36,162 nucleotides of DNA from assembly GCA_017859655.1 (NCBI GenBank), contig JAFMMO010000011.1:1-36162 (forward strand), written 5' to 3'. Shown here one piece after another: positions 1 to 36,162 of this stretch; position 1 is the stretch's first letter; each line of letters starts with the position of its first letter. Source of the DNA: Pseudomonadota bacterium. Its GTDB lineage: Bacteria > Planctomycetota > UBA8108 > UBA1146. A program made the position numbers and the translations under genes. The notes beneath the pieces are model-generated. The model searched no databases. It saw only the letters and a list, made by a program, of their open reading frames with translations, and was not told where the DNA came from.

Positions 1-797
1 TCCGCGACCGCGACGGTCCCCCCCGACCGACGCGCCTCGGCGATCACCCGGGCCGGCAGACGCAGATCCCCCTCCCCGAGGCAGCGGGCTCCGAAGGCCT
101 CCCTCGCCGCCGGGAGGAGGTCGAAGTCTCCGCGGAGGCGGACCTCGATCTCCCCCTCCTTCACGCAGATGTGGTGGTCGGGGGGCAGCCCTGCGGCCTC
201 GAGGGTCTCCACGATCCAGGCGTCGAGCGTGGACTCCGGCACCCCGTGAAAGGCCCACACACGCTCGTCGGAGCGATCGGGGAGGCGACCCCTCAGCTCG
301 GGGAGGACCACCTCGGTGAGGAGCCCGCGGAATTCGTGGGGAACGCCGGGGAGGCAGTAGACCGTCGCCGCGCCGATCGGCAGCGAGAAGGCGGGGGCGG
401 TCCCCCAGGGATTCTCGATGCCTTGGGCGCCCCGGGGAAAGAAGGCCTGCCGCTGGTTCCGCTCGGAGAGCTTCACCGGACTTCCCCGGTAGCGCTCGAC
501 GATCTTCGCCCACCAGCTCTCATGGAAGTCGAGGGGAACCCCGGCGGCCTGCGCGCACTCGGAGCGGGTTCGGTCATCCTCCGTGGGACCGAGCCCTCCG
601 GTGACGAGCACGACGTCCGCGCGGGCGCACTCGCGCCGGAGCACCTCGGCCAGGGCACCCTCCGGGTCTCCGACGGTCACGTGCGCGACGACCTGAGCCC
701 CGAGGGCATGGAGCTCGGATGAGGCGAGCGCCGCGTGGGTGTCGACGACCCGACCCGCGAGCAGCTCGTCCCCGACGGAGATGAGGACAACCTTCAT
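1..797 (-). CDS. cinA: CinA/PncC (competence-damage protein, NMN deamidase), 3' end beyond window
   Basis: An open minus-strand frame starts at ATG 797 and runs off the left edge (265 codons visible). The N-terminus MKVVLISVGDELLAGRVVDT and the motif VTGGLGPTEDDRTR are typical of the MoaB/MogA-like domain of CinA (COG1058), which in characterised members has pyrophosphatase activity. The last visible residues, TVAVAE, match the start of the C-terminal CinA domain (normally AESCTGG), the nicotinamide mononucleotide deamidase (PncC) part, so the gene is probably a full two-domain CinA cut by the window and not truncated. The inferred role is pyridine-nucleotide salvage. It starts 9 bases after the argG-like gene and is probably co-transcribed with it. 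Confidence 0.9.
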   Translation of the reverse strand, partial: MKVVLISVGDELLAGRVVDTHAALASSELHALGAQVVAHVTVGDPEGALAEVLRRECARADVVLVTGGLGPTEDDRTRSECAQAAGVPLDFHESWWAKIVERYRGSPVKLSERNQRQAFFPRGAQGIENPWGTAPAFSLPIGAATVYCLPGVPHEFRGLLTEVVLPELRGRLPDRSDERVWAFHGVPESTLDAWIVETLEAAGLPPDHHICVKEGEIEVRLRGDFDLLPAAREAFGARCLGEGDLRLPARVIAEARRSGGTVAVA

Positions 798-806
798 GGC
801 GGCTCC

Positions 807-1994
807 CTACTCCGCGCGACGCCGGGTCGCTTCCGCCTTCAACTGACGGGTGATCGAGTCGACGAAGCCGACCGCCGCCTCCCGGCGGGAGCGGTCCGCG
901 ACCTCGCCGCCCTCCCGATCGTAGAGGGCGTAGCGGGACTCCCTCCCGCGCACGGTGATCCCGCCCTTGTAGAGTCGCAGGCGGATCCGTCCCGAAACGT
1001 AGCGCTGGGTCGCCCGGAAGAAGTGGTCGAGCGCCTCGCGCAGCTCTCCGAACCACTGCCCCTCGTAGATCAGCCGGCCGTACTCGTCGGCGAGGTTGCG
1101 CTTCAGCCGCAGCAGGTCCTGGGGCTGGGTCAGCTCCTCCAGCGCGCCGTGGGCGGTGTAGAGGAGCTGGGCCGCGGGGGCCTCGTAGAGCTCCCGCGCC
1201 TTCCCGCCCAGGACCCGGTTCTCCACATGGTCGAGGCGGCCGATCCCATGCTCGCCCCCCTTCTCATGGAGATCGAGGACGAGGTCGACGGAAGAGAGCC
1301 GGGTGCCGTCGACCGAGACCGGGCTTCCCTCCTCGAACTCGATGACGACATCGAGCGGCTCGTTGGGAGCATCCAGCGGGCTGCGGGTGATGAGGTAGGT
1401 CTCCTCGGGCGGGGACTCCCAGGGATCGGCGAGCCCGCCGTGGACCTGACCGCATCCCCAGAGGTTCTGGTCGACCGAGATCCTCCGCTCGAACTCCTCC
1501 CGCTCGGGGAGGTGGAGCCGGCGAAGGCGCTCCATCTTCCGGTCGAGGTCGAGGGGGGGCATCCGTCGGCCGGGCGCGACGATCTCCAGAGAGGGGTCGA
1601 GCGCCGCGACCGAGGACTCGAAGCGGAGCTGGTCGTTCCCTCCCCCCGAGGAACCATGGCCGACCACGGTGATCCCCTGCTCCCCCGCGAGGCGGACGAG
1701 CTCCTGCGCGATGGCGTAGCGGGCGAGGGGAGTGGAGAGGAGGTAGTCCTCGTAGCGGGCGCCGGAGCGCAGCGTCGGGAAGGCGAAGTCCTCCACGAAG
1801 GAGCGCCGGAGGTCGACGATGATCGTCGACTGCGCGCCGGACTCGAGGGCGAGCTCGCCGAGCGGCTCGATCCGCTCCGCCTGACCGAGATCGGCGAGGA
1901 GGGCGACGACCGGGTGCCCCTGGGTCCGGCTGAGCCAGTGGACCCCGAGCACGTCATCGATGCCGCCGGAGAATGCGAAGAGGACTCTTTCCAT
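807..1994 (-). CDS. Argininosuccinate synthase-like protein with altered active-site motifs
   Basis: A 395-residue protein of the usual ArgG length, collinear with the family. Conserved stretches include NDQLRFE, DQNLWG, GRLDHVENRVLGGKARELYE and QRYVSGRIRLRLYKG. ArgG joins citrulline and aspartate with ATP in arginine synthesis. Several motifs are changed: the N-terminal SGGLDTS loop that binds ATP pyrophosphate reads SGGIDDV; HG(C/A)TGKGNDQ reads HGSSGGGNDQ; the LARP segment reads LARY; and the Glu of the (Y)E.G.LEDP citrulline-contact segment is His (VHGGLADP). No other arginine gene is visible. It lies 98 bases after tatC and 9 before cinA. It may be a divergent but working ArgG, or a relative using another substrate; membership of the superfamily is certain, the reaction is not. 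Confidence 0.8.
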   Translation of the reverse strand: MERVLFAFSGGIDDVLGVHWLSRTQGHPVVALLADLGQAERIEPLGELALESGAQSTIIVDLRRSFVEDFAFPTLRSGARYEDYLLSTPLARYAIAQELVRLAGEQGITVVGHGSSGGGNDQLRFESSVAALDPSLEIVAPGRRMPPLDLDRKMERLRRLHLPEREEFERRISVDQNLWGCGQVHGGLADPWESPPEETYLITRSPLDAPNEPLDVVIEFEEGSPVSVDGTRLSSVDLVLDLHEKGGEHGIGRLDHVENRVLGGKARELYEAPAAQLLYTAHGALEELTQPQDLLRLKRNLADEYGRLIYEGQWFGELREALDHFFRATQRYVSGRIRLRLYKGGITVRGRESRYALYDREGGEVADRSRREAAVGFVDSITRQLKAEATRRRAE

Positions 1995-2092
1995 GCCGTC
2001 AGGCTACCGGACTCCGCGCTCCACCGGAACGCCCGATCCCCGAGACTCGTGAGGCGCCCGCGGCGTTCCCTCGGGAAACCCGTTCCCGGCGC

Positions 2093-3379
2093 CTACTCCC
2101 CCGCCCCCGAGGACCCGACGCCCCCCTCCCGGGCCCGCCGCTCCGCCCGGCGGCGGAACCAGACCGAGGCGAGGATTCCGGTCTCGTACAGGAGGACGAG
2201 CGGACCCGCCATCAGGAGCTGGGTGACGACATCCGGCGGGGTGAGGCAGGCCCCGAAGACGAAGGCACAGAGGATCGAGTACTTCCGGACCTCGCGGAAC
2301 CGCTCCGGGGTCACGAGACCCGCCCGCGAGAGGAAGATCATCAGCAGCGGCAGCTGGAAGACGAGCCCCATGCCGATGAGGAGGGTGAAGACGAGGCCCA
2401 TGTAGTTCGAGAGGGTGAAGGTCGGCTCGAAGACGTCGGGGTCCCCGTAGCCGCCGAGGTAGCTGAGGCCGACCGGGATGAGGATCTTGTAGGCGAAGAG
2501 CCCGCCGGCCACCAGGGAGAGCAGGCTGAAGGGCAGATAGGGAGCGACCGCGCTCCGCTCGTGCCGGTAGAGCCCCGCCGCGATGAAGAGCCAGATCTCG
2601 TGGGTGATCCACGGCAGTCCGATCAGGAATCCGGTGAGCAGGGCCAGCTTCAGATGGGCGAAGAAGGCCTCGACGTAACTGAGCAGTCGGAGCGGGACCT
2701 CCTCCTCACGCCAGAGGCGCAGTCGCTCCGTCCGCCCCGCGACCCCCTCGAGCTCCCGATCGAGTCGGCGAACGGTCGAGACGCCATCCCCATCGGGTGG
2801 CGTCCCCGCCGCCGGCGCGGCCTGCTCCCGCCAGCCGCTCACCGCCTCCCCGAGGCCGGCGAGGTCCTCCCGTGCCTCCACGATCGGGGCCTGGGCCCCC
2901 CACGCGTGATCCTCCGCCGCTGCCGCGAGGTCGATCTCGATCCGCTCGATCCAGCCGGAGAGTCCGGTGCCCGTGATCGACGCCTCCTCCCCCTCGAGGA
3001 CGAGATCGGCGAGAGCCTGGACCTGCGGGTCCCGGATCTCGGAGCGGAGCAGGCGGATCGCGCGCGCTCTCCGCTCCTCCTCCGCGATCGCGCGCGCCCC
3101 TTCTTCGGCGGGCAGGGCGGCGACCTCCCGACGAAGCTCCAGCAGCCTCTCCGCCACCTCATCGGCGAGCCGACGCCCCTGCACCTGTCGCATGGCGCGA
3201 CGATGCGGAGCGGAGATCATCTCCATCAGGGTGGACTGGAAGATCAGGGCGACGATCGTGAAGAGGAGGGTGACGAGCAGGGATCGGATGATCCGGTGGC
3301 GCAGCTCCTCGAGGTGCTCCCCGAAGGACATCACTTCGAGGTTCTCCTCCCCGTCGGGGAGCGGAGGGGCTGGGGGCAT
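2093..3379 (-). CDS. tatC: Sec-independent translocase subunit TatC with long periplasmic insertion
   Basis: TatC is the inner-membrane receptor for twin-arginine signal peptides. The conserved features are visible: HLEELRHRI at residues 22-30 (signal-peptide site), TM1 about 31-55, then EAFFAHLKLALLTGFLIGLP, LYRHERS around 270-276, and LTPPDVVTQ around 379-387 in the late membrane segments. At 428 residues it is far longer than the usual 240-260. The excess is a charged, mostly helical-looking block at about residues 60-228 between TM1 and TM2, in the first periplasmic loop. The ATG at 3379 follows a GAGGAG ribosome site. No tatA/tatB is nearby. The gene comes after the hairpin terminator of the upstream gene, so it needs its own promoter, which I could not identify. 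Confidence 0.93.
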   Translation of the reverse strand: MPPAPPLPDGEENLEVMSFGEHLEELRHRIIRSLLVTLLFTIVALIFQSTLMEMISAPHRRAMRQVQGRRLADEVAERLLELRREVAALPAEEGARAIAEEERRARAIRLLRSEIRDPQVQALADLVLEGEEASITGTGLSGWIERIEIDLAAAAEDHAWGAQAPIVEAREDLAGLGEAVSGWREQAAPAAGTPPDGDGVSTVRRLDRELEGVAGRTERLRLWREEEVPLRLLSYVEAFFAHLKLALLTGFLIGLPWITHEIWLFIAAGLYRHERSAVAPYLPFSLLSLVAGGLFAYKILIPVGLSYLGGYGDPDVFEPTFTLSNYMGLVFTLLIGMGLVFQLPLLMIFLSRAGLVTPERFREVRKYSILCAFVFGACLTPPDVVTQLLMAGPLVLLYETGILASVWFRRRAERRAREGGVGSSGAGE

Positions 3380-3524
3380 CGCGCGCGACTCCTCGTGCGT
3401 CGGGGGATCGACCCGACCCGGGGATCCGGGTCGCCTCGGTCGTTCGAGGGGATCAGGATAGCAACGGCGCCGTCAGCGGGCGAGGGAACCGGAGCGCCCC
3501 CCCGGCTCGACGCCCAGACTCGAT

Positions 3525-3552
3525 AGAGCAGGCCCGGAAGAGCAGGCCCGGA
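3525..3552. repeat. 14-bp tandem direct repeat
   Basis: The unit AGAGCAGGCCCGGA occurs twice head to tail with no spacer, next to the terminator hairpin. It is probably a local duplication; no function is evident. Confidence 0.8.
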
Positions 3553-3557
3553 AGCGC

Positions 3558-3594
3558 GAAGACGGGCCGACCCCGCTGGGGCCGACCCGTCTTC
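3558..3594 (-). terminator. Hairpin terminator after the BRCT-like gene
   Basis: Two 17-base arms (3558-3574 and 3578-3594) flank a 3-base loop. Read as minus-strand RNA every position pairs, using two G-U wobbles; read as plus-strand RNA the same positions are A-C mismatches. The hairpin is therefore built for minus-strand transcripts arriving from the 3644-4855 gene. No U-run follows. Confidence 0.8.
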
Positions 3595-3643
3595 ACTTCT
3601 CCCGGTTCACAGCTCCCGGCGAAGGGGTCGCCCCCTCCTCCGA

Positions 3644-4855
3644 TCAGGGCTGGATGAACTCGAGGAGCTCCTGCTCGCGCAGGATCGTGACGCCGAGGCT
3701 GCGGGCCTCGTCGTACTCATCGGTCTCCGCGTAGCCCGCGAGGGCGACGACGAAGGCGGTCTCCAGGCGGACGTCGTCCTCGACCGTCCCCCCGAAGGCC
3801 TCGATCTTCTGCACCATCTCCTCGCGGGAGAGGCGGTTGTTCACCGGGCGGTCGCCGGCGAAGACGAAGATCGGGGTGGTCTCCTTGTTGTAGAAGGGGC
3901 TCGTGACCTGATCCCCGATGGCGATCGGGTTGTACGGGTCGATCGTCTCGAGGATGCGGACCTCGGCGAAGTCCTCCTCGACGCGCGCGACCTCCACACG
4001 CCCCTTCGTGACGCGCTTGCCGCCTCCGACGGTCTGGAAGACCTGGAAGACGAGCCCGCGGCGAAGGCGATCCTGCCGTCCGATGTTGATCCAGGCGAAG
4101 CCGAGCTCCTCCTCGACGCGGAGGACCTCGCCGTCCGGATCGACCATCCCCCAGTCCTGCTCCTGCTTCAGCTCGTACTCGAGCTGCTTGATGCGCTGGT
4201 GCGCCTTGTCGAGGAGCCCCTGGGTGATCTGGAGGTCGCGGTTCACCGCGTAGAGCCGGCTGGAGGAGTCCTCCTCCAGCTCCTGGATCTCGTTCTGCAG
4301 ACGGGAGACCTCCTCGCGGGAGTCGGCGCGGGTGCGCTCGAGCTGGGTCTGGAGGTCGTTGTTCTCGTTGCGCAGCTCGTCCACCCGGGCCTGGAACTCG
4401 TTCCGGACCTCCTGAACCTCCTGCTGGTGCTGGAGGCTGCGGTCGGTGGCGCTGACGGCGGTCGCGGTCTGCTGCTCGAGGGAGCTCTTCAGGCTCGTGA
4501 GCGCCTTCGTCATCTCGCCGAGCGCGTCGTCCATCCCGAGCGGGGTCGGAACCGCCGACATGCCGAGGACGTCCTTCAGGTCGTTCCCGCACTGGTCGAG
4601 CTTGCCCTTGAGGAGGTCGACGTCGGGGCTCTCCGCGGCGGAGCCGGTGACGACCTCGGAGAGGTCGTCGTAGCGGGTGCTCAGATCCCGGACCTGATTC
4701 TCCTTGGCGTCACGCTCCTCCCGCAGCTTCACCGCGCTCGCCTCGAGATCGGCGATCGTCGAGTTCTGACTGAAGGCGAAGAGAATGGTCATGATGCAAA
4801 TCACGACCACCACGATGAGGTAGGAGAAATGGATTCCGCCCTGTCCTCTGGCCAT
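3644..4855 (-). CDS. Membrane-anchored coiled-coil protein with C-terminal BRCT-like domain
   Basis: A 403-residue protein with no enzyme motifs. A short N-terminus is followed by one membrane helix at about 12-30 (YLIVVVVICIMTILFAF), then a long heptad-rich coiled coil to about residue 235. Next comes a beta-rich segment, about 240-320 (GFAWINIGRQDRLRRGLVF ... IAIGDQV), resembling the small barrel at the C-terminus of FlgT-like proteins. The last 75 residues look like a BRCT fold: FVFAG, then EAFGGTVEDDVRLETAFVV, then EARSLGVTILREQELLEF. BRCT domains usually serve in DNA repair, so one on a membrane-tethered protein is odd; its side of the membrane cannot be settled from sequence. ATG 4855 follows an AGGAGG site. 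Function unknown; similar architectures may occur in Planctomycetota. Confidence 0.75.
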   Translation of the reverse strand: MARGQGGIHFSYLIVVVVICIMTILFAFSQNSTIADLEASAVKLREERDAKENQVRDLSTRYDDLSEVVTGSAAESPDVDLLKGKLDQCGNDLKDVLGMSAVPTPLGMDDALGEMTKALTSLKSSLEQQTATAVSATDRSLQHQQEVQEVRNEFQARVDELRNENNDLQTQLERTRADSREEVSRLQNEIQELEEDSSSRLYAVNRDLQITQGLLDKAHQRIKQLEYELKQEQDWGMVDPDGEVLRVEEELGFAWINIGRQDRLRRGLVFQVFQTVGGGKRVTKGRVEVARVEEDFAEVRILETIDPYNPIAIGDQVTSPFYNKETTPIFVFAGDRPVNNRLSREEMVQKIEAFGGTVEDDVRLETAFVVALAGYAETDEYDEARSLGVTILREQELLEFIQP

Positions 4856-5284
4856 CGATGGACCTCCTGATCACGCCGACCCCGGCGCATCCTTCCTGGC
4901 CGCGACACCCGCCCGGGTGAGCGCGCCCGTTCCCGACGTCGTGGGGAGCACACGGCGGGGGCCACCCGCCCGTGTGGGGAACGCAGTCGCGCGCTCCCTC
5001 CGACGTTGCGCCGATCGCCACGCGAATGTGCGCGTGATCGAGCCTGCTTGCTTCAATCGAACGAATCCCGACTCAGTGGCCGCCCTCCTCCGTCCGCGGA
5101 GCACCGCGGGGCGGGGGGAGGAGCGACACGACTCCCCGGAGTCGGCCTTCGGCTGGAACTTCACCCCAGGAGTCTCGCGAGGAACCACCCCGGGGAGCGT
5201 CATCGCCCGCCCTCGACCCAGCGGGCACGAGCCCGACGCAGAGGAGCGGAGAGACGTCCCGGAACGAGAGACCGGGGGAGAACC

Positions 5285-5302
5285 CGGAGGAGAACTCCTC
5301 CG
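5285..5302. promoter_or_regulatory. Perfect palindrome just downstream of the minus-strand start site
   Basis: Two 8-base arms, CGGAGGAG and CTCCTCCG, are separated by AA. It lies about 10-28 bases into the transcript predicted from the 5320-5347 promoter. It could be an operator or an early RNA hairpin. Confidence 0.45.
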
Positions 5303-5319
5303 GAGTCCGAACCCGGAAG

Positions 5320-5347
5320 ATTGTAGGAAGGTCGGAAACCGTGTCAA
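5320..5347 (-). promoter_or_regulatory. Sigma-70 type promoter (TTGACA-16-TACAAT)
   Basis: On the minus strand, TTGACA (5342-5347), a 16-base spacer and TACAAT (5320-5325) make a near-consensus housekeeping promoter in a locally AT-richer stretch. It would start transcription near 5312 toward the BRCT-like gene. Confidence 0.7.
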
Positions 5348-5356
5348 GTGTGGCCG

Positions 5357-5385
5357 TTGCCGCAACGGGACGCTCTGAGTAGGGT
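5357..5385 (+). promoter_or_regulatory. Probable polA promoter (TTGCCG-17-TAGGGT)
   Basis: TTGCCG at 5357-5362 and TAGGGT at 5380-5385 are spaced 17 bases apart, ahead of polA and back to back with the minus promoter. The match is moderate. Confidence 0.4.
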
Positions 5386-5465
5386 GAGATCCCCGCCCCG
5401 AGCCCCCGGGGCGACCCCCGCTCCCCGATCCCCCCCTCGGCCCCGAGTCCCAAGGAGGCGCACCC

Positions 5466-8207
5466 TTGAACGGGGTTCTCTACCTGATCGACGGCCACTA
5501 CCAGATCTTCCGGGGCTTCTTCGGAATGCGGCCCCTGACGAACGGGCAGGGGATGCAGGTGCAGGCGGTCTATGCCGTCACCGACCTCCTCCTCCGCCTG
5601 AAGCGCCAGTACGGCGTGGAGCGCTGGGCGATCGCCATGGACGCCTCCGGGCCGACCTTCCGCCACGAGCGGTACCCCGAGTACAAGGGGACCCGCGAGG
5701 AGATGCCCCCGGAGCTGGTGGCGCAGCTCCCCTGGATCGATCGGGTCATCGAGGCGTTCCGGATCCCGATTCTCTCCACCCCGGGGCTGGAGGCGGACGA
5801 CTGGATCGCCTCGGCCAGCGTCCACGCGGCGGCGGCGGGCCTCGATGTCCGCATCCTCTCGAAGGACAAGGACCTCGAGCAGGTCCTCTCCGAGCGGATC
5901 CAGATCCTCGACGAGCGGGACGGAGACCTCCGCGACCCGGCGTGGCTCCTCGCCAAGAAGGGGATCCGACCCGACCAGGTCGTCCAGTATCAGGCGCTCG
6001 TCGGGGACACCTCCGACAACGTCCCCGGGGTCTCGGGGATCGGAGCCAAGGGAGCCGCGAAGATCCTCTCCGTGGTGGAGGACATCGAGCAGTTGCTGGA
6101 GGATCCGATCCCCGAGGGGATCACGCCCCGCAACGCGAAGCTGATCCGGGAGCAGGTGGAGAGTCTGCGACTCTCCCGCTGGCTCGTCGAGCTTCGCACC
6201 GACCTCGAGCTGCCGACCCCGGTCGAGACGCTCCGCGTCGAGGAGCCCGATGTCCCCGCTCTCCTCGAGCTCTTCCAGGAGCTCGGCTTCCGCCGCTTCC
6301 GTGAGCAGCTGCTCAAGGAGCAGGGGGAGGGGCCGGAGGTCGAGTCCGGGCTCCTCCCGGGGATGGAGACCTCGCCGGCGGTCGCGCCCGCCGCACCGCC
6401 GGGGAGCTACACCCTGGTCGAGTCTCTCGAGCAGCTCGATCAGGTGGTCGAGGCGTGCCGCGGCGCCGGGCGCTTCGCCTTCGACACCGAGACCACCGGG
6501 CTCGACCCCCTCTCCGACCGGGCGGTCGGGGTCTCCCTCGCCTGGACCTCCGGCGAGGCGGTCTACGTCCCCCTCGAGTCCCCCGGCCGCGGCGCCCTCC
6601 CCCGCGGGGATGTCCTTGAGAGGCTCCGCCCGATCCTCGAGGACCCGGAACTGGGCAAGATCGCCCAGAACAGCAAGTACGACGCGCAGATCATGGCGAA
6701 CGACGGAGTCCATCTCCGCGGGATCGCGTTCGACCCGATGCTCGCCGCCTACCTGCTGAATCCCCTGCACGGCCGCTACAAGCTCGACGACATGGTCGGC
6801 GAGCGGCTGAACCATCGCATGATCCCGATCGCCGACATCATCGGCCGCGGGGAGGACGAGGTCTCCATGGCGGACCTCGCCCCCGAGGCGATCCGCGACT
6901 ACGCGGCCGAGGACGCGGACTTCACCCTCCGCCTCGCCGAGGTCCTCGAGAAGGAGGTCGCGGAGCAGCAGCTCGAGCGGGTGCTGACCGGGATCGAGTG
7001 CCCCCTCGTCGAGGTGCTCGTCGACATGGAGCGGGAGGGGATCACCCTCGATGTCGGGCGCCTGACCGAGCAGCAGTCCGAGCTCGAGGTCGAGGTCGCC
7101 GCCCTCGAGGCCGCGATCCACGATGCCGCGGGGGAGGAGTTCAAGATCTCCAGCCCGAAGCAGCTGCAGACGATCCTCTTCGACAAGCTCGGGCTCCCGG
7201 TGATCCAGAAGACGAAGACCGGTCGCTCCACGAACGCGGAGGTGCTGGAGGAGCTCTCGGTGCAGGTTCCCGACCAGCCCCTGCCGGGGCTGATCCTCGA
7301 GCACCGGAGCCTCTCCAAGCTCCTGAACACCTACATCACGGCGCTGCCGAAGCTCGTCCACCCCGACACCGGTCGGCTCCACACCGACTTCCGCCAGACG
7401 GTCGCCGCCACCGGTCGGCTGAGCAGCGAGAAGCCGAACCTGCAGAACATCCCGATCCGCAACGAGGTCGGCCGGAGGATCCGACGCGCCTTCCGCCCGA
7501 ACCGCCCCGGGCATCTCTTCCTCTCCGCCGACTACTCGCAGATCGAGCTTCGACTCCTCGCCCACATCTCCGGCGATGAGACGCTGGTCCGCACCCTTCG
7601 CGACGGGGAGGACATCCACGCCACCGTGGCGGCCCGGATTCACGGCAAGGAGGTGGCGGAGGTCTCCCGGGAGGAGCGGTCCGCGGCGAAGGCGGTGAAC
7701 TTCGGCGTGATCTACGGCATGGGCGCCTTCGGCCTCGCGCGGGACCTCAAGATCCCCGTCGCGGAGGCGAAGGAGTTCATCGAGGCCTTCTTCAGCCAGT
7801 TCCCCGGGGTGCGCCGCTTCATCGAGGAGACGAAGGAGTCCGCCCGGGAGAGCGGGGAGGTGCGGACCCTCTACGGACGCCGCCGCCCCATCCCTGAGAT
7901 CCAGTCCCGCCTGCCGCGGGACCGGGCCCGGGGAGAGCGCTTCGCCGTCAACAGCGTCGTCCAGGGGAGCGCGGCGGATGTGATCAAGATGGCGATGGTC
8001 GACATTCACCGCTCGATCCGCGAGCGCGGGTCGGAGGCGCGGCTCCTCCTGCAGATCCACGACGAGCTGCTCCTCGAGGTGCCCGAGGCCGCGCTCGACG
8101 CGGAGAGGGAGCACCTGGTGCACTGCATGCAGGAGGTCGTCTCGCTCGAGGTGCCCCTCCTCGTCTCCGCCTCTTCCGGGAGCGACTGGTACGATGCCTC
8201 CAAGTAG
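5466..8207 (+). CDS. polA: DNA polymerase I
   Basis: A 913-residue, full-length three-domain PolA that fills gaps and removes RNA primers during replication and repair. The 5'-3' flap nuclease (about 1-285) shows YLIDGHYQIFRGFF, SKDKDLEQVL and the helix-hairpin GDTSDNVPGVSGIG. The 3'-5' proofreading domain keeps its acidic residues: FDTETTGLDP near 339, NSKYDAQIM and YAAEDADFTLRL. The polymerase domain has motif A DYSQIELRLLAHISGD (about 689), motif B RSAAKAVNFGVIYG (about 738) and motif C HDELL (about 865). The start is TTG 5466, placed 7 bases after a perfect AAGGAGG; no ATG or GTG fits as well. The HxQIFR variant near the N-terminus is one I associate with planctomycete PolA. Its end overlaps coaE. 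Confidence 0.97.
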   Translation: MNGVLYLIDGHYQIFRGFFGMRPLTNGQGMQVQAVYAVTDLLLRLKRQYGVERWAIAMDASGPTFRHERYPEYKGTREEMPPELVAQLPWIDRVIEAFRIPILSTPGLEADDWIASASVHAAAAGLDVRILSKDKDLEQVLSERIQILDERDGDLRDPAWLLAKKGIRPDQVVQYQALVGDTSDNVPGVSGIGAKGAAKILSVVEDIEQLLEDPIPEGITPRNAKLIREQVESLRLSRWLVELRTDLELPTPVETLRVEEPDVPALLELFQELGFRRFREQLLKEQGEGPEVESGLLPGMETSPAVAPAAPPGSYTLVESLEQLDQVVEACRGAGRFAFDTETTGLDPLSDRAVGVSLAWTSGEAVYVPLESPGRGALPRGDVLERLRPILEDPELGKIAQNSKYDAQIMANDGVHLRGIAFDPMLAAYLLNPLHGRYKLDDMVGERLNHRMIPIADIIGRGEDEVSMADLAPEAIRDYAAEDADFTLRLAEVLEKEVAEQQLERVLTGIECPLVEVLVDMEREGITLDVGRLTEQQSELEVEVAALEAAIHDAAGEEFKISSPKQLQTILFDKLGLPVIQKTKTGRSTNAEVLEELSVQVPDQPLPGLILEHRSLSKLLNTYITALPKLVHPDTGRLHTDFRQTVAATGRLSSEKPNLQNIPIRNEVGRRIRRAFRPNRPGHLFLSADYSQIELRLLAHISGDETLVRTLRDGEDIHATVAARIHGKEVAEVSREERSAAKAVNFGVIYGMGAFGLARDLKIPVAEAKEFIEAFFSQFPGVRRFIEETKESARESGEVRTLYGRRRPIPEIQSRLPRDRARGERFAVNSVVQGSAADVIKMAMVDIHRSIRERGSEARLLLQIHDELLLEVPEAALDAEREHLVHCMQEVVSLEVPLLVSASSGSDWYDASK

Positions 8208-8874
8208 CGTGGAGCCGTTCATCGTGGCGGTCACCGGGGGGATAGGCTCCGGCAAGAGCACCGTCTCCCGTCTCTTCACCCGCTGGGGCGCACACCGGAT
8301 CGACGCGGACGAGCTCGCCCACCGCGCCTTCGACGATCCGGCGGTCCGCGCCGCCCTCGCCCCGGACTTCCCCGGGGTCTTCGGGAGCGGAGGCGAGGTC
8401 GACCGCGCGGCGCTGGCCGACCGGGTCTTCACCGACCCGGAGAGTCGGCGGCGCCTCGAGGCGGTCGTCCACCCCTGGGTGCGCGACCGGATCGAAAAGG
8501 AGCTTGCAGCCCTTTCCCGTAACGGGTCAGATGCGGCCAGTCCGCTACCGGGGAAGCGACCTCTGGTGCTTCTCGACGTCCCCCTTCTCGAGACGAGCCC
8601 GTTCCGAGATCGAGCGGATGCCGTGGTCTTCATCGACACTCCGGACGAGGACCGAATTCGCAGGGTCACCGAGACCCGGGGCTGGTCACGCGAAGAGCTG
8701 GCCCGCCGCGAAGCCTCCCAGAGACCCCTCGCCGAGAAGCGCCGAGCCGCTCACCACGTCCTCCCCAACCCCGATCCAGAGAGTGGCGCACGCGCGCGCG
8801 GGAAGGACGAGGATCCCCGGCTCGTCGAGGCCTGTCGGGCCTTGCTCGGTGAGTGGATCTCTCGACTGACCTGA
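8194..8874 (+). CDS. coaE: Dephospho-CoA kinase
   Basis: A 226-residue P-loop kinase for the last step of coenzyme A synthesis, phosphorylating the ribose 3'-OH of dephospho-CoA. The Walker A motif GGIGSGKST is at residues 15-23, the family's DADELAH follows, and [11 protein letters not shown] and [14 protein letters not shown] match later family motifs. It starts inside the last codons of polA (14-base overlap), a common polA-coaE arrangement implying translational coupling. Normal length; a short unconserved segment lies near residues 105-122. Confidence 0.95.
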
Positions 8875-8971
8875 GATCTCCAGGTGCCCGGGCCGAACGG
8901 TCTCCGGGCGGGTACGACCGGCAACGAGCGCTCCGCGGGGATCGGAGCCGACACGAAGGAGTCCTGACCGG

Positions 8972-10492
8972 ATGGCGACCCAATCGAAGGGGGACGGCTC
9001 GGGCGGCGCGAAGAAGACCACCAGCCGCAAGACCACCTCCAAGAAGAAGACGAGCAAGCGCACCACGAAGGCCACCGAGGGCTCGAAGAGCGCCGGGCCG
9101 GGCCGCAAGCGCAGCTCGAAGTCGACTCCTTCCGAGGATGAGCCCGCGCCGCTGGACAAGCTGCTGGCGGAGGAGACGGAGCCGGTCGAGCCGGTCGGTG
9201 CGCCCCAGGTGGATGAGGATGCCGAGCCGAAGGCCGACCTCCACATCACCCAGATGCAGAAGATGACGATGAACGAGCTCCTCGCGATGGCCCGTGAGGA
9301 GGGCCTGGAGGAGATCACCGGGCTGAAGAAGCAGGACCTGATCTTCAAGGTCCTGAAGGAGCGGGCCAAGGCCGAGGGGGTGATGTACGGCGAGGGCGTC
9401 CTCGAGGTGCTCCCCGACGGCTTCGGATTCCTCCGCTCCCCCCGCTACTCGTACTTCCCCTGCCCGGACGACATCTACGTCTCCCCCTCCCAGATCCGAC
9501 GGTTCGGCCTGACGACCGGCTGCATCGTCCAGGGACAGGTGAGGCCCCCCAAGGAGAACGAGAGGTACTTCGCCCTCCTTCATGTCGACGCGGTCAACTA
9601 CGAGGAGCCGGAGAAGGTCCATGAGAAGGTCGTCTTCGACGACCTGACCCCGCTCTATCCGGATCGGCGCCTCGCCATGGAGACCGACGCGGACTCCCTC
9701 GAGATGCGGATCATCGACCTCGTCAGCCCGATCGGGAAGGGTCAGCGCGGCCTGATCGTCGCGCCCCCCCGGACGGGAAAGACGATCCTGCTCCAGCTCA
9801 TCGCGAACTCGATCGCCATGAACAACCCGGACTGCGACCTCATGGTGCTGCTCATCGACGAGCGCCCGGAGGAGGTCACGGACATGGAGCGGCACGTGCG
9901 GGGCGAGGTCATCTCCTCGACCTTCGACGAGCCGGCCAGCCGCCACGTCCAGGTCGCGGAGATGGTGATCGAGAAGGCCCGCCGCCTCGTCGAGTACGGG
10001 CGGGATGTCGTGATCCTGCTCGACTCGATCACGCGCCTCGGGCGGGCCTACAACAACGAGGCCCCCCACTCCGGCCGGATCCTCTCGGGCGGAGTCGACG
10101 CCAGCGCGCTGCAGCGGCCGAAGCGCTTCTTCGGCGCCGCGCGGAACATCGAGGAGGGGGGCAGCCTCACGATCATCGCCACGGCGCTCATCGACACCGG
10201 GAGCCGGATGGACGAGGTGATCTTCGAGGAGTTCAAGGGCACCGGAAACTGCGAGCTGCATCTCGACCGCCGGCTGGCGGACAAGCGGGTCTGGCCCGCG
10301 ATCGACATCAACCGCTCCGGCACCCGCAAGGAGGAGCTGCTGATGCAGCCCGAGGAGCAGAAGCGCCTCTGGATGCTCCGCAAGGTCCTGAACGACATGA
10401 ACCCGGTCGAGGCGATGGAGCTGCTCAAGGCGAAGATCAAGCAGACCGGCTCGAACGCCGAGTTCCTGCTCGCCATGAACACGGAGAGCTGA
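8972..10492 (+). CDS. rho: Transcription termination factor Rho
   Basis: A 506-residue RNA-dependent ATPase/helicase that releases RNA from stalled polymerase. An N-terminal extension of about 85 residues is rich in Lys, Thr and Ser, then turns acidic. It is followed by the Rho N domain (from about 90), the RNA-binding cold-shock-like domain ([16 protein letters not shown], about 138-215) and the ATPase. Walker A is APPRTGKT (about 263), where E. coli has APPKAGKT; Walker B is [25 protein letters not shown] and [19 protein letters not shown] follow. It lies 97 bases after coaE and is probably read from the polA transcript or a weak promoter in that gap. Confidence 0.97.
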
Positions 10493-10524
10493 GCGCGCCC
10501 CTCGCACCGACGAGCCTCGGAAAC

Positions 10525-10567
10525 GAGAAGAGCCCCCCGCGATCGGTGATCGCGGGGGGCTCTTCTC
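10525..10567. terminator. Bidirectional hairpin terminator between rho and the pseudopilin operon
   Basis: Perfect 20-base arms (10525-10544, 10548-10567) enclose a GGT loop in the gap between convergent genes. The stem has a long G/C core with A/T-bearing ends (GAGAAGAG / CTCTTCTC), so it can act for both strands. There is no strong U-run. Confidence 0.9.
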
Positions 10568-10618
10568 ATCCCCCGGGGGGAGCGGACCGGCCGCGGGAGT
10601 CGGGGCTCGGCGGTGGCC

Positions 10619-11869
10619 TCACCCCTTGTAGGGCTGGATCACCACGCTGAGGGTCCGCGGCTCGAGCCCCTCGTCGTTGAGGACCCGGATCGAGACCCGG
10701 ATCGAGGGGGGGACGAACGCGGCCCGGTAGCGCAGGTTCGACTGATCGGTGTTCCAGATCGTCGAGTCCACCGTCTCCTGGAAGTAGAGCTGGCCGTTCA
10801 CGTTCCGCCGGACCGTGTACTCGCCCGGGGTGAAGTCGGTGGCGCCGGTGGTCCAGATGTAGATCGGGTCACCGAGCGTCAGCTGGGAGAAGCGATTCCG
10901 ATCGGTGCCGCCCGGTGCGTTGAAGTAGAACGGCTCGTCACGCCCCTGACTGACCTCGCGCCGCCCGCGCACGGCCACGCCGGTCAGCTGACGACTGAAG
11001 CCCCCGTACAGGAACTCCTTGATGGTGTAGCCGCCCGAATCGCGGGGGCGGCCCTCGGACTCGACGAGCTCGGGCTCGTTCTCCGGGGTGCAGTAGAACC
11101 CCGGCTTCGAGTCGAAGACGTTGTCGTAGTAGTACTCCACCCTGAAGTCGGTGACGTTCGAGCAGAGCTCGGTCACCCGCTCCTCCACGGTGTCGGGGGA
11201 GCGATCGTAGTTGTCGGCGTTCACATCGAGGTAGCGGACGATCTTCAGGAGGACGAGGCCGGTGTTGTCCTCGACCTCCTCACCGACCGGCTCGATCCGC
11301 CGGCCCTTCTCGATCGTGGTCGGGTCGACCAGGAGATACTCGACGTTCGCGAGCTTGAGCGAGTCCCCGATCTCGACCGGACCGCGGAAGTAGAGCTTGT
11401 AGGCGTCGTGCTCCGACTCGAACGGGCCGCTCCGGAAGGTGTACGAGCGCTGCATGATCTTGGCGCCCTCGTCGTACTCACCGACGAGCCCTCCGTCGAG
11501 GTTCGGGCCCTTGATCGAGGTCTCCTCGCCCTGGTCCCAGTGTCCGTTCTTCCCGCCGATGTTCCCCGACTGCTCGGTGTCCACGTAGAACTCGAGGCTC
11601 GTGGTCGGCTCCCAGCCCCGCACGGTCGTCTCGATGTCGTCGAGGGCGTAGCGGAACTTCTGGTAGACGTCGACCTTGCTGGTCGTCGAGCGGTAGATGC
11701 CCTGGGCCTGGGTGCCGACGGTGGCGATCGCGACCGAGATGATCGTCGCGAGGGTCAGGGAGACGAGCAGCTCGAGGATCGTGAACCCCGACTCCCGCGT
11801 CCTCGACCCACGCCCGCCCGACTCAGCGATGGACGAGGATCGTGCGGCTGTAGATCGGCTCCTGCACAT
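10619..11869 (-). CDS. Type II/IV pseudopilin, GspJ/PilW-like
   Basis: A prepilin-type protein of about 416 residues and the last gene of a five-gene pseudopilin operon. The leader ends in ...RTRESG, followed by the membrane helix [19 protein letters not shown], with the conserved Glu at position +5 after the cleavage Gly. The C-terminal body is beta-rich, without a known enzyme motif; it is probably a minor pseudopilin. The start is uncertain. The frame is open upstream to 12061, but the part beyond 11869 is an Arg/Ser-rich shadow of the preceding gene. The nearest in-frame ATG, 11869, gives a 28-residue leader and a 47-base overlap; an ATC codon overlapping the upstream stop is a less likely alternative. 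Calcium or partner sites are not evident. Confidence 0.75.
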
Positions 11870-12698
11870 TCTCGAGCTCCTTAATGTAGGCGAAACTGCG
11901 GTAGACGAGGATCTCGAACTCGTAGAGCTCCCCCGAGGGATCGACCCGCTCTTCGTTCGGGTAGGAGCGCCCGAGGCTCGCGTCGCGGTACGCCGGGCGG
12001 ACGGTGAAGGCGTAGGAGTACTGGGAGATCGGGTCCGGCTCCGCCTGCAGCTCCTCGTCATCGTCCTCGCTCTCCTCGAGGAACCGGTCGGACAGGGTCC
12101 AGACCCGCTTCACGAGGTAGGTCGGATCGGGGTCGTCGTTCCCGGGCGTGGGAGGCGGATCGTAGTCGTCCTTGTCGTCGTCCGCCGAGGAGACCCGCCC
12201 TCCCCCGTTCGGGGATGCTCCCTCGTCGCTCATCGGCGGCATCGGGTCCCCGCCGAGGGTCGGGGTCCAGGTCTTCCCATCGCTCTCGGGGTAGACGAAG
12301 AGCTTGCCCCGAGCGTAGGCGTCGTTTCGGGAGACCTCGGAGCGCACGTCGTCGTCGGGGTCGGGGAGCAGGATGAAGTAGTCCATCTGCGCCGAGACGT
12401 TCTTCATGTTCCCGAGGATCGGCGCTGCGTCCTCGACGCCGTCGTGCTGGAAGATGAAGTAGGAGGTCGTCCCGTTGTTCAGATGCCCCTTGCGGTTCTG
12501 CATCCCGTCGCGGATCGCCTGCTCCACTGACTGGGCGATGAGCACGCCGTTCGTCTCCTCGATCGTCATCTTCCCGAGCTTCATCGCGACCGGGAAGAGC
12601 GCGAGGAGCCCGAGCAGGCCGATGACGAGGATCGCCGTCGCGAGCATGATCTCGAGGATCGTGAAGCCGCGCTCGAGGGTCCGGACCGTCCGTGCCAT
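11823..12698 (-). CDS. Type II/IV pseudopilin, GspI/PilV-like
   Basis: A 291-residue prepilin-type protein with the short leader MARTVRTLERG, then FTILEIMLATAILVIGLLGLLALFP, where the Glu+5 and the LATAILVIGLLG pattern are typical of GspI/PilV minor pseudopilins. The middle holds an acidic, Pro/Gly-rich segment (SSADDDKDDYDPPPTPGNDD) that is probably a flexible or cation-binding insert. ATG 12698 overlaps the previous gene's TGA (TGATG), indicating translational coupling; a GTG one codon upstream is an alternative start. It is the fourth of five pseudopilin genes. Confidence 0.82.
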   Translation of the reverse strand: MARTVRTLERGFTILEIMLATAILVIGLLGLLALFPVAMKLGKMTIEETNGVLIAQSVEQAIRDGMQNRKGHLNNGTTSYFIFQHDGVEDAAPILGNMKNVSAQMDYFILLPDPDDDVRSEVSRNDAYARGKLFVYPESDGKTWTPTLGGDPMPPMSDEGASPNGGGRVSSADDDKDDYDPPPTPGNDDPDPTYLVKRVWTLSDRFLEESEDDDEELQAEPDPISQYSYAFTVRPAYRDASLGRSYPNEERVDPSGELYEFEILVYRSFAYIKELENVQEPIYSRTILVHR

Positions 12699-13366
12699 CA
12701 CTCGTCCCCTCCGTCCGGCTCCTCCACCTTGGAGACCGTCCTCCCGGTGGCCCGGATGTCGACCCAGCAGATCTCCAGACTCCCCGCCATGCGGATCTCG
12801 ACGTCGGCGATCTGGCAGGGGGTCGCGCTGAACTCGTAGGTGGGGACATCGCGGTACTCCCCGAAGTCGACGGTACCGTCCCGGTCGAACCAGAGGACGA
12901 CATCGCGTCCCCCGACCGACGGGTTGTCGATGTTCCCATCCCCGTCGACCAGGCTCCCCAGCTCCTCGGGGATGTCCTCGTACTCGAGGTCCGCGAAGTG
13001 GAGGTCGTAGCTGATCTCTCCGCGGCCATCGACGTTGTAGCGTCGCATGGCGTTGAGGTACTGGAAGCCCTCGGTGCCCTCGCCGTACTTCGGCTCCCGG
13101 TAGGTCCGGAGTCCGTCACGACAGAAGATGACCGCGACGCGGCGCTTCTGCGTCACCGCGGTGTTCCGCGCCTCGTTCAGGACCGAGGAGACCATCGTCC
13201 CCGCGTTCTCGAGCCGCCGGTTGGAGAACATCGTCGCGAGGGTCGGGCCCATCAGGCTCGCCATCATCACGATGATCCCCATCACGACGATCATCTCGAT
13301 GAGGGTGAAGCCACCGAGGCGACTCCCCGGGCGACCTCCTCGCTGGGGGCGGCTCGCCGCGTCCAT
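12698..13366 (-). CDS. Type II/IV pseudopilin, GspH/FimT-like
   Basis: A 222-residue prepilin-type protein. The leader ends in RLGG, followed by FTLIEMIVVMGIIVMMASLMGP. A GspH-like region follows: a helix with SSVLNEARNTAVTQKRRVAVIF, then beta segments including VVLWFDRDGTVDFG, a pattern common in GspH/FimT proteins. It starts with an ATG overlapping the upstream TGA. Probably a minor pseudopilin of a type II secretion-like or type IV pilus-like machine whose ATPase and secretin are not in this window. Confidence 0.85.
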   Translation of the reverse strand: MDAASRPQRGGRPGSRLGGFTLIEMIVVMGIIVMMASLMGPTLATMFSNRRLENAGTMVSSVLNEARNTAVTQKRRVAVIFCRDGLRTYREPKYGEGTEGFQYLNAMRRYNVDGRGEISYDLHFADLEYEDIPEELGSLVDGDGNIDNPSVGGRDVVLWFDRDGTVDFGEYRDVPTYEFSATPCQIADVEIRMAGSLEICWVDIRATGRTVSKVEEPDGGDE

Positions 13367-14089
13367 CAGTCCTCCCTCCCCGCCCCCTCGAGGGGCAGGT
13401 CCCAGTTCGCGACCACCTGGGCCGCATGCTCCTCGGGGTCGAGGTCCTTCAGGATGTGACCGCTCGGTCCGTGGCTCCAGATGTCGAATTCGCCGAGGTT
13501 CTGCGGCCCGACGAGCTCCACCGAGATCCCCTCGAAGGTGCGGGGGTCATCGACATCCTCGTAGCCGATGTCCTCCCAGCCGAGGTGCACCTCGCTCGTG
13601 TCCTGACGGGAGTAGGACTCCCGCCCTCCTCCGAGGCGGTCGTAGTGGATCGGCCAGCCCCAGGCGTCACAGACCTCGAGGGCCTCCGGGTCGAACAGGT
13701 CGACCCCGAGCGCGGCGTGATCGACGAGCTCGCCCTGCTTGAACTCCGCGACCGGACTCGTGGTGCCGATCGCCTTCATCGTGCCGTCCGGCTGCCGCTT
13801 CATCTGATCGATCGGGCGGGTGAGCGCCCAGGAGAGGGCCGCGCCGCTCATCAGCTGCGTCCCCTCCTCGGTGTAGATCTTCTTGCCGTCGAGGCCGTCC
13901 GGCGGATACGCGCCGGACTTGCTCTTGTAGGTGTCGAGGTAGAGCTCGAGCTGGCTGATCATGCTCTTCGTGTTCTCGATCCGCGCCTTCTGCTTCAGGC
14001 CGCCCCCGCTCATGGCGAGGACCGAGAAGAGCAGCGTGATGATCGAGATCGTGATGAGCAGCTCCACCATGGTGAAGCCCCCGCGGGGC

Positions 14090-14109
<20 letters not shown>
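13366..14109 (-). CDS. Type II/IV pseudopilin, GspG-like (second copy)
   Basis: A 247-residue prepilin-type protein: leader MTTSRTEPRGG, then FTMVELLITISIITLLFSVLA. The body starts with IENTKSMISQLELYLDTYKSKSGAYPPD, the helix-turn typical of GspG major pseudopilins, and later has FDIWSHGPSG, the GspG C-terminal calcium-loop signature (D.WS.G..G). The insert between them makes it longer than the usual 140-150 residues. I chose ATG 14109 over the in-frame ATG at 14130 because AAAGAGG lies six bases upstream and because it leaves a conventional short leader. It overlaps the preceding gene by 20 bases and the next by TGATG. Confidence 0.85.
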
Positions 14110-14722
<613 letters not shown>

Positions 14723-15145
14723 GGCGATGCGTTCCTTTCCTCACCCGCCGGAGAGGCGGGAGTGGGAGCGCCGGTGGGACGGACGCTCGGCGTGATCATC
14801 CTCGAGAGCGGTGCGGAGGGCCGGACGCTCCGGGACCCCGCCGCGGAGCGCTGCTGCCCGGTTTCGGCCCCCGGCAGCAGATCCCCGGCAGAAGGTCACC
14901 AGAGAGACGAGCGCAGAGGCCTCCCGTTGCAGGAGCCGCTTCGATCCCGCACTCCGGCCCCCCGGCCGGCGTGATCGGCGCGTGCCCCCCCACCCAGAGG
15001 CGCAGCCGCCTCCGAATGCCGACACGGTCCCCGGGCGGATCACCCGCCGGGAGACTCCAAGACCGCGTATTTTGCGCCGGAAACCGGAGATTGACAAGGG
15101 TTTCGGACAGCGGGGGAGGGCCCGGGCCCCCCACCGACCGGCTCC
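14723..15145. other. 423-base intergenic region: structured leader of the pseudopilin operon
   Basis: No convincing gene. It holds a minus promoter near 15069-15097 and, after it, a leader of about 340 bases. Hairpins in the leader include 14851-14858 pairing with 14873-14880 (8-base stem) and 14744-14749 with 14755-14760 (6-base stem) about 20 bases before the first pseudopilin start. The stretch 15109-15135, just after the accC stop, is G/C-rich and could fold as a terminator, though not cleanly. Confidence 0.5.
15069..15097 (-). promoter_or_regulatory. Probable promoter of the pseudopilin operon (TTGTCA-17-CAAAAT)
   Basis: On the minus strand, TTGTCA (15092-15097) and CAAAAT (15069-15074) are spaced 17 bases apart in the only AT-rich patch between accC and the pseudopilin genes. 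Confidence 0.5.
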
Positions 15146-16498
15146 TCAACCGTCGAGGAAGTACTCCTCGAGGAAGCCGGTGTCGATGTTCCCCTGGATG
15201 AAGTGATGGTGCCGGAAGATCTCCCGCTGGAACGGGATCGTCGTGTGCACACCCTCGATGACGAACTCGTCGAGGGCCCGGCGCATGGTGACGATCGCCT
15301 CCTCCCGGGTGTCGCGGTGGACGATCAGCTTGCCGATCATCGAGTCGTAGCTCGACGGGATCGTGTAGCCCGCGCAGACGTGGGAGTCGACCCGGACGCC
15401 GTAGCCGCCCGGGGGGATGTAGCGGGTGATCAGCCCCGGAGAGGGCTTGAAGCCGTCCGCGGCGTTCTCCGCGTTGATCCGGCACTCGATGCTCGACCCG
15501 CGGATTCGCACATCCTCCTGCCGGAAGCGCATCGGAGCGCCGGCCGCGACGAGGATCTGCTCCTTGAGCAGGTCGATCCCGGTGACCATCTCGGTGACCG
15601 GATGCTCCACCTGGATCCGCGTGTTCATCTCGATGAAGTAGAAGTTGTCGTCCTGATCGAGCAGAAACTCCACCGTCCCGGCCCCGCGGTAGTCCGCGCC
15701 CCGGGAGAGGGTGACGGCGCTCTCCCCGAGTCGACGCCGGAGGTCCTCGTCGACCGCGGGCGAGGGGGCCTCCTCGACCAGCTTCTGATGCCGCCGCTGC
15801 AGGGAGCAGTCGCGCTCCCCGAGGTGCACCACCTCGCCGTAGCTGTCGGCGAGGACCTGCACCTCCACGTGGCGCGGCTTGTCGATGTACTTCTCGATGT
15901 AGACATCGGGGTTCTTGAACGCGGCCTGCGCCTCGGCCCGGGCCTGGTGGAACCCGGTGACGAGGCTGGCGTCGTTCCGCGCCACCCGCATCCCGCGTCC
16001 GCCCCCTCCGGCCACCGCCTTGATGAGCACCGGGTAGCCGATGTCCCGGGAGATGCGGAGGGCCTCGTCCTCGTCCGGCACGATGTCCTTCGAGCCGGGG
16101 ACGCAGGGGACCCCGACCGCCATCGCCAGCTCCCGGGCCGCCGCCTTGTCCCCGAGCTGGCGGATGTTCTCCACCGTCGGCCCGATGAACTGGATGTGGC
16201 AGGACTGGCAGATCTCCGCGAACTGGGCGTTCTCGGAGAGGAAGCCGTAGCCGGGGTGGACCGCCTCCACGTCGGTGATCTCCGCGGCGGCGATGATCTT
16301 GGGGATGTCGAGGTAGCTCTGCAGGCTCGGCGCAGGGCCGATGCAGACCGTCTCATCCGCGAGCGCGAGGTACGGTGCCTCGCGGTCCGCCTCGGAGTAG
16401 ACCGCGACCGTCTCGATGCCCAGCTCGCGGCAGGCACGGATGATCCGCAGGGCGATCTCGCCCCGGTTGGCGATGAGGACACGGGAGAACGGCTTCAT
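15146..16498 (-). CDS. accC: Acetyl-CoA carboxylase, biotin carboxylase subunit
   Basis: A 450-residue ATP-grasp enzyme that carboxylates biotin on AccB, the first half-reaction of fatty acid synthesis. The N-terminal biotin carboxylase domain begins [20 protein letters not shown]; the glycine-rich ATP loop [29 protein letters not shown], the catalytic [17 protein letters not shown] and the C-terminal domain ([13 protein letters not shown]) all match. The length is that of the free-standing subunit, not of pyruvate or propionyl-CoA carboxylase. It starts 9 bases after accB, so the two form an operon. The carboxyltransferase genes accA/accD are not in the window. Confidence 0.97.
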
Positions 16499-16507
16499 TC
16501 CGCCCCC

Positions 16508-16981
16508 TCAGTTGATCCGGAAGAGGGGGGTGCCGAACTCGACCGACGCGCCGTTGTCGACCAGGATCCCCTCGATGGTGCCGGATCGCTCCGCCTTGAC
16601 CTCGTTCATCACCTTCATCGCCTCGATGATGCAGAGCAGTTGGCCCTCCTCCACCTTGTCCCCCACCTCGATGAAGGGGGGCGCCTCGGGGCTCGGGGCC
16701 GCGTAGTAGGTGCCGACCATCGGCGCGCGGATCAGGCTCCCCTCGGGGATCGCCTCCGGCCCGGCTCCCGCCTCGCCCGCGGGCGCGGCTCCGCCGAGCG
16801 GCGCCACGCCGACCGCCGGGGCCAGCCCCATGGCGGGGAGCGCCGCGACCTCCCGGATGGTGTCCCCCTTCTTGCGAAGGCGGACCTTCGACCCTTCCGC
16901 CTCCACCTCGAGCTCGACGAGCTGGTTGCGGTCCATCAGCTGGATCAGTTCCTTGAGGCGCGCGAGGTCCACGGGATTCAT
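16508..16981 (-). CDS. accB: Acetyl-CoA carboxylase, biotin carboxyl carrier protein
   Basis: A 157-residue carrier that shuttles biotin-bound carboxylate between AccC and the carboxyltransferase. The N-terminal segment (LKELIQLMDRNQLVELEVE) matches AccB. A flexible Ala/Pro/Gly linker occupies about residues 45-80. The biotinyl domain follows, with APMVGTYYAAPSPEAPPF and the biotinylation motif EAMKVMNE, Lys123 being the predicted biotin site. It is the first gene of accB-accC and is read from the strong promoter at 17057-17085 with a leader of about 70 bases. Confidence 0.97.
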   Translation of the reverse strand: MNPVDLARLKELIQLMDRNQLVELEVEAEGSKVRLRKKGDTIREVAALPAMGLAPAVGVAPLGGAAPAGEAGAGPEAIPEGSLIRAPMVGTYYAAPSPEAPPFIEVGDKVEEGQLLCIIEAMKVMNEVKAERSGTIEGILVDNGASVEFGTPLFRIN

Positions 16982-17056
16982 CCGATCCGAAGAGGAATGG
17001 TGTCCGACGGGGGGTCATGTCCGGCAACGGGTTCCGGAGGCAGCCTTGAGCCGGGT

Positions 17057-17085
17057 AGATTAGGAGCGCCCCCCGGCACGGTCAA
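17057..17085 (-). promoter_or_regulatory. accB-accC promoter (TTGACC-17-TAATCT)
   Basis: On the minus strand, TTGACC (17080-17085), a 17-base spacer and TAATCT (17057-17062) form a good sigma-70 type promoter about 75 bases before the accB start. Confidence 0.7.
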
Positions 17086-17164
17086 GTGAGGCCGCCCGGC
17101 GGAGGGGGGGTGGACCGGGTCGAGGGAGCCGCGGTCGGAGGGTGGCGGCGGCCGAGGAGGAGCC

Positions 17165-18100
17165 ATGGGGACGCGGGGAATCGCCCGATTCGGGCTCTGC
17201 GGGTGGGACTACGAGGACTGGCGCGGTCCTCTCTACCCGGAGTCCCTCCCCCCCGACTTCCGAGCCCTCCCGCTCCTCGCGCGCTTCACCCAGTTCATGG
17301 AGGTGAATGTCAGCCACTACCGCATTCTCCCCCCGGGACCCGCGGAGCGCTGGGTCGCCGAGACCCCCCCGGACTTCACCTTCCTCTTCAAGGCGTGGAA
17401 GGGGTGGACCCACGAGGGGGCGCCCGTGCGCGCGGAGGAGCTCTCCGCGTTCCGCGCCCTGCTCGAGCCCGCCGCGCGGGAGGGACGCCTGGAGGGGATC
17501 CTCGTCCAGCTCCCCCCCCATCTCCGACAGCCGGGCGAGGCGCTCCGCCTGCTGCGAGACCTGTCCGGGTCCCTCGCCCCTCACTCCCTGCTCGCGGAGG
17601 TTCGGGACCGCGCTCTCTGTCACCCGGACTTCTATTCCGCGCTGGAGGAGGCCGGGATCGGGTTCGTGAACGTGGACCTCCCCGATGTCCGCCGCCTCCC
17701 CACCCTCACGGCGGTGAACACCACCCCGACCGGCTGCCTGCGTCTCCACGGTCGCAATCGAGCGGGCTGGGCGCGCCGGAGCGCCCGGGATGTCCGCTAC
17801 GATCACGACTACGACGCGCGGGAGATCGACACCCTGGCGGAGACGATCGAGGACCTCCTCACCCGCTGCCCACGGGTCCTCGTGGGGGCGAACAATCACT
17901 ACCGGGCGCAGGCCGCCGCCGTGGTCGCCCGACTGCGCACCCGGATCGAGGGACGCCCCTGCGCGGTCCCGGAGCGACTGCGTCGCGGGAGTCCGGCGGT
18001 CGCCGCGGTGACGACCGCCCTCCCCGGCACCGCCCCGCCCGACGCCACGGGGGAGCTCTTCCCCCCGAGTGTCCCGGCCGTGGAAGGGAGCCACCGATGA
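17165..18100 (+). CDS. DUF72 (YecE-like) family protein
   Basis: A 311-residue protein of the DUF72 TIM-barrel-like family, whose reaction is not established. Family features seen are the N-terminal FGLCGWDYEDWRGPLYP, the region FTQFMEVNVSHYRILP, FTFLFKAWKGWTHEG, ILVQLPPH, LLAEVRDRAL and, late in the protein, LRLHGRN followed by VLVGANNHYRAQA. It ends with a Pro/Ala-rich tail. The start ATG 17165 lies shortly after GGAGGAG (17155-17161), at close spacing. Its stop overlaps the start of the pseudouridine synthase gene (ATGA), so the two are probably co-translated; whether they share a pathway is unknown. Confidence 0.88.
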   Translation: MGTRGIARFGLCGWDYEDWRGPLYPESLPPDFRALPLLARFTQFMEVNVSHYRILPPGPAERWVAETPPDFTFLFKAWKGWTHEGAPVRAEELSAFRALLEPAAREGRLEGILVQLPPHLRQPGEALRLLRDLSGSLAPHSLLAEVRDRALCHPDFYSALEEAGIGFVNVDLPDVRRLPTLTAVNTTPTGCLRLHGRNRAGWARRSARDVRYDHDYDAREIDTLAETIEDLLTRCPRVLVGANNHYRAQAAAVVARLRTRIEGRPCAVPERLRRGSPAVAAVTTALPGTAPPDATGELFPPSVPAVEGSHR

Positions 18101-19152
18101 GCCCCCCCCAGGAGCACCTGCGCGCGGGCCGGGACCTCTCCGAGGTGGTCGAGGAGCTGGAGCTGGTCGTCCGCGCCGCGGAGCGGATCCGCCTCGACCA
18201 CTACCTCCAGTCGAGCCTCGGCTGGAAGTCCCGCACGAAGGTGCAGCGCCTCATCACCATGGGACGGGTGGAGGTGGAGGGACGCCCCGGCAAGCCCGCC
18301 ATGAAGGTCGGGCGCGGAGACCGGATCACCATCCGCCTCGTCCTCGAGAACGCGGAGCGGGAGGAGCACCCCCCCCTCGCGCCGCCGCTCTGGGAGGACC
18401 CCTACCTCCTCGCCATCGCCAAGCCACCCCGGCGACTCGTCCATCCCACCGGGAGGACGATCGGCGGGACCGTCATCGATGAGGTTCACCGTCGCTTCGC
18501 GCCGCTCAACGCCCGCGGAGGGCGCGCCGTCGTCCCGCGGCTCTGCCACCGCCTCGATCGGGACACCTCCGGCCTCCTCCTCGTGGCGAAGACCGCGGCG
18601 ATCCGCCGGGCGGTCCAGGTCGCCTTCGAGGCGAACGAGGTCCGCAAGGGCTACCTCGCCGTGGTCGAGGGGGAGCCTGCGGCGGATCGGTTCGAGGTCG
18701 ATGCCGCGATCAGCGATGCCATCGACCGCTCCCGAGCCCACTCGAATCGGCTCTCCCGGATCGACGAGGAGGAGGGGCGCGCGTCCCTCACCCGCTTCCG
18801 GGTCCTCGGGCGCGGTCCGGGGCACGCGGTCATCCACTGCCTCCCCGTGACGGGACGACAGAACCAGATCCGTGTCCACCTCGCCTCGGTGGGACACCCG
18901 ATCCTCGGCGACACCGGATACGGCAGCTCTCCCGAGGGCGCGGCCCTCCCCGAGGGACTCTCCTTCCCGGATCGGGCGCTGCTCCACTCCCTGCAGCTGC
19001 GCTTCCGGCACCCGGTCTGGGGGACGGAGCGTGAGCTCCGCGCCCCCGTCGATCGCGATCTCCGCCCCTTCCTTCGCGCCCTCGCCATCGACGAGGCGCG
19101 CATCGCTCCCACCCCGGGTCTGCCCCGATCCCCCGCCGTCCGCGCGACTTGA
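18097..19152 (+). CDS. RluA-family pseudouridine synthase with S4 domain
   Basis: A 351-residue RNA-modifying enzyme. An S4 RNA-binding domain at about 28-85 (IRLDHYLQSSLGWKSRTKVQ ... GRVEVEGRPG) precedes the catalytic domain, which has HRLDRDTSGLLLVAK with the catalytic Asp in HRLD, KGYLAVVEGEP, and the C-terminal PVTGRQNQIRVHLASVGHPI and GDTGYG. It would isomerise uridine to pseudouridine in rRNA or tRNA; RluD (23S rRNA) is the closest named type, but the exact site cannot be told. I start it at ATG 18097, overlapping the DUF72 stop. The frame is open far upstream, but only as a shadow of the DUF72 gene. Confidence 0.92.
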   Translation: MSPPQEHLRAGRDLSEVVEELELVVRAAERIRLDHYLQSSLGWKSRTKVQRLITMGRVEVEGRPGKPAMKVGRGDRITIRLVLENAEREEHPPLAPPLWEDPYLLAIAKPPRRLVHPTGRTIGGTVIDEVHRRFAPLNARGGRAVVPRLCHRLDRDTSGLLLVAKTAAIRRAVQVAFEANEVRKGYLAVVEGEPAADRFEVDAAISDAIDRSRAHSNRLSRIDEEEGRASLTRFRVLGRGPGHAVIHCLPVTGRQNQIRVHLASVGHPILGDTGYGSSPEGAALPEGLSFPDRALLHSLQLRFRHPVWGTERELRAPVDRDLRPFLRALAIDEARIAPTPGLPRSPAVRAT

Positions 19153-19398
19153 CTCCCCTCCCCCCGTTCCGCTTGCAATCCCCCCCGAGCGGGGCGCAAC
19201 ATCCGGAACGGTGCGGCTCCTCCCCCAACTGGGGTCGGAGCGCCGTTCGCCCCCTCCTCGACCCGATGAATCCCTCCCCGTCGGGGGGATCCTGCGTCCG
19301 GAAGGGGCCCTTCGGCGAAGCATCGGGAGAGCCCGCGGAGAGAGCCGCCGCGGGCCAAAGCACATCGAAAACCACTCCTGACCCGAGGAGGAGCAGCG

Positions 19399-20148
19399 AT
19401 GAAGGTCGCGGTCTGCCTGAAGCGCGTCCCCGACACCACCACGAAGATCGAGGTGGGAGCGGACGGGAAGTCGATCAACCCCGCGGGGGTCCAGTATGTG
19501 ATCAGCCCCTACGACGAGTTCGCCGTGGAGGAGGGGATCCGCCGCAAGGAGGCCGCCGGGGAGGGGTCGGTGACGATCGTGACGGTCGGCCCCGCCGCCT
19601 CCACGGATGTGATTCGGAAGGCCCTCGGGATGGGCGCGGACGATGCGGTCCTCGCCACCACCGAGGAGAGCCTCGACCCCCGGCGCACCGCGGAGGCCCT
19701 CGCCGGCGTGCTGCGGGACCGGGGCGATGACCTGGTCCTCTTCGGCCGCACCTCGGTCGACGGCCAGAGCGCACAGGTCGGGGCCCAGGTCGCCGGCCTG
19801 CTCGGGATCCCTTACGTCGGGGATGTGGTCGGCCTCGAGATCGAAGGCCGCTCGGCGAAGATCACCCGCGAGGTCGAGGGTGGGCATGTCGTGCTCCGCG
19901 GCGACCTCCCCCTCGCCATCGGCTGCCAGAAGGGGCTGAACGAGCCGCGCTACCCCTCTCTCAAGGGGATCATGATGGCGAAGAAGAAGCCGATCGAGAC
20001 CGTGGAGGCCACCTGCGGTGATCCCACCGTCGAGACCGTCTCCCTCGCCCCCCCTCCCGCGCGCCCGGATGGACGGATCGTCGGAGAGGGCGTCGACGCC
20101 GTCCCCGAGCTCGTCCGACTGCTGCGCGAGGAAGCCAAGATCGTCTGA
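19399..20148 (+). CDS. etfB: Electron transfer flavoprotein subunit beta
   Basis: A 249-residue EtfB, the AMP-binding partner of EtfA. It begins MKVAVCLKRVPDTTTKIEV and shows SPYDEFAVEEGIR, GADDAVL and the family region GQSAQVGAQVAGLLGIPYVG. With EtfA it carries electrons from acyl-CoA and other dehydrogenases to the quinone pool. A strong GAGGAGG precedes ATG 19399. The 246-base gap upstream contains TTGACT (19149-19154) and TGCAAT (19174-19179), but their 19-base spacing makes a promoter doubtful. No dehydrogenase or ETF-quinone oxidoreductase gene is adjacent. Confidence 0.95.
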   Translation: MKVAVCLKRVPDTTTKIEVGADGKSINPAGVQYVISPYDEFAVEEGIRRKEAAGEGSVTIVTVGPAASTDVIRKALGMGADDAVLATTEESLDPRRTAEALAGVLRDRGDDLVLFGRTSVDGQSAQVGAQVAGLLGIPYVGDVVGLEIEGRSAKITREVEGGHVVLRGDLPLAIGCQKGLNEPRYPSLKGIMMAKKKPIETVEATCGDPTVETVSLAPPPARPDGRIVGEGVDAVPELVRLLREEAKIV

Positions 20149-20170
20149 ACCCCCTCTGACGGAGAAGCCC

Positions 20171-21139
20171 ATGAACATTCTCGTTCCGATCGAAGTGCGC
20201 AGCGGTGAGGTGAAGAAGCCCTCGCTGGAAGCGCTCGGCCTCGCCCGCTCCCTCGCCGAAGGCGCGGGAGGCGAGGCGATCGCCCTCGTCCTGACCCCCG
20301 GCGCCGAGGCGATCGTCGAGTCGATCGCCACCGCCGGAGCCCACCGCATCCTCCATTGCGGGGCGGACGTCTACTCCCGGACCGCCTCGGAGGCCCTCGG
20401 CCGCGAGTACGCCCGGATCGCGGGGGAGCGGGGGATCGGCCTCGTCCTCCTCGCCGCGACCGTGGCGGGCAAGGAGCGCGCCGCGGTCACCGCGGGCGCC
20501 CTCGGCGTCGCCGCCGCGAACGATGCCACCGCCGTGCGGCTCGACGGAGGCAGCGTCCTCATCGAGCGACCGGTCTACGCCGGCAAGGCGGTCGAGACGC
20601 TCCGGACCATCGGCCCTGTCGCCGTGGCATCGATCCGCCCGAACTACGGCCCCCGGGCGGACGGATCCCCCGCCGCCGAGGTGGAGGCGATCGAGCCCGG
20701 GCTCACCGACGGCGACCTCCGCCTCACCGTGGAGTCCTTCGAGGCCTCCGCGGGGAAGGCGGTCGACCTGACCGAGGCGGAGATCATCGTCAGCGGCGGT
20801 CGGGGCCTCGGTTCCCCGGAGAACTTCGCGCTCCTCGAGAGCCTCGCGGCCCGCCTCGGCGCGGTGGTCGGCGCCTCCCGCGCCGTGGTCGATGCCGGCT
20901 GGCGCCCCCACTCCGACCAGGTCGGTCAGACCGGCAAGACCGTGAGCCCGAAGCTCTACATCGCCGTCGGAATCTCGGGAGCGATCCAACACCTCGCGGG
21001 GATGAGCTCCTCCCGGAACATCGTCGCGATCAACAAGGACCCGAACGCCCCGATCTTCCAGATCGCGACCTACGGCATTGTGGGGGATCTCTTCGAGGTC
21101 GTGCCTCGTCTCGAGGAGGAGCTGGCTGCGATCCTCTGA
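20171..21139 (+). CDS. etfA: Electron transfer flavoprotein subunit alpha
   Basis: A 322-residue EtfA, the FAD-binding subunit. The C-terminal FAD domain is clear: [61 protein letters not shown] and [13 protein letters not shown]. The N-terminal half ([20 protein letters not shown] ... [12 protein letters not shown]) matches the domain that contacts EtfB. It lies 22 bases after etfB with GGAGAAG before the ATG, forming a two-gene operon closed by the hairpin at 21177-21222. Confidence 0.96.
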
Positions 21140-21176
21140 GCTGGGATCCTCCCAGCCCCGATCCCAGTCCCCCTCA

Positions 21177-21222
21177 CGGGAAGAGCGGCCGCACCGGCAG
21201 GACCGGGGCGGCCGCTCTCCCG
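21177..21222 (+). terminator. Hairpin terminator after etfBA
   Basis: Left arm 21177-21192 and right arm 21208-21222 pair over 15 positions with one bulged A; the core is GAGCGGCCGC/GCGGCCGCTC. A smaller hairpin, CTGGGA-TCC-TCCCAG at 21141-21155, lies directly after the etfA stop. There is no U-run. Confidence 0.75.
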
Positions 21223-21340
21223 TTCGGGGCGGTCGATTCGGCACCCCGCCCCGGCCATCGTACTCTTGCGAGGAGCCCGGAGGTCCCCCGCCCACCCCCC
21301 GACGGCTCCGCCCCGGGAGACCGCGCGCGGAGGGATGCCC

Positions 21341-21697
21341 ATGGCCACGACGATACTCGAGCAGATCGAGGAGAACCGCCGGCAGGGAAGGCGGATGCCC
21401 GCCCCGCCCCGCGATGCGGCGGGAGTCTGCCTCGTCCGCGCCGCCCTCGAGCACCGCCTCGATGAGCTGGAGCACCGCGTCCTCGCCCGCCTCGCCGCCC
21501 TCGAGGGGGATGCCGTCCCGGTCGATGCGCCGACCGAACGGATCGACCCGCTCTCCGCGCACCTCGCCGCCCCCGTTCATGAGTCCCCCGAGCTCCTCGC
21601 CGCGCTCGAAGCCGAGCTCTCCTTCGGCGCCGCGCCCCAGGACGAGGAGCCGGGAGCCGGGGATCGGGCGGGAGGGGGGTCCCGACCTTGCAGCTGA
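21341..21697 (+). CDS. Small unknown protein coupled to the FHA histidine kinase
   Basis: A predicted 118-residue, soluble, acidic protein of no family I recognise. The N-terminal part looks helical and amphipathic (MATTILEQIEENRRQGRRMP, then ALEHRLDELEHRVLARLAAL), and the end is Gly/Pro/Asp-rich and probably disordered. There are no Cys pairs, membrane helices or signal peptide. I prefer ATG 21341 because AGGG lies six bases upstream; ATG 21335 is in frame. Its last codons overlap the TTG start of the kinase gene, so it is probably co-translated and may be a partner or regulator of the kinase. Third positions are G/C-rich as in the neighbouring genes, supporting that it is real. Confidence 0.6.
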   Translation: MATTILEQIEENRRQGRRMPAPPRDAAGVCLVRAALEHRLDELEHRVLARLAALEGDAVPVDAPTERIDPLSAHLAAPVHESPELLAALEAELSFGAAPQDEEPGAGDRAGGGSRPCS

Positions 21698-23316
21698 CCG
21701 TCACCCACGGCCCGGTCGAGGGCCGCACCATCGTGCTCGGCCCCACGCGCCTCCGGATCGGTCGCGACGAGGGAGTCGACCTCGCGCTCCGGGACCCTCG
21801 GGTCTCGCGGGAGCACGCCGAGCTCCGCCCCGGCGCCGACGGAGTCTGGATCCTCGAGGACCTCGGGAGCACGAACCACACCTTCGTCAACGGGCGCCGG
21901 GTCAGTCGCACCCGGGTCGGAGCCGGGGATGAGATTCAGCTCGGCGACACCCGGATCGATGTTCTTCCCGGACCGGGGGACGAGCACACGGGAGAGGTCC
22001 TGTCCCTCCGCCTCGACCCGGAGAGCCTCCGCCGGGCGCTCGGCGACGGAGGTGAGTGGAGCGCGGGGGGCAAGCTCCTCCAGGAGGCCCTCTTCGAGGT
22101 CGGTCTCCTCGCCGACCCTTCCCGCTCCGCGGCCGATCTGATCCACCGAACCCTGCCGATCATCGAGGAGGGGGTCGCCTTCACGCGGTGGGCCTGGCTC
22201 CGCTGGCCGGATGGGATCGAGCGACCCTTCGAAGTCGTGGACGGGGGCGCCGAGGAGGGTCTCCCTCCGCAGCCGGTGGCGACGCTGGTCGAGCGGGCGA
22301 TCCGTCGAGGCCGCGGCGTCGTCGGGGTCCGCTCCGATGCGACCCCGGCCTCCGCGCTCGCCCTCCCGCTGCGGACCCGCGGGATGGACGACTCCCTCCT
22401 CTATCTGGAGAGGGACCCCCGCTTCCCGACCTTCGGACCGGGGGAGCTCGCATGGGTCGCGGCGGTCGTGACCCAGCTCGCCGGGCATCTCGAGAATGCC
22501 CGCCTCTTCGCGAATCTCCGCGGCGCGCACGAGCGGCTTCGGGACGCGGAGGAGCAGCTCGCCGAGCGGGAGCGCCACGCGACCCTCGGGCGCGTGACGG
22601 CGAGCTTCGCGCACGACCTGCAGAATCCCCTCGCGACCGTCCTCGGCTTCCTCGAGCTCGCGGGGCGGCGAGCCCGCTCCGGGGCGGCGGACGAGAAGCT
22701 CCTCACCCACCTCGACCGGGCGGAGCAGGCCGCGGACCTCTGCCGGGCCCTCTGCCGCAACCTCCTCACCGTCTCCCGCCACCGCCCCTTCCCGCCGGAG
22801 GGCGCGGAGACCTGTCGGGTCCGCGAGGTCATCGAGGGGACCCTCCCGATCTGCGCGGGCGCGATCGAGCGAGCCGGCGCGACGGTGGAGATCGAGGCCT
22901 CCCCCACCCTCGAGATCCGGGGGGACCGCGCGACCCTCCAGCAGGTGGTGATGAACCTCGTGGTGAACGCGGCGGAGGCGGTCGCGCAGCTCCCGGCCGA
23001 AGCTCCCCGCCGCATCCGGATCACCGCCGACAGCCGCACCGACGGTCAGGTGCAGATCGAGATCGCCGACAACGGACCGGGGATCCCGAGCGAGCTTCGT
23101 GGGCGGATCTTCGAGCCCCTCGTCACCGGGCGGGGGGATGGCGGCGGAACCGGGCTCGGCCTCTATGTCGTCTCGCGCATCGTCGCCGAGGCGGGAGGAG
23201 CGATCGAGGTCGAGGAGGGCGAGGAGACGATCTTCCGGATTCTCCTGACCGGAGCCCTGCGACCGCTGAGCAGCGAAGAGGTCGACCCGACCCGCGTCCC
23301 GCTCTCCTTTCCCTGA
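21688..23316 (+). CDS. Cytoplasmic sensor histidine kinase with N-terminal FHA domain
   Basis: A 542-residue soluble kinase with no membrane helix. The FHA domain, about 1-95 (RLRIGRDEGVDLALRDPRVSREHAELRPG, then GSTNHTFVNGRRV), would bind phospho-threonine. Residues about 125-270 look like a GAF-type sensor. A short coiled coil leads to the HisKA box FAHDLQNPLATVLGFLEL (His about 309), and the HATPase domain has VVMNLVVNAAEAV (N box), IADNGPGIP (G1), FEPLVTGRGDGGGTGLGLYV (F/G2). No response regulator lies next to it, so its target is unknown. It starts at TTG 21688, after a GGAGGGGGG run, and overlaps the small gene. The FHA input suggests cross-talk with Ser/Thr kinases; that is inference. 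Confidence 0.88.
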   Translation: MQLTVTHGPVEGRTIVLGPTRLRIGRDEGVDLALRDPRVSREHAELRPGADGVWILEDLGSTNHTFVNGRRVSRTRVGAGDEIQLGDTRIDVLPGPGDEHTGEVLSLRLDPESLRRALGDGGEWSAGGKLLQEALFEVGLLADPSRSAADLIHRTLPIIEEGVAFTRWAWLRWPDGIERPFEVVDGGAEEGLPPQPVATLVERAIRRGRGVVGVRSDATPASALALPLRTRGMDDSLLYLERDPRFPTFGPGELAWVAAVVTQLAGHLENARLFANLRGAHERLRDAEEQLAERERHATLGRVTASFAHDLQNPLATVLGFLELAGRRARSGAADEKLLTHLDRAEQAADLCRALCRNLLTVSRHRPFPPEGAETCRVREVIEGTLPICAGAIERAGATVEIEASPTLEIRGDRATLQQVVMNLVVNAAEAVAQLPAEAPRRIRITADSRTDGQVQIEIADNGPGIPSELRGRIFEPLVTGRGDGGGTGLGLYVVSRIVAEAGGAIEVEEGEETIFRILLTGALRPLSSEEVDPTRVPLSFP

Positions 23317-23353
23317 TCCGGGAGACCTTCGCTCCTCCTCATCCCGGCTCCGG

Positions 23354-23382
23354 TTGAGGGGCGGGTCGCCCCCCCGTATAAC
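23354..23382 (+). promoter_or_regulatory. Promoter (TTGAGG-17-TATAAC) for the PQQ-propeller gene
   Basis: TTGAGG (23354-23359) and TATAAC (23377-23382) are 17 bases apart, in the gap after the kinase gene. The predicted start site is about 24 bases before GTG 23413. Confidence 0.7.
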
Positions 23383-23412
23383 CACGGGAACGCCCGCCTC
23401 GGGAGGAGCCCC

Positions 23413-26400
23413 GTGACCGCCGACCCCTTCGCTCACGCCGGTGCCGTTCCCCGTCCCGACGGATCCCCCTCTTCGGGGGGACCCACGGGCCCGGGCCCGA
23501 GTCTCCGCCCTTCGCGTCCGCGCTGCGCGCGCCGGGCCCCCCGGCTCCTCCCGCTCCTCCTCCTCGGCTTCGCGGCGGGGCTCCCGGCCCAGGAGTCGTC
23601 GGGGCCGGCGTGGCTCCCGGTCCCGGCGGAGTCGCTTCAGGGGATCGTCGACGGAATCGAGAGAGCCCGGGGTGAAGGAGAGCCGAGGCGTGAGCGCGCC
23701 GCCCTGGAGCGCCTCGCTCAGGCCCTGCTCGAGCAAGTGCCGGACGGCGGGTTCCCCACCGGCGCCGGGCGCTGGACGGGCCCGGGAGCCTACCTGCGGG
23801 CCGCGGCGGCCGGTCTTCCCCCGGATGAGCGGACCCTCCTCATCGATGCCATCGACCTCCTCGTGGAGGCGCGCCTCGAGCGAGAGCCGGCCTTCGAGGA
23901 GATCGAGCGCTGGCTGCGGGACCTCCCCCTCTCCGACCGCTTCGACCCCCTCCGGGCGGAGGTGGCGGCTCGCGCCCTCGAGGAGGGCCGCCTCGACACC
24001 TGGGTCGAGCAGACGAGGCGGGGCGCGCCGGCCGGTGTCACCCTCGAGCGCAGCACCCTCGAGCGCTGGCTCCGCTCGCGGCGTCCGATGCGTGCGGCGG
24101 ACTCACTCGGTCAGCCGCTGCACGGGGTCCTCCGGGTCGGTTGGCCGGAAGGAACCGATGACCGCTCCCCCTGGAGCGACGGCGGGCTGCAGGTGGAGCC
24201 GGTGGTCACCGCCGACCGGGTCCACTTCGCGACCCCCGACGGCGTGCACTGCTGGGACACCGTCGGCGGGCGCGAGCTCTGGTTCTTCCCCTTCGCGGGT
24301 GACTCTCCCCCCCTCCTGCCCGGCAGCCTCCGAAGGCCGGTCCTCTGCGGCCCCACGCTCATCGTCACCACCGAGCGGGGCGTGGTCGGGCTGGATCGGG
24401 AGAGCGGGGCGACCCGCTTCCGCCTCTCGGGGCGGGAGCTCTTCGCTCCCTCCCCCGCCGGGAAGGGCGCCTCCGACGAGGGAACCGCCGCCCAGGCTCC
24501 CTCCTCAAGGTCGAATCCGATCCTCGCGATCGGAGCGCCGATCCTCACGGAGATCGGCGCGCTCCTCGTGGTCGCGAGAGACCTCGAGGGAACTCTCGAC
24601 TTGCGCCTCCTGCACATCGATCCCGACGGCGAGGTCCTCTGGTCGAGGGACGCGGGCTCCGCGCTCGGAAGCGGGTACCTCGCGTTGAGCAGCGTGATCG
24701 TGCCTCCCCGGACCCGGGGCGACACGGCGCTCATCGCATCCGGAAGGGGCTCCCTCCTCTGCCACTCCCTCCTCGACGGCGCACTCGCCTGGGCCGCCCC
24801 CTACCCGGCCTACGCACCCACGGCCCAGCAGGATGCGCTCCGCGCGCTCCCCGCCCGGAGAGAGGCGAAGCTCGAGCGCCTCGGAGGCTCCGCCCTGCTC
24901 ACGACGCGGGATTCGAGCGGACTCCATGTCATCGACCCGAGCGACGGGCGCGTGCGCTTCCGGATCCCTCTGGGCGCCGGCCGCTGGTGGTGCGCGGACT
25001 TCGACGAGGCGGGGAGAATCGAGCTGCTCATCGCAGGGGAGCGAGAGTGGTCCGCGTGGACGATCCCCGACGCCGACCGGCGTGGGGAGTCGCCGACCTG
25101 CCTCGGTGAGTTCGTGCTCGATCCGGCCCTGCCGTCCTTCACGGGCCCCCCCGAGCCCACCTCTGCCGGCTGGTGGCTCCCTCACCGGAGCGGCGCCTAC
25201 TCCGTGGGAGAAGGCGGCGCCATCACGGCCGCGATCGAGGTGCACACCGAAGACACGATCCGCCGAGTGCTGCCGACGGGAACCGGCATGCTCATCATCG
25301 GGGAAGGCTCCATCGAGCTTCGCCAGCCCTGCGCGGCGGAGCCGGACTCCCTTCTCCACTGGTGGCCCGCGATCGCCCGGGGTGAGTGGTCCGTCCTCCC
25401 CGACCCGCTCCCCGCGATTCCGACCGAAGCGGGCATCGAGCGGCGGCGGGATGAGGAGGAGATCGCCCGAACCATCCTCCTTCAACTGCGCCGCCCCGGG
25501 GTCGAGGCGGAGATCCGTCGCCGCCTCGTGCCCGCGGCGCTCGGGCGGATCCTCCGCGCGGACGAGCGCACCCGCGCCACCGTCGCCGAGGGAGAGGAGG
25601 CGGCGCGACGCGGCGAAGGGCCCCTCGCGGTCGAGCTCTGCTGGCTCGCCCTTCGGATCGGTGACCCGGACGCCTCCATCGACCGACCCGGGGTCGGACC
25701 GGTGGAGCTCGAGGTGGCGATCCACGCGATCCTCGCGGGCCTTCGGGATGGGGAGGAGCGACTCCCCCTCCAGGATGAGCTCGAGCTCCGCGCCCGCGCC
25801 GCGCTCCGCTCGCTGCCGAGCGACCGGATCGACGCGCGCCTCGAGCTCGCCCGGCTCCACCCCGGCACCGCGGTCGGCCGTCGCGTCTCCCTCGAGGCGG
25901 CGGAGCAGCTCTATCGCTTCGGGAACCTCCGAGCCTCCATCGAGCTCCTTGAGTCCCTCGTGCTCTTCGAGCCCCTCAACGCGGAGGCGGTCGAGGCTCG
26001 GCTCCGGATCGTCGAGCTCGCGGCGGAGCGGGGGGACCGCGCGCGGGCCCTGCAGCTCATCTCCGAGCTCTCCCGCGACTTCGGAGATCTCCCCCTCGAG
26101 GTCTCCACCCCGGATGGGCCCCGCACGGTCACGGTCCGGGAGAGGGCCACGGCGCTGGCCCGCCGGATTCCCGAGGGGGAGACGAGGCGGCGTGACGCCG
26201 TGGCCCTTCCCCTCGAGCCGGTCTGGCGCGCACGCACCGAGCTCGACCACATCCGCAATCTCCGCGTCACCCCCCTGCTCGACGGGGAGCGCTACCTCAC
26301 CGTCTCCAGACGCTCTCTCGGCGTCCGGATCGCTCGCACCGGAGAGCGGGTCTGGCACCGGACCCTGCCACGATCTCCGACCCTCGAGCGCATCCCGAGC

Positions 26401-28488
26401 TGGTCCGACATCGGGAGGTTCACCGATCCGATCGCCATCGACGAGGAGACCTTCTGGATCTCCGACCGCCGCGAGATCCTGCAGATCCGCCTCTCGAGCG
26501 GAGAGGTCCTCCGCCGACACTCCCTCCCTCCGATCGAGACCGAGGAGGGGGAAAGCACGATCCAGGGGATCGAGCGGGCGCAGCTCGCGGAGGGACACCT
26601 CCTCATTGTCGGCGAGGGGCAGACCCTCCACGTGCTCGAGCTGAAGAGCGGCGCGCAACGCTGGCAGCGCCCGCTGCCGGGCCCTCTCGAGGGGCCGCTC
26701 TCGGTCCGTGACGGGCGGATCCTCCTCGGACTCATCGGCCCCGCCTCGGTCCAGATCTGGTCCCTCGAGGACGGGAGCACCATCGGGGAGGAGGACCTCT
26801 CCTGGCGGGGCGCGCGCCTCGCACAGGAGCCCTGCTTCGCGCCGATCGACGACGGAGACCCCACCTCCGGGAACGACATCATCATCGCGGAGAGCTCGGG
26901 AACCCTCCGCCGGGTCGACCTCGCCACCGGCGAGGAGCGCTGGAGCCACACCTTCCCCTCGCGGATCCGCGCCATCCATCGCGCCGGAGAGCCGCGATTC
27001 TGGACCGCCGAGCTCCTCTGGTCCCGAGTGACCCCGACCCTCGTGGGCTTCGATCCTGAGAGCGGGGAGCTCCTGTGGCAGAAGACCTTCGCCGCGCGCC
27101 GCCGACCGCTGCACCAGCTCCTCTTCGCGGACGACGACCTCTACTTCGTGGAGGGGGACTACAACCGGCGCGTCGCCGGGTGTCTCGAGGTTCCGCGTGC
27201 TTTCGCCGACCGGGGAGCGGGGCCGGCCCGTGAGCTCCGCACCCGCTGGACCACCCCCCTCGCGCAGAGCTGGGATGTGCCGAAGCTCTCCTTGCACCAG
27301 GACTGGCTGATCGTCGTCGACACCCTGAGCTGCGAGCTCACCTTCATCTCGCGAGAGGTCGGGCTCCCGATCCCCCCACGCGACGGCTTCGAGGCGGCCT
27401 ACGCCTTCCTCCCCCAGCGCCAGCGCCTCGACTTCGCCGGGTTCATCGACGGCACCCTCGTACTCGAGACGGCGCGGGGCGCGCTCGGCCTCCGCGCCAT
27501 CGATCCGGTGGCGGAGCGCGCAGAACTCTGGCGCCGGCTTCGAGGCGGCGCGTCGGGAGGGGCCGGAGCCCCCGCAGGCGCCCTCACCGATGCCTCCCGC
27601 GCCTTCCGGAGGAAGGACCCGGAGACGGCTCTCCGGATCGTCGGCGAGGCGGTCGAGCGCCCCTCGCTCGACCTCGCCCGGCGCGCGCGACTCCTCGAGA
27701 GCCTCGAGGCGTACGGTGAAGCGGTCGGGGAGTCGGGTCCCCCGCAGTGGCGGATCCCCCGGCTGGAGAGCCCCCCCCGGATCGATGGCTCCCTCGGGGA
27801 GGCTTGGAACGCGGCGAACGCCTGGCTGGTCGAGCACCCCCGGTACTTCCACCCGATTCAGGGCTCGCGCGAAGACTCGAATGCCTGGCAGGGTCGTCGA
27901 GACCTCTCCGCCCTCCTCCTCGCCGGCTGGTCCGACGAGGGCTTCCACCTCGCGCTCGACGTCACCGACGACAGCATCCAGGCCTACGATGGAGAGGCGG
28001 ACGACTGGATCGGGGACTGCCTCCTGCTCGCGCTCGACCTCCTCGGCGATGGAGGAGCCCGCGCCGGCCCGGATGACCAGCTCTTCACCCTCGCGCTGGT
28101 GGTGCCCCGTCGTCAGGCTCCGGGGGGCCCGCCCCCCGGCGGCGGGGGCGACCCGGCCGACGGGGATGCCCCCCCTCCCGGCGGAGAGGAGGAGGAGGAC
28201 GACCGCCCCGAGGGGACCTTCCAGGTCCTCCGCAAGGCGGACAACTCCGGTGTCGTGTACGAGGCCACGATCCCCTGGTCCACCTTCCAGCAGGCGCGGG
28301 ACCAGCTCGCCGTCCCCCACCCGGGGATGAGCTTCCGGATGAACCTCCTCCTGACCGACGACGACAGCGGGCGCGGGGCGACCTCCTACCTGAGCCTCAC
28401 CACCGGTCAGATGCTCCGCGACGAGCGAAGCGCGGTGTGGGATGTGTTCGCGCCGGAGCGCTTCCCCCGGATCATCCTCGGTCGCTGA
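23413..28488 (+). CDS. Giant exported PQQ-like beta-propeller protein with TPR-like middle and CBM9-like C-terminus
   Basis: A 1,691-residue protein. An Arg-rich start is followed by a signal peptide, about 40-57 (RLLPLLLLGFAAGLPAQ). Two blocks of PQQ-like propeller repeats are visible: one at about 230-640 (GVHCWDTVGGRELWFF, GVVGLDRESGATRFRL, LHVIDPSDGRVRF) and one at about 940-1370 (LHVLELKSGAQRWQRPL, TLRRVDLATGEERWSHTF, LVGFDPESGELLWQKTF). Between them are helical TPR-like repeats (AAEQLYRFGNLRASIELLES). The C-terminus, about 1440-1690, resembles the CBM9/DOMON-like fold (LESPPRIDGSLGEAW) interrupted by a Pro/Gly/Glu-rich insert. These propellers usually act as scaffolds; PQQ need not be bound. 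The GTG start has GGGAGGAG upstream. No catalytic motif is evident, so the role is unknown, probably periplasmic or on the outer membrane. Confidence 0.8.
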   Translation: MTADPFAHAGAVPRPDGSPSSGGPTGPGPSLRPSRPRCARRAPRLLPLLLLGFAAGLPAQESSGPAWLPVPAESLQGIVDGIERARGEGEPRRERAALERLAQALLEQVPDGGFPTGAGRWTGPGAYLRAAAAGLPPDERTLLIDAIDLLVEARLEREPAFEEIERWLRDLPLSDRFDPLRAEVAARALEEGRLDTWVEQTRRGAPAGVTLERSTLERWLRSRRPMRAADSLGQPLHGVLRVGWPEGTDDRSPWSDGGLQVEPVVTADRVHFATPDGVHCWDTVGGRELWFFPFAGDSPPLLPGSLRRPVLCGPTLIVTTERGVVGLDRESGATRFRLSGRELFAPSPAGKGASDEGTAAQAPSSRSNPILAIGAPILTEIGALLVVARDLEGTLDLRLLHIDPDGEVLWSRDAGSALGSGYLALSSVIVPPRTRGDTALIASGRGSLLCHSLLDGALAWAAPYPAYAPTAQQDALRALPARREAKLERLGGSALLTTRDSSGLHVIDPSDGRVRFRIPLGAGRWWCADFDEAGRIELLIAGEREWSAWTIPDADRRGESPTCLGEFVLDPALPSFTGPPEPTSAGWWLPHRSGAYSVGEGGAITAAIEVHTEDTIRRVLPTGTGMLIIGEGSIELRQPCAAEPDSLLHWWPAIARGEWSVLPDPLPAIPTEAGIERRRDEEEIARTILLQLRRPGVEAEIRRRLVPAALGRILRADERTRATVAEGEEAARRGEGPLAVELCWLALRIGDPDASIDRPGVGPVELEVAIHAILAGLRDGEERLPLQDELELRARAALRSLPSDRIDARLELARLHPGTAVGRRVSLEAAEQLYRFGNLRASIELLESLVLFEPLNAEAVEARLRIVELAAERGDRARALQLISELSRDFGDLPLEVSTPDGPRTVTVRERATALARRIPEGETRRRDAVALPLEPVWRARTELDHIRNLRVTPLLDGERYLTVSRRSLGVRIARTGERVWHRTLPRSPTLERIPSWSDIGRFTDPIAIDEETFWISDRREILQIRLSSGEVLRRHSLPPIETEEGESTIQGIERAQLAEGHLLIVGEGQTLHVLELKSGAQRWQRPLPGPLEGPLSVRDGRILLGLIGPASVQIWSLEDGSTIGEEDLSWRGARLAQEPCFAPIDDGDPTSGNDIIIAESSGTLRRVDLATGEERWSHTFPSRIRAIHRAGEPRFWTAELLWSRVTPTLVGFDPESGELLWQKTFAARRRPLHQLLFADDDLYFVEGDYNRRVAGCLEVPRAFADRGAGPARELRTRWTTPLAQSWDVPKLSLHQDWLIVVDTLSCELTFISREVGLPIPPRDGFEAAYAFLPQRQRLDFAGFIDGTLVLETARGALGLRAIDPVAERAELWRRLRGGASGGAGAPAGALTDASRAFRRKDPETALRIVGEAVERPSLDLARRARLLESLEAYGEAVGESGPPQWRIPRLESPPRIDGSLGEAWNAANAWLVEHPRYFHPIQGSREDSNAWQGRRDLSALLLAGWSDEGFHLALDVTDDSIQAYDGEADDWIGDCLLLALDLLGDGGARAGPDDQLFTLALVVPRRQAPGGPPPGGGGDPADGDAPPPGGEEEEDDRPEGTFQVLRKADNSGVVYEATIPWSTFQQARDQLAVPHPGMSFRMNLLLTDDDSGRGATSYLSLTTGQMLRDERSAVWDVFAPERFPRIILGR

Positions 28489-28582
28489 TGAGGAGCGGAG
28501 CGCGGTTCCGCTTGCCGGCGCGATCCGGAGCGAGGATCCTCCCCGCGGTCGCCGCCGGGCGCCCATCGGGAGGTGGAGGAGA

Positions 28583-30037
28583 ATGACGGGGGAGGACGAT
28601 GCAGATCGAGGCGGTCGGCCCGACCGACGGGTCCTCGGTCGCTGTGCCCTGCTCCTCAGCCTGCTCCTCGCGGGGTTGCTGACCGGCTGCGCCTCGCCGA
28701 TCGACGGTGCGCGGGGCTTCCCCCCCTTCTTCGAGCGCGGCCCGGCCTCCTCCACCGACCTCGACGGACAGGGCCCCGAGTTCGCGCGGAGCTCCGATCC
28801 GGGCCGGGTCACGCGGATCTGGCCGCTCTACTCCCACACGGAGAGCCCGAACCGCACCACCACCCGGGTCCTCCACCCCATCTTCAAGCACGAGGTCACC
28901 CCCGAGGAAACGCAGACGTGGCTCCTGCCCCTCTACCTGCGGACCCTGCGGGAGCACGGCGGGCCGGGGCGGGTCGATCGACACACCCTCCTCCTCCCCT
29001 TCCTCTGGGGCCGGGATCATGAGCTCGGCTCGTACTTCGGCGTCTTCCCGATCGGGGGCTCGATCACGGGTCTCCTCGGCCTCGATCGGATCGAGTTCGT
29101 GCTGTTCCCCCTCTACACCCGGACCCGCGACCGGGACCGGGTCGCGCACCATGTCCTCTTTCCCCTCATCCACTGGACCTCGGGGACACGACTCCAGGGG
29201 TGGCGCGTCTTCCCCTTCCACTCCCACTACGAGGGCTACACCAGCGACGGGGAGCCTCGCTTCCGCAGCTCCTCGTGGCTCTGGCCCCTCATCCACCGGC
29301 ACGAAGCGGATCTCAACACGGACCAGCCGACCCTCACCCGGTGGGTCTTCCCCCTCTACGGCACGATCGAGAGCGAGCGACTCCGCCGCTGGAGCGTCCT
29401 CTGGCCGCTCTTCTCGAAGGATGTCTACCCGGGACGGGGCTGGACGAGCGTGGCGGTCTTCCCTCTCCTCCGCCTCTCCTGGCAAGGGGAGGAGCTCGCG
29501 CAGTTCGACCTCTTCCCGCTCTACGGCCACAAGCACACCGAGGACTTCCGTCGGACCTTCATTCTCTGGCCGCTGCTCGGCGCGGAGGAGCAGCTCTACC
29601 ATGCGAACGCGACGCGACGCTCCCGCTGGTTCTTCCCCTTCTACCGCCATACCGAGAAGGAGGCGCGCAGGGAGGGACGGGACGGCACGACGCGCACCGA
29701 GATCACGGAGTCGAAGACGAGGATCTGGCCCCTCTACCGCCACGTCCTCCACGAGGATGGCCGACGCGAGTGGAGCCTGCTGGACCCTCTCCCGTTCCCG
29801 GACCCCCCCGGCTTCGACGCCTTCTACTCCCGCCTCTGGCGGATCTACCGCGCGGTGGAGGATCCGGCGGAGCAGCGGCAGGCCTGGGAGGCGCTCTGGG
29901 GCCTCGCCCACGGACAGAGCACCCCCGACGAGCGCTCGTGGTCGATCCTCGGCGGACTCATCGCCCGAACGGTTCGTTCGGGCGAGGGGGACGCGGAGGA
30001 CGAAACCACTTGGCGGCTCCTCTTCCTTCCGTTCTGA
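28583..30037 (+). CDS. Lipoprotein with about 16 tandem 'FPLY'-type repeats, unknown function
   Basis: A 484-residue protein. The signal segment is ALLLSLLLAGLLTGC, a lipobox with Cys36 as the predicted lipidated residue. From residue 80 to 385 a short hydrophobic-aromatic motif, (F/W/L)P(L/F)(Y/F/L/I), recurs about 16 times: prolines at about 81, 99, 116, 139, 156, 176, 194, 211, 235, 257, 275, 294, 312, 330, 352 and 383, most often 17-20 residues apart. Each is followed by a charged or His/Arg-rich turn. This suggests repeated beta strands, perhaps a barrel or solenoid. The last residue is Phe (LLFLPF), as in many outer-membrane barrels. I do not recognise the family. It lies 115 bases before mlaE, suggesting an outer-membrane partner in lipid transport. 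I start at ATG 28583, near GGAGG; the upstream open frame is a shadow. Confidence 0.72.
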   Translation: MTGEDDADRGGRPDRRVLGRCALLLSLLLAGLLTGCASPIDGARGFPPFFERGPASSTDLDGQGPEFARSSDPGRVTRIWPLYSHTESPNRTTTRVLHPIFKHEVTPEETQTWLLPLYLRTLREHGGPGRVDRHTLLLPFLWGRDHELGSYFGVFPIGGSITGLLGLDRIEFVLFPLYTRTRDRDRVAHHVLFPLIHWTSGTRLQGWRVFPFHSHYEGYTSDGEPRFRSSSWLWPLIHRHEADLNTDQPTLTRWVFPLYGTIESERLRRWSVLWPLFSKDVYPGRGWTSVAVFPLLRLSWQGEELAQFDLFPLYGHKHTEDFRRTFILWPLLGAEEQLYHANATRRSRWFFPFYRHTEKEARREGRDGTTRTEITESKTRIWPLYRHVLHEDGRREWSLLDPLPFPDPPGFDAFYSRLWRIYRAVEDPAEQRQAWEALWGLAHGQSTPDERSWSILGGLIARTVRSGEGDAEDETTWRLLFLPF

Positions 30038-30152
30038 TGCCCGCGCGCAGGGCGCACGTCCGAGGGACGCCGACCCTGCGGACGCAGGGGATTCCTTCCG
30101 TCCCACGAGGTGAGCCGCCTCCGGGACCGAGAGTGCGGGGAGAGACCGTCCA

Positions 30153-30965
30153 TTGAGCGGCCGTGAACGCGGTGCCGCCTCGGCCCTCGGACCGATCGAG
30201 GGCCTCGGCCACTTCATTGTCACCTCCGCCGAGCACGCGGGGTTCGGGCTCCTCCTCCTCGCCCGCGCCACGCTCCGGATCGGTCACGCCTTCAACCGCC
30301 GCCGACTCCGGGACATCCGAGCTCTCCTCCAGAACTACGCCCTCGGTGCCCTGCCGGTGATGGTCGTGGTCTCGATCTTCACCGGCATGATCCTCGCGCT
30401 GAACGGCGGCATCTCCCTGAAGGACTTCGGCCAGGAGGGGATGATCGGTCGGATCGTGGCGGTGTCGATGATCCGCGAGATGGGTCCGTTCATGACGGCG
30501 CTCATCCTCGCCGCGAGCATCGGGAGCGGCATCGCCGCGGAGATCGGCACGATGAAGGTGTCCGAGGAGATCGATGCCCTCGAGGTGATGTCGATCAGCC
30601 CGATTCGCTTCCTCGTGATCCCCCGCCTCGTGGCCCTGCTGCTCATCTGCCCGATGATGACGGTCTTCGCCGGGATCCTCGGGATCTTCGGCGGGATGCT
30701 CGTCGCGAACTTCCAGCTCGGGGTCTCCCCCACCACCTTCCAGCTGGACGCGCTCACGACCCTCACCCACAAGGACCTCTACACCGGTCTCCTCAAATCG
30801 ATCGTCTTCGGGATCACCATCGCGATCGTCGGCTGCACGCAGGGACTGGTCACACGCGGCGGCGCCACCGGCGTCGGGCGCGCGACCCGGAGGGCGGTCG
30901 TCGTCTCGTTCCTCCTCATCATCATGCTCGGCTACTACATCACCTGGTTCTTCTTCAATCGATGA
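30153..30965 (+). CDS. mlaE: MlaE-family lipid ABC transporter permease
   Basis: A 270-residue inner-membrane permease of the MlaE/YrbE type, which forms the membrane channel under an MCE protein and moves lipids between the membranes. It has five to six hydrophobic segments and the family signature REMGPFMTALILAASIGSGI followed by AAEIGTMKVSEEIDALEVM and PIRFLVIPRLVA. The AGR.G variant in Proteobacteria is AASIGSG here. The start is TTG 30153 after GGGGAGAG. It is followed 7 bases later by the ATPase gene, so mlaE-mlaF-mlaD is an operon. The substrate, phospholipid or other, cannot be told. Confidence 0.93.
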   Translation: MSGRERGAASALGPIEGLGHFIVTSAEHAGFGLLLLARATLRIGHAFNRRRLRDIRALLQNYALGALPVMVVVSIFTGMILALNGGISLKDFGQEGMIGRIVAVSMIREMGPFMTALILAASIGSGIAAEIGTMKVSEEIDALEVMSISPIRFLVIPRLVALLLICPMMTVFAGILGIFGGMLVANFQLGVSPTTFQLDALTTLTHKDLYTGLLKSIVFGITIAIVGCTQGLVTRGGATGVGRATRRAVVVSFLLIIMLGYYITWFFFNR

Positions 30966-30972
30966 GGACTTC

Positions 30973-31776
30973 ATGATCCGGATCGAGCAGGTCCACAAGA
31001 CCCTCAGCGGGCGCAGGATCCTCGACGGCCTCGACCTCGAGGTCGGCACCGGAGAGACCCTCGTCATCCTGGGCCGCTCCGGGATCGGCAAGAGCGTCAC
31101 CCTGCGTCACATCGTCGGTCTGATGAAGCCCGACTCCGGGCGAGTGACCGTCCTCGACCGCGACCTCGCCGGGCTGGACCCGGGCGCGCTCCTCCAGCAT
31201 CGGCGCAAGATCGGATACCTGTTCCAGGACGGCGCCCTCCTCAACTGGATGAATCTCGCGGAGAACGTCGCGCTCCCGCTCACCGAGCACGAGTCCCTCT
31301 CCCGACGGGAGGTGTCCGAGCGGGTCGAGGAGTGCCTCGCGATGGTCGAGCTGGAGAATCACATGGAGAAGCTCCCCTCGGAGATCTCGGGGGGGATGCG
31401 GAAGCGGGCCGGGCTGGCGCGGGCCCTGGTGAACCGCCCGCAGATCGTCCTCTACGACGAGCCCACCTCCGGCCTCGACCCGATCTCGAGCAGCCTGATC
31501 AACCGCCTGGTGAACGACCTGCGGGCCCGGCTCGGTGTCGCCCAGGTCGTCGTCACCCACGACATGGGCTCCGCCTTCGAGATCGGGGACCGCTGCGCGC
31601 TCCTCCACAATGGTCGCATTCGGGCGGTCGGCACTCCTGAGGAGATCCAGTCGAGCCCCGACCCCGCCGTTCAGCAGTTCATTCACGGCCACATCAACGG
31701 CCCCCTCAGTCACGATGTCCGGTATCACTCATCGGAAGCGCGAGAGACCGAGTCAGAGAAGGGAGACCAGCCATGA
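30973..31776 (+). CDS. mlaF: MlaF-family ABC transporter ATPase
   Basis: A 267-residue ABC ATPase. Walker A is GRSGIGKS, the Q-loop region IGYLFQDGALL, the signature ISGGMRKRAGLARAL (the Gly-Gly-Met-Arg-Lys-Arg form typical of MlaF), Walker B QIVLYDEPTSGLDP and the H-loop VVTHDM. It powers lipid movement through MlaE. The C-terminal tail, about 20 residues past the ATPase fold, is polar (SSEARETESEKGDQP). Its TGA overlaps the ATG of mlaD. No STAS protein (MlaB) gene accompanies it. Confidence 0.95.
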   Translation: MIRIEQVHKTLSGRRILDGLDLEVGTGETLVILGRSGIGKSVTLRHIVGLMKPDSGRVTVLDRDLAGLDPGALLQHRRKIGYLFQDGALLNWMNLAENVALPLTEHESLSRREVSERVEECLAMVELENHMEKLPSEISGGMRKRAGLARALVNRPQIVLYDEPTSGLDPISSSLINRLVNDLRARLGVAQVVVTHDMGSAFEIGDRCALLHNGRIRAVGTPEEIQSSPDPAVQQFIHGHINGPLSHDVRYHSSEARETESEKGDQP

Positions 31777-32906
31777 CCCGCGACCTGCTCGTCGGGCTCC
31801 TGTTCCTCGCCGCCATCCTGATCGTCGGGATGATCACCTTCATGGTGAAGGGCGTGCCCGCCGGAGCGGCCGCCTACCGGCTGGTCGTGGACTTCGAGGA
31901 CGTGGGCGGGCTGCAGCGCGGAGACCCGGTGCGGGTCCGCGGGATGAAGTTCGGCGAGGTGGAGGAGATCACCTTCTCGGAGGAGAAGGTCTCCGTCTCC
32001 CTCCGCCTGTTCCGCGAGATCCTGCCGAAGGAGGGCTACGCGATCGAGGTCCTTCCCTCGAGCCCTCTGGGCGGGACCTACCTCCGCTACGCGCCGGGGG
32101 ACGGGGACGCAGTCGCGGTGACCGGGCTCGTCGGGCGCGCAGGAGGAGACCTCTTCGGGACCATCAACGAGATCATCTCCGAGAACCGCGAGAGCATCCG
32201 CAAGAGCATCTCCAGCCTGCAGAACATCCTCCGGACCTTCGATGAGGAGGACGGGGTCGTCTCGGCCCTGATCAAGCGGGAGGACCTCCGGGAGAACTTC
32301 GTCCGCAGCATCGAGAACCTCGCCACCATCACGGGCAGGATCGAGGAGGGGGAGGGGACCCTCGGCGCGCTGATCTCCGACGATCAGTGGAGGTCCGACA
32401 TCAGCAGCACCCTCAGCGGCATCGCGGCCGCGGTCGAGCAGGTCCGCTCCGGGGAGGGGGTCGTGGGACGCCTGATCTACGACCCCGACATCGAGAGCAC
32501 CATCGAACGGATCCTCCAGCGCGCCGACCAGATCACCGATGACATCTCCCGGTCCGAGGGACTCCTCGGGCGACTCCTCTACGACAAGAGCCTCGGCAAG
32601 ATGGGGGAGGAGATCGTCCTGAACCTCCGACGGTTCTCCGATGACCTGCGAAACGAGGGCAGCCTGCTGCACGCCCTGACCTCCGACCCCACGACCCGTG
32701 AGCTGTTCACCGCCACGCTGTCGAATCTGAACGAGATCACGACCCGGGTCCAGAGCGGCCCGGGGACACTGCACAGCCTCGTCTACGAGGTGGGCCTCTA
32801 CGAGCAGGCGACCGAGGCGGTGACTCTCCTGCGCGACACAACCGAGGACGCCCGCGAGCAGGCCCCGATCAGCACCTTCTTCGGCATCCTGCTGGCCCCC
32901 TTCTGA
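31773..32906 (+). CDS. mlaD: MlaD-like MCE-domain protein with 34-residue repeats
   Basis: A 377-residue protein with one N-terminal membrane helix (LLVGLLFLAAILIVGMITFM), an MCE domain at about 36-112 (VVDFEDVGGLQRGDPVRVRG, LPSSPLGGTYLR), and a long helical C-terminus. MCE proteins assemble as hexamers and carry lipids through the periplasm. From about residue 160 a G-containing turn (EEDGVVSALI, GEGTLGALI, GEGVVGRLI, SEGLLGRLL, NEGSLLHAL, GPGTLHSLV) recurs six times at 33-35 residue intervals, implying a helical repeat stalk. That is longer than E. coli MlaD (183 residues) and closer to needle- or stalk-type MCE proteins. ATGA overlap with mlaF. It ends in Phe (LLAPF). Confidence 0.93.
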   Translation: MTRDLLVGLLFLAAILIVGMITFMVKGVPAGAAAYRLVVDFEDVGGLQRGDPVRVRGMKFGEVEEITFSEEKVSVSLRLFREILPKEGYAIEVLPSSPLGGTYLRYAPGDGDAVAVTGLVGRAGGDLFGTINEIISENRESIRKSISSLQNILRTFDEEDGVVSALIKREDLRENFVRSIENLATITGRIEEGEGTLGALISDDQWRSDISSTLSGIAAAVEQVRSGEGVVGRLIYDPDIESTIERILQRADQITDDISRSEGLLGRLLYDKSLGKMGEEIVLNLRRFSDDLRNEGSLLHALTSDPTTRELFTATLSNLNEITTRVQSGPGTLHSLVYEVGLYEQATEAVTLLRDTTEDAREQAPISTFFGILLAPF

Positions 32907-32911
32907 AGGAG
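32906..32911 (+). promoter_or_regulatory. Ribosome binding site that supports a CTG start
   Basis: AAGGAG lies six bases before CTG 32918 and overlaps the end of mlaD. There is no ATG, GTG or TTG in this frame between 32918 and 33038. Confidence 0.6.
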
Positions 32912-32917
32912 AGCCCC

Positions 32918-33979
32918 CTGACACCGCTCCTCCCTCTCCTCGCCCAGGCCGGGGACGACCCCTCGCGCCCGCTTCTCCTCTCCGTCGGCCTCATCCTCGG
33001 CGGGCTCTTCCTCCTGAGCATCGGGGGTGAGTCGATCGTGAGTGGCGCCTCGCGACTGGCCCTCCGCCTGCGCCTGACCCCGACGGTGATCGGCCTCACG
33101 GTGGTCGCGGCGGGCACCTCCCTGCCGGAGCTCGTCGTGAGCGTGATCGCCCAGCTCAAGGGGAGCCCCGCCCTCGCCGTCGGCAATGTCGTGGGGTCGA
33201 ACATCTTCAATATCGGGATGGTCCTCGGTCTCCTCGCCCTGATCCGCCCGCTCCCGATTCCTGGCAGCACGGCCCGCATCGAGTTCCCCGTCCTCCTCGC
33301 CGCCAGCCTCTCGATCCTCTGGCTCGGGCGGGGGCAGCCCCCCGCCGGATTCGACGAGGGGTACGGGTGGTTCTCTCCGGCGGAGGGGCGCGGGATGCTC
33401 GTCGTCCTCGTGATCTTCGTCGCCGCCACCATTCGCTCGGCGCGCCGGCTCGTCACCGAGACGGAGCGGGCGGAGTTCGAGGCGGAGGTCTCCGAGGTCA
33501 CCGGGGCCGAGGTCTCCCCCACCGTCCCGCTCGCGTGGCCGATCGCGCAGGTGATCCTGGGGGCCGCCGGGCTGTGGCTCGGAGGGAAGTGGCTCATCGA
33601 CGGATCGATCGATGTCGCCCTGGCCATGGGAATCAGCGAGAGGATCGTCGGCCTGACCGTGGTCGCGGGAGGAACCGGGGCTCCCGAGCTCGTCGCCTCC
33701 ATCATCGCCGTGCGTCGGGGGAAGGCGGACCTCGCCGTCGGAAACGTGCTTGGCTCCAACATCTTCAACCTGCTGGCGATTCTCGGCGTCGGCGCCTCGA
33801 TCGGCGGGCTCGCCGCCCCGATGGAAATCCTCCAGTGGGACGTCTGGTGGATGCTCGCCCTGACCCTGCTCCTCGTGCCGCTGTTCTTCCGAGCCGACAC
33901 GAGGATCCGACGGCTCGAGGGGGGCGTCATCCTCGCGACCTACCTCGCCTACATCGGCTCCCTCATCGTCCGCGGTTGA
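32918..33979 (+). CDS. Ca2+/Na+ (CaCA family) antiporter with probable CTG start
   Basis: A predicted 353-residue inner-membrane cation exchanger of the YrbG/CaxA type with two inverted halves. The alpha-1 motif is VVAAGTSLPELVVS (about 63-76) and the alpha-2 motif GGTGAPELVAS (about 251-261), where Ser-Leu is replaced by Gly-Ala; paired GN(V)xGSNIFN motifs follow each. The first standard start (GTG 33038) would delete the first membrane helix (SVGLILGGLFLLSIGGESIV), which the family needs. CTG 32918, six bases after AAGGAG, restores it. It lies 11 bases after mlaD. In E. coli the homologue yrbG lies beside mlaF, so the linkage to Mla recurs. The ions carried are not certain. Confidence 0.82.
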   Translation: MTPLLPLLAQAGDDPSRPLLLSVGLILGGLFLLSIGGESIVSGASRLALRLRLTPTVIGLTVVAAGTSLPELVVSVIAQLKGSPALAVGNVVGSNIFNIGMVLGLLALIRPLPIPGSTARIEFPVLLAASLSILWLGRGQPPAGFDEGYGWFSPAEGRGMLVVLVIFVAATIRSARRLVTETERAEFEAEVSEVTGAEVSPTVPLAWPIAQVILGAAGLWLGGKWLIDGSIDVALAMGISERIVGLTVVAGGTGAPELVASIIAVRRGKADLAVGNVLGSNIFNLLAILGVGASIGGLAAPMEILQWDVWWMLALTLLLVPLFFRADTRIRRLEGGVILATYLAYIGSLIVRG

Positions 33980-33991
33980 TCGAGCGATCCC

Positions 33992-34867
33992 TCAGGATCC
34001 CTCCCCCGGCTCGATGTGGATCACGACATCACGAACCCCGGGGAAGCGGCGCCGGATCGCGTCCTCGACCTCGTGGCTGAGCTCGTGGGCCTCGCGGACC
34101 GGGAGGTCCGCCGCCACCCTCAGCGAGAGATCGATGAAGACCTGATTCGGAGTGCCCCGGCTCCGAATGCGATGGACGACGTGTGCGTCGGGAAAGGAGG
34201 CGGCGACCGCCTCGATCTCGCTCGCGTCGATCGGCGCGCGATCGGTCAGGACCTGGATCGAGTCTCCGATGATCGCGTAGGCGGCCCGCACGATCACCAC
34301 ACCGATCCCGAGGGCGACCGCCAGGTCGACCCAGACCCAGCCCAGACCGACCGCGGCGACGGAGGCGAGGGCGCCGATCGTGGCGAGCATGTCGCTCCGG
34401 GTGTGCTGGGCGTCCGCGAGGAGAATCGGGCTGCCGAGGCGCTCCCCCTCCCTCCGCTCCCAGCGGTACACGAGCGCGTTGATCGCGAGGGTGACGAGGA
34501 GCAGCGGGTAGCCCCAGGGAGAGTGGCGTGGATCGACGCCCTCTCCGATCCGGTCGATCGACTCGAGCGCGATCTGCCCGGCGGCGAGGAAGAGGAGGAA
34601 CGAGACTCCCATGGCGGAGAGGATCTCGTACTTCTGGTGACCGTAGTGATGATCCGCGTCGGGGGGGCGACGCGCGAGCGTGATGCCGATGAGCGCGCAG
34701 ATGTTCGAGCAGCCGTCGAGTGCGCTGTGGTAACCGTCGGCGGAGACGGCCAGGTTCCCCGTCGTGATGCCGTAGGCGAGCTTCGAGGCGGCGACGAGGA
34801 GATTCAGGGCGAGGGTCACCCAGAGGACGCGGGCGACCCGCTCGTGGCGTCTCTCCGCCGGCGCCAA
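33992..34867 (-). CDS. Cation diffusion facilitator (zinc-type)
   Basis: A 291-residue metal/proton antiporter of the CDF family, exporting Zn2+ or similar metals from the cytoplasm. Membrane segments fill residues 12-205 and a cytoplasmic C-terminal domain follows (VFIDLSLRVAADLPVREAHE, VVIHIEP). The metal-site pairs are HxxxD in TM2 (His47-Asp51 in SADGYHSALDG) and HxxxD in TM5 (His155-Asp159 in ADAQHTRSDM), the form common in zinc/cobalt carriers; DADHHYGHQKYE also matches. The start is given as TTG 34867, two bases after the stop of the dehydrogenase gene and without a good ribosome site, so translational coupling is likely but the start is uncertain. It converges on the antiporter gene 12 bases away. 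Confidence 0.88.
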   Translation of the reverse strand: MAPAERRHERVARVLWVTLALNLLVAASKLAYGITTGNLAVSADGYHSALDGCSNICALIGITLARRPPDADHHYGHQKYEILSAMGVSFLLFLAAGQIALESIDRIGEGVDPRHSPWGYPLLLVTLAINALVYRWERREGERLGSPILLADAQHTRSDMLATIGALASVAAVGLGWVWVDLAVALGIGVVIVRAAYAIIGDSIQVLTDRAPIDASEIEAVAASFPDAHVVHRIRSRGTPNQVFIDLSLRVAADLPVREAHELSHEVEDAIRRRFPGVRDVVIHIEPGEGS

Positions 34868-34869
34868 GC

Positions 34870-36162
34870 TCAGCTCACGATTCGGGCGAGCCGAACGCTC
34901 AGCACCTGCAGGGCGGCGATGGTGATCTCCTCGCGCCCGAGCCGTCGCATGTCGAGGCTGAGCTCTCGGAAGAGGGCGCCCTTGCCGACCCGTTCGATCG
35001 AGCGGTCCACCCAGTCACTCCCCTCGACCGGGCCGTAGAGGCGGACCATCTGCGCCACGAGGGCCCAGAGGGAGTCGAGGAGGGAGTTCCGGACGATCCG
35101 CAGCGCCAACGACTCCCAGCGGCCGACGAAGACGTTCTCGTCGAAGCGGCGGACGAGGGGGTGGATGTAGGAGGAGTTCCCCAGGCCGTAGTAGAGGGAG
35201 GTGACGGCGGCGATCGGCGCGCCGGTCTCACGGACGATGTCCGCGATCCTCAGCCCCGCGGTGAGGTACAGGCAGTCGGCGAGGTCGACCGCGAGCGCCG
35301 CGTCCACCCCCGCCTCCCGGAACTCGTCGACCGAGGCCGCGTGGCGGGCGCGCCCATCCTCGGGGAGCGCATCCACCAGGATCTCTCGGTACTCGCGGAG
35401 GCGCGCGAGGTACTCGTCCCGCTCCTTCGCCAGTCCCTCGAAGCGCTCTCCGATGTTCGCGAGGAGCCAGGAGACCGCTCGACGGTTCGCCTCCTCGATC
35501 GTCAGGAGGGCGCGATACTCCGCCGGAGCCTTGAGGGGAGGATCATGCTCATCGACACGTCGTCGCAGCGCCTCGAGGTCGAAGATGCGATCGACGATCA
35601 GGTAGGCGTGGGCGATCTCCGCCGCGCTGCGTCCCGTCTCGCGCTGGGCCTCGATGAGGAAGGTCCCGCCCGCGTTGTCGACGATCCGGTTGGTGAGAAC
35701 CGTCAGCGCGATCTCCCGGGCGAGGAGATGGTCGGGGATGTCCGCGCCGAACCGCTCCTGGATCGAGCGGGGGAAGTAGGCGGGGAGCTCGACCTGCAGC
35801 TCCGGCTCCAGACGGGCGGAGTCCTCTTGAAGGCTCTGGAACAGATGCATCTTGGCGTAGGAGCCGATCACCGCCAGCTCGGGGCGCGTGAGCCCCTTCC
35901 CCTGGGCCTGGCGGTTGGTCAGGGTCTCGAGGTTGGGGAGCGACTCGCGGTCGCGGTCGATCCAGCCCCGGTCCTCGAGGGTCTTCATCACGCGCTCGAA
36001 GGCGAAGGGGTCCTGCTTGCCGCGCAGCTGGTCGAGGGAGAGCATCCTCCCCTGACTGGAGTTGTTCCGCAGGACCTGGAGGCAGACCTCGTCCTCGATC
36101 CCGGCGAGGATCCGGTTGCGGCTCTCGAGGTCGATGGCCCCGGAGCGCACCGCGGAGGTGAG
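34870..36162 (-). CDS. Large NAD-dependent glutamate dehydrogenase, C-terminal part (5' end beyond window)
   Basis: 431 codons remain open to the right edge, so the gene is cut by the window. The fragment matches the C-terminal helical region of the 115-180 kDa NAD-glutamate dehydrogenases (GdhB / Bac_GDH class), not the small hexameric type. Matches are RNRILAGIEDEVCLQVLRNN, the TNRQAQGKGLTRPELAVIGSYAK segment, YFPRSIQERF, REIALTVLTNRIVDNAGGTF and the AAEIAHAYLIVDRIFDLEAL stretch. The catalytic Rossmann and glutamate-binding domains should lie upstream outside the window. It would deaminate glutamate to 2-oxoglutarate with NAD+. Its TGA lies two bases before the transporter start. Confidence 0.9.
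   Translation of the reverse strand, partial: LTSAVRSGAIDLESRNRILAGIEDEVCLQVLRNNSSQGRMLSLDQLRGKQDPFAFERVMKTLEDRGWIDRDRESLPNLETLTNRQAQGKGLTRPELAVIGSYAKMHLFQSLQEDSARLEPELQVELPAYFPRSIQERFGADIPDHLLAREIALTVLTNRIVDNAGGTFLIEAQRETGRSAAEIAHAYLIVDRIFDLEALRRRVDEHDPPLKAPAEYRALLTIEEANRRAVSWLLANIGERFEGLAKERDEYLARLREYREILVDALPEDGRARHAASVDEFREAGVDAALAVDLADCLYLTAGLRIADIVRETGAPIAAVTSLYYGLGNSSYIHPLVRRFDENVFVGRWESLALRIVRNSLLDSLWALVAQMVRLYGPVEGSDWVDRSIERVGKGALFRELSLDMRRLGREEITIAALQVLSVRLARIVS

Follow-up and report, generated by a model that had tools for sequence, protein, structure and literature searches.

Phospholipid movement in most diderm bacteria, without MlaA and MlaC, is a stated open question, and a study of the Veillonella Mla system asks whether non-homologous proteins replace the missing Mla parts (PMC10665443). 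The locus analysed here raises this question, with a gene encoding a repeat lipoprotein (called here LPP) lying immediately before an mlaE-mlaF-mlaD operon. It is found in a window of 36,162 nucleotides (the whole stretch of DNA that was analysed), which belongs to a 3.5-Mb Planctomycetota MAG, 90% complete, as one of its contigs. What would such a lipoprotein do beside the transporter? We consider it rather likely that LPP is a dedicated subunit of Mla systems with a long MlaD, acting instead of MlaA/MlaC as the outer-membrane station at which the tip of MlaD arrives.

The LPP-mlaEFD locus

The features of the locus are collected in Table 1. In the preliminary description, LPP was said to carry about 16 'FPLY' motifs. 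The count of 16 stands for the looser pattern [FWLHV]P[LFI], which occurs 18 times in the window protein, 16 of the copies forming a regular array from residue 80 to residue 384, whereas FPLY itself is present in only 3 exact copies. When LPP was shuffled 5000 times, the looser pattern was found 2.4 times on average and 10 times at most. Motifs of the array are spaced by 17-31 residues, mostly 17-24. Each proline is surrounded by an aromatic residue at -4, Leu at -2, Trp/Phe at -1, Phe/Leu at +1 and Tyr/Phe at +2, and charged residues flank the motifs more than 5 residues out on both sides. Almost all of the 16 proline columns are kept in 21 homologues sharing 24-39% identity with the window protein, and they stay nearly invariant while the identity drops to 21-30%.

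Table 1. Features of the LPP-mla locus in window coordinates.
Feature	Position	Strand	Basis
LPP, repeat lipoprotein gene, 484 aa	28583..30037	+	Open reading frame (ATG 28583, stop 30037) and lipobox; homologue spread; no Pfam, NCBIfam or PDB match
LPP lipoprotein signal sequence to lipobox cysteine (LLTGC, Cys36)	28583..28690	+	Sequence
LPP array, 16 '[FWLHV]P[LFI]' repeats, residues 80 to about 384-385	28820..29737	+	Motif count, proline columns, predicted strands
mlaE, permease, TTG start	30153..30965	+	Pfam MlaE 3.5e-71; TIGR00056 227 bits (cut-off 212)
mlaF, ABC ATPase	30973..31776	+	Pfam ABC_tran 1.4e-30; NCBIfam MlaF 9.2e-53, under curated cut-off; operon position
mlaD, long form, 377 aa	31773..32906	+	Pfam MlaD 3.9e-12, one stretch
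Conserved MlaD C-terminal tail EDAREQAPISTFFGILLAPF	32844..32903	+	Kept in LPP operons of several phyla
Calcium/sodium antiporter (CaCA), proposed CTG start	32918..33979	+	Na_Ca_ex 3.1e-59; TIGR00367 above cut-off

No Pfam or NCBIfam model matched the window LPP or 20 homologues, including the models for MlaA (PF04333), PqiC (PF03886, ABC_trans_aux) and MORN repeats, and no PDB chain was matched by the single LPP protein or by the LPP profile. No description of it was found in the open-licence papers searched either. The family, already called unrecognised from the window alone, is undescribed.

A lipobox was found in 95 of 116 LPP homologues, in none of which aspartate follows the cysteine. 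The window protein reads LLTGC-A, its +2 residue being other than aspartate as expected for an outer-membrane lipoprotein under a rule that may not hold in Planctomycetota. The lipobox pattern is absent from the other 21 homologues (some of them cut or mis-started), so lipidation is not universal; the LPP proteins of Abyssobacteria, Poribacteria and Desulfuromonadales look like ones with ordinary signal peptides.

The AlphaFold model of mature LPP, built from 15 sequences, is all-beta, with about 38 short strands and a single helix late in the chain (pLDDT 80 on average and >90 in the core, pTM 0.63). Each proline motif is placed between two predicted strands, and the modelled chain appears to meander in antiparallel fashion, one edge bearing the aromatic-proline side and the other the charged turns. 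Foldseek searches of PDB and viral libraries gave no global match to this model. Local similarity was seen to propellers, to the single-layer sheet of OspA and to MORN repeats (TM <=0.26), and a global fold assignment was rejected on that account. MORN repeat proteins and OspA share long antiparallel beta meanders with the LPP model; given the TM values and the lack of a Pfam MORN match, LPP is not a member of these groups.

Such a meander could also act as a carrier or bridge, a rod or groove moving acyl chains through the periplasm as a lipid-tethered analogue of MlaC. An aromatic/aliphatic spine, made up of the residues given above for positions -2, -1, +1 and +2 of each proline, runs unbroken along the roughly 38 strands, and a single layer of 38 strands would be ~18 nm long, as estimated from strand spacing. 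However, the long MlaD by itself covers some of the distance, the LPP model reaches a pTM of no more than 0.63 and the spine may be nothing but the core of the protein; we regard a carrier role as unlikely.

The mlaE start lies 115 bases past the LPP stop codon, and the Pfam MlaE, ABC_tran and MlaD matches bear out the gene order reported in the preliminary description. The mlaD product comprises a transmembrane helix, a single MCE domain (aa 34-108), a long helical region and a C-terminal tail. With MlaE, an adjoining MlaF and a single-MCE MlaD, the operon encodes an MlaEFD / MCE lipid ABC transporter. No STAS (MlaB) gene was noted beside it. In the AlphaFold model of MlaD, the MCE domain is confident and the extension is helical at low confidence. 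No strands are predicted past residue 107 in this low-confidence helical region, and a beta barrel ending MlaD was rejected, in agreement with the Veillonella study, according to which PVC-group MlaD has no beta barrel (PMC10665443).

The antiporter gene does begin 11 bases after mlaD, as first described, if CTG 32918, which has GGAG in front, is taken as its start. This is the best start available; from the first conventional one, GTG 33038, the protein would lose its earliest conserved residues, as it matches TIGR00367 from near 32975 on. Among the LPP loci compared, those with an antiporter gene after mlaD all come from the family of the window genome. Its proposed membership of the lipid-transport block was therefore rejected, and it is a family-level neighbour.

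Distribution of LPP and linkage to mla genes

A first search of 59 genomes detected LPP homologues in 39, mostly nearest relatives. Across the phylum, 157 of 392 Planctomycetota genomes have a homologue, with a strong match in about 147. Contig scanning with the single LPP protein gave 0 matches, and a degenerate-pattern scan of named genomes, based on a seven-row alignment, gave 15 loci. Outside Planctomycetota, this pattern scan found LPP in Ca. Abyssobacteria, Ca. Poribacteria, a Desulfuromonadales MAG, a Leptospirales MAG and one further bacterium.

In all, 125 LPP loci were fetched; they were drawn from the stronger matches and are not a random sample. In four of them the contig stops right next to LPP, which left 121 to be scored. 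At 110 of these 121 loci, representing about 40 codes at family and 87 at genus level, mlaE is the next gene downstream of LPP, in the same orientation and less than 400 bases away. Gene orders other than LPP-mlaE-mlaF-mlaD were mlaE-mlaF-LPP-mlaD (2 loci, Planctomycetota) and mlaF-LPP-mlaE-mlaD (Abyssobacteria and Poribacteria). Since several gene orders retain LPP in the mla cluster, the linkage survives rearrangement. The genome-neighbourhood search suggested in the preliminary description thus places LPP with mlaEFD in several phyla, and the homologues are not found mostly away from mla genes, which would have told against the idea. At nine loci, mlaE is missing from the fetched stretch (L066, L072, L073, L080, L097, L098, L101, L120 and L135).

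These solitary genes bear on another explanation, namely that LPP is a structural envelope lipoprotein, a spacer at the peptidoglycan or the outer membrane, which would be co-transcribed with mlaEFD and have no direct part in lipid transfer. That LPP has no detectable similarity to any lipid-binding family would also fit such a spacer. It is nevertheless improbable in our judgement, as the linkage is kept through three gene orders at the loci scored above, and other mla operons in the same genomes are without LPP. The window genome itself has two further MlaE loci, both without LPP.

MlaA, MlaC and the long MlaD

The preliminary description had seen no genes for MlaA and MlaC in the window. 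Neither MlaA (PF04333) nor MlaC (PF05494) was found anywhere in the window genome (90% complete), whereas the same searches were positive in the E. coli and Caulobacter controls; canonical genes elsewhere in this genome, which could have served the transporter, were thus not detected. Among the 147 strong LPP carriers, 131 are without MlaA and 138 without MlaC. Over the 392 genomes, MlaA is present in 16/147 strong carriers and in 41/245 others (Fisher p 0.14), and MlaC is rarer in strong carriers (9/147 versus 35/245, p 0.013, uncorrected for kinship). In the 59 nearest genomes, all 7 MlaA carriers gave no match in the single-protein LPP search. As 16 of the strong carriers also have MlaA, the view of LPP as a strict MlaA replacement was dropped: within the phylum, the two do not exclude each other.

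How both are accommodated was seen in six double carriers (G126, G129, G156, G170, G187 and G269). In all six, MlaA/MlaC are encoded by an mla cluster of their own, which has no LPP and whose MlaD is short (~150 residues) and tail-less, and the LPP operon is another mlaEFD with a long tailed MlaD. In a quick tree of 145 MlaE sequences, 108 LPP-linked sequences form a clade (SH-aLRT 94) that takes in those of Abyssobacteria, Poribacteria and Desulfuromonadales, and the MlaA/MlaC-linked MlaE sequences fall outside it, even when they come from the same genomes. The separate clusters and the different MlaE clades indicate two distinct machines able to coexist.

The MlaD proteins of LPP operons end in a hydrophobic tail with the consensus EDxREQAPISTFxxxxFAxF. 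Of 103 complete MlaDs encoded at LPP loci, 76 show a strict form of the tail pattern, against 0 of 32 from other mla loci, a comparison set that includes second Mla systems of LPP-carrying genomes. With a loose pattern, the counts were 95/97 for LPP loci and 3/31 for the others, these 3 being chance matches in short MlaDs. The MlaD tail tracks LPP, a strong correlation. LPP-linked MlaE being nearly one clade, this association is supported by only two or three independent comparisons on the MlaE tree, both in the same direction, and it was rejected as statistical proof.

The tail also allows for MlaD entering the outer membrane unaided, in which case LPP would only assemble or stabilise the contact, in the manner proposed for PqiC with PqiB. 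The tail is conserved and hydrophobic, and PqiC serves as the outer-membrane tether of PqiAB (PMC10897342). Self-insertion of MlaD, itself close to the explanation that we favour, has in our estimate only a slight chance of being correct.

Proposed role of LPP

The preliminary description had suggested that LPP could be the outer-membrane partner of a variant Mla system. Its dedicated linkage to mlaEFD upholds the partnership; the outer-membrane location is plausible, and we infer it together with a contact between LPP and MlaD and a transfer of lipid. An outer-membrane partner is plausible because the lipobox is not followed by aspartate at +2, MlaA and MlaC are absent in most carriers and the MlaD tail matches. 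LPP could otherwise reside in the inner membrane or be bound to peptidoglycan.

In the favoured reading of LPP as a dedicated outer-membrane subunit, MlaE and MlaF would form the inner-membrane pump, and the hexamer of long MlaD would extend from it into the periplasm. LPP would sit in the outer membrane by its lipid anchor, at the far end of MlaD, where the hydrophobic MlaD tail may dock on LPP or on the membrane beside it. Phospholipids would be exchanged there between the membrane and the MlaD channel, in one direction or the other, and both the MlaC shuttle and MlaA would be dispensable. A more tentative proposal, somewhat less likely than not, is a third Mla architecture composed of LPP and the tailed long MlaD; in it, a single beta-meander lipoprotein would take over from both MlaA and MlaC, as lipid acceptor and as conduit, in much of Planctomycetota and some other diderm phyla.

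By analogy, LPP would act like PqiC or MlaA while standing outside both families. MlaA of the E. coli Mla system is likewise a lipoprotein accompanying an MlaEFD transporter. It is a mostly helical protein of ~200-250 aa, whereas LPP consists of ~450 aa of beta repeats and has no PF04333 match. MlaA pairs with MlaC and a short MlaD, and LPP with a long tailed MlaD; unlike the canonical six-part system (MlaA-F), the window genome is without MlaA and MlaC. PqiC resembles LPP in being a lipoprotein encoded beside an MCE protein extending towards the outer membrane, and it is proposed to hold this protein there (PMC10897342). By contrast, the partners of PqiC are PqiA and the multi-MCE PqiB and those of LPP are the MlaE/MlaF ABC transporter and a single-MCE MlaD, and LPP has neither a PF03886 nor any other Pfam match. 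The Veillonella-type MlaEFD shares with the window operon a long MlaD and the absence of MlaA/MlaC (PMC10665443). Its MlaD ends in a beta barrel, whereas that of the window ends in a short hydrophobic tail with no predicted C-terminal strands, and the additional lipoprotein is on the window side.

The transporter core is thus known, and the novelty lies in the conserved extra subunit. LPP is a concrete candidate for the part missing in diderms that lack MlaA and MlaC, a gap named in PMC10665443, and if the proposed role is true, a large family of 'hypothetical proteins' would gain a place in the cell. A lipoprotein gene was also observed after mlaD in a genome without LPP.

Propeller gene upstream of the repeat lipoprotein

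The gene for LPP, the repeat lipoprotein of the window, is preceded at a distance of 94 bases by a gene encoding a large PQQ/BamB-like β-propeller protein (see table). Across the family to which the window belongs, a relative is encoded directly upstream of LPP; the same holds for several genomes in the class (L056, L059, L063, L067), and the propeller gene may therefore share the envelope operon of LPP.

Coordinates of features in the window and in other fetched loci (L-numbers)
Feature	Position	Strand	Remark
PQQ/BamB-like β-propeller protein, 1691 aa	window 23413-28488	+	weak CBM9-like match near C-terminus
LPP homologue, Leptospirales MAG	L080:8082-9470	+	21% identical to window LPP
Small lipoprotein, genus g9	L183:10913-11500
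Small lipoprotein, genus g9	L185:2893-3480

LPP homologues and mla genes found apart

The Leptospirales homologue carries an ordinary signal peptide instead of a lipobox, and no mla gene lies within about 8 kb of it. A strong LPP homologue located away from mlaE was also observed in the Planctomycetota family f31 (L066, L097, L098, L101). Two LPP loci stand in records titled Bacillota and Dehalococcoidia (L085, QNYK01000057.1; L086, NVWX01000005.1). Since they match genomes of Planctomycetota (the contig of G008, which belongs to the same family as the window, and UBA1146), the titles of both records appear to be incorrect.

The window's own genome holds two more mlaE-mlaF-mlaD sets (L188 on contig C155, L189 on C197), both devoid of LPP and of the conserved C-terminal tail of the long MlaD of LPP operons; the C197 MlaE is very divergent.

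MlaA-domain proteins and a small lipoprotein

In genus g9, an MlaA-domain protein is present and LPP is absent. A different small lipoprotein, perhaps another kind of partner, is encoded directly 3' of mlaD. In many Planctomycetota (G020, G022, G023, G027, G028, G046, G209, G337, G354 and others), the MlaA domain lies inside an open frame of 640-980 aa. This length, far above that of MlaA on its own, suggests that the domain is fused to a different one.
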